From Bryum argenteum (Eukaryota; Streptophyta; Bryopsida; Bryales; Bryaceae): a stretch of DNA of 64,000 nt. The notes beneath the pieces were generated by a model. The model worked only from the letters and a program-made list of their open reading frames with translations. It was not told where the DNA came from and ran no database searches. How positions within the stretch are numbered: position 1 is the stretch's first letter; every line of letters begins with the position of its first letter. A program made the translations under genes and the position numbers. Where the stretch lies: NCBI GenBank assembly GCA_037043015.1, contig CM073323.1, forward strand, positions 15,393,258-15,457,257, given 5' to 3'. This document shows, piece after piece, positions 1 to 64,000 of the stretch.

Positions 1-18
1 GAGTGTTGACTATCACGT

Positions 19-1460
19 ATGCATACTTTTGCAAAAGTCCGAAACGTTTTCTTTGAGTTTAAACAATTAGCGGAATTAACGAAACAAAAGGCCTTAAGAT
101 GCTTCGTCTTCGCGGAAACTCGGTGGGTTTCTTTGATCGAACCATTGCACAAAGCATCGTCGAGAATACCGCACCCTCATCTACAAGATGACGGCGGACT
201 TGAGTGAAAATGACAAAGCCGAGGTAAGCTACTTCAAAGTTGAAAATTTCTATCAATTTTTTTTTTTTTTATGGCATGGTGAGTTGCAACTAATCTCTTC
301 CAATGTTTTGCGGGCATGTCTTGTGTTGTTCTTGGATCCATACACCTTGCTTGGGATGTGTGCGTTGTTGCCTCTCATGGAAGCAATTGATCAATTAGTC
401 ACATTTGCACGAGAAGAGGGACGTCTTCATATGCGACTTTGTCGCAAAGGTGAAGATCTGTCAAGCCTCTCTACATACTGTCTAGGAAGACCGGGCCACC
501 GCTTACTCAACGGACGAGTTACGGTCATTCAACAATCTTCCGGATTGCGACCATGAACAAATCCATATTAAGTGGATCACCGATCTAAACGATGGGTCTC
601 ATTGTCCTCTCCTTCGTGTGCTTGGTGAGTAGACAAGAGGTTATTCGTAGAAAAACTTCGATTAAAAGAGTGTTCAATCGGTTTACATTGATGTTTTGTG
701 ATCTTTTGCATGTGTGCGGTGAGCGGATTCACGCCGAGCACAACGGTGCTCCCGTGGACCGCGACATCCGGGCGACTCTCTTGGCGAGGTGAAGGTGGAG
801 TGCACAGTGAGTTCACTAAACAAACATTCATTTTCCATGGTCTTGTTTTTGGGTTTGTGATAAGGGAAGGTTGTTGTTTGTTGACGGAGTCACGCTTGCC
901 AAGCTCATTTCGAGCCGGATACGCTTTCCGCCCAAAGATGTCATGAATGCCATGGGCATTCTATACCCGCAGATATTGGGTTGAAGGCCTAGGCGAGAGA
1001 ACTTTGACAAACACCTTCGCACACTCATGGATGGATACGGGCATGGCAAAGTTGTAGACACAGGAGAAACTAAACACTTCATTCACCCCTCATCATCGCG
1101 GGACCACTCATGTCATGTCTCAAATAGCATCTCTTCAAAACGTGCATGAAAAGCAATGCTAGGGCAGCCTTGATGCCTCCTTTTGACCTCGATCCTCTAA
1201 CTCGTGTTTGGAGAGTCTTTGGATGGGAACTCCGGTTTGTGTCAAAGCTTTTACGAGTTTTAAAACTTGCGGAGCTCGCAGATCACCCATGTGATAGGTT
1301 CTGAAAGATGAGCGCCTATTCTCCGCCCGAAGTTCGTGAAGTCCAAGCTCCGAGCCACTGGATGACCATCTCCAAGTGGCGGTGGGGATGTGCGCGCGTG
1401 ATTTTTACCTCGAAACATTCCCTTATCCGAAAGTTTTTGATGAGTGGTACTCTACAATGG
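19..1460 (+). pseudogene. Decayed hAT-type transposase-derived gene
   Basis: The three forward frames together carry blocks typical of the large plant zinc-finger/hAT transposase-like proteins. A TRWVSLIEPL block lies near 120-150, LLGMCALLPLMEAIDQL near 350-400, DHEQIHIKWITDLN near 550-590, ISSRIRFPPKDVMNAMG near 905-955, and the hAT C-terminal dimerisation block (VGMCARDFYLETFPYP) at about 1380-1435. The blocks are in family order but are broken by stops and frame changes. Some interruptions start with GTAAG or GTGAG, so a few may be old introns. The gene starts upstream of the window. No terminal inverted repeats or 8-bp duplications were found, so it could be a domesticated gene that died or a transposon relic. 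Family recognition is from memory of the conserved blocks. Confidence 0.62.
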
Positions 1461-2629
1461 TAGGGGCGGTATTTGGCCCATGTTTAGCCTTGTTAGTGTT
1501 ACTTTCATACTTTCATTGTGGGTGTGTGTGTGCGGGCTCACTAGTCGTAGTTGAGTAGTCATGGAATTAGAATTGGAGCCGATGTTGTGCAAATTGGCCC
1601 CTTTGTTTAAGTTATTTCCGTTGATAGGCTAAACTCATGTAGCCCTCAACTACCAATGAAAGTATCTTAGTTTGTGATGTGCATCATGTTGCGGGCTGTT
1701 GAGTATTGCTCCGCATGATGAGGCTCCCTTCACCGATTCGTGACATTGTTTCTTGTACTTGATTGTTTGCTCGTTTTCGTTCTTCGTTTTGGTGCACGAC
1801 TTTGTTTGTATTCTTGTTTTATGCACCTTCCTTATTTGGGCGTCGGAGTGTTTTTGTTGTTTGAGCGGTCGAGCTTCACGATGGTCACATGGTCGAGCCG
1901 TGATGGTCGGATGGTGGAGCTTCGTGATGGTCGGATGGTGGAGCTTCGTGATGGTCGGATGGTCGAGCTTCCCGACGGGAAGAGGATAGCGAAGGGTCTG
2001 CCGGTATCAGCAGATAACATTGGTATCGTGATAACATTGGAGTGGGCCTGGAGTAGGACTTTGAAGTGCCACCGGCTCGAATGCGGTATTAGTGCCGTGG
2101 GAGTGAGTGAGGAGCACCTAGATACTTAGCTTTTTCGCCATTTCAAATACGATTTGACTGTACAAAATACCCTTTCTCGCCAAAAATACTTCGTATATAT
2201 TTTGAATCTCGCCAAGTAAACTTTTTCGTGATTGAAATTCTCGCCACTAACGAGATGGCAAAAAATTGAATGTCGCCATAATTACCTTCCCCTGGAACGA
2301 CTCATTCGCCAGAACAATTCCACATGAATTATATAATTTTCGCCACCTGTGCATTCATTATACTCAGAATATCGCCTTAGTATCCATTTTAAAAATCTGA
2401 AATAAAAGCCCTGCTCCAGGGGCGCTCTACCTTGCGCTTCTGGGCGCGCGGTTTAAGGTCATTCTACCTTAATTAGACAACCGGCACATTTTCCTTCCGA
2501 AGGTTGGAGCACGGTTACTTGTCAGAGGAGGTAAACCTCACTCAGTGGCGGAGTGGCAGTCACTCTCGACATGAATGGGGGCTCCCTCCTCGAGCAGAGG
2601 TGAGGGTGCATTAACTGATTTGATCAGAC
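1461..2629. other. Non-coding stretch
   Basis: No gene could be supported. It holds a small tandem repeat at 1870-1980 (listed separately) and AT-rich sequence with recurring TCGCCA words from about 2130 to 2370. CTACCTT motifs near 2430 and 2465 echo the end of the adjacent MITE. Confidence 0.6.
1870..1980. repeat. 24-bp tandem repeat, about 4.5 units
   Basis: The unit is GAGCTTCGTGATGGTCGGAT plus GGTG. The two central units (1917-1940 and 1941-1964) are nearly identical; the outer ones (1870-1893, 1894-1916, 1965-1980) have diverged. The 24-bp unit is a multiple of three, so it produces repetitive ORFs on both strands that have no other coding support. Confidence 0.85.
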
Positions 2630-2630
2630 T

Positions 2631-2915
2631 AAGGTAGAGTGTCCTAAAAGCGCCACAGGACCCAAAAGCGATCTGGCCTCATTTGTAGATTGTGAAGATA
2701 CATATGTACCTCATTTGTATATAACGCATTTGGGTCAAATCTTACTTAGCACTTTGGAATTTTGTATAAAATTCACAAATGCGAATTACATGTTGCAAAT
2801 TTTTGCAATCCTCCCAAAAACCTATTTCGAATGTGGTCATAATTTTATTTTGAATTTACTAGTGCTAAAAATAGGTCAGATCTCTTAAGGTGGCGCTTTT
2901 AGGACACTCTACCTT
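2631..2915. mobile_element. MITE with perfect 26-bp terminal inverted repeats
   Basis: Positions 2631-2656 (starting AAGGTAGAGTGTCCTAAAAG) are the exact reverse complement of 2890-2915. Inner sequence continues as an imperfect inverted repeat (GATCTGGCCTC against GATCTGACCTA). Both flanks carry ACT next to the ends, a possible 3-bp target duplication, which would fit the PIF/Harbinger or CACTA superfamilies. The 285-bp element has no ORF and must be non-autonomous. The perfect ends suggest fairly recent movement. Confidence 0.85.
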
Positions 2916-3661
2916 ACTGCTACTATTATTTGTTGCCATGAGGCAGATATTGTGGGAGTTGATGTTACTTCACCTGCAAACAAGTGTGTGGTAGTGTAGT
3001 ATGGGGGGGGGGGGCAATGATCGGGAAAAACCGACGGCTAGTGTATTATCAGCCGATGGATTTAGCTCATTGGCCGGTCCATTTTTGAAACCACCGGCTA
3101 AAAACCGATGAAAATTAGAAATAAATTTCTATTCTCAGTATAAAATGAGAAAATTGCCGGAAGAAATCTCTGAAAAACCGATTAGGTGTGGGAAATGCCG
3201 GTTATTAGCCAGTAAAAGCCAAAAAATTCCCCGAACCCTGGGGGGGGGTGTCACTCTCCTTGAATTAGATTGATGCAATGCCCGCATGTGAAGTGGCATG
3301 CATGCACTCACCAAGGCCACTACCTATGCATCAATTGTACGATACTACCACACACATTAGTAGTGTACAATTTGATTGATAGGGGCAAAGACACACACTC
3401 TCTCTCTCTGCAACAACAGGCCTGGCCTGGCACCCTCTCATAGCCTAGACTTCAGCATCAAGTGGGAGCCCTGTCCCATCCCCATCAACCCAACTTAAGT
3501 TCGGCTTACTATCATAGCATGCATCTATGACTAATATCTCACCACTCACGGCCCCCCACACTTTGGAACATTTTGGAAAATTTGGTACATTTGGACATTT
3601 GGATTTTCACAAAACCGCTTGGTTTGGTTTCCAAATTAAGTGTATTTTATGTTGCTAGTGC
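2916..3661. other. Non-coding stretch with G-runs and short palindromes
   Basis: Contains an 11-12-G run near 3003, a second G-run near 3240, and repeated GCCGGTTAT/CCGGCTAAA-type inverted words between 3030 and 3240. There is a short CT microsatellite near 3398. No coding signal was found. Confidence 0.55.
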
Positions 3662-4016
3662 CTTGCTAGAGTTTCTATCTATCTCTAGTCCTTTTCTAAG
3701 GGGCCGGTGTGAATGAAGTGTCCTTTCGTAATGCTAATAACCCGATGCTCACTAGACAAGCGGAAATTGGGACAATAATACTTTCCCCTCTCCAGGGTGG
3801 ACACTATAACTACGCTAATTACTAGTGCCTTGAAGAAACTTGACATAGTATCCCCCAAAGGGCTTTGAGGTACCCATGCAACAAGGTCCAAGGGCCCACA
3901 CCATAGTTGGATGTACTGTGTTGGTGAGCATCACGTCAGCATGGGGAATAGAACCCACCACCGTCTCATTGGGGGCTATGAGCCCCAACTGCTAAGCCAA
4001 GGCTTGTGGTGCCCTC
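3662..4016 (-). mobile_element. tRNA-derived SINE, copy A
   Basis: Read on the minus strand, the head starts GGCACCACAAGCCTTGGCTT. It contains a pol III A-box-like TGGCTTAGCAGTTGG and a B-box-like GGTTCTATTCC, spaced as in a tRNA promoter. The 3' half ends in a small hairpin (CCTTAGAAAAGG) and a short GATA/TATC tail. The copy is bounded by a 10-bp direct repeat, TTGCTAGTGC, at 3652-3661 and 4017-4026, the target duplication expected of target-primed insertion. The body matches the copy at 8849-9216 over its whole length. Confidence 0.85.
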
Positions 4017-4026
4017 TTGCTAGTGC

Positions 4027-4319
4027 ATTTAAGATATTGTGGCTTTATGGCATGCATCTTATTGAAGGCAACTTTTGTTCTCGGGTTTTCAAACACATGA
4101 AATCTTCTACCAATTTATTATCCAATTTAGTTGTTATTGATATATATTTTTTTAAAGATGATATTCAACAACTTTGTAGTAGGAAGATTTTTTTTTCAAA
4201 ACTTTTGGCATTGGTTTAGCAAAGATGTTTCTCAGTTTAAAGGATAAAATGAATTCATGGTTCTTGATGAGTTGTTACTCCTTCATCTACCCTTGGAATT
4301 CAACTTTTTTTTCAATATT

Positions 4320-4388
<69 letters not shown>

Positions 4389-5150
4389 TTTATTATTTTT
4401 TTTCTGCTCGCGTAGAGTGTGAAACTATAATTTGTCTTAAATTCGCTGAAATTGAAATTTGACTTTGCAAGTTGTTGCACACACACACCTTGTAGTATGA
4501 TAAATACTCGGTAAAAATCTTACGCAAATATATTGCTTTTTACACCTTCATTTAGCATGTCTATGAGCAAAAAGGTGATTCTGCTTGTAAAAATAGTTAG
4601 GGGTTAATTCTAACTATTCTTGAAATACAATTAGGTTTCTTGTTATCTTAAGGAGGTTGAATGAAGGTGTTAAAATCAATATATTTGGTGTGTGGAGAAA
4701 ATTGCAATGTGAGATTCCAATCTTAGATATTTTTGAAGCAAATTGTAGTTTTCACATCCTAAGCGGATAGAAAACAAAACAAAAAACAAAAAATGATTGT
4801 AAATTCTTCGTTCTTTGAAAAAAAATTGCAAAATATTCATAAGTTCATTCCTACACGTATTACCTAATGACTTGAGCCACAACTTTCACAAGTTTTACAA
4901 TGGCAACCTTCAAAATTCACAAGAGCAAGCTTTGAAGTTTTGAAAATTTTCAAAAATCAATAATTGTTTAAACATTGGATTTTATGGTCTTGCAATTGAT
5001 AAACTCCGAGGGATCAAATGACTTAAAGTAGGCTTAACTGTAAGATCTTACGGTTGGGAGTCTAGAAAGAGTTAGAAAATTCGTTCACACTTCTTAGAGT
5101 GCATAGAGGTAGTAAATTGTTGTTTCAAAATTTCAAGCTTCAAAAGCTCG
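4027..5150. other. AT-rich intergenic DNA
   Basis: No gene found. It includes the (AT)n run at 4323-4384 and, near 5040-5070, a TCTTACGGTTGGGAG segment also found near 12360, suggesting remnants of the local repeat families. Confidence 0.5.
4323..4384. repeat. (AT)n microsatellite
   Basis: About 31 uninterrupted AT dinucleotides. The Tyr-Ile repeat ORFs it creates on both strands are artefacts. Confidence 0.97.
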
Positions 5151-5154
5151 TTAA

Positions 5155-5510
5155 CCCTTAAACGTCTGAGCGGCCTCGAGGGAGCCGTTTCCAACAGAAT
5201 CTCCTCTATAGCTCTCAATGTACTCATTTTTTCACTCATATTTTAATGTCAAACAGGTCACCATCTTGTATTCAAAAAGTGAAATTTTAGAATTCAAATC
5301 ACAAATTGTATGAGTGATTTTGTGCTTTGAAAGGATTGTGGTAGGTAGGTTGGGGTTGTACAATACTTGTAGGAGGTTGCAAGCTCATCATTGATTGGAT
5401 CATTCATGATGCCCAAGTTCAAAAAGTGCACTATTCATCATGCCCAAGTGCGAAAGATGCTTTGATCCAATACTGGGCTGCCCAAGTCCGTATAGTTAGG
5501 CGTTTAAGGG
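5155..5510. mobile_element. TTAA-flanked MITE (piggyBac-like), 361-bp family
   Basis: The ends are CCCTTAAACGTC and GGCGTTTAAGGG, flanked on both sides by TTAA (5151-5154, 5511-5514). The interior is about 90% like the two copies at 37030-37755, including the GTAGGTAGGTTGGGGTTGTA block and the repeated TTCATGATGCCCAAGT words. CCC ends plus a 4-bp TTAA duplication are the signature of piggyBac superfamily elements. No transposase is present, so it is non-autonomous. Confidence 0.88.
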
Positions 5511-5514
5511 TTAA

Positions 5515-6188
5515 GGAATTCATTATATAAGGCAAGTAGTTTGCTATGTTTTGTTGTCTTTTGTTCTCTGAGTGACGTGAAGATTTTGGCAACTGTCGGA
5601 CGGATTGGAACGCATGACGTGTTGTTAGAATCAAATATCTTTGAAGAGGTGCGAGCAACGGTTGGATTGCAACACATCCCGAGATATTGAGTTTCCAAAT
5701 AACTATGGCCCCGAAATCACTAGAAAGTACAAAAACGACCCGATTTCACATCAAGCAGAGAAACAAGAAGGGCAAGGTCATAGTATTAAAGTGGGCATGG
5801 CAACGCCACTAGTGCATACTAGTTTTAGGGGTTAAGTCTTCAAATTGTTACAACTTAAATAGGATACCTACTTATTGATATTTGATGTGTGAAGCATACG
5901 TCCAAAAGGCCAAGTCTCTCCATTCATTGCCACAAGAAATGGAGAAGGTGAAATGTGGGTCTTTCTTTTAAAAAAATAAAAGGTTATATATCTCCTTCTA
6001 TAATAAAAATGGAATGTAGGGATTTTCGGACCGCACAATGGGGAAGTCCAGGTGGTGTGCTCTCAAGACACAGACAGACGAACAGACAGCCGTTGGAGAA
6101 GCAGAACAAGGGGAGGCTGCCACAACACTATTGTTCTGTACAAGAGTGGAAGGGCGAGGGAGGCGGTCAATGGAGGCGGTTCCTGTAA
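5515..6188. other. Non-coding stretch
   Basis: No conserved ORF or repeat structure was recognised between the two TTAA elements. Confidence 0.5.
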
Positions 6189-6804
6189 CCCCTGAAATTA
6201 GTGCGGCTTGAATTGGGTCGACATAACTTTGGGCAGCCTCTGACATACTATTTTTAAATCGCATGAAGTTGGAATCTTTTGCAGGTTGTAGAGTTTCTCC
6301 ATACTTCTCGCAAAAGTCATTCTCATGTTTCAAAATTCTTTATTCTTTATTCTTAAGGAAAAATATTCACAGCCAAAGTTTTAAAACACTACTCAAAATC
6401 TGCCCAAATTTCAACGTACCCCCATAATCAATCATTTCTTTAGGTTTTATAGGTCGTATCAGGGTAAAACTTGCATAAACATGTTCCTAACTCACCCAGG
6501 AACAAGAATGTGAAGAGCCTCATACCAATTTTCTTTTACCAAAAATGGTTCATAAAATGATTTCTTTGCAATTTTACAACATGGGAGTTTTATTTTTTTT
6601 AAAATTTTTTCAACTTTAAATGTTATGATCTCACAAATGATAAGGAATTCGAATCTAAGATTTGGTATGCATATACATGTACAAGTTAGGTATTGGATCC
6701 TACAATTACATACTTCAAAGAATGTCAAAATTTCTAATTTTACATTTTACATCAAATGAGGGCAATTTTGAAGGTTTTCGGCTGAGGTTGCTCACCTTGA
6801 GGGG
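6189..6804 (+). mobile_element. TTAA-type element, 792-bp family, diverged copy
   Basis: Starts CCCCTGAAATTAG after GTAA and ends near CTTGAGGGG followed by TTCA. The interior matches the better preserved element at 40285-41076: GCAGGTTGTAGAGTTT, TATTCACAGCCAAAG, CAAAATCTGCCCA and ATGTTCCTAACTCACC in the same order. It is shorter than the 792-bp copy, so internal sequence has been lost. It has no ORF of its own. Confidence 0.6.
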
Positions 6805-7130
6805 TTCAAAAGCACTTGACATGAGTGGTGTCATGGCAAATTTGGTTCAAGTCACGGCCACAGTGCAAAGGAACTGACCTACAAGGAAGGGTCCCTGAGC
6901 TACATCTACTGTTTCTATAAGCTCCTGTCACGTTGCATGGAGGGGGTTACATAAACTTGCATCTCCTGCACATGGACACTGTTTCATACTCTTTCAGCAT
7001 ACCGTACTTCAGCCCCAAAATAATTTACCCCCCATCAAAAGCAGTTTTAAACCGAGAAAAGAAGCACAAAGGTTCTGTGCGGCCATTGGATCCACCTGCA
7101 CACTGAGCTCATGAATTTTCAAGAAGTTAA

Positions 7131-7965
7131 CCCCTAAAGTGGATTGAGGCCATAGTGTGGTCGTTTGTGGTTTGGTCAGCATCTGATTTACTACTTTAAG
7201 CTTGTACAAAACGTTTTGTGGGTTGTAGAGTTTTTCTACACCTTCCCAAAAAGTTACTACATACTTCGAAATTCCTCATACTTTAGGAGATATTCACGAT
7301 CAAAAGTTTGAAAAACTATTCAAAATAGACCGTGAATCCGGTTGAAAGTGAAAGTCGCCGGCTCAAGCGGCAGAATGCTTTCAAAACCAATTCACTTGAG
7401 TAAGATAGAGGATAGTGGAGTTTCGTGTGTAGAGATGAAATTCCGAGATATACGAAGGAACTCCAAAAGCAAAGGCGGCTTTCCGGGTCTCTACTGAGGT
7501 GCGAAAGCATAGGGAGCAAACATGAGAAGATATTGTGGTAGTCTATGCCGTAAACGATGAGTGTTCGTCCTTAATGTCCGTTGTATGGAAAACGATTGAT
7601 CAGGGGCCAGAATTTGCCCATACTGCGGTATATGCTCATTTATTCTCTAAATCTGCGCAACATCGTTAAGATTGGAGAAACTTCAAAATTTGAGCAAAAT
7701 TTGGAATTTTACATTTTTTGAGGTTTTGTTTTTTGCACCTCTAAATAAGGCTTTAAGGCATGATCTCACCATTCAAATGTTCAATTCAATTATTTTTCAC
7801 ATGCCATTTTTATTGTCAAAGAACGACCCTTTTGGTTGATTCTAAGCATACCTCCATGTGGAAATTCAAGCATTTCTCTAGGTTTTACAAGTCGCATTAG
7901 GGTAAAACTGCATAGATGTGTTCTTAACTCACCTAGGAATAAGGATTTGAATAGCCTCATTTCAA
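7131..7965 (+). mobile_element. TTAA-type element, 792-bp family, 3'-truncated at the duplication joint
   Basis: Begins CCCCTAAAG directly after TTAA (7127-7130). The interior is colinear with 40285-41076 and with unit 2 from 8089 on. It carries the foreign rRNA insert at 7327-7611 and stops at the tandem-duplication junction near 7965. No coding capacity. Confidence 0.7.
7327..7611 (+). pseudogene. Fragment of mitochondrial-type small-subunit rRNA inserted in a transposon
   Basis: Universal SSU rRNA landmarks occur in order on the + strand: GGCTCAAGCGG, GTGTAGAGATGAAATTC, GAAGGAACTCC, AAAGGCGGCTTTC, GAGGTGCGAAAGCATAGGGAG, TGGTAGTCTATGCCGTAAACG and ATGAGTGTTCG. They correspond roughly to E. 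coli 16S positions 620-850. The GTAGAGxTGAAATTC pattern is alphaproteobacterial/mitochondrial rather than plastid, and the ATGAGTGTTCG...GATCAGGGGCC stretch recalls plant mitochondrial rrn18. The sequence has drifted (for example in the CAAACATGAGAAGATATT block). It interrupts a TTAA element exactly where paralogous copies near 8612 and 12765 are continuous, so it is an insertion of organellar (or bacterial) origin. Source organelle is inferred. Confidence 0.8.
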
Positions 7966-8095
7966 AATTAGCCCACAATAATTTGTCCCCCCCATTAAGC
8001 AGTTTTAAATTGAGAAAAGAAGCAGAAAGGTTTTGTGTGGCCATTGGATCCACACGCACTCCGAGCTCGTGATTTTTCAAGAAGTTAACCCCTAA

Positions 8096-8431
8096 GAGCA
8101 TGCCCAGCGTTGCGCTCGAGACCGGGCCGCTGGGCTACGTCACAAGTCGCAAGCGTCGCTCAAGGGGGCGTCGATACCCCACCCCGGAAGGTGTGCGACA
8201 TACAAAGGTCGCTCACCAATCACTTTATGTAAAATGATTAAGATCGCTGCTACGTGTCACGTAGTTTTAATGGAATGCCAAAATGTGAGTGAATGCACGG
8301 AATAACTTTGAGTTATGGTGTGCTATAATTTAGGAGACCTCAATCCTTTAGACTGAGTTACAGTATGTAGGCTCAGGTTCCTCACACCCCAAATAAGGCT
8401 CCACTCTCCGGCCCCCAATGCGGGCATGCTC
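8096..8431. mobile_element. MITE with GAGCATGCCC ends
   Basis: The left end GAGCATGCCCAGCGTTG is inverted at the right end (reverse complement GAGCATGCCCGCATTGG). Flanks are TAA and TGA, compatible with the 3-bp TNA target of PIF/Harbinger elements. The insertion is absent from the paralogous unit 1 near 7135. It is GC-rich relative to its surroundings and has no ORF. Confidence 0.7.
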
Positions 8432-8848
8432 TGATAGACTAAGGCCATATTTTGATTGTTTGAGGTGTGGTCAACCTTTAACTTACTACTTTTAGTTCGT
8501 ACAAACCTTTTGGAGGTTGTGGAGTTATTCCATACATTCCCAAAAAGTTATTACATGCTTCAAAATTCTTCATACTTTAAGAGATATTCACGGTCAAAGT
8601 CCAAGAACATTATTCAAAATCTGCCCAAAACTGCCCAATCTCCGCTATATTCTCTAAATCTCCACAAAATCAATAAGATTCAAAATTTGAGCAATAGTTG
8701 GAATTTTACTTTTTCTTTTTTTGCTTTTGTTTTTTGTACCTATAATAGGGTTTTAAGGCATGATCTTACCATTCAGATGTTCAATCCAATTATTTTTCAC
8801 ATGCCATTTTTATCGTTAAAGAACGACCATTTTAGTTGATTTTCAGCA

Positions 8849-9216
8849 GGCACCACAAGCCTTGGCTTGGTGGTTGAGGCTTAGGCCCCCAATGAAGAGG
8901 TTGTGGGTTCTATTCCCCATGCCGGCGTGGTGCTCACCACTATAGTCCACCCTACTATTGTGGGAGGTCCTTGGACCTTGTTGTATGGGTACCTCAAAGC
9001 CCTTTGGGGGGATACTATGTCAAGTATCTTCAAGGCACTAGTAACTAGGCTAGAAACTAGCGTAGTTATAGTGTCCACCCTCGAGAGGGGGAAGTAGTAT
9101 TGTTCCAATTACCCCTTGTCAAGTGGCCATCGGGATATTAGCATTACGAACAGACACTTCATTCACACCAGCCCCTTAGAAAGGGACCGAAGTTTCTATC
9201 TATCTTTCTATCTATC
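8849..9216 (+). mobile_element. tRNA-derived SINE, copy B, full length
   Basis: The head starts GGCACCACAAGCCTTGGCTT, with A-box-like TGGCTTGGTGGTTGAGG and B-box-like GGGTTCTATTCCCC. The 3' part has the GTGTCCACCCTCGAGAGGGGGAAG hairpin block (two halves, under 20 bases each side), a CCTTAGAAAGG hairpin and a TCTATCTATC tail. It is flanked by a perfect 13-bp target duplication, TTGATTTTCAGCA, at 8836-8848 and 9217-9229. The uninterrupted site is preserved in the paralogous unit near 7837-7850. Confidence 0.92.
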
Positions 9217-9600
9217 TTGATTTTCAGCATACCTCCATGTGAAAATTCAAGCATTTCTTTAGGTTTTAGAGGTTGCATGAGGGTAAAAAAACTGCATAGA
9301 TATGTTCTTAACTTACCTAGGAACAAGAATTTGAAGAGCCTCACTTCTGAAATAGTTTTTTTGAGCTTCCAAAAAATTAATCCCTTTCTGCTATAAGGGG
9401 AAAAAAATCTCTTTTTCAACTTTGAATATTATGATCTCACAAATAGTGAGGAATGTGAACCTAAGATTTTATGCACATGTAGATATACAAGTAAGGTACT
9501 AATTCCTACGCTTATACGGTTCAAAACCTGTCGGAAATCTAAAAAATTACACCTTGCATCAAAAGAGGGCAGTTTTGAGGTTTTGGCAGTTTTGGGGTTT

Positions 9601-10635
9601 TGGTAGTTTTGAGGCCGTTCTCCTTTGGATGCTGATCTTGATCTTGATGTATTTCGAAGTATGCAATAGTATGGTGTAATATCTAACTTGTATATGTACA
9701 AGTATGTCAAGTCTTATATCTGAGTTCCTTATCATTTATGAGATCAGACAGTCCAAAATTGAACTAGAGCTTGATTTCTTTCTCATAGAATGGGAAAAGA
9801 GTGATTTGGGGCCCAAATAACTCTTTCGGAAAGTGAGTTTGGCTTAGGATTATTTTCTCTATACATAAAAAAACACTGTCTGTCCTTGGCTATACATAGT
9901 CATCATCATTTGGTCATGTATATACGGCATGAAGAGTTCTAAAGATTTTGAAGAGTTTCCATAAGTGGTACTTGATTGTTATATAGAGTTTATTACATTT
10001 TAAGAATATAACAAAGAGGCAAATGGACAAGGAATATGAAACGTAAAATTGGGAGAAAATTAGAAGTGTAGGGGGGATGAAGGGAACATCTGAGGGGATA
10101 TATGAACATGGAACAAAGGATAGGAAGTGAGAACGGAGGATGAGAACTAGAAAGAAATAATGAGAACCTAGAATGAATGACAGGACCGGGAACAAATGAT
10201 GGAAACCAATAAGGGAAGTTGGGGGATGGGGAACTCAAAACAAAAGATGGGAACCATGGACGAGAGTTTGAAGGTAGAGAACTGTTAGAAAAATATGGAG
10301 AATGGGGAGCCATAATAAAGGACGGGGAATTGGGAACAATGGAACGAGGGAACGGAGGACATGCTACAAATCTTATAAAACATGGAGAACCAAAAAGACG
10401 ATATCAGAGGACATGCTATAAATCGTAGACAACATGGAGAACTGAGAAGCTGAGAACTTGCATATAGATTGCATCTCCCATAATTTCAACATCACCAAAC
10501 ACCTCCAGCTTCGTATCTTTATTTATACGTAGGTCTAGATTTTTTATACAATTTATTTGACCTTTTTGATGTGCGTGTCCAGAGGACATTGGTAAGGACT
10601 TGTTGTTTAATTCTATTTTAAGGTGTTAGGAATAT
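9601..10635. other. Non-coding stretch with a purine-rich degenerate repeat
   Basis: No gene found. Between about 10010 and 10460 the + strand is purine-rich, with recurring GGGAAC, GGAGAAC and AGAACxGAGA words in loose 20-40-bp spacing. This looks like an old decayed simple repeat and gives spurious Pro/Ser-rich ORFs on the minus strand. Confidence 0.55.
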
Positions 10636-10639
10636 GCAT

Positions 10640-11540
10640 GTACTAAGTTATGGAGAGCCATAACTTCTTTATTGGAGTCCGTTGAAGGTGAATCAAATCA
10701 CTTTGGGTTGGGTCCCAGACTAAGTTTAGTTTCTGCGGTAAAATTTGCAAGCCTATAGATTAAATTATGAATAAATGGCATGCATTTTAGTGGAAGGAGC
10801 TCTTTTCTTTGAATTCTGAAACATGGGGCATGTTTAACCATTGTGAGGCAATTATGGAAAATTAAAAAGATGTTTTTATGAATTTTTAAAAAATAGTCAT
10901 GATCTTAACCCTTAAACGCCCAAGCATGTCCCTTGGGCTTGTTTTATAGTGTATTTTTAGAGGGGCTGGGCGTTTAAGGGTTAAGATGAAGGCCTTACAG
11001 TTGGAAGATTTTTGATCCAAATAACTTTGGTATTGGATTTGCAATGATGGTTTTATCTTGAAAAAAAGTGGATGAATTAATGTTTGTTGAGGAGCTACAT
11101 CTCCTTTATCCACCATTGGATTTCGACTTTGTTCTTTATGATGAATTCCAATTAGAGTCTTGTTTTAGTGGTAGAAACCTTGACAAAATCAAAGATAAGG
11201 CATAGAATTGAGTGCAAAGGGATATGTTTTTGACTATTTTTCCTTCCTAATATTTTTGGCACTTTTCACCATTGCAAGGCCATTATTTGTGTAGAGAACT
11301 TTCTTTAATGAATTTTTTTGTTCAAGGGTGTTATTGAGATGAAGGTAACATTTTTGTAGTCGGTGTTTTTTTGTGATTGCAATGAGTCTATTAGTAGCAA
11401 TTTCACTTCAAAGTGAAATTGCTCAGATTTTGTGATGTTTATTGAGTGCTAATAGGTTATGAGTTTGCAATCTATGAGGCCTCATGGCTCAAAATTTGAG
11501 CTACATGATATACAATATGTTTACAAAATTGTACAATTGA
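10640..11540 (-). mobile_element. Partial copy of the 2.5-kb TTAA element family
   Basis: On the + strand this region matches the reverse complement of about 20500-21560 over long blocks: CAAATAACTTTGGTATTGGA, GCAATGATG...TTTT, GAGGAGCTA.ATCTCCTT and CTATGAGGCCTCATGGCTCA against its counterpart. Neither end is clear. It carries a 72-bp TTAA element at 10909-10980. Confidence 0.65.
10909..10980. mobile_element. 72-bp miniature TTAA element
   Basis: The ends CCCTTAAACGCCCA and TGGGCGTTTAAGGG are perfect inverted repeats, flanked by TTAA on both sides (10905-10908, 10981-10984). The interior is about 44 bp, including a CCCAAG...CTTGGG hairpin. The homologous region near 21295-21310 (reverse strand) lacks it and reads GATCTTTAGATG, close to an empty site. 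It is one of the shortest elements of this type imaginable. Confidence 0.82.
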
Positions 11541-12399
11541 GTTTTGGATGACTTACATTTATTTCTACATATGACACTTTTTATGGGAATGTATTTGCTT
11601 TTTTTATCAAAAGTCATACCATTTAGGAGTTTAAGTAATAATGTTACTTTGTGCCAAAACAATGGAGTATTAAGTAATTAAGTAACAATCTTTTAAACGC
11701 CCACACAATCATTTTTTAGATGATCCGCACTTTAAACTATCATTTCTTTCTCTTTAAACAACTTTTCATTAGCCAATATACATGTAATTGAGGTATTTGC
11801 AATGGTTATAATTTGAATTTGAATGCATTATTCAAGGTAAAATTTTGTCTTGCATGTTGGCTTCTTGAAAGCCAAAAAAATATGTTATTCCGAAAGATGG
11901 GCACTTTTGAGCACATTCTCAAACACTTATAGGGCCCTTGCTAGGTCAAACTTTTGAAACTCTTTGTTCGTTGCATCTGCCCAAAACAACTCAAAAGGAT
12001 TTAATTTAGGTGGTAAAAAAAAAGTTGTTGAAACAAAAAGTTCTAGTTTTAGTTTTATTGTTTGTTGGATACTCACGAGTAATCGATTGGTGACATATGA
12101 CATATAAGAGATTCTATCACTATGTACTTAATATTAACATTGTTGTTTAGTAGCTTGTCTCAAATTTTCTTACAAACATATAACACTCATTTCATGCTCC
12201 GAAGTTGAATTACTCTCCTTGCTTAATGTGATTAATGCCCAAATCTTGACATATTTGAAGTTTTAAATATTTGATATTTGAAGTTCACAAATTTGTTGAA
12301 TGTATTTATTAATCCATAACCAAAATATGATCACAAATATAGGTGAACTAATTAGAAAATCTTACGGTTGGAAGTATGAAACCTTGAACTTTTTTAAGG
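11541..12399. other. AT-rich non-coding stretch
   Basis: Probably repeat-derived: the left part may continue the 2.5-kb TTAA family and the right part merges into the element ending at 12961. No ORF or clear end was found. Confidence 0.45.
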
Positions 12400-12961
12400 A
12401 TTCCCTCAACTTTGTACAATTTTTAAATATGGTATTTGAGAGACAATTTCAAATATTTGACATATTTTAGGTATGTAACACTGGGATCCAGTACCTAACT
12501 TCTATGTGTATATTTATAGCAAATTTCATATTCAATACAAATTGTGAGATCATAATGTTCAAAACTAGAGAAAAAGCTTTTCCCTTGTGGTAGAAATGGT
12601 AGCGGTGAGATCATGCCTTAAAAACTTATTTACATGTACAAGAAACGAAACTTGAAAAAAAATAAAATTTTCAATTTTTAGTGAATTATGAAATTTCTCA
12701 AATCTAACTAATTGTGGGCAGTTTTTGAGAATAAATGAGGACATACTGCAGTGTGGGTAGATTTCTAATAATGTTTTCAAACTTTAACCATGAATATCTC
12801 TTAAAGTTTGAGGAATTTTCAAGCTCAATAGGACTTCCCAAAAAGGTATGGTAAAAATCTACAACTTGCAAAAGGTTTCAACTTAATGCAGGCTAAATAT
12901 GATAAATGAGAGGTTAACCAAATCCGAACAACCTAATTTGGGCCTTAGACAACTTTAGGGG
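12400..12961 (-). mobile_element. TTAA-type element, 792-bp family, minus-strand copy
   Basis: Its CCCCTAAAG end is at 12961 (read leftwards), next to TTAA at 12962-12965. The interior, on the minus strand, follows the family order: CTTTTGCAAGTTGTAGA, AAGAGATATTCATGG, CTACCCACACTGCAGTATG and GGCATGATCTCACC. The far end near 12400 is not sharp. It preserves the uninterrupted version of the site that holds the rRNA insert in the 7.1-kb copy. Confidence 0.6.
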
Positions 12962-12965
12962 TTAA

Positions 12966-14331
12966 AGGACAAATTCCATTGAGAGGGACTTGGTCCACGT
13001 TGAATATAAAATATTTTGAATAGTACAATGAATAATGAACAATTTACTTGGGCTCATTCAATAGAGAGATGTGAGGAGAATCCTATAGCAAAACAAGTGC
13101 ATTTGAAGATGTGTTGATTTGTTTAGAGATGGCCAGAGGAAGTTTAAGCTTCCTAGTATATGTGGATTTTTTGATAAAATATGGTCTGGTATACTTGAGC
13201 TGCCTTTCAAGGGCTCGAGTATGACATTATAAGGGGGAAAATTGAGCTTGAATATGGTTCGACATGAGCTTCTAAAGTTAAAGAAAAGCTGCAAACTCAA
13301 CTTGAAAGATCATATAATAGGAATACTAGCACCAAGTTGCTCCATCTTCCTTCTATTTATATTGAAGTATTGTCTATCATGTGCAAAGTATTGCGCACTC
13401 CATCCGTCTTATCACACTTGTATTATGAAGTGTCGATCACGTCAAATTGATGAGAGTGTCGATCACGTCAAATTGATGAGATTTGTTGTTTGTTTGCGTA
13501 CCTCACATCAAATTTTATGAAATAATGTGAGAAGAATATGTCTTCTTATCACTTCAAACAATGTACATTCACTTATAGTCTAAGTCGGTTAGATGCCTAG
13601 CTTGAGAACATGATATAGTTAGGTACATGGTTGTTTTCAAAATGCAAAAGTGACACTCTCCTTTTCCGAACACCAACAAAGTGTAGTACATCAAACACGG
13701 TGACATTAGAAATCTAACAAGAAACAATTCAAAAGCTTGTCACCGTAATCAACCTTTCATGGCGATGAGCAATTGAGCATGTGGTATTTTTGGAGCTACT
13801 AGGTGGTTTGATTTGTGCATGTAGTGGCTATGATGGGTCGGTTTGGTTTGACTCTTGATTTTGTGGATTTTGTGGCCATGATGGGGTTGCCGTCTTAGAA
13901 TTGTTAGGAGCAATATTACGAACCTCATTTCTTAGAGCCGCCACCGATATAAAATTGTGCAAGATCACACTAGGTTTTTTATTCGTTTAAGCCATATCTA
14001 GTAGATAAATATTTAAAGTAGTCGTAGTTGACACTGATATGTGGTGTTGTAGAAGCATATAAATGCACAATATGATGATATGAAGCTCATTGCAATCAAA
14101 CTTTTTGAAGCTTTGAAATCCATCACTACGGTACCAATTTTTCCTAACTTCTCCGCACCATTTCATGACTTGTTTTCATGATTTCTTTTCGCATATCATA
14201 ACTTTCCTTTGTAGTTTATTATACAATACTAGTTCACATATTAAATCATTGAACCCGTTCAGAGTTCATTTGGTCTCATGATTTTGTGAAAGATGCTGAG
14301 TGTATGATGTAGGACTCCAATCAAGGCAACA
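12966..14331. other. Non-coding stretch with short relics
   Basis: A 26-bp unit (GTGTCGATCACGTCAAATTG plus ATGAGA) is tandemly duplicated at 13430-13455 and 13456-13481. The CACTCCATCCGTCTTATCAC word near 13396 resembles the CTCCCTCCGTCCCAT termini of Stowaway/mariner-like plant MITEs. On the minus strand near 13880-14000, KPSVILHNFISVAALRNE recalls the C-terminal end of PIF/Harbinger nucleases, but this is weak. Confidence 0.4.
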
Positions 14332-14335
14332 TCAA

Positions 14336-14595
14336 CGCCTAAAGATACTTGATTCAAAATTACTTAAATTACAGAAATTGACCTTTGCTTACTTCATGCC
14401 AATAAAAGCTTAATTTAAGTATCAATTAGAAAATCCAACCAGAGGATCATAAAGTGAACTTGCCTTTTCACACGCATCTGTATTTAAAACCATCGATTCT
14501 TTTTCATTTGTGAGATTATAATGGTCAAAGTTGGCTGATCTCACTTTATGCGAGAACCCCGAAAAGCCATTTTGGCTCTCTCGAATCTTTAAGAG
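14336..14595 (-). mobile_element. 260-bp TTAA-type MITE, minus-strand copy
   Basis: Exactly 260 bp, as is the relative at 37814-38073, which it matches in reverse orientation: AGCCATTTTGGCT, CAAAGTTGGCTGA and ATTATAATGGTCAAAG blocks. Right end TTTAAGAG then TTAA; left end CGCCTAAAG after TCAA. The ends have mutated, so this is the older of the two copies. Confidence 0.75.
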
Positions 14596-14599
14596 TTAA

Positions 14600-15443
14600 C
14601 ATGTCAGCGCAGTGCAAGAATTTCCTTCCCATCACAAAACAATTGCAACTTCATTTGCGCCTTTTGGGCACTTGTTTTAATAACTGTAGATGCTTTTTAC
14701 AAGGCAATTACTGTTTGCTATACATGCACTTGGCTTTTGAAATTGATTCTCTTCCACTTATTTCATAATTCACTATGGCCTCTGTCACGATAATTCATGC
14801 CGCTTTTAGTTATCCTCTAATGTTTGCTATAGGTACTCTATGATTTTAAATTCATAGATTCAGTAAATTGTGAAAATTCCAAAAAATTGTGAAAAAATTG
14901 TGGCAATGAATTTTCATTCCTCACGTGCTATCAACTTGGTGCTCCCATTATTGTAGGTCTCCTCACATGTACCCTGCCCTGGCTTGAAAAAAGTGTCTGT
15001 TTTGGGTGGCCTCGACCTTAATAGGAGGGGGGGGGGGGGGCAGTGGGCCGCCGCCCCTGCCAATTACAGAGAAGAGCTTTTTGGGTGTCCAGCCCGGTGC
15101 CCAGCCCAGCCCCGCGCGGCGGGTGGGAAGCATCCACCGGTGCCCAGCGCGGCGGGTGGGAAGCGGATGCGCTCGGATTTCTCCCCTGAAAACCCAAATA
15201 TTTTCTATAGATTCGCAGGGCCAATGGCAATTTCCCCTGTAATTTGTGGGATTTTTGCATTCTGGGATCCCCAAAATCAAATTGTCGCAGTTTTGAATTG
15301 GAAGATACCAGTACAACTGTAGGAAGTGCAAAACTCCTTTCCCCTGAAACGCTGGTCGGGGGCATAATACACCAAACCGGGGGCCTCATCGTGTCGTCAC
15401 TTTGGATTTGCACAGGCGCCCCCGGGAGCGACACGGCAGCGGA
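14600..15443. other. Upstream region of the PGM-family gene
   Basis: AT-rich to about 14940, then sharply GC-rich. A G-run lies near 15026, and an imperfect duplication of GCGCGGCGGGTGGGAAGC occurs at about 15111-15131 and 15149-15165. The overlapping ORFs here on both strands have no recognisable protein and differ in every frame, so I read the block as the promoter/CpG-rich 5' region. Confidence 0.5.
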
Positions 15444-15520
15444 CTCCTCCCCACCCTCCCCTCTCCTCCCCCCCCCCCCCTCCTCTCGCCTCCTCTCCCC
15501 TTTCCCCTCTCCTCCTCTCC
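15444..15520 (+). promoter_or_regulatory. Pyrimidine-rich 5' leader tract
   Basis: A 77-bp run of almost pure C/T ends 32 bp before the proposed start codon at 15553. Such pyrimidine patches are common at plant core promoters and 5' UTRs. Its position supports transcription on the + strand, but no TATA box could be assigned. Confidence 0.5.
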
Positions 15521-15552
15521 GGGTGCGTGATCTGGGCTCACTCACTGACTCC

Positions 15553-17089
15553 ATGCCTGCCTTACAGGTAGGGCTCGCTCTTGTCTGCCGTTGGGTTCAT
15601 TATTGTTTCTGTTGTTTCTCGTTGGGAAATGTAGAAACTCGGGATCGACTGGAGCGAGGAATCACGGGCGCGAGTGTGGGATTTCTGTGTGCAGGGGACG
15701 CGCGGACACGGCTCGGGCAAGGGCCATGGCTATGACGAGGACGACGACAGTGATGAGTCCATGAATCATCATAACAACAACAACAACACTAGTGGTACTA
15801 CTAACAATCCAGACAACGCAGACCCATTCGTGCAGAATTTGTTCGTGCTGCGCCACGGCGAGGAAGAGGCGGTGAGTAGCGACAGTGAGCGGCCGTGGGA
15901 CCCGCCGCTCTCGGAGCGCGGCAAGCTGCAGGCATGGCGCGTGGGGCGCGACTTGCGACTGGACGATTGGAACATTACGCGCATCGTCATGTCGCCGTTC
16001 CTGCGTTGCGTGCAAACGGCCGCCGAGGTCATCGCCGGCCTCTGCTTGCTGCCCTCCAGCCTAGACCAAACCCCCACTGCGCATTCGCGTCGAAATGCGG
16101 GCCCAGGCGCCACCACCCTCAAGGTCCCTAATCATGCACGCCCCCATAGCGTAAACCTCTCGTCCTCCCCTCCCTTCCTCCTCACCGTTTGGTGTGCATG
16201 CAGGCTTCGATCGAGTGCGGACTAGCGCACATGCTGAATCTGCAAGGCATCCCTTACCCCTCGCAAGTGGCCCAAAAGAACAACTCTCTGCTGCCCTGGA
16301 CCCTGGACCTGCCTCAGCTCTACGCCCTCCTACCCCGCGGCATTTGTGATACTTCCTATGAACCCATTAGGCAAACGGTAACTCCACCACTCACAGTAGC
16401 TTCCTCTTTCAACCTAACCCCCCCACGCATGCAATTCCAATCTTGTTGCACTCTTCCATTCCTGTCTGTATCGATCTTTCCATCCTGCTCCACAGAAACC
16501 GATACATATTCTTTTGCAGCGATTTTCTTTCAACGTCTCTCTCTTTCATTGCCGATGATGTTGTTTCTTCGAGTATACTAATTCTTCTTCGAGACCAAGC
16601 ACCATTAGATTATAGTAAGACTTCCTACGGGTGACATGCTTTCTCTCTTGATCTGCTTGGATTTTCTCATCTTGTCGTTGTTTCTGCAGTTACCCCTGTG
16701 TAGGGAGACTGTTGCAGATGTGCAATGTCGATTCACTACCACATTGCAGAAGATTGCGAACAAGTTCCATTTTCAGCACATTTTATGTATCACACATGGT
16801 ATGCCTCTCCGCTTCAACCTTGAGGATATCATATCAATTGCATTATCATGTAACTTACAAATGATAATAATGCTGTCTATTCATTTGTGTAGGTGAAGGA
16901 GTGATGAATTCAATATCAATGATGTGGCCTCGTGTTGAAATGTATGGAGTTGCCTACTGTGCATATACACATGCTCAACGTCCCAACTTTGAACGTGATG
17001 ATGGTACAAACAACATTCTTAATGGTGAATGGGAGTTGTTAACCGAGTCTGGGTCAAGTTCCGGGATTTTTTTTGGCCCCTCCCGATAA
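15553..17089 (+). CDS. Histidine phosphatase / phosphoglycerate-mutase family protein
   Basis: Five exons with consistent splice phases: 15553-15567, 15695-16123, 16204-16377, 16690-16798 and 16893-17089, giving 307 residues. The protein starts MPALQ and has an Asp/Asn-rich linker (about 19-47). The catalytic RHG motif is at residues 58-60 (NLFVLRHGEE), followed by RPWDPPLSERG and VMSPFLRCVQTAAEVIAGL. The second catalytic histidine is at 242 (ITHGEGV). This order matches the plant PGM-like proteins of the At5g64460/At3g60450 type, whose substrates are poorly defined; it is not a glycolytic enzyme by sequence alone. The 5-codon first exon is inferred from the splice site after the only nearby in-frame ATG. 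The intron 2 donor (AAG then GTCCCT) is weak. Probably soluble; no signal peptide is seen. Confidence 0.88.
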
Positions 17090-17970
17090 AGAGCATCAAT
17101 CCCTTAATAATGCAAATCTTGTAGACAATTTTGACCTTATATACCAATGATAAAACTAAAATTCATCAACCAGGCACACTATCTAGACGATGAGGTATGT
17201 ATGTACACCTATTTGCATGCACTTAGTTGAAGAATCCACTGTACTTAGAGCCATCAAATGAGTGACTATTAGTAAATAGAAAAACAAGGTTTCCGCATTT
17301 TTGTGATATTTTTAAGACTTACATATTCAATCAGAAATTTTAGAAGTAACTGACAGAGGTTGCAGCCCACTCTTCTGCATGTATTAGTAAACAACAGGTT
17401 CTTGTTGATACATTTATACTGTATTGTGTAGTTACAGTACTGTAGGAGTATTTTGTTGCGTTTTGTTGTCATTTTTGGATGTTTTGATTTTGTTTTTGTT
17501 GTAAAATTTACAGCTGTATGATTTGAGTATGCGAAAACGATCTTTGTATCTATTCATACATAGTTTAGTACAATATGAGTATAAAAATATTTTATCATGA
17601 CACGTAATACATCTGTTAGTGATGTGACATGTTGAATGATAATCACTGCCTTCATCTTACTTTCATATTATTGATTTTATTCTATCAGCCAAAAATTTAT
17701 TACAGATTCAAGCTATTTCTGCGGATTAAAATAATAATTAATATGATGTAGTGCAATGTAATTATAGAAAGACATCTGGAGCCAGTGCATGTACCTAGGA
17801 TTGCCAATGCATGTCCTAGGGTTGCGTGTAGGAAGATGGAGATTGTACTACTTTCTAGAACTTTTTTTAAGTGGTGTATGTTTCTTGCAATAATAAAAGA
17901 TGGAATATTCATGATCTCCATGATTTCAGGGATGTAACATTGTACAGTAAACTGCTTCAATTATTATCAA
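17090..17970. other. 3' flank of the PGM-family gene, AT-rich
   Basis: Contains the likely 3' UTR just after the stop codon at 17087-17089. No second gene, RNA or clear repeat end was found before the TTAA element at 17975. Confidence 0.5.
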
Positions 17971-17974
17971 TTAA

Positions 17975-18199
17975 CCCTTAAAGGTCCCTTGGGGATAGTA
18001 TGTACGGTGGCTTATAATTGAGATTTGCTACCAACAAGTAACTCTATATTGAGATCTTAAAAGCTTAGTAGAACCGCATGGATTTATATGTCAACTTGTT
18101 CTTTGAACTCAAATCTATTAAAGGTGTGCACTCATTCCAATACAAACAAAATACGCTGTATTCTAGCAACCAAAATATGGTTGTTCAGACCTTTAAGGG
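17975..18199. mobile_element. 225-bp TTAA-type MITE
   Basis: The ends CCCTTAAAGGTCCC and CAGACCTTTAAGGG are inverted repeats, with TTAA at 17971-17974 and 18200-18203. The interior is unlike the 361-bp and 260-bp families, so it is a third interior under the same type of ends. Confidence 0.83.
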
Positions 18200-18203
18200 T
18201 TAA

Positions 18204-19046
18204 TTTTATCTTTTTATAAATGAACTGCTTCTTTTTGCGAGATATTAAAGGTTTGTGCCAGAAATTCCAAGCACCTCGAGACAGTTCCGAGATGTATACC
18301 CAATTTTATATTTTCTCTTGATCGTTGGTATCTTTCACTGGTTAATTTTCTAATGTAATTAAAAATTTAGTATATCAAAATTTTAATGATTTTGTATGAG
18401 ATTTTACACTTTCTTTTCTTAAGAAAAAATAGTATTAATTTTAAATCGTTAAATTTTGATACCAAATTATGTTATGTTTAAATTCAAGGACCTTTTTAGG
18501 TTCGGGGTGTTTCACTAGGAGAGTTGAACTATTGATGGGGCTTGAGAAGTACAAAAATCCTTTCATGTATTTGTTTCTTCTTTTGCCTCATTTACGATTT
18601 AAAGCGTTTCTGCAGTTGCTCATATGACAAGTGTGAAATGTTATTTGGAAATTTGATACAAGAGTTAAAATCCAAGTCCAATGAAAGACCTTATTTTGTA
18701 AAAAATCATCGAGTTGATTTTCAGAAATTTCAATGTTCTCTAAGAAAGGTCCCTTCTTAACTACTCATTATAATTGTCGAGTAGGATCTCTCAAATTTAC
18801 TTCTCAAGATAGATCTAAGAGAATCTACTAAACAATTATAATGGGACAGAGGGAGTACCTTCGATACCAGTCCATACTTATTTTTTCTGAGTCCAAGTTT
18901 AAGTATTGAAGTGTTAGAGCGTTCACAATAGACTAGAAATGAAATTCGTATATTTAGCCAGGAAGTAAGCGTCATCAATTCCAGACCCTCCCCTTTAGTT
19001 GGATCATACCCTAATTCATTACTCCCTCTTATATTCAATTGTGTGT
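18204..19046. other. AT-rich intergenic DNA
   Basis: No gene found. It holds the foldback element at 18766-18858 and, near 19020, another TTACTCCCTCTTATATTCA word that looks like an isolated end of the same Stowaway-like type. Confidence 0.5.
18766..18858. mobile_element. Short Stowaway/mariner-like foldback MITE
   Basis: ACTCATTATAATTGTCGAGTAGG... on the left pairs with ...CTACTAAACAATTATAATGG on the right (parts of an imperfect inverted repeat of about 40 bp). The right end continues GGGACAGAGGGAGTA, the reverse complement of the TACTCCCTCTGTCCC end found on many plant mariner-type MITEs. The left end has lost part of that motif. Confidence 0.6.
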
Positions 19047-19050
19047 TTAA

Positions 19051-21597
19051 CCTCTGAAGGCCCGTGGGGTTTGAAGAAAAACTCAGATGTGTTATAAAAT
19101 ATGGGTTCCATAATCATTATGATGTAGCGCTCTAAAGATTGTATAAAACACTTAAATTCTAAATTAGATCTATACTATTAAAATATCTAATAGGTAGTAC
19201 CTAATATCATATTAGAAAGAGGCCACAAGTAACCTATGAGAAACCTTATTAGTTCTTCATAATTGTAAATTTTCATACTATTAGAGAACCTTGCCATGTT
19301 TGTGTCTAAAGGCTTATTGTGAACAATCTATGAATTCAAGCGAGGTTCTCTAATTGGATGTGGTTGCCAATTTACCAAACTTTTGTAATTTTAACAAAAA
19401 AAATTGAAAAGAAAAATGCTTTTTCTACCTGCGTACATCTCCTCAAAATTTAGAACAGACCATAAAATGATTGATTGGGCTCTTAAGAGGTAATTCTACG
19501 ACCTTATAATTATTACTTTTTACATTTCTTAAATTACCTTAGTTAAGATTATTTACTATGAAAGTCTTTTAGATTTTTCTTCTAAGGTCCAAAAAATTCA
19601 TAGTACAGTATTCATAAATAGTCACATATTAAAAATTATGGGATTATTTATAGGTAGTTACTTCACATCACAATGGATGGCACTCGTACATGTAGTAGAG
19701 CTTAGAGAGTCGTCACCTTTAACAAGTTAAGGACTTATCTTTGAAATCAAATTTGGCGAGTCTGTTAGCAAGTCTATTGAGAGTGCTACAGTGGTACCTG
19801 GATAAAATCAACCTCGTTAAGATCAACGTCTAGTTAAGAACGTTGTCCATGTCCCTTTATTAAGCAAAGATGCATTGTTTCATTATGGTCAACGTTTGGA
19901 TAAGATCTACGTTTTTGTCTGTCCGAAAACGTTTATCTGATCCAAGATTAACCCTTCCTCCAAGAACTTTTGTTGGTCCTACCTATTTAGCTGATAAAGT
20001 GCTCAAAATAATAGAACCCACTCTCGGAACCCTCCTTCACATAAGATTCTCGTGAAAGAGTAAATTCCATCTCTTGATCAATATTTAAGTATATAGAGAT
20101 CATAATTTCTTTCCTCAAATTCCTCTCATTAAAATGCATTTAAAACTATACATATTTTTTATTATTGAGTTTTTGAACAAATGCAATATCTTTTTGAAGC
20201 TCATGTTAGGTTTTTATAGAAATTAAGGCATGCCAATTGATAGAGTTAACCTTTGTCACATTACCAAAAAAGAAATTTAATGTTTCAGATTGTACACATT
20301 ATGTGGATTAGAAATTTAAAAAGTCTTTGTTTACAAAAAAATTTAAAAAAGCTCAAACACATTTGATATACAAATCATCTGAGGATGATGTAATAACCAC
20401 AAAAAGGTGAATTGCTTAAATTTGAAATATAATATTTTCTTACTTTGATATGAATTATAAAATTCATGGGTACAAAAAACTCATAGAATATTAAGATCAT
20501 AATTTATTGCATGTTTCAATACAAAATAACCACTAATCCATAAATGTACCTTGCCATTTTAAGCTTAAAAACACAATTTTTAAAAAAGTTTCATGAATGA
20601 AAATGAAGGTAAGGTATTGTAGACCATGTGGACTAAAATTTGGGTCATAGGGCCTCATATATTGCAAGATCATAACGTATTAGCTTGCAATTCAGATTAC
20701 AAATTTCTATTATTTTCACATTGAAGTGGAAATACTACCAATTAAGCAATTGCAATAAATAGATCCCCAACTTGAAAGTTGTGCACAAGGAGCTTATATC
20801 GCTTAGGATATTAAAATACATGCTACAAAAATCCATCATTTTCACTTTGAAGTGAAAATAATACCAACATGAAAATTGCAATAAAGAATTCACAAACTAG
20901 AAAGTTGTTCATCTTCATCTCAAAAACACTTTTGTGCCAAAAAAATTCAACAAAAAAAAATATTCGCTCAAATAGTAGCCTTCCAATGGTGAATACTGCC
21001 CCAAAATTTATAGAGGATAAAAATTTCAAACTAGACCCTTTGCACTCAAATTCATGCCCTATGTTCAGTATATCTTCGATTAGATTAACGATTCTACCAC
21101 AAAAACTAGACTATTATTGGAATGCATCCCAAAAATTAAAGTCAAAATCTAATGTTGGATGAAGGAGATCTAGCTCCTCAAAAATCATCCATTTTTTCAC
21201 TGTTTTCATTGTAAAAACATCATTGCAAATCCAATACCAAAGTTATTTGGATTAAAAAACTTGCAAATAGAAAGTCAATAGGATGCATCTAAAGATCATA
21301 CTTATGTAAAAAAATTTCATGGAAAACTATTTTTGATTTCACATAATTAGCTTGCAATGGTAAAACATGCCTCATGTTTGGAATCCCAAAAACAAAAGCT
21401 GCCTTCACTAAAATGCTTGCCATTAATTTATACTTTATTGTATGGATCTACAATTTTTACTACACAAACTAGACTTGGTTTTTGACCCAACCCAAGTGAT
21501 TTCGTCAAAAACAAAGTCCGGATGAAAACGTTTTGGCTCTTCAAAGTTTCTAGCCTTCATCCAAAATGTCGTTTTTAAACACTAGGGACGTTTAGGG
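19051..21597. mobile_element. 2.5-kb non-coding TTAA-type element
   Basis: Bounded by TTAA on both sides (19047-19050, 21598-21601), with ends CCTCTGAAGGCCC and GGACGTTTAGGG, an imperfect inverted repeat of the TTAA-family type. Its right half matches about 10640-11540 in reverse orientation, which proves it is repetitive. The interior is AT-rich with duplicated internal words (CATTTTCACTTTGAAGTG-type) but no ORF longer than about 100 codons, so no transposase. The left end is less convincing than the right. Confidence 0.55.
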
Positions 21598-21601
21598 TTA
21601 A

Positions 21602-21960
21602 TTATGGTATCTCAAAAAATATACTTAACGATCAGAACTACATTTTTAGGTTTACAATTTTTGCATTGAAAAAACTTTAAACCTACAGAGAATGAATGAC
21701 AAAAATAAGTAATGAGTCTCTAAAATTTTCATGAACGCCATAAATACGAATTATTCCTTAAAATAATTTTTGAAGGTTTGTAACTTAGTTATCAAAACTA
21801 AAAAAAAATCTAGAAAAATGTTTCGGGTAACATCAACAAGTTCCCCTTTGCACCATTTAGACAATGTCTTTTAGGTTACGCCAAAACGAACTTCCAAATC
21901 AACTTTGAATGTTTTTAACTCACAAATGGTAAAGATCCAAAGGTTGAATTTTGGCATTAA
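21602..21960. other. AT-rich spacer
   Basis: No gene or repeat end recognised between the TTAA element and the microsatellite. Confidence 0.45.
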
Positions 21961-22385
21961 TTATAGATAGATAGACAGATAGGTAGATAGGTAGATAGGT
22001 AGATAGGTAGATAGGTAGATAGGTAGATAGGTAGATAGGTAGATAGGTAGATAGGTAGATAGGTAGATAGGTAGATAGGTAGATAGGTAGATAGGTAGAT
22101 AGGTAGATAGGTAGATAGGTAGATGGGTAGATGGGTAGATGGGTAGATGGGTAGATGGGTAGATGGGTAGATGGGTAGATGGGTAGATGGGTAGATAGGT
22201 AGATAGGTAGATAGGTAGATAGGTAGATAGGTCGATAGGTAGATAGGTAGATAGGTAGATAGGTAGATAGGTAGATAGGTAGATAGGTAGATAGGTAGAG
22301 AGGTCGATAGGTCGATAGGTCGATAGGTCGATAGGTCGATAGGTCGATAGATCGATAGGTCGATAGGTCGATAGGTCGATAGATA
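21961..22385. repeat. Expanded GATAGGTA-type microsatellite
   Basis: About 420 bp of 8-bp units, mostly GTAGATAG, with blocks of variants (GTAGATGG at 22122-22194 and GTCGATAG at 22300-22380). The blocked distribution of variants shows stepwise local expansion. It is joined directly to the 3' end of a SINE on the minus strand, whose normal tail is a few TCTA units. The long Leu-Ser-Thr-Tyr repeat ORFs it makes are artefacts. Confidence 0.95.
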
Positions 22386-22500
22386 CTTCAATCCCTATGT
22401 AAGGGGCCGGCATCAATGAAGTGTCCGTACTTAATGCCAATGACCCAATGCCCATCGGAAAAAGAGGAAATTGGAACATACTGATTAGTGTAAGTACTTA
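22386..22500 (-). mobile_element. SINE copy C, 5'-truncated, 3' part only
   Basis: On the + strand, AAGGGGCCGGCATCAATGAAG and the following ACTTAATGCCAATGACCC match copy A near 3695-3750 (same orientation). The tRNA-like head is missing. The CCTTACATAGGG hairpin and GAAGTATCTATC junction lead straight into the expanded microsatellite. Confidence 0.75.
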
Positions 22501-23450
22501 ATATGAATATGATAAGGTCAAATGTACTTGAATCAACAAATAAAAGGGGGTCAAAAATCGTAGTGTTGGGTTTACAAAGTTCAAAAACACCTTGACATTT
22601 AGAGGTCGAACAACCATGCGCTTCTTGACTGGCTTCTCCTTGAAATTCGATCATGGCATGTTCAGTACTTGGGCATCATGAATAGTGCATTTTACCCCAA
22701 GCAAGTAAAGGAACTGACCAGCAGTGTGAATCGCCGAAACGGTTCACGCTTGTTCGAAACACTATCTACAAGCACTAGAATAATATTTTTACGTTCAAAA
22801 TCCCCAATTGGGGCATTTAGGCTAATTCCTCCGATTGCCGGAATTTCTACGATAATTGGAGAGGTCTACTTAGATGGCCCGGTGGTTGTTATTCTATCCC
22901 AAATTAGTAATATTAAATTGCGTCGAAGTTTCATAACATGTTTTAGTTATATTTTAGTGCTTTATCATCATTCATAAATTGCTCAAGTTTCCTCCTAGTT
23001 AATAAGTTAGAGAATTGGCAATACCCTGCGGATGAACTGCAGGATGAACAAAGTTCATCCGTGCGCAATCGATGAAACTTGCCCCATCCAAGTTTTCAAC
23101 TAGGGAGAGAGGGTGGGAGTTAGGGTTAGAAGTTTTTGAGTGGAAGGAGTGTGTGTGAAAGGAGTGATCGAGATTGGTTTTTTGGGTCAATTGTTGTGTG
23201 TGAGGTGAGAAGGAGGATGAGAGTTTTTTTGTAGGAAGAGACATGATTTGAACTACATGATGAAGAAAATACGTTAAAAGAGGGTGTGGGGTGCTTGGTG
23301 GTGGTGTTAGAGTGTGTGTAGGTAGGAGGAGAAGGAGGAGAGGTGGATCTCTCAACTCGGATCTGGATCTGCCGACTTTGGAGGGGCGTAGCAGTGAGCA
23401 GGAGACGAATTTGCGTACGCCCTTTAGAGGAGAGGAGCGCCTCAAAGTCT
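22501..23450. other. Non-coding stretch with a small MITE relic
   Basis: Near 22660-22700 the minus strand contains GCACTATTCATGATGCCCAA, an internal block of the 361-bp TTAA family, with no ends. Otherwise no gene was recognised; a short purine-rich region runs 23100-23340. Confidence 0.45.
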
Positions 23451-23912
23451 TCTTTCCAAAGACACCTTGCACGCTGCATTTGAAACAACAGACAAGGAGT
23501 TATAGCCATTGAAAGGAGGAGGGTGCTGCAGCCGCCGAATGGAGCAGCAGAACTTTGAAGGACGGTAGCACTCAGCCTCCAAAGTTTCTGGAGCTGAGAT
23601 TTTGGGGTGACGTAGATCAGGTTGTCGTCTTTCCAAGGACACTTTGCACGCTCGATTTGAAGCAACGGACAAAGAGGCATAGTCGTTGGAAGGAGGAGGG
23701 GTGCTGCAGCCGTCGAATGGAGTAGCAGAGCTTTGAAGGACGGTAGCACTCAATCTCCAACGTTTCTGGAGCTGAGATTTTGGGACAACACAGATCAGGT
23801 TGCCTTCTTTCCAAGGACACCTTGCACGCTGGATTTGAAGCAACGGACAAGAAGCCATAGCCGTTGGAGTGAAGAAGGGTCCAGCAGTGGCCGGAGGCAA
23901 CATGAAGGGAGC
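23451..23912. repeat. 177-178-bp tandem repeat, about 2.6 units
   Basis: Units start at 23451, 23628 and 23806 with TCTTTCCAAxGACACYTTGC. The last is partial. Because 177 is a multiple of three but 178 is not, minus-strand ORFs drift between units. All frames show the same kind of Arg/Ser/Leu-rich peptide and no recognised domain, so I do not call a gene. Confidence 0.85.
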
Positions 23913-24044
23913 CCATCCCTTCTCAATTCTTTGATGTTTGAGTGTTTTATGCAATTGGTTTAGTGTGTGTGATTAGAGAAGTAACATTACTTTAAAATTT
24001 GGTGGCTTTAGTCACCCAAAAAATATTGTGTTCTTTGCATTGAT

Positions 24045-24178
24045 TTGATTGCTTGAATTTGCTTGTTGGTTGTTTGAATTTGCTTGTATGTTTGTTTGAA
24101 TTTGCTTGTTTGATTGTTTGAATTTGCTTGTTTGGTTGGTTGAATTTGCTCGTGTGGTTGGTTGAATTTACTTGTTGA
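24045..24178. repeat. TTGAATTTGCTTG tandem repeat
   Basis: Six units of about 21-24 bp with core TTGAATTTGCTTGT separated by GTTTG/GTTGG spacers. Confidence 0.85.
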
Positions 24179-25640
24179 TGTTTAGTATTGCAATTCTAGT
24201 TTTCATATGCTAGATTAGTACTGTAGTCTTTTGAATTGATGCAATTTAGAGGTTTTTGGTTGTTTTTGGCTCATTTGATCCCCATAATTGAGCCCAAAGC
24301 CCTAGTGATTGATTGGAAGCAATTTGAGCCTCCCAACCTAACAATTGGTGGAGTCTTACTCTTAATTCACTGGTAAATGGGTGTCCGTTGCCTGGAAGGC
24401 TAGATAGATTGGTACTCCATCCCCACGGCCAACTTGTAGCTTAAAAAACCGAGTTACCGGAATTTAGGCTCACAAGCAGTAACTCAAAATCACTCCCATT
24501 AGTAATAACACAAAACTGAGGGAGGAGGAGGGGTCGGACCCCCTGGTCGCTAGACCCACTCCCTTGTAGCAGCAGGCCCAATAGCGTTGCAGCCAAACCA
24601 GACCAATCCTAACATAGCTAGCATCATCAACACCATCGTCGTCATCATCATCTCTCTTCTCCCTCCCTCTCTCCCTCCCTCACTCCCTCCCTCCTCATTA
24701 CTACCACCACCACACTTCAAAACTATGCCTTGTTTGCTGCTTGCATGCACAAAACACAGGCTCCATTCCCCACCCCCCCCATTCTCCTGATGTCTGCTAA
24801 GATCTTTGCCCCTCTGTCGAATGCTTGCTCTGTAACCCTGCCTGTCAGGCACTGCTACCCCCTCACTATGAAGTGAGAGTTTCGCAAATTCCTCGTTTTG
24901 TCACTCAGTGCAGTGGCTATGTCATTCTCTCCGTCTTGATGCGGTGATCTGTCTGCCGGGAAATCTCTTCTTTAGAAACTCTCATTTCAGATCTGATACT
25001 CAATTTAGAGTGTTGTCGCCAATTCGAGGATAAGGAGCGTCGTGGTTGGATCATATTTGGGCATGAGATGGTGAAGTAGTGTTGATATGGTCGCCATTGT
25101 TTCGCGAGGCGATAGTGGTGACGACGACCTAAGAAACGTGTGAGGGTTATTGTTGCTGGGGGAGTGAGGCTTCAGTAGTAGTTGTTTTCGTGTTTTGTTT
25201 TGAGATCGATGACTAGGTTCCTCGTGTTGCAGACTATAGACTCCAAAAAAATTTGTTTACATTGCTCTTCTCTTCCCCCACGAGGTGCTGAAACTCTGCC
25301 ACGAGGAATTGTTGTGCCAACGACGGATCGCTCTTTTTTACGATGTGCAAGAATCTGAATATCGTCATATATTGTCGGTATCATTTCAACCACTTCGGGA
25401 GATGTATATTGATTTGCTCCATTTTTCAATGCAGATTTTGGAAGACACCATTAAGAGTCAAGATTAAAGGTATTTTCGGACAAATTCATAAGCAAGAGCA
25501 CTCAATTATGTACTGTACAGTAGTTCGTAAGACTATACATTTTTGTGGTCAAAGATTTGGTAGAGGTCCTCATATATGTTTTAATTTCCTAGAGCAAAAT
25601 GGTAGGGCATGTACAGGCGGCTAAACGCTTCGGATGGAGC
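24179..25640. other. Mostly non-coding stretch; possible gene relics
   Basis: Contains a CCTC/CCCT microsatellite at about 24657-24703. From 25270 on there are short coding-like snatches (for example ETLPRGIVVPTTD near 25288) but no frame extends. They may be outer exons of the decayed FKBP-like gene that follows, which I cannot show. Confidence 0.4.
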
Positions 25641-25651
25641 TGTTCTCACAG

Positions 25652-26424
25652 GTAGTGGATGGATTTGGTCCCGAGGCCAAGACTGGTGACCTTTTGGAAT
25701 TCAACTTTGTCTTCCTGGACGATCCAACGGTTACTTCGTCTACAGGTGTGCAAATATTTGTCAACTTCTTAACAATAACTACACTATGAAATTCCGTGTC
25801 GTTGTTCTGAAAGAAGAACATGAACACGTCTAGTATGAGAACCTTAATCATCTTGAAAGGCAAGCTGAGAACACAAGCCAATGAATACATCTCAAGTTGA
25901 ATCGACCATCGGTGAGCAATATTAATTTTGTTGTAAAAGGATAGGTTAAATTACTGATTTTTCTTTTGGTATGCAATCCAGCACAGTGGATCAATTGAAT
26001 GATCAGAGCCGACTTGTTGTGTTTTCCCTTGGCACAGAAAAGGTACCATTCTACACATATCATGCTTCATTTTCCTTCAATTTTGGTACCGTTACTAAGA
26101 GGAGTACTTTTTGAAAACTGCAGATGATTTCAGGCTTAGAAGAGTAACTTACTGGCAGGAGAGCTGCAGGCATAACCGTTCACTTACTGAAAGTGTTTTC
26201 TATGAGGATCTGCCAATAAAACCAAAATATCTATTGACTCTTACTGTAGGACTTAAGCAGAAAGATTTTGTCAACCATCAACCATTACGTACAGAAGGTA
26301 TATATGTCCACTATCTCCTTTTTGTCATTGTCATTGTGAGTATGTGTACATGTTCTCACCGGGGTTCTCACGAAGCATACTCTTTACATATGCTTTGTAG
26401 TTTTCAAGTACTGAAATTAAAAGG
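25652..26424 (+). pseudogene. Decayed FKBP-type peptidyl-prolyl isomerase gene (plastid FKBP16-like)
   Basis: Exon-like blocks sit between splice sites that still work on paper: 25652-25745 (VVDGFGPEAKTGDLLEFNFV, then RSNGYFVY in the next frame), 25982-26042 (STVDQLNDQSRLVVFSLGTE) and 26124-26297 (MISGLEE, then disrupted). A terminal block near 26385-26424 reads FQVLKLK. The phase between the first two restores the family signature YFVY-STVDQ. Plastid-lumen FKBPs read GPEAK-GDLLEFNYVCRRSNGYFVHSTVDQ at this place, as I recall. There is one frame change in the first block and several stops in the third. Retained introns mean it arose by DNA duplication or capture, not by reverse transcription. 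Confidence 0.72.
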
Positions 26425-26437
26425 AGCATTTTGCAGC

Positions 26438-27217
26438 ATGACAAGAGGAACGGCTTTTTGTGATGAATGCGGTGATTTATATTCGAAACCAACATCGAAC
26501 TTCTGCTGGAATTGCGGTTCGAAAAGATCCATTATAAACCTAGAGGTGGTTGCAACGACACAACAAACTGAAATGATTGAGGAGGCTGAAGGAGCCAACG
26601 ATGCAGAAGAAAGTAGGGGCACACCATTGTGGGCTCTACCTGAGTGTAGAGGTAAGAAAAACATTACTTCGTACGATAGAGTTTATAGAGCGAAACCTCT
26701 AGGTGTCGACAAAAATGTTCCGTGGGGCAAGAGTTTTTTAAAATGTCATAGGATATATCAGAAACATCATAAAAGATTAAAAAAAAATTATAGAATTGTG
26801 AGGGAGTGGTTCTCACCAGGTACTAATGAATTTATTGATGAATTCTTGTCATCGTGTTCGTTACGGTGGGATTTGTCGTAAAGAAAAAAACTGATAGATT
26901 ATGTGAATAGGAAACGGGAATCGGGTACTGGTTCCGATTTGATAGATTTGTTAGTGTTCCCAGAAGAAGGCACAAATCTAAGATGGAAAACTAGAGATAT
27001 AGTTAGGCATTTGTCAGCGATAAAAAAATATAGGAGAAGTAAAAAATACAAAAAAATACAAAGTGTTGTGCCCCAAATAGTGGCGGCATCAGTGGAGGTC
27101 GAGGAAATCGCAGCCGAAATCGCAATCGAACCAACGGCTGAAGCTCCAATCCCTTGTCGGCTGAGAGAAAGGAGGCCTTCTCTGCGAGTGCGGGAAAAAA
27201 TAGACTTAACGCGATGA
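26438..27217 (+). CDS. Zinc-ribbon ORF with one in-frame stop, unrecognised
   Basis: Starts at ATG 26438 (MTRGTAFCDECGDLY). A CxxC...CxxC pair (CDEC, then CWNC at about residues 8-31) suggests a zinc ribbon. It is followed by an acidic linker, an aromatic/basic segment (KSFLKCHRIYQKHHKRLKKNY) and FSPGTNEFIDEFL. A single TAA at 26879-26881 interrupts the frame, which then continues open for about 110 codons (LIDYVNRKRESGTGSDLIDL, later RWKTRDIVRHLSAIKKYRR) to 27217. I do not recognise the family. Such long same-frame coding on both sides of one stop suggests either a young pseudogene, a sequencing error, or two exons of a gene. It lies between an FKBP relic and an SDN-like exon. Confidence 0.4.
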
Positions 27218-27270
27218 AAACTGTAAGTACATTTGCTATTATGATATATCTTATTATTTTGTATACTTAG

Positions 27271-27449
27271 GGCGAAAATAGTGAAGGGAGCACAGTATTG
27301 GCAGGTCAAGGGAAAGCAGGGCAATTGGAAGGAGTTTGTAGCAATGGTGAATAGAAAGAAGGGAAGGACTCATAGTGGCCCTGCAAAGCATCATGTGAAT
27401 GTGTTGGCTGCTTTTGTACAAACTTTTATCAAGAAGGAAGACGTTGAGG
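27271..27449 (+). pseudogene. SDN-like (small RNA degrading nuclease) N-terminal exon
   Basis: The block begins after a good acceptor (TATACTTAG) and ends at a donor (GAG then GTATCA). It reads AKIVKGAQYWQ, then GNWKEFVAMVNRKKG and LAAFVQTFIKKEDVE. Arabidopsis SDN1-type proteins carry GGWKEFLNVYDKKLG and LVAFLLTFKKKEDL at the same spacing near their N-terminus, as I recall. A further short piece, QLVRRIRN near 27630, could be the next segment, but stops follow. The DEDD exonuclease domain is absent. I read it as a stranded exon, possibly captured or left by deletion. Confidence 0.5.
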
Positions 27450-28355
27450 TATCACTATAGACTCGAATCCTATATTTTTTCTGTATTTTCAACGTCATTC
27501 AAACTGCTATATTCCTGAGTTTATATGATGCTTCTTTTACAATGCAAATGTCTTGTAGTTCTTCGCTTCTGTGCTTTACTTTTATTTCTGAGCGCTGTCA
27601 TTGACAGATAACAATGAATCGGTGATGCAGCTGGTTAGAAGAATACGTAATTAGACCACTTATTGTGAGAATCAGAAATTATTGAACGAGACGCATCCAT
27701 TTGCAAAGATACCAAAACAGGTATTAGTCAAGAGGTTCAGCTATGGTACGTTAAATCCAGTTGATAGATTTTTTTTCAGTTGAGGGGAATGTCTTAACTT
27801 CTTAATTTTCTTCCTCACGTGATTACTTTTCATGATCAAACTATGCTGCAGCAGCTTGAGGAATTAGAGTTTATCTAGTTTATTTCACTTATAGAAAGCT
27901 TACTTCAGGATGTATAGTAGAGACTTGCTGTATAATGGAGTTTGAGGAAGTAGTGTTAATGTGTTGACGGCAGTGCAGGAGCTCGTGGAGTTCACTCAAT
28001 CTCATCCGCGCTTTTGGTCCTATAATTTTCAATCTTAGATGGAGGTAGTCAATTATGCACCATGTTCTATCCTGTAGTTTATAGTCTTATAGTCACAGCG
28101 TTTGTTATGAGCCACATCATGCTATGGCAACATGATGGAAGTTGTCCGACTTATTTTGACAAATTGCACTGTATTCCAAGTTTTGATTTGCTATGTTTTT
28201 TTTTGCAAGAGCCTCGATTGTGCATCGTCAAGAGGGAGGGAGAGAGGCTCATTAACATTTTGTTGTCGAAAACGTTTTCTTCTGGAGGTTTAGCTTTCAT
28301 TTTCGGTGTTGTGATATTTGCAGGGTTGGAAGCACTCAAAGCGAGGGGATCCTAA
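27450..28355. other. Non-coding or relic stretch
   Basis: Short coding-like snatches bounded by splice-like sites occur (NETHPFAKIPKQ near 27690, ELVEFTQSHPRFW near 27980), but none extends or is recognised. The LINE begins at about 28356. Confidence 0.4.
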
Positions 28356-28758
28356 CAGTTCCCTTATCCTCACAAACTCGCCCCCCTATCACATTACCGT
28401 CAACCGCAATTCACACAACAATCTTTGGCCTTTCAGCGGCAAACAAGCATGCTATGGCTACTCACCGACTCATCCCCATACACCTGTAATTCCATCACGC
28501 CCCCGTATCACCTCACCTCTTACATCTAATACACCTAACACCCATATAAACACATACATCTCGCATTATTCTCACACGCCTTGCTTCATGCACACCAGAT
28601 ACCTCCTCTACAAGCTCCACCCAACTTTTTGCATGTACTACAGTTTCACCATAATTTGTGTCACACACACCTTCTCCACATGCCAACGTGGACATTATTA
28701 ATCACCACTAAATGTTATCTTGTCTCTCACAGATTCTTCGTGCCTACCGTACACCTCG

Positions 28759-30920
28759 ATGGCGAGATTGAAAAGTCTTGTCAGGGAAGTTACACCCTCT
28801 GACGACTCCGCCCACTCTCCGCCAGACAAAGCCATGAAGTCTGGCTCGTCAAACTCCCGCAAGAAACGAATTACAGTTGCAGCAAGGTTGAATGCGTTGG
28901 CACTCTACAACAATAGTGCACCAATTGCTATTCGAGACTGGCCTGCAGATTGCAAACCTGCCGACCCCCTCGCCCTCCACACCCGAGCTTCCACACGCGA
29001 CCGCTCCAGACGATGTCGCCGCCTACTCAGGGACGAAGACGAAAGTGACTGCTCCCAAGTAGAGGAATACTCATCATCTGTCGCCTTCCGCACACCAGCA
29101 ACCACTGACCCGACACTCCTTTCTAATAAGCCTCCAACGCTCTCGGAGGACATAAAACCAGAGACCGCTCCACCGATCACATCTGCACCGCCGCTACAAG
29201 ATCTGCCTGCCCCGCCATTTGATACCGTGCACTGACCGAGTCCGCAGCGTCTCGTGGCACCACAGCTACAGCCACCTACGGTGCCACAACAACAACATCC
29301 CACTGCACCACTCAACACCGGTGGCTTCCCAGCACTCTACCTCTATGCAGCAACCGCAGATCAATCCCACGCTCGGTCAGACTGCCATAATCACTCTGGT
29401 ACACATACCATCTTTCTCTGATTACTCTCACCTCTTGTGGCTTTTATTCTCAGTTCATGAGTACTTGAATCGGCAAAGCACGTGGCCTCCCCGAAATCAC
29501 AGCCTATGGCGCAGCCTCGACAATCGTCACCACTGGGATGCCAGATTCTAAACTTGCCGAATACTACTCTTGCAGACACGCGTTTCCTCACATCCCTCAG
29601 CACCTCTACCCCAGCGTGCGTCCAAACGGACTACTGCGCCAGTTCCTCCACTTGACACAGATTCCCTTCGGGACCGGCACTGACTCCACCATCGGACTCT
29701 CTCATTCCTTTCAGATCGTTATCCAATTTGATCACAGATATAATGAAATGAGAAAAGGTGAGGTACAAACCGTGGCTTTGGCACGTTTCAATTCCATGAA
29801 TACTCATCATTCTAATCGTCATCGTGAACCAATCTCAGCTTTGACACGTACCTGGTTAGGTTTTATGAAAGTTGACCTTCTCAATCCCAGTATAGATGGA
29901 ATCTCATTACTAACCGGTAGGAGAATATTTGCCCTCCAACTCCAAGACTCAACCCATGTCATCGACAAGGTTGAGAAAGGATATGACTTTCCCTCCACAG
30001 CAGCTAACTGTAAACTAGACCTGAAGAGCCCAGTACTCTCTTGATACACCTCTCGTCAACTACTAGGTGAATTAACCCGTGTTAGCTACCTTGCAGGCAC
30101 TAACTTGGAATTTGTAGAGGTCACAAAGCGCTCCAAAGAGTTAGAATTTGCAGAAGTTACAGTAGCCTCTACTAAAAATAAACATCACATGTTAGAAATA
30201 CCTCTCCAATTTGACAACCAACGCTTGTTACTCAGTTCTCAATCCTCCAAGACTAACCTCAATGCCCCAGAGGCTCTAACTACGTCTATTCTCGTTCGTG
30301 GCCTGCCCATTGATGTTTCTCAGATCGAAGTCACTGCTGCCCTCATGAATATCCTCAGCCCAAAGAATGTGATCACCATCACTTATAACCAAGCGGAAGG
30401 AGATATTCATGGGCGCCATGACGGCGTGGCAACAATCAGATGCCTCGATGGAGGAGTCTACACGCGTTGGTGCCATGTCAAAGGTATTTCCTGTTTAGGC
30501 AAGCTTATAGATTTTTCTCCTCACTCCCGCAACATGGAAGGCTCTAACCCTATCTCTAACACTAAAACTCCCGATAAGCGCCCCACAAGGGCACTCATTG
30601 CCGATGCTCTTACAGCGTTTAAAAACGAGACTCCTGCTCCCCCGACTCTAACCCAGTTTGAGGATTCTCTTCAAGCCGTAGAAAACGGCCTCAGAGCCCA
30701 CATCTCTACCATGGGCTCTACCATCACTAACCACACCTCTGAGCGAATTGAACATGTTGTGTCACAGCAACAGCATCATCATAATCATTTTGCTCAACAA
30801 CTGCAGTTACTCACCTCGGCTTCCCGAGAGTACAACCTGCAGATGAGTGGCATCTTCTTGGCCCTGACAAATGGACTTGCCGAGGGTCCTCCTCCCAACC
30901 TCCACTTCCAGACAACCTAA
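28759..30920 (+). pseudogene. LINE A ORF1 protein (RRM-like plus C-terminal helix)
   Basis: Starts MARLKSLVREVTP at 28759 with an Arg/Ser-rich N-terminus, changes frame near 29230-29540, then runs to one stop at 30042-30044 and on in the same frame to 30920. Landmarks shared with the other LINE ORF1 are PHIPQHLYPS, DGISLLTGRRIFALQL and the RRM-like stretch beginning TSILVRGLPIDVSQ and ending FSPHSRNMEG. The tail (about the last 100 residues) is Gln/His-rich and helical, as in trimerising LINE ORF1 proteins. ORF1 proteins bind element RNA. Confidence 0.6.
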
Positions 30921-32551
30921 CTTTTGATGTGTAGTACACCATACGCATCTTTAGCAGTCGTTTTTGTTTTTATCAAGTGTGAGGCTTTTTTTCCCACCAC
31001 TGTACTGTCACGGCAATGTGATCTTTTTATTATGAAATGCACAAGTTTCCCAAATCAATACCCTTGCTCTCGCGTCCCCTGCAATTTTACACAGCTTCCT
31101 CTCTCACCCACAAATATCTTTTTCTCCCCAACACACTCAATTTGTTGCTCTTGGCTCCTCCCCACTCACACCCTCTTCGCACCGCCCCAACTTGTCTTTC
31201 TCATGTCAGCATTTCATGGACTACAACTTGCATCTTACTTTCACCAAATATCAGCTCCGGCACGCCTCCCCGATACCCTAAGCTGCTCACTGCTGCCACT
31301 CGACCTAATAACACTTCATCGTTTACGCCTGACACTTCCCAACTCCCAGCCTCTATCACACTGTACCACACTCTACACGCCCATAAATTGCACACGGCGA
31401 AAACTCCAGAACCCCCTGCTCGCAAACTCGCATGTAGTCAGCTCTTCGCACTGCCGACGACCCTCAAGAAACCATCATCCGACACTGTTCCGCCTGATAC
31501 CCCCCCACCTCAATATACCCTGCACCACACATATAGTGGCATTTTTCATCTCCTTTCATACCCGCCTCCTATTGATATCCGGCCACGACATACTCTGGTT
31601 TTCCCACCTACCACCCCACCTTATACACCTCCCCTACCTGGCCTATACTACCCTCTATACCTGGACCTTCCACCCCCCCTTTACCTTTGGCCCTCACTAA
31701 GCTCCCTAGTCTGGTCGCTCTTTTACACTGACACCCCTACTACCAGCCCCATACCTCCCGACCTACCAATCCCTTTCCCATACCTCCCCAACTCCCACCC
31801 AACCCTCCATTTTCACCCCTTCACAATACCACAACTCTCCCCCACCCACTGCATCTACCTTCTTAATACAACTCCCCACACTGCATATACTTCCAAACTC
31901 ACACAACCTTCATGGATAGTCCTCTTGAAAACCTTGTCTGTTAACATTATACTCAATCACTTCCCATCTCGCCTCAACATAAACCTCCATCTTTACAAAT
32001 CAGTAACAACTCACTATTTACAGCATCCCTATTCCACCATCGTTTTCTTCCCCGTCTTAAAACTTCCCAAGCACGCTAAACCCATCTATTTCCTCTTAAA
32101 ACCTCATTCAACACACACTACTACCTCCCTCTTGCCCCAGCCAAACCTCTTCCAAGAAACCCGATGTTGGGGTTTCTCCTCCTTCAGAGCTCCCCCTCCT
32201 CCCCCCTCCAAACCCCCACACAACAAACCTACCGCCACCCCTCTTCTCTTGCAAGTATTCCCAACACGAACCTCACAACAAACCTCCCACCACATTTTCA
32301 CTCATACCTCTTTCTCATCATTTCACCAACATTTGTCCAACCTTTCTTTTATAACAATCCCTTTACGGTAAAGCCTCTCCCATCTAGACTCCACCACCAC
32401 TACCAAACTCACTACCAAACTGCCCTAGCATCTAAACTTTAACACCCTCCCACCACTTCCCTCCAACATCTCCATATTTTTTCATATCTATACCCACTTA
32501 CACACAAGAAAACCACAACACCGTACTCTCACCTATTGCAACGCACACAAT
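30921..32551 (+). other. C/T-rich inter-ORF spacer of LINE A
   Basis: Extremely G-poor on the + strand, so stops are rare and a 444-codon Pro/Thr/His-rich ORF appears (31037-32371). No domain is visible and other frames are equally open, so I regard it as compositional. It separates ORF1 from the 2A-bearing start of ORF2. Confidence 0.55.
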
Positions 32552-32599
32552 TCACTACTACTTCTCCTCTGCGGCGATATGGAACCTCACCCCGGCTCT
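32552..32599 (+). other. 2A-like motif at start of LINE A ORF2 (diverged)
   Basis: Reads SLLLLLCGDMEPHPGSS. The 2A consensus is D-(V/I)-E-x-N-P-G-P, so D, E, P and G are kept but N and the final P are not. A leucine-rich run precedes it, as in LINE 2A sequences. It aligns with the perfect motif at 49091-49135. The changes would be expected to abolish ribosome skipping. Confidence 0.65.
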
Positions 32600-32804
32600 T
32601 CTCTAAACCACCCTCCCCAACACCACACTCCCTCCCAACACCACACCCCCCCCCCTCATAATATACCCTCCCCCACACCCACCCATCCCCTCAATCATAC
32701 CATACCTACCTCCCACACTTCCCGCCCAAAATCTCTCACACACTCCAATCAACCTTATCCACACTCACCAACTCTCACACACCTCAGCTTTTATATTTAG
32801 TAGC

Positions 32805-34030
32805 GGCTATAATATCCAAGCTCGAACCTATGACCCATCACCTCCTCCTATATATTCACCAATACAGAACATACCACGCTATTTGCATAACTCCACTTCA
32901 CCTCGACAATCAAAACTTCCCTTCAACAGAGGCTTCATCTCCTAACCCTTCACAAACAGAAAGACAACACCAAAACCAAATTTACCCACAGCTATACTTA
33001 TATATAAACCACCATCCCTCCCACTCCTCTCCACGCATGTCAACATCTCACGTAGACAAACCCAAACTCAAAACATACAATGGTAAACTCATTCCAAACT
33101 ATCTATTTCTCTTGCTCTACGGAGATATTGAATCTTACTCAGGTCCCATGCCAAACATTTTACACACACATCTAGCCAAACACAGACGCCTCAATAGGAC
33201 CTATTTTATCCCATGCACTATAATTTTATACCTAGAATATAAACACCTAGCAAATACATTCTCTTCCACCATCCAACCAAATCACGTTGAACACCAATTA
33301 AGTAGAAATGCCTACCCTTGCCTTACAAGATACATACATAATCACCCTCAATTTCCACCACCACACATACTATATGCCCTTATCACAACCATCGAACTTC
33401 AACTCATACTATGCGAACAGACTATGATATCAAACCAAAACCCAAATTGGACAAGCTCCTTACTAAACACACTCTCAAGATTGCCAAATGATCCCTCCCG
33501 CAATCTAAACAACCCTCACCCTTACACTCTTTTTATGGAAACACATCAAAATATCCTCTCAGCACCATTAACTATACACAAAGAACTATATACCCACATC
33601 ATGACCCCTACCAACACCATAACCTTTCAAACACTTCAAGAAACATTTCCTTGCCTACCAATTGAATTATTCACCGAAGCCATAAGATGCAAAGAACCTC
33701 TTCCAGAATACTCACACCCACCACCATTACCATTCACCCCTTCTGTCCAACCTCAACCCCAAAACACCTTCCAACCCGGAACACAAATCATCACTTGGAA
33801 TGCCGCCTCATTAACCACCACTCTTCCAAACCTACAGCAACTAACAAGCAACTCTCCTGCCATCATTACCATCCAGGAAACAAAACTCACAGCCAACAAA
33901 TCCACAAAATATAAACAACGCATATTCCCACAGTACAAACTCATTTTTAATAACACGCACGCACTCACACGATGTACACAACAACAGATACCTTACACCC
34001 CCGCCAGAGGCGGTCTCCTCACCCTAAAAC
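32805..34030 (+). mobile_element. LINE B: N-terminal part of ORF2 only
   Basis: An open frame (about 32830-34030) is clearly homologous to the start of ORF2 of the minus-strand LINE. Shared blocks are NYLFLL...GD.E, SGPMPNILHTH.AKHRR, NNPHPYT.F.ETHQ, PEYSHPPPLP, and the first endonuclease motifs TWNAASL and IITIQETKLTANKSTK. The 2A core has decayed to GDIESYSGP at 33103-33147. The homology stops near GGLLTL at about 34030, in the middle of the endonuclease. LINE copies are normally truncated at the 5' end, so this 3' loss reflects a later break. Confidence 0.75.
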
Positions 34031-34035
34031 CGTTA

Positions 34036-35550
34036 GAATTTGAAATCTTTATAGTTTCTCGGAAACATAAGATCAATCAAGTACACCTACAGTCCAATGT
34101 TGTAGGAATTCTGGTTTGCAAGTAATTCCTCGCACAAAGCAACACATCTACGAACTAGGAGATTATAAATTTAAAGATTCAATATAATATTAAGCTCAAG
34201 AAATTGAGAAATTAGTGTATGCAATTTCACGTTTGTAAGAACCAAAATAAAAGTATAGGAGAGAGGACTACATAGAGGATCAAGGTTGAAATGTTACTTG
34301 GAGTGGGAGAGGTGAAGTTTTCAACGCATGAAGAAGCAGGAAAGTTGTCAATGATTGTTGAACTTCTATACTTTAACGGAGAAGAGCATCAGGAAATTGA
34401 AAACTATTTGGTAGTCCATTGAAAACCTAGGGGACCTCTCCTCCACACCTCTATGCGTGGATAAATGTAAGTCTGTACATTCCTAAACATTGTGTATTTG
34501 TGTACCTACCAGAGTGTCTAGCATCTATGATAAGAGGTAATATTTGTAGATAGCTGAATACTGCACTGATTAAATTTGGAGTAGTAAGCAATGAAAATAT
34601 TAGAAGTGTTAGTGAATCCTCTAGCTTCCATGTTTTGCCAATTCGGGCAAGAAATACAACAACGAAGGCATAATATACTAAAGATAACAAAGGCATCTAT
34701 AAGGTTAACATAGTAAAGGAAATACACTGCAAAAAATTAAAACTGAAGTCCTGCTACTAGGATGAAAGCTATATTTATATGCAAATAAACGCTATTTTCA
34801 TCTGCAGAAGAATGCTCAAATTTTTTTGTTCAAATGCTTTTGCTAAACGCCACTTCCTAAATGCTTTTTTAAAACGCCTTTACTTAAACGCTTTTTCTAA
34901 ACACCTCTACTTAAACGCTTTTGCTAAACGAATCTAACCATATGCTTTTGCCAAACGCCTTTACGTACATGATTCTGGCCTACAGTTTTTATTGATTTGT
35001 TTACAGTTGTGCTAAAACGATTTTGATTAGTGTTATTTATCATAAAATTGGAATTTGATCTTCATTGAGAACGATTTCAATGTAGAAGGTTAAATAAAAT
35101 CCTCTCATTTTGTGGGGATCAAAATTTATGTGTTAGATCCCTCTTAATTTTTTTTTTAAATTTTTTTAAATTTTTTTGGTTAGAATTAAAGAAACAAGTT
35201 CCAAGCATTATTAAGATGACTTGGTTATCATTTGATTAAACCCAATCATCTGATAATAGATTGTGATGCTTTTTAATGTTTTATTTGATTTAATTTTGAT
35301 TTATTTGTAAATTATTATTAAAGACGACAAAGCCTCACGGTTCCACCATTCTTGTTCTTCACAACAACCTTATTCGGTTGGAGTTTTTCCCCCTCATAGT
35401 CATCACAACGGGTGCTGGAGGCACAACACACAAACCATCAATGAAACTTCTTGCAGAAAAATTTAATTTTTAAAAACATGCATAAAACGCAATACCCCGG
35501 TTCAATTATTCTATAGTTTTGGTTACAGTTTTGGTTACAGATTATTTTGG
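34036..35550. other. AT-rich stretch with a decayed short repeat
   Basis: Between 34836 and 34975 the words TTAAACGCTTTT and CTAAACGCC recur at roughly 15-30-bp spacing, a decayed tandem repeat. Otherwise no gene was recognised. Confidence 0.5.
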
Positions 35551-35554
35551 ATCG

Positions 35555-36126
35555 CGATCCCAGATGCCCAAGAATCATAGAGTGCGCAAAGTGGGCCAAA
35601 GTCGTGAACGAGGGAGAGAACAACGTCAAAGTCAAACCAATGCGATGAGGACGCATGCCCTAGGTAGTGCAACAAATGCAATTGTAACATTGGATCCCCA
35701 TAAGGAAGTTGAAATCGGGATGTTTGTTGCAATGGAAACTAGTGATGAAGATTTGGATAGTGGTATTCCCTTTTTTATAGGGAGGTATTGAAAACAGTTG
35801 CACCAACAACTTCTGATGGTGAAGCTGAAGTTTTGTGGTACCAACCAAAAATGCCTCTTGGATTGAAGGACAATGTAGGAAAATTCTTCAAACGGTATCA
35901 AAACTGCATAGAGCGGATGTGGGAGCCATCAAGGGAATGTAATGATTTTGTGCCAATCAAATCAATCTTTGGTGCTTGGAAGAATACCGTTGGGACAAAG
36001 AATGTAACAAGTGTATTGGGAAAACGCACAGAAAAAGAGATAAAGATCCCCGATGATCAAAAAAATTCAATGTATCATCATTTGGAGGCAATAGAGTGGC
36101 AGCATGTAGGATATTTTGATAGGTAA
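35555..36126 (+). pseudogene. Broken ORF resembling the C-terminal domain of a BAH-like plant/TE protein
   Basis: Two overlapping frames join at about 35785 with a one-base shift. The first has a basic start (MPKNHRVRKVGQSRERGR) and EVEIGMFVAMETSDEDLDSG, then IPFFIGRY. The second has EAEVLWYQPKMPLGLKDN, WEPSRECNDFVPIKSIFGAW and IPDDQKNSMYHHLEAIEW. The FxxGrY...VxWYxPK...W.P.......I....I...W layout is like BAH-type or transposon-tail domains, but I cannot name the family. The reading frame is not intact. Confidence 0.4.
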
Positions 36127-36639
36127 ATAGATAGATGGAAACTGTGATCTTGTTAGAGGAGGATGCCTTGATATACAGATGACAAATATTGCTTGACTTT
36201 TCAATGCAAAATGTTGTTATCAAATTATTATAATCAAAACTTCAATATTTTGTAGTTTATCTTTTACCAATCATTCAATGAACTTGTGTGTTTTTTGTTT
36301 CATTGAATGCATAAATTAGAATGTATGCAAATTAATGTGAAATTGCATGATTTTTTCATTATAAACATGCAAATATTAAACTCAATTGATCAAATATTTG
36401 TAAAATTTATGTAATTCAATTTGGCACTTTATAGGTAAAATATGACTGTATATTCTTCAAATTACAAATTTCAACATGTGCACTTTTAATATGGCACGTG
36501 CACTTTTAATGAATTGAGTGTTACAAGAAGAAAATTGAGAACAACCAAACAATTCCCACAGTAATGTAACAATAAAAGGAGGAGGGCGTGAGAATTGGCA
36601 TAAACCACTTCCCACAAGTATAGTCACACTTGTCTTAGG
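36127..36639. other. AT-rich spacer
   Basis: No gene or repeat recognised. Confidence 0.45.
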
Positions 36640-37025
36640 TAGATGGAATGGGGCCGATTGATTGGTACAAATTTCCTGCGTATGTATAATACACTAGCAG
36701 CACCAAGCCATGTACATCACATTAAACGCTCAAACGGATCCACCAAGTTCGAACCCGGACCGCTTATTTGTGACTCAAACATCCCTATCAATCAACTTGG
36801 AATCATGACTTGGCGATCATACCCACGATAGAACCTTACACAAACCAACGCAATGTTCTGTTGACCATTCTAGTGTTACTTTTGTTTCTTCTTGCTACTA
36901 TAGTGTCTAATCCCGAAAGGGGTGAGTAGTCTTGCACCAAGGTCCTTCTGTCCGGTGGACTTTAGGTTGTTGGCTTGACGAACGGATACTCTAATCACGC
37001 CAATCCTGAAAAAGGATTGGAGTTT
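36640..37025 (+). mobile_element. SINE copy E (second head type)
   Basis: Has a near-perfect pol III B box (AAGTTCGAACCCGGA at about 36747) and a head unlike copies A and B, but the 3' part is shared: GTGTCTAATCCCGAAAGGGG, GAGTAGT, CGAACGGATACT, ATCACGCC, then a CCAATCCTGAAAAAGGATTGG-type terminal hairpin (21-base stem-loop, quoted in part) and GAGTTTTTAT. A clear target duplication was not found. The A box is uncertain. Confidence 0.65.
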
Positions 37026-37029
37026 TTAT

Positions 37030-37755
37030 CCCTTAAACGTCCAAGCAAGTCCGAGGGGCTTGATTCCAACCGAATCTTCTCTGTAGCTCTCATTGTAATC
37101 AACTTTTCACTTATATTTTGATGTCAAACTGGTCACCGTCTTCTGATGCATTCAAAAAGTGAAATTTTACAATTCAAATCACAATTAGTATGTATGATTT
37201 TATGGTTTGAAAGGATTGTGGTAGGTAGGTTGGGGTTGTACAATACTTGTAGGAGGTTGCAAGCTCATCATTGATTGGTTCATTCATGGTGCCCAAGTTC
37301 AAAAAGTGCACTATTCATGATGCCCAAGTCCAAAAGATGTTGTGATCCAATTTTGGGCTGCCCGTTTTAGACCCCATGGGCGTTTAACCCTTAAACGTCT
37401 AAGGTGACCCGAGGGGTCCGATTCCAACAGAATCTTCTCTGTAGCTCTCAATGTACTCAACTTTTCACTTATATTTTGATGTCAAACTGGTCACCTTCTT
37501 CTCATGCATTCAAAAAGTGAAATTTTAGAATTCAAATCACAATTTTTATGAGTGATTTTGTGCTTTGAAAGGGTTGTGGTAGGTAGGTTGGGGTTGTACA
37601 ATACTTGTAGGAGGCTGCAAGCTCATCATTGATTGGATCATTCATGATGTCCAAGTTCAAAAAGTGCACTAATCATGATGCCCAAGTCCAAAAGATGCTA
37701 TGATCCAATACCGGGCTGCCCAAATCCGTATAGCTAGACGTTTAAGGGTTAAGGG
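37030..37755. mobile_element. 361-bp TTAA-type MITE interrupted by a second copy
   Basis: The outer element is 37030-37387 plus the last three bases GGG at 37753-37755, 361 bp in total. Its own target duplication is TTAT (37026-37029 and 37756-37759). Its right inverted repeat, ending CGTTTAAGGG, was split at its TTAA by the inner copy. The non-palindromic TTAT on both sides shows that the four bases are a real duplication rather than part of the inverted repeat. Confidence 0.9.
37388..37748. mobile_element. 361-bp TTAA-type MITE nested in its sibling
   Basis: Ends CCCTTAAACGTCTAA and TAGACGTTTAAGGG, with TTAA at 37384-37387 and 37749-37752. It has the same length (361 bp) and high identity to the outer copy and to 5155-5510. 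It landed in the right terminal repeat of the outer element, so it is the younger insertion. Confidence 0.92.
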
Positions 37756-37813
37756 TTATTATTATTATTGGAGTTTATCGTCGTCCCGTGTGCCTGATTT
37801 GCTGGTACACTAA

Positions 37814-38073
37814 CCCTTAAAGATCCAAGAAAGCCGAAATGGCTTTTTGGGGTTTCCGCAGGAAAAAGAGTCAGCCAACTTTGACCATTATAATCTCAAA
37901 ATCGGAAAAAAACTAACGGTTCAAATTTGACATATGAGTATAGGGTCAAGTTCATTTCAAGATCCTATCGTTGGATCTTCTAATTAATGCTTAGATTGAG
38001 TTTTTTCGGACCTGAAGTAGAAGAGGGTCCTTTGTGATAATTTAGACAATTTTGTAGCAAGGGTCTTTAGGGG
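37814..38073 (+). mobile_element. 260-bp TTAA-type MITE with CTAA duplication
   Basis: Ends CCCTTAAAGATCC and GGGTCTTTAGGG, with CTAA at 37810-37813 and 38074-38077. Exactly as long as 14336-14595, which is its reverse-oriented relative. The interior includes AAGCCGAAATGGCTTTTTGG and GTCAGCCAACTTTGACCATT. Confidence 0.88.
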
Positions 38074-38253
38074 CTAAGATAGGGTGCCCCCAAAAGCCCC
38101 AACCGATCACCGTAGCGTTCCCAATGTGTACTCATATGTCCGAGCACTGTGCACCCTTGAATCGGGCATGATGGAGATCGACGGCGCCCGAGCGCCGGAG
38201 CTCCCCGTTATTGGCTTTGCTTGCAAAACACGATCTCGTTCCAACCGTTTGAA

Positions 38254-38266
38254 GCCCTAACCCTAA
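38254..38266 (+). promoter_or_regulatory. Telo-box-like promoter motif
   Basis: GCCCTAACCCTAA occurs about 400 bp upstream of the first confident exon of the Vma12-like gene. AACCCTAA telo-boxes are common near the transcription start of plant housekeeping genes. It supports a start of transcription close to 38260-38300 on the + strand. Confidence 0.5.
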
Positions 38267-38463
38267 TCTCCATTTCATAAGCCATCAGCGTTGTTCCACG
38301 AGGCCACAGCGCGAAGGATCTAGAGCGGAAAGCGGCTAGTCAGGTTCTCCTTCGACTACTTGTTCGATTCCTCTCTAGTCTACGTCGACCCCGTCTATGA
38401 GAGCGGTCTTTTTGATAGATGGCTATGTTTGTCGTGGTCGGTGTTGTAGAGAAACTGATGCCT

Positions 38464-38550
38464 GAGGATGAAGCAAAATTCTGCAATGCTGATGTGAGCA
38501 ATCACTCATGCTGAGAAACCTACACACAAATGCGAAACTGATGGGCTTTC
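38464..38550. repeat. 87-bp direct repeat, left copy
   Basis: GAGGATGAAGCAAAATTCTG and the following 65 bases recur at 38968-39054 at about 80% identity. The left copy lies upstream of the first confident exon, the right copy in the next intron. Both contain GCTGATGTGAG, a good-looking 5' splice site. Confidence 0.85.
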
Positions 38551-38665
38551 AAGGAGATACGAGATTGGATTGTCAAAGGTTGGTTTGAAACCATCGAGAA
38601 TCGATCTCGCCTTCCTTTGCTTGTGGCGGTGCCAAATGATTAACTGATGCTCTGTTGTGCTGCAG

Positions 38666-39858
38666 CACAGCAGCCGGCCTTGTGCTTCACTCTAGCTCGA
38701 ATATCAAGTCTCTGCTTTCCACTGCATCCAACTCTCAGGTCCTCTCGTCGCCGCTTCGAGATGCGGCTGCGCAATACTTGGAGGCTCCCGTCATACCTTA
38801 CCCTGTCATTCGAGACGTGTGGGTGCAGCTCACCCCAGGATATGGCGTGCCCTTCCACCAAGTGTTGGCAGGCAGCTCGTTTGTCCTTGAGAGTCCCAAG
38901 CCCAGAGAGAAGGTATCGGAGGTTCTGTTAAGCCTAGTGATCCGAAACTGATTATATTTTAGAGTCCGAGGATGAAGCAAAATTCTGCAATGCTGATGTG
39001 AGAAATCACAAGTGTTGAAAAATCTATCACACTAATGCGAACTGATGGACTCTGTTTTAGTCGAGGATGAGAAACAACGGTTCCATGGTAAATCTTATGT
39101 TCGAGCACTATTGAGATGTACGGACCTTGAATTGCAGAGCAAGGAGCTGAAAGAACGTCTTGCCAAATTGCAAGTGAATGCTGAGAAGCAGGCTTACAAT
39201 GAACTCGTGAAGGATGTAGTGAAACACGAAGAAGACCGAGAGTATTTTTCATCATACAAGAACTCTCTTGGATTTGGTAAGCACTACGCAATGAGGATGA
39301 CTCGCTTAAACATTAGCAAATCAGGTTTGGATTTAGATCATGGGGCATAATGAAACAACATAACATTCTACCTCATTTTTCTTTCCACAGGTATACATGT
39401 GGTATTCATCATGTTTACAGGCTACATGTTTGGCTATGCTCTGGCTCGATCCCAGATTCCCGACTCCCCAGCGATGGTAAGTGTATATACTCACCGATGA
39501 CGGTTTTATGTTTAAGTGGAACTTGTGCACAAGATCTAGTCCTGGGGGTTTTGTTAACATTGTCTTTCGTCGAACTTGTACGCAGCATGCGGCAGGAGGA
39601 GTATTCGGCCTTATTGTTGGAATGTTCGTAGAAACCATTCTGTTCATCACCAGAGTATCCATGACTGAGAAGAGATCCGAAATGAAAGAAAAAATGAAAC
39701 TGAAAGCAGAGCAGTCAGTGCAGCAGTCTTCAGCAGAGCCAGCACTCCCCTTGTCGGCTGAGACTCTATCTCTCTCATTTGAAATCCAGCCGGAGTCCGA
39801 AGTAGAGATGCCGTTCGGAATTCGTAAACGCCGTGCTCCGGTACAATCTCCAGACTAG
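38666..39858 (+). CDS. Vma12/TMEM199-like V-ATPase assembly factor
   Basis: Four confident exons: 38666-38912, 39138-39276, 39391-39476 and 39586-39858 (phases agree). ER-resident Vma12 proteins help assemble the V0 sector of the vacuolar ATPase. The N-terminal cytosolic part ends in the family signature SPKPREK-SKELKERLAKLQ, followed by AYNELVKDV and SSYKNSLGFG. Two membrane spans follow: IHVVFIMFTGYMFGYALA and GGVFGLIVGMFVETILFI. The tail is Lys/Glu-rich and ends KRRAPVQSPD. The first exon with the start codon is unresolved: the 38666 exon has no ATG and needs an upstream exon, with candidates at 38398 or 38419. An 87-bp segment is duplicated between the upstream region and intron 1. Confidence 0.85.
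38968..39054. repeat. 87-bp direct repeat, right copy in an intron
   Basis: Second copy of 38464-38550, inside the intron between exons 38666-38912 and 39138-39276. It brings a second GATGTGAG donor-like site. Confidence 0.85.
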
Positions 39859-40284
39859 CAGAGCTGCTGGATGAGGCTTGCTACCAGATATTGCTCCCCA
39901 GCCTGGCGAATCATATCATCTTCTGTCAGATTCATCCAATAAAGGAAATCACGACGACAGGATTTTCTACTGAAATGTGTAAAGATTATGCGAAATACGA
40001 TACTCTTGGCTGCCTTTTCGATAGAAGGCACCAAGTATTTCATTCCACTTTTTTCTGTTAAACAAGCAAAGCACCATTTCAATTTCCCTGAGAGTGTCGT
40101 CAATGCTAATGATCGATCAGCATCGTAACCATGAACATGGTGAGACTTATTGGTTGTGCAACAGGAGGGACCATTTGGCATAATCCAACTAATCAGACAG
40201 ATGAGGAGTTTCTGAAGGATCAGAAGCTGATTGAGGTGAAATTGAAAGCCTTTAGGGGAACAATGCATGAACTTGAGCAATTAA
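39859..40284. other. 3' flank of the Vma12-like gene
   Basis: Presumably includes the 3' UTR. Overlapping ORFs on the two strands (39855-40280 minus, 40131-40385 plus) have no recognised domain. Confidence 0.45.
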
Positions 40285-41076
40285 CTCCTAAAGCATCTTG
40301 GGGTCCGTTCTGGCCCGATTTGGCTCTGGTGAATCTCTCAATTAGTAGTAGTTCGCATAAGCTTGGAACCTTTTGCATCTGGTGAACCTCTCAAATAGTA
40401 GTAGTTCGCATAAACTTAGAACCTTTTGCAGCTTGTAGAGTTTTTTCATAATTCATCTCGAGCGGCAATTTTTGATTACTTCCGGATACTGCTTATCAAA
40501 ATCTGCCCGAAAGCAGTGACCTTAAAATTTCACCAAAATTTGAGAGTTTATTTTTACCCAAGTTTTGTTATGTGGACATACTTAAGAGGTATTAAGGCAT
40601 GATCTCTCTATTTGGATCTTCATATTGAAGAGGTATTAAGGTATGATCTCTCTTTTTTATTGTCAAAGACTGGTCGTTGTACTTGAATTTCAGTGTATCT
40701 CCATGTGGAAATCAAGCAATTTTTTTTAAAGTTTATGAGTCTATGTAAACATGTTCCTAACTCACCTAGAAACAAGATTTCCAAGAGCCTCAATTGATGT
40801 TTACTTCTAAATTGGTTCTTTTGGCCCTCAAAAACATTGATTTTCTTTTCCACAACAGGCAAAATAAAACTTTCTTTCAACTTTGAAGGTTATGATCTCA
40901 CATCTGATGAGAATTTTAGTCTAAGATTTGTTGTACATGATTTTGTACAATTTAAGTATTGGATCCTACAATTACATACCTCCAAATACACCATAAAATG
41001 AAGATTCTCACCTTGCATTGAAAGAGAGCTGATCTCAAGGTAAAATGCGCCAATAGTGCCTCGAAAACTTTAGGGG
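40285..41076 (+). mobile_element. 792-bp TTAA-type element, best-preserved copy
   Basis: Ends CTCCTAAAGCATC and AAACTTTAGGGG, flanked by TTAA at 40281-40284 and 41077-41080. The interior defines the family also seen at 6189, 7131, 8089 and 12961: GCTTGTAGAGTTTTTTCAT, ACATGTTCCTAACTCACC, TATGATCTCACA and TTGGATCCTACAATTACATA. An internal direct repeat of about 55 bp (GGTGAA...AGTAGTAGTTCGCATAA...TTTTGCA) lies near 40329-40430. There is no ORF. Confidence 0.85.
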
Positions 41077-41080
41077 TTAA

Positions 41081-41604
41081 GCCATGACGTCTTCATCCAA
41101 ACCTTGTATTTTGACAAAATAATTTGTGTTGGGTTGCAAATCATATAGAACTAATATATTGCAGTTGTCAAGCGTTGGCCTCTTATTGGGTGAAGATAAC
41201 AAGTAGTTGGATATAGTCAATCGTAACTTCTCGAATATAAGTAGCTACAACCAAATTTAGGCTTTTGATTGTATCCTTAAGATTCTCCTCACGATCGATA
41301 CGAACTAAGTAATTTACTCCAGCTCCCTATTCATCGCCTTTACAAAAACTAAATGAATTTTTTAGTTTCGAACGCCAAGGTCATCACAACTGACTCTTTT
41401 TACGGGAGATGATATTTCATTGGTGAATATTTGGCATAAAGATGTTGCAACTACCGTGAAAGCATAGTATCTAAATGTGCCAAACTACAAGTGAATACAT
41501 GATAAGAGCATGACCACTCGTGCAATGAAAACAACACGTAACACAAACATGCATGTATGCTTTCAAGTAGCAGGGCCACTGTTCAAGCATATATATATAA
41601 GAAC
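41081..41604. other. AT-rich spacer
   Basis: No gene or clear repeat recognised. Confidence 0.45.
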
Positions 41605-42040
41605 TCCAATCTCCAATAAGAGATTGGCGTGAATACAGCGTCTGTTCGTAATGTCTTTACCTCAATGGCCACATGACAAAGTGGTAAAAGAACAAAACTA
41701 CTCACCCCTTACGGGAATAGACACTAAACTACACATACGAAACTGACTACACAAAGTAACCGAGACGAGACTGAACTAAAGTAACCAAGATAGAACTATT
41801 TAGGGTGCGAGTATTTGGCAAATGGATGTTTTAATTGGAATTTGAATGGGTTCAAGGTCACCAAGCCGTGCAGTCCTAGGGTGGTTGAGGTGTAGGACGT
41901 TTGTAATCGTGCTGGTCCGATTTCGAACCTTGTCAGGCTCGTTTGAGCAGTTCGCATGGCTTGGGGCTGTCTGTGAGTATATGGCAGGAAAAATAAATCA
42001 GCCACCCGGCCCCTACCCGAGAAGTCGAGACCGAAAACAG
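41605..42040 (-). mobile_element. SINE copy D (second head type)
   Basis: On the minus strand, the head carries a B-box-like AAGGTTCGAAATCGGAC and CCAAGCCATG...GCTCAAACGAG as in copy E. The 3' part has GTGTCTATTCCCGTAAGGGG, ATTACGAACAGACGCT and CACGCC, then a CCAATCTC...GAGATTGG-type hairpin and a short TA-rich tail. The head abuts the 3' end of the minus-strand LINE, so the exact 5' end is unclear. Confidence 0.6.
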
Positions 42041-42089
42041 TCTTATTGGTAACAACAACATGGTTTGTACCACTACCCCCCCTTTTTGT

Positions 42090-42640
42090 TTGTCATGGTG
42101 GTTCGAGATTGGTGGGGAGGGTTTGGTGGTTTTCTAGTTTGCGTTTATATAGGAGGATTAATGTTGCGTGTTGTATAGTTATCATGTTAATTGTTTTGAA
42201 TGCATTTTTAATTTGTTTTTCGGTTAGTTTGAATGAAGTTTTCAATGAGGTTATTGATGGTGTGTGAGTAGTGCCTCTAGCACCTGAAGTAATGACTATG
42301 AGGGGGTTGACTTTCCAGCCACGGGCAGCTATTGAGTCGAGTAACGGTTGGTATTTATTGGTTTTATTTGTGATGGTTTCTTGTGGAAATCATCGTTCTG
42401 ATATGTGAATTCAATATATTGAATGGCAATCTTTGTTGTTGGGGTGTTAATGGAGGTGTGCCTTGGTGTGGGAGGCCGATTACACAAAGTAAGTTAGGTC
42501 GAAATCTTGCATTGCGATGGCATCTACGTGTGTCGCAAGTGCAAGGGAGCGATAACCCAGGCACCGTGTTATCCGGGGGTCTTGTTGAGGTGCCTTCCGG
42601 CATTTATAAGTGTGTAACATCTAGACTTGGTGTTGGACGG
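42090..42640 (-). pseudogene. LINE ORF2 C-terminal Cys block and PD-(D/E)XK-like segment
   Basis: Across frames the minus strand reads TVPGLSLPCTCDTRRCHRNA (a CxC...C cluster), then QYIEFTYQND and, one frame on, FPQETITNKTNKYQPLLDSI followed by RGWKVNPLIVITSGARGTTH. The E-x-T...D...ExxxxKxxKYxPL...GW...PLIVI layout is like the decayed restriction-endonuclease-like domains at the C-termini of some LINE proteins. This assignment is by pattern only. Confidence 0.4.
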
Positions 42641-42699
42641 GATGAGTTGTTTAATGGTTTTAAGCGCCTGATTGTGCACAGTAACTCTAAGTGCGTGGA

Positions 42700-43560
42700 T
42701 GTTTGGGTGTCGGCATTTAAGTAAGACGTGTAGCCATGTGTCTACGTCTGTGGAGTTGCAGATAGGACATGTTTTTGTTGGGAATCGTATATGTCCAAAG
42801 AATAGTTGTTTTCGTGCTTTACCCATGTATTGTCCTGTGCGGAATTTTAGTATGCTAGTTATTTGGGAGTCTGTAATTTTTGGGTTTTTCCAGAAGGCAT
42901 TTGAAGATTTTGCATGTATGTCGAGATTGGAGGTCCATTTGTTTATGTTAGGAAAGTTTTGTGCTAGAATTGTGAGGTTGTTTTCACGGTCGTATTTGGT
43001 AAGGTATGTAGCTAGGTTTCTAACTGGTCCCTTATCTGGTCTGTGGTGCGGTCCAGGCCATATATCTTTTTGGTAGTAGAAAGGGGTGATGTGTGCAAAT
43101 TCGTGGTTTTTTCGGGCAAATTTATAGTTTTTTTCGTTTCCTGCTTTTGCTAGCTTATCTGCTTTTTCATTTCCGGATATGTTAACATGAGCTCTTACTT
43201 TGTGGAACATGGTGGGTTGTGTACGTATTTTCAGCATATTTGTAATAGCAATGAGAGTATTTAGATCGGGGTGGTTGTTTTGTAGAGTAGGATGTGTTAG
43301 GTGTGTTTGTAAAACGTACAAGCAATTTATGCAATCTGTAAATATGTATGCGGGTTCGTCTATGTACCTAGTTGTGAGGATTTTAAGTGTTTTGTATATG
43401 GCCATAAGTTACGCCCTAAAGATGGTTTGTAAGCACTGGTAGTCTTTTTGATATTTGTATTTACGGTTTTGTTGGGTTATAAATGCCATAACCGGCGGTT
43501 TACGGGAGCATATAGCCCATTTTTTTTTTTGTGGTGGTATGAAGGATCCGTCAGTATAAT
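42700..43560 (-). pseudogene. LINE RNase H domain and zinc knuckle
   Basis: RNase H begins with YYTDGSFI near 43545-43560 (first catalytic Asp). The helix with the catalytic Glu should follow at RA-LMAIYKTLK, where a stop now stands. The second Asp is in AYIFTDCINCLYVLQ and the last in GNEKADKLAKAG near 43150. A CPIC...H...C knuckle follows at about 42700-42775 (CPICNSTDVDTWLHVLLKC). The A-to-C order and spacing match the RNase H of I-clade LINEs, which removes the RNA template after first-strand synthesis. Frame changes and a stop interrupt it. Confidence 0.8.
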
Positions 43561-43700
43561 AGTTTGTGTATTACGGAGGGAATTTGATAGGAAGATGTGT
43601 GGTGTATTGTGGAAGTGGGGGTGTGCTTGAGAGGTTGGGTGTATGTGTTGGGGGATATAGGAGTTTGGTCCAATTTTTGTTTTTGTTGACTTTGGTGTTT

Positions 43701-45131
43701 TCAGGTGTGGGGGAATTTCTTGAAGGTGGAACTGGGTGATAGATAGATTTCTAAGAGTGGTTGTGAGATTATACGTATGCATTGTGGTGTGAGATGGTGT
43801 TGCTTGTGGTGGATGCAAAGGATTTGGATTGTGTTTGGTTCGGTGCGGGGTTTTTTGTGGTCAATGGGGACGGTGGGTTGTTCGTATGTTATTGTGTCAG
43901 CGGCAAAGTGTGCTAAAACTTGTGTATCTGGAAACTCAGTTGAGTATGGGGTTGGATTGTGGAACCATTGCTTGTCTGGCATGACCACAATGGTTATAGC
44001 ATTGGGGTTTTGTTGTGCGGCTAACCTGGCCCAGTGAATACTTTGTTGCGCAGTTTCGTCGTTGTGTGGATGGGCATAACCAATTCCTTCCCATTTATAA
44101 TGAAAGGTAGGGCCATTGGAGCCAAATATCTTGTCACGTGGGAATGTGGAGTAGTATTTGGTGATTTGTAAAGGGCATGTTATTGGGGAGGAGAAATACG
44201 AGTGTGTTATGCGGAATGATGTAATGAGAGTGTCTATAATGGTTGTGGGGAGCGTGCGGTGGTCTGTTGTTTTGGGATTGCGTTTTGAGAGAGTGTGGTG
44301 GTATTGTTTATATAGTAGGATGATTTTTGTTTCAAAGGGTTGGGTTTGGGGGGTTAGACCGTGGTTAGTGTTAAGGTATGTGTGGTATTGTTTCCATAAC
44401 CATTTGAGTCTTGATGTAGGGATGGTAAGGAGAAAGTGGCCATTTTTATTGAATAAATGTACTGTTTCATTTAGGATTTGTATTGTAGAGGAGTTTGTGA
44501 GGATGTCTTTGTCAAGGTTGCAGTCTTGTAGATGGATTTGCGTAAGGGGTATATTTGTTGGGGGTGGGATGAATCGGATGTCTCTTGTTTGTGGTGTTGT
44601 GAAGTTAGTATTGATGATATGTTTATACAATGTGTGCTTTTGTTGTGTGTAGTATTCGGTTAGAAGGTTAAGGCTGTTTTGTATGACGGTTGGATAGTTG
44701 AGTGGGAATAGTTCTTTGGGGGATAACCAAGTGTGGTATGTGAGTTGATTGTTTATTTCCCAGTGGCACATGTATTTGTTTGTAGAGTGCGTGATTTTGT
44801 ATTTGTCTTTTTTGGTGTCTATTTTGTGTGCGGATATGTGGTGTATGGGGAAGTCAATCGGGTTATTGATGATTTGTTTGGGCGGGGGTATTGTTGGTGT
44901 AGGTGGTGGGAAGGTTAAATGTGTTGGAGGTGGAGGAGTAGGTGGGGATATTTCGTGGTCATGTTTTATGTATTTGTTGTATAGAAGATGGGATGGTGAG
45001 TGTGAGTTGCACGGTTGTGAACATTCAGGGGTGCATATTTTTTGGCAAAATAGTTGTTGAGCAAGATTGAGAGCGCTGCATTCTAATTTACTGGGATTTT
45101 TATAGTATATTTTGAAATCTATAGGTGACAT
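43701..45131 (-). CDS. LINE ORF2 middle: Cys/His cluster, chromo-like and Dam methyltransferase-like segments
   Basis: A 476-codon open stretch between RT and RNase H. Residues 29-44 form a regular Cys cluster (C29, C33, C37, C41, H44). A Pro-rich linker follows. Residues 100-163 resemble a chromodomain (KYMCHWEINNQLTYHTWLSP...LLTEYY). Residues 300-443 resemble Dam-type N6-adenine methyltransferases of phages and DIRS-like elements: RITHSYFSSP, STFPRDKIFGS, KWEGIGYAHPHND where the NPPY-type motif should be, then AITIVVMPDKQWFHNP and VLAHFAADTITYEQP. The catalytic NPPY is thus not conserved (AHPH), so activity is doubtful. The long open frame in an otherwise broken element is partly due to A/C-rich codons. 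Domain calls are from pattern memory and need profile searches. Confidence 0.5.
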   Translation of the reverse strand: MSPIDFKIYYKNPSKLECSALNLAQQLFCQKICTPECSQPCNSHSPSHLLYNKYIKHDHEISPPTPPPPTHLTFPPPTPTIPPPKQIINNPIDFPIHHISAHKIDTKKDKYKITHSTNKYMCHWEINNQLTYHTWLSPKELFPLNYPTVIQNSLNLLTEYYTQQKHTLYKHIINTNFTTPQTRDIRFIPPPTNIPLTQIHLQDCNLDKDILTNSSTIQILNETVHLFNKNGHFLLTIPTSRLKWLWKQYHTYLNTNHGLTPQTQPFETKIILLYKQYHHTLSKRNPKTTDHRTLPTTIIDTLITSFRITHSYFSSPITCPLQITKYYSTFPRDKIFGSNGPTFHYKWEGIGYAHPHNDETAQQSIHWARLAAQQNPNAITIVVMPDKQWFHNPTPYSTEFPDTQVLAHFAADTITYEQPTVPIDHKKPRTEPNTIQILCIHHKQHHLTPQCIRIISQPLLEIYLSPSSTFKKFPHT

Positions 45132-45629
45132 GAGGGTGGTTCCATTTGGGAGTGTGAGGTGGCTTATTTTGGTTATTTTGAGAAGCGATGTTTATGTAAT
45201 AATTTGAGGAGACTTTGGGATTTAGGTGGGGTAGGACAATTGATGCCTGGTCGACCAATGCGTTTCTAATTCGGTGGCTTGGAGTTGAAGTTGTCAAGTG
45301 TGCATTTGAGGTGTAGTCCACCACTTCTTTTTAAGTAGGAAGATTGTACGTGTGATTGGGGAATGTATGCAATCGTTGTATTTTATTCGGGGGATTTCTT
45401 GGGATCCACCATATTTTGCTAGAATGTGTTGAATGAGACCTTGGTAGATTGGGCGAAGTTTACCTTTGTCATTTAGTGCATTTGTAAGTTGGTCTCCAAT
45501 GCATTTGAGGTAAGCATTTTTAAGGAGAAAGCTTCAAGGCCAAAGTCTTCATGTGGTAATTGTGCAATAACATTTGCCGTACATTTAGGTAGCCCACATA
45601 TTGTTTTTTGATGCTAGTGATTTTCTTGT

Positions 45630-46860
45630 CTAGTTTTTGATCATTGGTAGTGAGTAGGTCTGCGCGTAGAAGCTATATGCAACGCCTGCGCGTATGACTG
45701 TATCCACCATATTGATTTTTTGTTTCATTGTGGCAGGGCAGTTAGAGAGTTTTTGACATTGTTCAATAAGTTTTTTGGTGGTTATGTGTGTTTGGAGTTT
45801 CCACTTGAGAGTTGGTACGATTTGAATACCGAGGTAGGGGTAGGCTTCATTTTGATGTAGTGTTGGTAATGGTTCATTTTTGTAATTGATGTTTTGTGTT
45901 TGAAGAAGGGTTTTGAAGGCGGTGGGTGTGAGTTTGGATTTGTTTGGGCAGCCGGTAACTGCGCATTTTTGTGTACCTACTTCGAGTCCAATCCAGTCAC
46001 TGAATTTTTCAATTTTATTCATTTGTGTTTGTAGCGCTTGAAAGGTGGTGGTGAGAGCAACTAGGTCATCAGCATATGCAGCAGAGTTAATTATTGTTTT
46101 TGATGTACCGAATTTGTAACCATGGTTTCCTAGTTGTAGCCATCTCAGAAGGGGTTCTAGGAATATGATAAAGAGATATGGGCTTAGTGTGTCGCCTTGG
46201 ATGGTGCCCCGTTGGATTGGTATTGGTTTTGTTTTTCCAGTGTATATGGTGGTGGAATGTGAGTAGATGTTTCCAATTAGTGCAACAACATCTATTGGGT
46301 AGCCTAGGTCAGCCATTATTGCCAGTAGTCTAGCATGGTCTAAGGATCCAAATGCATTTTTAAAGTCGATGTACATTATGTAAATGTCTTGGTTTGTGAT
46401 TCTGGCATCTTCAAGTGTGGCCGTAAGAAGTTGGATTTGCCTAGAGGTACTTCTTTCAGCTCGAAAGCCTTCTTGGCTGTCATGAAGGATTTGGTGGCGT
46501 TCGCCGTATGCTGATAGAATAAATGTAAGGGTACTAGTAAAGAGTTTGTATATTGTATTTGCGAGGGCAATAGGTCTATGGTTGGGGAGAAGTGAGGGGT
46601 CACCTTTCTTGTAAAGAAGTATAGTAAGGCTGGTTTTCCAAGATGCAGGTATTTGTTTTTGTTTATAGCAGTGGGAGAAGAAGAGGTGTAGAAGGGTGTG
46701 GAATAAGTCAGGCATATTTTTGAGAATGGAGTTAGGAATTTTATTTGGGCCAGGAGCTTTGTTTTGTGAGAGATTTTTTAAGCAGATGTCAAAAGTTTCC
46801 CGATTGTAGTATGTGTGTAGCGGAGTTTCTGGGGTACCTCTCTTTTCAAGAATAAATCCA
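45630..46860 (-). CDS. LINE reverse transcriptase domain
   Basis: A 361-codon open frame (46715-45630) carries the RT core. The frame upstream, near 46800, has the entry block NKAPGPNKIPN. Motifs in order: SWKTSLTILLYKKGD, NHRPIALANTIYKLF, EGFRAERSTSRQIQLL, motif A IMYIDFKNAFGSLDH, motif B QRGTIQGDTLSPYLF, motif C AAYADDL (intact catalytic Asp pair) and YPYLGIQI. This is a non-LTR (LINE) RT, not a retroviral one, by its QGDxLSP and FxNAFxS signatures. The thumb region continues toward 45324. Confidence 0.93.
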
Positions 46861-46866
46861 TCTAAA

Positions 46867-47545
46867 TCATGCCACGGGTATTGGCGGACTGCAATGTGCA
46901 GTTTGGGGATGTTCTGGTTGATAATAGCATGTTGGGATGGTTGGGCGGTTGGTGATGGATTGCTGCAAGAAGATTTCTTGGGCTATGTCATCTGGGCTAG
47001 TTAGGATTTCATTGTTGTGAGTGGTGATGCAGTCTAGTGGTGGGGTTTCTAGGTTTTTGAAGACACGGTTGTTTATTTTCTTGGGGCTAGTGTTATAAAG
47101 TTGTCTATATTTTGTTATGGCCTTCTTGATGGATTGGCGGGTGTATTTCGTGGTTATGGCCCTTGTTTTTTTGTTTGCGGTTTTGGCTAAATTTGCTAGT
47201 GTGTTTAGCCAATCTTTTTTAGTGTCATCTGTGTCCGGGGGGGGGGTGGTATGCTTGCATGTGTGTGTTGTTGTGTTTCTTGTATTATTGGGTGTGTTCT
47301 CCAAGTGTTGTTGTTGTTGGCTATGTAGATTGTTTTACGAATTAAGTGGTATGTAGAGAGGTGTCTCTTCCAGTCTTTTTGTGATTTTCTTGGTAGAAAT
47401 CCACCCTGATGGTTAGTTTGTGGTGTGAGAGTGGGGATAGGGGGGACGGTACAAGTTTTTAGCAATGTTTCTGTGGTGCAGTTTATGAGGAGGTCTAATT
47501 GTGTACATGCAGTGGTCCATTCAGTGCTAGTGAGTTGTTCTTGTT
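46867..47545 (-). pseudogene. LINE linker between endonuclease and RT
   Basis: Open frames 47465-47205 and 47304-46867 overlap out of frame: WKRHLSTYHLIRKTIYIAN, then KKDWLNTLANLAKTANKKTR and PSLDDIAQEIF-like text (TSPDDIAQEIFLQQS). This is the usual basic helical linker before LINE RT domains. Confidence 0.7.
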
Positions 47546-48827
47546 TTAAAATAGTCGTAAGGTTGTTAATAGTCGGTGCGTTTTTGTTCGAGAGAATGCG
47601 ATATTAAATGAGTCTAAGTTGGCTTGGGGGATGGGGTTTAGAATACGAGGGGTTGTTTTAATTGGTATTGGTGGAGGGCGGGCTATTAGTGTTTGTTGAG
47701 GTATGTGAAGATTTACTGGCGAGTGGTCTGAGTTAAGGTTTTGTGTGTGGTTGGTAGTGGAGGTGAAAAGATGGTGATTGGTGGAATTTATGTAATAACC
47801 GTCAATAAGGCTCGATTCTGTATAGTTGTATCCGCCTTGTCTGGAGAATGGGCTGTTTGTAGGAATGTACTTTAGATTGAGACTATCGGTGAAGGTGCGC
47901 CATTGAATGTCTTCGTCTTGTGGTGGTGTTGTGGTATGTTCGTTTTGTCTCCCTATGAGTGCGATGTCTCTGTTAAAATCACCACAAAGAATATGGGTGT
48001 GATTTGGATGTGTTTGTATTTGGGTGGTGATTGTTTGCTGAATGGAGGGGATTAGTCCTATATCTTCGGGATGGGACGGCATAGAGATGGATAAGAATCC
48101 ATGGTATGAGTGGTTTGTTCACAATATGTATGATTTGTAAATATGGTGAGATGTTTGGTGGTGTTGGGATCTTGGTGACATTGCCTGGAGAAGCATATTT
48201 GTAGTGGATTAGGGTGAGAAGGCCGCCTCTAGTGGGTGTGTATCTTAATCTTTGTTGTATACATCTAGTGAGGGCGTGTGTGTTGTTGAAGATGAGTTTA
48301 TATTGTGGAAGCATACGTTGTATATGTTTTGTGGATTTATTTGCAGTGAGTTTTGTTTCTTGTATGGTAATGATGGCGGGAAGGTTATCCGCGAGCTGGT
48401 GGATGTTGGGAAGTGCAGTATTGAGTGAAGCTGCATTCCAGGTAGTCATAAGTGTGCTTTGGTATGTAGTAATTTGGGGTTGGGGTTGAAGAGGGGGAGT
48501 GGGCGGAAGTGGTGGTGGGTGTGAGTACTCGGGAATGTGTGTTTTACATTTTAAGGCTTCGATTAGTAGTTCTTTTGGTATGTATGGGAATTCAACCATT
48601 AATTTTTGTAGGTTTGCATTGTTGTTTATGTTTGTGATATAATTATATAATTCATTGTGTATCGTGCGAGAGGGTGTAATATTGTGTTGGTGTGTTTCTA
48701 AAAAGTTAGTGTAGGGGTGAGGATTATTTAGGTGACGGGAGGGGATGTTTGGTAAACGGGAAAGTTTGTTAAGTAATGATGTAGTCCATTCAGGAGTTGG
48801 GTTTGATAATATATGTTGTTCACACAT
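47546..48827 (-). pseudogene. LINE APE-type endonuclease domain
   Basis: Two overlapping frames. The upstream one (48827-47979) has a Pro-rich leader (PEYSHPPPLPPTPP), TTWNAASLNTALPN and ITIQETKLTANKSTK. The downstream one (48082-47546) has ILCGDFNRDIALIGRQ, YNYTESSLIDGYYI and NSDHSPVNLHI. These are the N, E, GDFN and SDH catalytic motifs of APE-type endonucleases, which nick target DNA for target-primed reverse transcription. The single frame change lies near 48050-48250. Confidence 0.9.
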
Positions 48828-49312
48828 TGTTAGTAGAGGACCAATGGTGGTAATTAGTGCGTATAGAAAATTTGGCGGTGGGTATTGGGGGTGGTTCTGT
48901 ATGTAACGTGTTAGACATGGGTATTTGTTTATACTTGTTGGGTGGTCGGGGTGTGTGGTTTGGATTGTGGAGGAGAATATTTTTGCGAGGAGTTTGTATT
49001 CTGGATATAATATGATTGTCTTTCGGAATGAAGTATGTGTTCTTTGTGTCGTCTATGTTTGGCGGGGTGGGTGTGTAGGATATTTGGCATGGGGCCTGGG
49101 TTTGGTTCGACGTCACCGCAGAGTAGGAGGAATAAATAGTTTGGGATGAATTTTTCTTTGGGAGTTTTGGATTTTGGTCTGGCAAGATGTGATATGGTGT
49201 TTGTTTTAGGATTGGGCATTTTAGGACTTTCAGGTTTTGATTGTGTTTGGGTATAGGTTGTATGTGTTTGAGAGGGGGACCAATTTGTTTTGTGTATCTT
49301 GGGATTTTCCAT
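48820..49312 (-). CDS. LINE ORF2 N-terminus with 2A motif
   Basis: Starts MENPKIHKTNWSPS at 49312. A Pro/Lys-rich leader of about 58 residues runs into NYLFLLLCGDVEPNPGP (2A core at residues 67-74) and MPNILHTHPAKHRRHKEHI. The leader plus 2A resembles the N-termini of 2A-containing LINEs from trypanosomes and sea urchins. If 2A works, the ribosome would release a 73-residue peptide and begin the rest of ORF2 with proline. One frame change separates this from the endonuclease frame near 48820-48930. Confidence 0.75.
49091..49135 (-). other. 2A ribosome-skipping motif, perfect consensus
   Basis: LFLLLCGDVEPNPGP encodes the full D-V-E-x-N-P-G-P consensus, preceded by a Leu-rich run. Two diverged relatives in this window occupy the same place (32552-32599 and 33103-33147), which argues against chance. 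Confidence 0.88.
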
Positions 49313-49599
49313 TTGTTTGGTGTATTTATCTTGTTTTGTTGGGTTGGTTTTTGTTGTATTATTTATGAGATGGGGTGTGTTTTGGTGTATTAATTTTTGG
49401 CGAGGCCGGGAGGCCGAGTCTCCGTTTGGTTTGAGGGGAGATAGGTTTCTTTTAGGTGTAATGTGTAGATTTGTGTTCTTGTTGTTTTGTTTAATGTGTT
49501 ATCCCCAAGTAGCCCAAGTATAAACTTGAGATTCCTTAGTAGCCATAGTATGAGCTTGGAGTTCCCAAGAAGTTCAAGTACAAAAATATTTGTATTTAT

Positions 49600-49850
49600 G
49601 ATTGTGTATGTATTTTTATGTGGATGTGGATGTGTCTGTGTCTGTGTCTGTGTCTGTGTCTGTGTCTGTGTCTGTGTATGTGTAATTGTAATTGTATGTG
49701 TAATTTTAATTGTAATTGTATGTGTAATTGTAATTGTATGTGTAATTGTAATTGTATGTGTAATTGTAATTGTATTTGTAATTGTAATTGTAATTGTAAT
49801 TGTAATTGTAATTGTAATTGTATTTGTATTTGTATTTGTATTTGCAATCG
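49600..49850. repeat. Compound TGTGTC / TGTAAT microsatellite in the LINE spacer
   Basis: About eight TGTCTG units (49635-49678), then about 28 TGTAAT-type units mixed with TGTATG up to 49845. It lies between ORF1 and ORF2. It makes Cys/Val and Thr/Ile repeat ORFs that are artefacts. Confidence 0.95.
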
Positions 49851-50084
49851 TATGCATATGCGTATACATATGCGTATTTGTAGGATAATATTTAGTATAT
49901 AAATATATTAGAAAGTATACGTATTCAAAAACCATACATATGGAGGTATACCGTGCATGATCTACTATAAATACTACAAAATACTTATATGTGCGTACTA
50001 TACTGTATACCCTATATCTACCAAGGGTAATGTAGAATCTACTTTTACCATATAAGTTTATAAGTACTTCCCTTTCATCTTCCA

Positions 50085-51707
50085 TCAACCCACATTTTTT
50101 GAGCTTTCAATCAAAAGTGGAGATTTGGTCTTCATGATTTGTTGAATGGTTGAGAGAGTCATTTGAAGGGTCTTTTGAATAGAATTAATTTTTTGTCTCA
50201 TCTCATCATTCTTCTCTTCTATCAATTCCTTAGTCTCCATTCGCATCTTCTTATTGCTCTCCTCCACCACCTCTTCCATGAGACTCACAATTTCCTTCTT
50301 AGTAAGAGGTTTGCTCTCAAGCATCTTGAATGTCTCAATGGTGTTTACCATTGCAACATTGACATCTTCGAAGCCAAAACTCTTGACTTGCTCCAAGGTT
50401 GGAGGCTCCACACCTTCCAAGCTCCTCCTATGTGGAGCAAACTCCACAAAAAACCCTCCAATTTGGAGGGTTTTTTTCACAAATTGTCTGTAGACAATTG
50501 GATTGGAACAATGCACATTGGCACTACCATTGTGCCTTGTTCCATCCTCTTTGTGAAACCAAATAGATAACACATTGTTGGAGCCCATTACTTTCAAGAT
50601 TGCTTCCTTTGTCTCCTCTACTTTCATGAGGATTGGAAGGTGAGAGAGTGTCAAAGACAAGGCATCCTTCTTAGCTTTGGACTCCTCCGTCATCTTCTCT
50701 CCTCTAATGGCCTTTTTTGCTTCTACAATCTCACTCCCTAGAGTGATTTGAAATTCTTGGATCTTCAAAGCTTGTGTTGGTGTTGTTGCCACCAAAAAGG
50801 CAAAGCTCTCCTCTTTGCCTTTTTGGACTCCCATGATCTCCAAGGGCCCCTCTTGAAGCTACTCCAAAGCACCTCCTGGAAAACTTGTGCTCCCATAAAT
50901 CCCTTCAAAGAATCACTCTTAATTTTGACACTTAAATTAGTATTGGTGGATATGTTGTGAAAGCTTTTGCAAACTTTCCCAATCATACGCACCCCATCAA
51001 TAACAAGAATGAAGGGTCTAAGACCTTTCAACAAAGCAATTGCATCCACTTCCGGTTTTAACAAGTGTAATTTAATGATGCCGGCCCAAACACCTTTCCT
51101 ACTGCCTTGTTTGACACTTAAGCAAACTATGTTGATGGGGTCTATAAGGTTCTCTCCTAATGATATGTCCATGGCTTTAAGCCTCAACAACACCAATTCT
51201 TTCACTTGATCATGCAACAATTGAGTTTTTGGTTGTTCAAAATGAATTGCAACATGGAAATCAAAAGCCAAACCCGTTTCCTCATTGATGTTGATATCTT
51301 GAGGGAGTTGGGTGACGTTGTAATGTTGCCCTTCACCTCCACTCCATGAGCTAGGATACAACGCTTGAGGGATTCTTGGGTAAGCCATTCTTGCTCCTTG
51401 AGTCTCTTTTGCCTCCTTTTCCAAAAAGCCTCTAGTAACCATGTCTTTGATGGGCTCCTCCCATGTGAGTTCCTCCAATCCCTCCTCTTTGGCAAGAGTC
51501 TCCATAACATGAAATCCCATCCAAAATCTAAATCCCTCCACCTCCGGATTAGTACAATAAAGGGTTAGAGCTTAGAGCATTGGTTGTTCTTTTTTTCTTA
51601 GCCTTGTTGGTTTTCTCATTTGTGAGTCCTTTTAAACTCTCCACAGGTGACTCAATATCCATTTCATCCACAAAGACAAGGTTCTTTTTAACATTAGAGT
51701 AATCCAT
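50085..51707 (-). pseudogene. LINE ORF1 protein (RRM-like, coiled coil)
   Basis: Starts MDYSNVKKNLVFVDEMD at 51707. Frames change near 51550 and near 50830, so two breaks. Blocks: YPRIPQALYPSSWSG, DAIALLKGLRPFILVIDGVR, then an RRM-like stretch (LSLTLSHLPILMKVEETKEA to VEFAPHRRSLEGVE) and a C-terminal coiled coil with heptads (EESNKKMRMETKELIEEKND). It aligns over its length with LINE A ORF1 (28759-30920). ORF1 proteins of LINEs coat the element RNA. It has more ordinary base composition than ORF2. Confidence 0.75.
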
Positions 51708-52119
51708 GATAGAGAAAGAGATGATAATGCAAAATAATGCAAACAGTGAAGACAATGCAAAAAAGAATAAAGTAAAATGTAAAGCAATGCAAAACAAATG
51801 CAGACACTGCAAAGCACCTGTAAGCAAGGAAATCTAAGCAGAGGAAAATAGCAAAATAAAACAAACAAGTGTTCAAAACAAAAGGAAAAACTTTGCTCGA
51901 AAAATAGAGAAACTTGCAGCTTACTTGTGTTCTCTTACCTTTAGTGATGTCTAGGATTTTGCTCTCCGAGGTTGCTTTTTACGAATCACGTGCAAAGTAC
52001 CGTTTGCTCCACACAACAATTTCTTGTTCACCTAGGGCGCGATCCGTCTCCTCGCTTCTTCGATAGCAGCAGTGATGTAGACACCTCGTATTTGCAGTGG
52101 CTCTCCGTAAGGCAGGCGA

Positions 52120-53285
52120 CAGTCTCTTCGGCTGGATGGTTTCGGATCGTATCAGTGTCGGATGAGCTCCTCGTTCGTGATGGTCTCGGTCGTAAGATGT
52201 GATGGTCGTGGTGGTCAACTTGTGCAACTCCAGTTCGGATCGTATCAGTATCGGATCGTATCAGTATCGGATGATCTCCTCGTTCGTGATGTTCTCGGTC
52301 GGCGGTAAGATGTGATAGTCGGACTTATGCAACTTGTGCAACTCCAGAGCTTTCCAAGCTTTGGGTGGGTTTTGGATCGTGTCGGATGAGCTCCTCGTCG
52401 TGGTGCTCTCGGTCGGCGGTAAGATGTGATGGTCGTGGTGGTCAACTTGTGCAACTCCAGAGCTTCCTAAGCTTTGGGTGGGTTTCGGATCGTATCAGTG
52501 TCGGATGAGCTCCTCGTTCGTAATGCTCTCGGTCGGCGGTAAGATGTGATGGTCGCGGTGGTCAACTTGTGCAACTCCAGAGCTTCCTAAGCTTTGGGTG
52601 GGTTTCGGATCAGTGTCGGATGAGCTCCTCGTTCGTGATGCTCTCGGTCGGCGATAAGATGTGATGGTCGCGGTGGTCAACTTGTGCAACGCCAGAGCTT
52701 CCTAAGCTTTGGGTGGGTTTCGGATCGTATCAGTGTCAGATGAGCTCCTCGTTCGTGATGCTATCGGTCGGCGATAAGATGTGATGGTCGCGGTGGTCAA
52801 CTTGTGCAACTCCAGATCTTCCTAAGCTTTGGGTAGGTTTCGGATCAGTGTCGGATGAGCTCCTCTTTCGTGATGCTCTCGGTCGGCGATAAGATGTGAT
52901 GGTCGCGGTGGTCAACTTGTGCAACTCCAGAGCTTCCTAAGCTTTGGGTGGGTTTCGGATCGTATCAGTGTCGGATGAGCTCCTCGTTCGTGATGCTCTC
53001 GGTCGGCGGTAAGTGTGATGGTCAGACTTGTGCAACTCCAGAGCTTTCCAAGCTTTGGGTGGATTTCGGATCGTGTCGGATGAGCTCTTCGTTTGTGATG
53101 CTCTCGGTCGGCGGTAAGATGTGATGGTCGTGGTGGTCAACTTGTGCAACTCCAGAGCTTCCTAAGCTTTGGGTGGGTTTCAGATCGTATCAGTGTCGGA
53201 TGAGCTCCTCGTTCGATGCTCTCGGTCGGCGGTAAGATGTGATGGCTGGATGGTTTCGGATCGTATCAGTGTCGAATGAGCTCCT
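52120..53285 (-). repeat. Tandem array of about 115-bp monomers upstream of the LINE
   Basis: CTTGTGCAAC anchors occur at 52219, 52333, 52446, 52566, 52681, 52801, 52916, 53027 and 53141, giving spacings of 111-120 bp, about ten units. Each unit contains AAGCTTTGGGTGGGTTTCGG, GTGTCGGATGAGCTCCTCG, CTCTCGGTCGGCG and AAGATGTGATGGTCG. Both ends of the array share GGATGGTTTCGGATCGTATC. On the minus strand each unit has an ATG opening MHKLTTTTITSYRRPRASR. The array lies 400 bp 5' of LINE ORF1, so it may be the element's promoter monomers; it could also be an unrelated satellite. Confidence 0.9.
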
Positions 53286-53289
53286 CGGC

Positions 53290-54450
53290 GGGGTTGCGTC
53301 GTACGGCAACAATGATACAACTGCTCCTTGCGGTGTCCGTGTGAAGAGCTTGACTTGGTTTTGTGATCTGGAGGTTGAGGCGGCGCAGTCTATCCTCGCC
53401 TAGGCGTTCAAAGTAAAGATCGGTGGTGCTTGTCTTTGATCGGTCGTGACTATTGAAATTCGTAAAGTTGATAGAAGAGAGTAGTGATGATTGGGGCACA
53501 ACAGAGCAGAGAGAGTGTGTGAGTTTGTTCCTACAATCTAACCAGATCTAGCTTAGAGATTGAGCATGGTGTCCTCACGATCAGATCTTAGCTATTTCCA
53601 ACACCGTTCCCTGTTTCGCTTTCAGATTCGCTTGCTACTAATCTGTTGGGACTTTCCTGCATACAACTCAACTAGATCTAGCTTTGAGCCCGGTCCAACA
53701 CTATGCTTTTCGCTCACACACAACTCTTAGCAGCAGTAGGAAGTTTGGAAGGGCTCTGCACAACGAGTCCAGCCTTCTTGATGGCTTCCAACTTCTTCCT
53801 GCGGCTATCTTCTGCAGGCCCCTCTCACCACGATTTTCGGAGCTCAGCCTAGCATGTCGTCTCCGTACAATCTGCGAAATAATCCCTTTGTACCAAGAAA
53901 TGGAGTGTAAATGTCCTGTTCAAGCACAATACGCTATTCACATGTAGGGCATAGTCAAAATACACTATATAACCGCTCTCCCTTGCGTGCATGAAAATCT
54001 CTCCTCAATTTTTTATGGAAGTTGTTTTTGACTTCAAGACAAAAGCTATCGCTAGAAACAAGAGGAAAAAAAAAAAAAAAAAAAAAAAAACGATTGAGAA
54101 CATATGCAATGGGGAGTGGGTGGAAAGGGTGGAGAACTCGTAATGGAAATTTTGCACTGTATTATATGGGTAAGGTTCTAAAAATCTTTAGGGCTCTCAT
54201 TTCGAAGAAGCACATGGAAGCGGTTGTTTTCGGAGCAAGAGTGACTATGCACTAATAGTATGAGGTAGGAGCCACACGAGAGAGAGGCAATGAGTTGGAT
54301 GAATTGTATTGGTTCAAATGAGCAAGTGGTTGCTACATGAGAGGAATGGGGAGTGACAACAATGACATGGAACAACTTTTTAGCCTATGGGATCTACATG
54401 GCAATGAAATAATGTGACATGGCACAATAAATGTAATTTAAAATGACGAG
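53290..54450. other. Non-coding stretch, possibly outer 5' region of the LINE
   Basis: No domain recognised. It contains a run of about 25 A at 54066-54090. Its left part (53290-53950) is less AT-rich and could still belong to the LINE 5' region; no end was found. Confidence 0.4.
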
Positions 54451-54679
54451 GCACTACACTGAATAGGTAGATTAGTGTTAGATTTTTATAAGATTTGAAA
54501 ATGCTGTAAGTTTTTACTTTTGATAGAAAAAAATTACCAAGAGTATTGATTCCAATACTCTAGAAAGATCCCCATTTTGACAGATGTAGAGGGTAAAAAT
54601 ATTGATCAACAGTAAAAACTTATAACATGTTCATATAAATTAGTGTATCTAACACTAATCTACCTATTTAGTGTAGTGC
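54451..54679. mobile_element. Near-palindromic foldback MITE
   Basis: GCACTACACTGAATAGGTAG and the next 13 bases (54451-54483) are inverted at 54647-54679 with one mismatch. The inverted similarity continues inward (TAAGTTTTTACTTTTGAT against its partner) almost to the centre. There is no ORF and no obvious target duplication. It lies about 1.7 kb upstream of the EMB8-like start codon. Confidence 0.82.
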
Positions 54680-54699
54680 TCGGAAGCACACATTGTAAA

Positions 54700-56423
54700 G
54701 AGAAAAACAAGAAAAAGGAAGGAAGGCAAAGTGCCATGTGGCAGGAAGTTGTGAAACTTCCTCCCCCTCTTGTGTGGCTTCTACCTAATTAATATGATTC
54801 TACATGCTACATTCTTTTAGGGTGACATGTCCCTTGTCAAAAGTGAGACAACGTGTCATATGCCATTCAAGTTATAAAAGCACTTTAATGACTATCTTAC
54901 CTTTTTTGCTTTATTTAACGATGAGGACTACAAATTCCAAATTCCATGACACTTGTCCTCAGGCGGCAGAAGGGTCGAGAACGGTAGAGATCCGGGCAGT
55001 GGAGGTGGACCGGGCCTCAATCGAGAAACGGAAGGCGCTCGTCACCCTCTTGGGATTGGAGGTCCACACTTTCTCTGCCTTGCCGATTGGCATGAGCGAT
55101 GAGCGGCTGTGTATGGTGGCGACTTTGCGGCGATCATTTGTAGACATTTGAGCTGGTCTCCCTTTCATGACGCATTGATTTCCAGAATAAGTGTTCTTCT
55201 TCCGCGCTTGAGGCTTGAGGAGCGTTCAGCACTTTGGAAATTTCGTGCCGGATTATGCCGTTTCACTCATTCAGGTCGGTGACCAATTCCTTTGTCAATT
55301 TTGATTCATTTGCAGCTTCGTGTAATCAGGATACATTTTGTTGAATTTTTCAATATAGAAACTTTTTTTGTTGTGATTTGCAGACTATCAGTGTCTGATG
55401 TTTAGCTGATCGGATGTTAATTTGAGGACTAGTATTTTCTCAGCAGTCGGACTATCACTTGTTCGGGCTTGGTCTGTTACAAAGAATTCCTGACTGTAGT
55501 TGTGAGATTGAACGGTACTAGTCTTCGATTCGGATGCAATTCTACAGCTGCCTGTAGTGTTTTAGAGACTTTTTTCAGGTGATTTCAGAGCTTTGTGTTG
55601 TGACGTTCGGTTCCTGTTCTGTTTGTAGTTCCATGACAAGCTGTGATTAGTGCTTATTATTTAGTCCATAAATTATCTGAGTGTTGGCTCTTTGACCTTA
55701 TGGATTTCGAGGCTGTAACTCTGTTTTAGATTATCCGGCAGTTGGTGATTCGTTGGTAATGAAAGATTCGCCTAATGCTTGAGTCACTAGCACATTTCGC
55801 AATTCCATTGACTTGACCACTGTGATCTTCATCCTTGACCAGGACCCTTTAGTTTCTGTTGTATGGAACAATCCAGTGAATGAGTAGGAGTTCGAGGTCA
55901 ACATTGTTTAGGGTTACAAGGGAGCTCAGCTCTCGAGCAGTAAGAAATTTCTGATGACAGTTTGGGTGTCATAGTTGGTGTAGGTGATAATTAACTTCTC
56001 ACCTTCCATCAAGTGACAGAGTCTGAGGGAGATGTTAACGCAGTCGTCAGCGAAATTAGATTAGGGCATTAGGGTTATCTAAGGCAGTACTTGTAACTTG
56101 CAATCTTTTGCATTACTCTATCCTGTCCCTAAATTGATGCAAGGCATCGCTTACGTTAAGAAAGTGGAAATGGCACCAACGGCGTATTGTAGCCCTATCT
56201 TCATAGTTTTATATATAGCTGCATATTAATTTGTTCCTCGTCTTGGCCTGTAGATAAGATATCATATATTTATGATAACACGTTTGGGGTCATTTGGAGT
56301 GACTTCCAAGTGATTTCCGATTATTCCTGTCGTTAAATCTTGCACAAATGTTAGACGTTCGCTTACGAAAATCTCTGTTATGCGCAGGGTTAGTTTTGAA
56401 GCAGGAAAAAACCTTTTTTGACG
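54700..56423 (+). promoter_or_regulatory. Presumed promoter, 5' UTR and leader intron of the EMB8-like gene
   Basis: A less AT-rich block at 54960-55260 looks like a 5' transcribed region or CpG-rich promoter. It is followed by T-rich sequence up to the ATG at 56424 that resembles leader intron(s). An acceptor-like TTATGCGCAG lies at 56386-56388. No ORF with a domain was found. The exact transcription start is not visible. Confidence 0.4.
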
Positions 56424-59400
56424 ATGGCGGGATTGTTAAAAGCTTCCAGCATTATACAACCTGCATATCTGTCACCTCACAGGAAGCGAAGGAACCCATT
56501 GCTGCTACTCTCCTGTAAAACATATGATAGAGAATTAAGATTAGATACCTTAGGGATAAAAGGCCTTGACATAAGTAGAGGTCGGAGACCTTCAAGAACG
56601 GCAAAGAGAATCGCAGTATGTGGAAATTACTTCAGTCCAGCTGCTTTGGCCAGTTCAGGAGATTGGCTTACATTCTCGAACTTAAAGACCTCCTTCTCTC
56701 ACCTTTCATCGACCTTGAAAGTTCTGCCCATAGGATCTATGGGCATATCATCAGCTCCGGTGGTACCGGCAGACTCTTTGGAAGTGGCAGATCCAGCTAT
56801 GACGTACCCCTTACTGAATTTTCTTCTAGAGGCCTACTCGTCCTTTCAGGGACAAGCTCTGGTGGCCGCATTCTTTCTGGCAGTCATTGTTGTCGTTGCA
56901 ACTTTCATAGCGAGGTCCGAGGATGAAAGTCAGTTAAAGCGGGCGGAGAATTCTTTGAATTTTGTATCACGCCCTTCTCAGTTCAATCAATTTGTCTCCA
57001 TGCGTTGCCCTTCTATGTCAATGAATCTTCCTGCACAGATTCCGGTATTAGAAAGAGCAAATCTAGAGTACCAGAGGGTGTGTTTGCACGCACCTGATGG
57101 AGGTGTAGTGGCAATCGATTGGCCCGCGGAGCTTGACTTCTTTACAGAGGAGAACCGCCTTGCGAACACTTTGGTGCTTGTTCCTGGTTTGTGACATCAA
57201 CACTCACTTGGCTACTTTTGATGCACTGCTTTCCTAGTAGTTCACAGAAATAATGAATACCTCGAATAAGAATTTGTCTCAACGTCTTCTGTAGAAGAAC
57301 ATGTCAAGGCATGTATATCTGTTATCTTCATCAGCTACCGAAGTTCTTGCACTGACCTACAGTAATTTTCAACATAGAAGCAGTGATTAAACGAATGATG
57401 TACAGGAACAACGGAGGGTAGTGAAGATGAGGGAGTGAAGCGATTCGTCATTGATGCCATGCACTATGGCTATTTCCCTGTCGTTTTGAATGGACGAGGC
57501 TGTGCAAGGTCTCCAGTGACGACTGCCAGGCACTTACTTCAACGCCTCTTTTCAATTCCTGTTGTTGCCTACTTTTATCGTTGTCTTAGTCTGTACAAAG
57601 ACTGTGTGCTTCAGGAGTTCTTCATGCTGCTATGGATTTGCAAGAGCCTTGTATGGTCATGCAGATATTGAAACATTACGATGGCTAAAAGCTTTTATTA
57701 ATGAATCTTTAGTCTGGTATCTTCGCTTGAGGAATGAGAAAACTTATGTTTCTTCAATTTGCCTCTTTATTCTATGGGGCTACAACTTCTCCATTGAAGA
57801 GAGAAACTTGACCGTAGTGTGCTTGGACTAGGGTGTTCTCAGGGGCAGACAGTGATGATGTTCGCTTGGCTGTTCAATACATTGTCCGTGAGCGACCCGG
57901 GTCATCTCTGATGGGAGTTGGCTGGGGCTGGGGCGCAAACACGCTGACGAAATATTTGGGTGAAGAATCTGGGTCCACTTCTCTCATAGCCGCTGTAGCC
58001 ATTTCGAACCCATATGACTTGCAACAGTCGTCAATGTACCTAGGCATGTCAAATGCGGGACAACTCGACCGTGTGATGGCAAAAGGTCTTGTGAGCATTC
58101 TGGAGGAAAACAAGGTGCGGAATATACTTCTGACCCTTTTTGCAGTGAATGCAGAAATTTGCAGGTTCGGTGAATGTTTGTAATATTCTGAGTTTGCATG
58201 TGCAGGTTCTATTTGCGGGTCAAAACAAAGATTTCAATCTAAAGTCAGCTCTAAAATCGACGTCAATTCGTGAGTTTGATTCATCTATCTCAAGAGTGCA
58301 ATTCGGCTTCGATACTCTTGATGAATATTACTTCTATGCAAGTTCTGCAAGATATATCAGCACTGTACAAGTCCCGCTTCTCACTGTTCAGGCATGTACC
58401 TGTAGACTAATTTACTCTCATTAGATAGTTTGTCCAGCGGATTGCTCCTTATTTAGATGTGTGACTTGATCATGATTTTGAAGGTGTATACATATGACAT
58501 ATACGCTCCGGATGACTGAAAGCCTCCGAGTGCATGACGTTTACCTGTGTGTTTTAGCTCAGCTGCTACTCTTTTGAAGATGATGGGATTCTAAGTGTGT
58601 ATATTTGTTGTGATATTTGTAATCAGGGAGAGGATTCCTCAATGCCAGTGACCTCAATTCCTTACAGCATTCTTGAATCGAACCCATTTACCGCTGCTTG
58701 CGTGGCACGGAATCCAGCAAGCAACGCATCTCCTGCCAAAGAGGCTGTAAGAGAACCTGGCAGCGCATCAAAGCATCACTGGAGTCACACGGTTGCGTTC
58801 GAAGTAAGTAGCATTGAGTGCGAAGTTGGATACTGTAAGTTGAGTGATATGTCTATCTGCTAGTCTCCTCAATCATACAACATGGACTGTCACTTAGTCA
58901 TGCTTTCGTCGATTAAATTGACTTCTGCTTGATAATCTAGAATGCCATGTTTCCTCAACTTTATCACCACAGACTAAGAGGATCTGGCTTCAATTGCAGT
59001 GGCTAGTAGCAGTTGAAGTTGCTCTGTTGAAGGGACATCATCCACTTGTAGATGCAGTCAGTTCTTTCGATAAAGTAAGCATCGATTCCATAGCGAGGGT
59101 ACAGCCCTCTCTACCTATGGATGTGTCTATAGAAGGCACTGATGCATCACGCAGTCGTGAAGACTCAAAGATGGACACTTCCGTAAAAGGTGAGTTCTTG
59201 GAACATGAACCCAAGCTTATTGTGATACTGGGCATATTTAGTTCCGGGTAGTCTATGTTATGCCAGATAGTCTTAAAGCACTGAGCTAACAGTTGAGAGT
59301 TTATTTTGTTAAGCTGGAGTTGTTTGAATCACTCACACATATGTGGTCATTTATTGTCGTTGCATTTCCGAAGGCGAGGGAGAGGATGAGCTCAAGCAAG

Positions 59401-62400
59401 TAGAGAGTTCGTCAGTGGTTACAAGAGATGACGGAGCGGGAGAAAAAGAGGGAGTCGATGAGAATGACGCTGCTGAGAATACAAAGGGACGGGTCTCAGA
59501 CTCAAAGCCGGAGAGTAGTCCTTCAAACGTGGAGGGAAATTCTCAAGAGGTAGAGAGCGCTCCATCAAAAGAGGAAAGCCCTTCTCAAGAGGCAGAGAGC
59601 ATCTCTGCAGAGACGAAGAGCACTCTCGAAGAGGCAGAGAGCATATCTGCAGAGACGAAGGTCACTCCTCAAGAGGCAGAGAGCAGTCCTGCAGAGGCAA
59701 AAAAAATTTCTCCTGAAGACGAGGGATCGTCACCAGAGCCGACGAGTCCCCCTCCAGAAGAAGGAGAACCTGAAGAAGCCCCTGATGCAATTCAAATGCG
59801 TCAAGCTGCTGAAAGTGTAATGAATGTATTGGACATCACGATGCCTGGCACTCTATCGGAAGAAAAGAAAGCTCAGGTCAGTATTATTGTGACCTTAGAT
59901 TCTGCGTGGCAATCCAAGTCCTCTTAATGCAACTCAAAGCACCCGGTGGAGACAACTGGCGTTGGCGACGCTGAAATATCAGTCTTTAGGTGTCTGCGGT
60001 TACCATCTCATTTTCGTATTAGGCGGCTCAATGCCGCTGCTGAGGCAAGAAACGGATATTTGAGAGATTGTTTTCAGTGTCTTATCCCGTGAATTCTGCC
60101 ACTAAGCGATTATTTACTTTCGTACTTGAGCGGAAAAAATATTAGAGAGTTCGATTCCGATGGACTCAGAGCAGGAGTGGACAATGTTAATTCCTGATAG
60201 AATTGTGGGGCGGAAACGATTGCAGGTTCTAACTGCTGTTGGAGAAGGGGAATCCATCCTGACAGCACTGCAAGAAGCAGTGCCTGAAGACGTGCGAGGC
60301 AATATGGCTGCGGCAGTATCTGGGGCTGTGCAAGCAAGAGGCCTTAGTTTTAATCTGGTTGGTTTTGGTAAGGGCATGCCGCCCCCAAGACTCCCTGCTG
60401 GGTTGATTGAAAATATCAAGGGGAAGATATCTGGTGGAAAGAAGAAAGAATCCACTTCTCCGACTCCACCTTTACCTGTTGATGGTCCGGCTTCAAGCGA
60501 TCAAAGTGAAGGGCATGCAGATCCTCCAAAATCCAATAGTGAATCACGGAAGGCAGATAATCAAGGTGAGGATGTTTTATCATGCACCTCGACACTGCTG
60601 GGTCAAATGATGGCCTTATTATTTCAGTTCAGAACTTGGTTGTGTTACTTGTCAGGTTCTGAATGGCACTTTCATGCTAGACTTTCTGAATGCAATCGTT
60701 CCTATCATCAACTTTGTTCTTATTCTTTGTTGTCTAACGAATCTATATATGTATGAATATACATATTATCCTCCGATGAAAACAGGTGCTGTGGTTGTAG
60801 AAAAGAAAGGTGTAGAAAGTGAGAATGTGGCATCTGATGCAGGGACGGAACAAAATGGTAAGCAAGAAGACAAGAGCCAGTCTGTCGGTGAAGATCATAA
60901 TAAGGGGGAATCAAGCAAGGGTTCTAAGGAGCCTAAGTCAGAGGAGTCGAAGGACAACACGGAGAGCAAGCCATCAGGAGGAAAGCATGAGGAAGCGAAG
61001 TCAGAGGAATCAAAAGAGAAAGCTGAAGGCAAGCCAGTGAGCGAAAAGCAGGAGGAACCTGTTGACAAACACGGAGCTGAACAGATGGAAGATAAGAAGG
61101 ATGGGACGCAAGAGGCCCCAGTTGGCGAGGTAGCTCGAACAGATGACAAGAAGCCAGACGATGCAGCGGACAGCAATGGTAGCACAAATGCCAAGGAAGA
61201 GACCAAACCTGCAGATGATAAGCAGTCTACTCCTGATGCTCTCGTCCCTCCGTCTTCACCTCCGCCTGCTCCAAGTTCCGAAAGTACTGCCCTCATTACT
61301 CCTCCCCAAACAGGAGTGGCACCTCCATTGGACATGCGATTAGCATTTCAAGCCCTTACAGGATTTGATGACTCTACGCAAATGGCTGTGACTAACGTAT
61401 TTGGCGTTGTTGAAAGCATGCTGGAGAAGCTGGAGCAGGAACAGGTAGCTGCTGGGCCGGATGCTTCTGCTAAGGAAAAGGAAACCTCCGATGAACAGGA
61501 AAGTGACAACCGCAAAGAAAAGGATAAGGGGCCGGGTGCTTCTGCCAAGGCAAAGGAAGCCTCCGATGATCAGGATAACAACAACGGCGAAGGAAAGGAT
61601 AAGAAAGATGACGATAAGAATGTCGAAGGGAAGGATAAGAAAGAGAAAGGCAAGAACGTCGTGGATGATTCACCTCCGAAGGACGATGAGGACGATGGAG
61701 CACGAGAGACCGCAGCAGTGACAAGCAGAGGCTCGAATGATGCTGATGGTGGAGAGATTGAAAGTAACACGCCTGAAACTGCCAAGAGCGGAAAGGGGGA
61801 AACTGCAGAAGTGGTCACCAAAAATCAAGGGCAGAAAACGAACAAAAATGAAATTTCTATGATTGTTTCTGAAGATCCTAAACAGATGAAGAAGAATATA
61901 GTGAACATAACTTCGTCTAGCCAGGGTTTAAACGGAAGACCTCAGTCCAATGTTATGATGACCCAAAGAGTGGGAGGGTCTACTCTCCTGGAACCTATGT
62001 TGAAGGATCAACCCCTCCAGAACAATTCTAGCCCGACCGTGAATGGTGCTTTCTCCGGAAATGGAGATGCTTCCTTAAATCGGAAACGCTCAGAAACTCA
62101 AGTGAGCAGGCAACCTTTGGAAGAACCAAGTTCTTTGAAGCCAGTAATTAGCAGAATGACCATAGAGCAGCTCTCAAAGGAAGTTGATGATGAAAGAACG
62201 GAGAAAGTGGACGATAGTCCTAAGGAAGATAATGAGATCCACGATGATCAGACCATCGAGGCTGAGGTGACCGGAATCGAGGAAGCAAAGACTCCAAAAG
62301 AGACTCCAAATATGATTGAAAATATCGTGAAGGATGCTTTGAAGTTGGAAATACTCAGGAGGCTGGGGGTTGCAGGAATGGAACGCCTGGGAATCGATTT

Positions 62401-63960
62401 AGAAGAAGAGGTTGCGAAGGTTGCTAATTCAGTGGCTGAAACAGTTCAAAGGTGGAAGAAGGATCCCAGTACTGATGATTCAAGTGCTGGAAAATTGGGA
62501 ATCTTATCTTCTAACTCAGTAATAAGTACTCTTGCCAATGTTATGGGAGGTACCCACATATTGGGTGGATTGGTTCCTATTGGAGTGCTCGCAGGTGTGA
62601 TTTTGGCTTCCTTAGGTGCTGTATATTTGATTGTCACCGATGATAAGAAGGATGATGGGGAAAATGACAAGGTTAGTGATGAGGAAGGAGAAGAGGAAGA
62701 AGAAGAGGAAGTGGACGACGAGGACGAAGACGGAAGCGTTACTGATGCTGAAAGTACTCACTCTACATGGCAGAGGGTGAAAGCCTCTGCCGTAGATGTA
62801 CCTGTGTTAAGTGTACAGCGGCACAGCGAAAGATCACATCGTAGAGCTGATGAGTTGGAGGAAGACCCTTGGATGGACGCAACAGGCGCTGTGGATGATG
62901 CTATGGCAGATGGATATGGTCATGATTCTGAGTCTGAAGGATCTTCCGAAGACGAGAAGGACGAAAGAGAGGACAGTAAGCAAGGTAAGGTCATGGGCAT
63001 GATGGCTGCAGCTGTAACTGGCGGTGCCACACTCGCGGGGATGAGTGCGGCCAACAAAGACAACGGAGCTGAACAACTGGAGGGGCAGGATACTGAGGAT
63101 GCTGCGAAGGAACTTGGGAAAGGGGGAAATATCATATCCAGCTTCCAGCCTCTTGCCGAGAAGGCATTATCAGTTGCAGCGCCAGTTGTACCCCACAAAG
63201 AAGATGGAGAGATTGATCACGAAAGGTACACGACTGCAAATGGAGCTTGCAAGAATTTGGTCAAGAATTGGACTAGAGGTGGTAGATGGTCTTTATGCAT
63301 CATAATAATTTTTAGTCCTTCTGCTTGCATCTATTTGCTCTCTGCCCTGGATTTTGTGAATGATCAGGTGCCTCCCACAGGTTGGTGGCGATGCTGGCAG
63401 AACTTGGACAGAGGGGTGGGTTCCTTCGACTTATTGGGAAAGTGGCACTTCTATGGGGTGGCTTGCGGGGTGCTATGAGTCTTACTGATCGTCTTCTTGT
63501 CTTCCTTCAAATAAATAAGCGACCGCTACATGTGAGGTACTTATTATATTCTGATCAAGTGTTGCTTTGTAGTTAGACTGACCTCCACTTGTGACACAAG
63601 TTGGTATAAAGAGGCGTAATGTTCAGAGATTGATCATAATTCTGCTTTGTTCAGAGAGCATGCCGTTTTGAGCTTCTATTTATTCATGGATCGTAGATGT
63701 TGATATGCTTCTGGTGTAATAACAGGCTTGTTGGATTCGCTGCGATGGTTGTGCTGCTGTGGTCTCCTGTGCTAATACCCGTCCTGCCATCGCTGTTGCA
63801 ACAATGGGCTACGAAAGCACCGGGCGGTGTGGCCGATGCCGCATCTGCTTTTGGTCTTTACGGGGCCATCCTTATTCTCGTCACGATCTGGGGGAAGCGA
63901 GTTCGTGGCTATAGTAAACCTCTCATTTATTATGGCCTTCGTTTATGGTCAAAACGAAAG
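56424..63960 (+). CDS. EMB8-like alpha/beta-hydrolase with CAAX-protease-type C-terminal region (At2g03140-like), partial
   Basis: Eleven exons, 1799 codons, frame open at the edge: 56424-57186, 57406-57529, 57832-58114, 58206-58391, 58627-58803, 59000-59189, 59374-59876, 60226-60565, 60786-63225, 63381-63536 and 63726-63960; all phases agree. The N-terminus is Ser/Arg-rich, like a plastid transit peptide, with a membrane span (QALVAAFFLAVIVVVATFIA) near residue 150. The hydrolase part has LVPGTTEGSEDEGVKRF, GRGCARSPVTTAR and LMGVGWGWGANTLTKYL, where the usual GxSxG nucleophile elbow is GxGxG; I recall the same in plant homologues. Exon 8 has VLTAVGEGESILTALQEAVPEDVRG. The 2.4-kb exon 9 is mostly acidic, Lys/Glu-rich low complexity with one span (PIGVLAGVILASLGAVYLIV). 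Exons 10-11 begin the membrane region (GGLRGAMSLTDRL). Introns 2 and 4 appear to be GC-AG. Substrate unknown. Confidence 0.9.
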
Positions 63961-64000
63961 GTATGTCCTCAAATAAGCATCTGAGATGTCATACGCAATC

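Follow-up and report, generated by a model that had tools for sequence, protein, structure and literature searches.

We found that a 2A/StopGo sequence stands ahead of the enzyme part of ORF2 in a LINE family of a land plant, probably a moss, and we consider it highly likely that this peptide cuts a long, fast-changing leader from the enzyme and tolerates the exchange of that leader between family members. The element is built of ORF1 followed by an ORF2 that comprises leader, 2A, helical domain, APE endonuclease, reverse transcriptase (RT), PCIF1-like domain and RNase H. In the window, that is, the whole stretch of 64,000 nucleotides analysed, translation of the minus strand at 49091-49135 gives LFLLLCGDVEPNPGP, so that the full D-V-E-x-N-P-G-P motif of the original prediction is present, and the break is predicted between G and the last P. 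The motif has the core (D/G/C/N)(V/I)ExNPGP of 2A/StopGo peptides, which are best known from animal viruses. The idea of a conserved 2A/StopGo ahead of a land-plant LINE ORF2 was also borne out, the motif being kept across the lineages of the family and in relatives from protein databases. The features of the window copy are collected in Table 1.

Table 1. Features of the LINE copies in the window (positions are those of the 64,000-nucleotide stretch).
Feature	Position	Strand	Basis or remark
ORF1	50085..51571	minus	two overlapping frames in the window copy: 50085-50858, 50765-51571
Stop/start overlap TGATG: ORF1 end and first leader-frame ATG	50083..50087	minus	
ORF2 leader region	49118..50085	minus	two frames here (49390-50106, 48929-49498)
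Stop-to-stop frame with 2A: ORF2 leader end, 2A, first residues beyond (MPNILHTHPAKHRRH)	48929..49498	minus	
Putative 2A/StopGo sequence LFLLLCG-DVEPNPG/P (slash, predicted break)	49091..49135	minus	translation; pattern scan
ORF2 continued in other frame: post-2A domain and endonuclease start	47979..49052	minus	
APE-type endonuclease	47546..48118	minus	Exo_endo_phos_2, E 5.6e-7
Reverse transcriptase	45630..46982	minus	RVT_1, E 4.4e-28
PCIF1_WW (cap-adenosine methyltransferase-like) domain	43701..45191	minus	E 2.8e-13
RNase H and C-terminal part of ORF2	42569..43408	minus	E 7.7e-7
2A place in second LINE copy: GDIESYSGP, degenerate	33121..33147	plus	

The window copy that carries the motif is a dead member of the family, decayed to the point that only MPNILHTHPAKHRRH follows the 2A before the frame breaks and ORF2 shifts to another frame. 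Its leader region is rich in CA-type repeats. In a profile search of window pieces its ORF1 gave no Pfam match, and by eye it resembles the ORF1 of copy L033; the piece in which ORF2 continues in the other frame gave no Pfam match of its own. A degenerate pattern for D-V-E-x-N-P-G-P has a single exact match within the window. With up to three mismatches there are three matches against 0.56 expected, and at least three were reached in 4 of 100 shuffles, so the two weaker ones mean nothing by themselves. The earlier view that two diverged copies in the window hold the motif at the same position survives for the position only, because the second copy reads GDIESYSGP, having lost the N and P of NPGP; the place is kept, the motif is not. 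Elsewhere in the window we noticed a tandem repeat at 21920-22497 (minus strand) with repeated LSTY.P-like units in two frames, and pieces of a host gene with DUF7750 matches at 59328-60756 (plus strand), near which lies an exon at 56400-57194 that recalls, as we assume, EMB8-like hydrolases.

The family was followed through the genome to which the window belongs (258.8 Mb in 25 contigs) by means of a degenerate DNA pattern for GD[VI]ExNPGP, which has 161 exact sites (84 + 77 on the two strands), and a chance match is rejected by the reversed-pattern control, which gave 0 + 0. For chromosomes C1-C5 the positions were inspected in full, and of these 96 sites 84 lie inside typed family matches, while the other 12, placed by eye, lie in family matches or at most 0.85 kb from them. 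Counting instead from the element, 109 matches on C1-C5 span the motif place (89, plus 20 from a second search judged non-redundant; with at most 150 candidates scored per family search, these are not all members), and 83 of the 109 ORF2 fronts keep the motif exactly, the other 26 lacking the exact form. Loci that were fetched gave 68 regions, at least two of them being the same place cut differently; 56 match exactly, and the remaining 12 deviate by one or two changes. Intact members lacking the motif had been named as the case that would speak against it, and on C1-C5 they are the minority: where a frame of 800 aa or more stays open without a stop, which is so in 35 copies, 28 are exact and seven are not. 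Five of those seven were read (L013, L016, L031, L048 and L065) and have one or two substitutions, with L065 (GNIETNPGP) still falling within the wider (D/G/C/N)(V/I)ExNPGP motif of PMC12846837.

What precedes the motif is, in some copies, a long open frame. Over the 1,560 nt upstream of the 2A, the 2A frame holds no stop in L033, L039, L045 and L026, where the other frames hold 17-37 each, and one stop each in L040 and L047, against 24-39 in each other frame; in L032, whose leader is full of repeats, the count is 0 against 6 and 8. For each of these seven copies, 500 dinucleotide shuffles never produced so few stops. The remaining 6 of the 13 copies counted (L038, L041, L043, L034, L009 and L021) are interrupted by 5 to 31 leader stops; L051, being without the exact motif, was left out of the count. 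The leader of L032 (L032:1132-2490) is more than 1 kb of simple repeats, open in several frames and on both strands. The leader peptides align poorly, with a dN/dS of 0.39 to 0.77 among five long ones, so that in some copies the leader is maintained as an open frame whose exact sequence matters little. The 2A is in frame with coding on both sides in the family, as seen from the six open leaders and from the ORF2 downstream in L033; this does not hold for the frameshifted window copy, nor for many others. In many copies of the commonest subfamily stops occur 30 to 425 codons upstream, so that the ORF2 start is less certain there; like the six leaders with 5 to 31 stops, these copies count against our main reading. 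The original prediction put the motif about 67 codons into ORF2, and in-frame methionines do lie 34 and 65 codons upstream, but a start at such a nearby Met is not supported, since in several other copies the 2A frame runs on upstream without a stop for at least some 500 codons. The further remark that the motif lies just before the endonuclease was loose, given that in the ORF2 of L033 the endonuclease match starts at residue 821, about 215 codons past the predicted break.

At the upstream end of the leader, the ORF1 stop and the first leader ATG overlap in three of the four copies checked, as TGATG in the window copy and L032 and as ATGAATAG in L033, while in the second copy of the window the ATG lies 6 nt past the ORF1 stop. 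Judging by this overlap, some ribosomes would restart past ORF1 at that ATG, restart being a known route to ORF2 in SART1, as excerpted from PMC5972666; a leader that can reach about 500 codons, open yet hardly conserved, would then be translated, at least in some copies; and at NPG/P, going by the motif, its selection and the known biochemistry, the ribosome would let the leader go and continue from Pro. ORF2p, beginning with this Pro, would be freed from the leader-encoded product, and a leader that is discarded is free to change or to be swapped between lineages with ORF2p unaltered.

As a rule, LINEs require ORF2p in smaller amounts than ORF1p. This lower need would also suit a motif that mainly pauses or partly terminates ribosomes and so sets a low dose of ORF2p, with the release of the leader being incidental. 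A StopGo site can in some cases terminate many ribosomes, according to excerpts of PMC5009743; however, dose control leaves unexplained both the open but little-conserved leader and the exchange beside the 2A, and it is compatible with leader release rather than exclusive of it. We regard dose control as the main function as unlikely.

ORF2 could alternatively start at the Met just past NPGP (P-MPNIL...), in which case the 2A-like string upstream would be untranslated or a chance remnant. A Met is found at this place in 19 of 19 representatives of the family and in 23 of 31 motif-bearing relatives, and several database proteins begin there, but the silent variation and near-fixed peptide upstream of that Met (see below), together with the six long-leader copies that are open in the 2A frame only, speak for translation through the motif. 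Moreover, R, K or I takes the place of the Met in 8 of 31 relatives, and Ile in copies L015 and L020, so that we hold a start at this Met to be very improbable and retain the reading in which the leader is translated and released.

These relatives come from a search with the 2A-to-endonuclease region, which gave 174 database proteins. Among the best 120 of the 174, 42 span the motif place, and 31 of the 42 have [DGCN][VI]ExNPGP, followed by M in 23, R in 4, K in 3 and I in 1. Their predicted proteins begin 5 to 333 residues ahead of the motif, and over about 205 residues past it they share 31-51% identity with L033. The other 11 of the 42 have a changed core, five of them (P0152, P0185, P0204, P0221 and P0231) with NLG for NPG, which is either recurrent loss or a variant. 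These 11, like the 26 of 109 fronts in the genome, count against our main reading, whether they stand for decay, sequence error or dispensability. With the RT as the query there were 441 relatives, and the motif is absent among the best 120 of the 441, as expected for that region, while no relative of the RT was met in the viral contigs scanned. The complete ORF2 of 2379 aa as the query gave no relatives, perhaps because similar length was demanded of candidates. One relative of the LINE endonuclease, P0169, is attributed to an assembly named after the archaeon Candidatus Nitrosocosmicus, a label that is probably due to plant or algal contamination.

The residues before the core differ between lineages, being FLLLCG in A, LLLLCG in D, YHLTKCG in B and C, and HHLLKCG in E. 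In excerpts of the survey PMC12846837, a Leu-rich stretch ending in (A/S/C)G before D is a known viral StopGo context, and by eye the A and D contexts (FLLLCG followed by D, with S at the variable site) resemble these Leu-rich motifs. By eye, the sequences of this family share with viral motifs 2 and 6 of PMC12846837 the core octapeptide and, in some members of A and D, the Leu-rich run to CG and the S at the variable site; Leu-rich motif 6 is reported there to be active in vitro. Unlike the StopGo sequences of the viruses surveyed in those excerpts, lineages B, C and E have other upstream contexts, and YHLTKCG and HHLLKCG are absent from the tested sets in the literature examined. The upstream context can abolish activity, and this counts against lineages B, C and E.

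The same Leu-rich run in lineages A and D had suggested a parallel with 2A sequences that double as signal peptides, for which PMC4981915, as excerpted, offers a precedent in the sea urchin NLRs: where skipping fails, ORF2p would be directed to the secretory pathway. Like the sea urchin NLR 2A, the 2A of this family lies towards the N-terminus and is Leu-rich in some lineages; the former, however, is a true N-terminal signal peptide, whereas the latter is internal and its hydrophobicity is not conserved. Lineages B, C and E carry the same core, yet the residues at that place are hydrophilic in them (best 12-mer Kyte-Doolittle value of -0.3 to -1.1), so an N-terminal hydrophobic signal is not what we see. 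Many viral StopGo sequences have a Leu-rich context anyway, and a secreted LINE enzyme would make little sense. The parallel is not supported, and a dual-function signal peptide is extremely improbable here.

Selection on the peptide was analysed codon by codon in 19 representatives, hand-picked mostly from motif-bearing loci, 17 of them exact and two with one substitution. Because this choice leans towards motif-bearing loci, the 83 of 109 given above is the fairer measure of retention. Over the nine motif codons pS is 0.74 and pN 0.057, a ratio of 0.08, and codons +9 to +13 have a ratio of 0.15, while for codons -34 to -19 it is 0.89 overall and 0.52 within lineage A. Within the motif the only residues that vary are x and V/I, besides one E-to-K and one P-to-T change, and just ahead of it the Leu at -4 is constant in 19 of 19 and the Cys at -1 is present in 16 of 19. 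The nucleotides beneath are diverse: three Gly/Pro positions use four codons each, a fourth position uses four Pro codons, and the pattern sites of the whole genome vary in codons as well. Silent variation around a near-fixed peptide is what one expects where selection acts on a peptide of 2A specificity, and these ratios indicate that the motif is under selection in this LINE family. That an RNA or DNA element rather than the peptide is selected, as the short and very conserved stretch might suggest, is contradicted by the synonymous variety and the pS of 0.74, and its probability is practically nil.

Some members contain two 2As. In L034, L035 and L036 they are 726, 726 and 723 nt apart, in the same frame in L034, and in L025 and L026 they are 864 and 846 nt apart, with a lineage-C front ahead of a lineage-A front. 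The spacing of the double 2As is about 242 or 280-290 codons, and a further pair occurs at C5:14694870/14695597. The first 2A of L034 is 97-100% identical to L072 between 150 nt ahead of the motif start and 30 nt past it, after which identity falls to 0.77, 0.50 and 0.10. In turn, L064 and L062 (lineage B) are 97-100% identical from +60 and only 0.27-0.57 upstream, where the front of L064 matches L071 (lineage E) at 0.77-0.80, and does so only over the 60 nt that adjoin the motif. The L034 and L064 data fit fronts swapped at the 2A, two cases being few. It is accordingly a tentative proposal, to which we give somewhat less than an even chance, that the 2A serves as a joint between an exchangeable 5' leader and the conserved enzyme, the tandem 2As being footprints of such swaps. 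A polyprotein was considered for the long frames of L014 and L031, in which about 510 codons separate two motifs, and was dropped, since on reading the L031 frame crosses pieces of different inserted elements; this open frame of 2489 aa (L031:321-7787) runs across pieces of several LINE copies.

The element is an APE-type LINE, with APE endonuclease and RT in one ORF. In the ORF2 of L033, Pfam places the endonuclease at 821-987 and 936-1064 and RVT_1 at 1435-1698, and the closest PDB relatives by sequence are the R2 and then the L1 ORF2 RTs. The domain of about 200 residues that follows the break in L033 is modelled as all helix, with a mean pLDDT of 84.9 and a pTM of 0.59. Between RT and RNase H there is a PCIF1_WW match in the window copy, at residues 2191-2318 of the L033 ORF2 and at L034:7965-8954. 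Where the catalytic NPPF would stand, two copies, including that of the window, have HPHN and one has HTHN, and the PCIF1-like domain may therefore be inactive or changed. A search on PCIF1 in LINEs led to PMC8324889, which, as excerpted, concerns human L1 RNA.

LEAFY is a marker of land plants and of the algae related to them. The genome has five SAM_LFY (LEAFY) matches above the cut-off, at C5:15178943 and on C9, C10 and C3, four of the five being weaker, and the family was detected in 0 of 14 control genomes. The DNA-binding part of LEAFY in L081 contains ...KPKMRDYVHCYALHCLD... and ...GAWCQACY..., which we take to be residues of a moss-type LEAFY. The host is a land plant by its LEAFY gene, and probably a moss.

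2A-like sequences have reportedly been described in APE-type non-LTR retrotransposons by Heras 2006 and Odon 2013 (L1Tc of Trypanosoma cruzi, and those of sea urchin and others), and the 2As of trypanosome and sea urchin LINEs are treated as already known in excerpts of the papers citing them. Like those LINEs, the present element encodes a protein that combines endonuclease and RT and carries D[V/I]ExNPGP close to its N-terminus. Unlike them, it lives in a land-plant host, probably a moss, its 2A ends a long, open and little-conserved leader that follows a stop/start overlap with ORF1, some of its members have two 2As, and its ORF2 includes a PCIF1-like domain. Overlapping stop and ATG between the ORFs are shared with SART1 (PMC5972666, in excerpt), unlike which the present LINE places a long leader and a 2A between this ATG and the enzyme. 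None of the literature matches listed describes a 2A in a LINE of a plant, although an earlier listing in Rao 2025 or Odon 2013 is possible. Rao 2025 (Cell Rep.) is said to be a survey of eukaryotic and viral 2As. As cited in excerpts of PMC12846837, it searched cellular proteomes; PMC12846837 itself states that 2A is functional in plants in artificial constructs and reports no evidence that plant viruses make natural use of StopGo. Going by the sequence comparisons, the mechanism would be a known one, the host lineage new as far as the literature search goes, and the arrangement new.

If our main reading is true, it would place natural StopGo translation in a land plant, and it would explain, in a way open to testing, what a LINE gains from its 2A, namely, the discarding of a fast-changing leader. 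The family offers more than 100 naturally varied 2A sites, some of them in contexts unlike the viral ones described. Should the 2A also prove to be a joint, these LINEs would be able to acquire new 5' ends via recombination or template switching at the 2A, leaving ORF2p unharmed.
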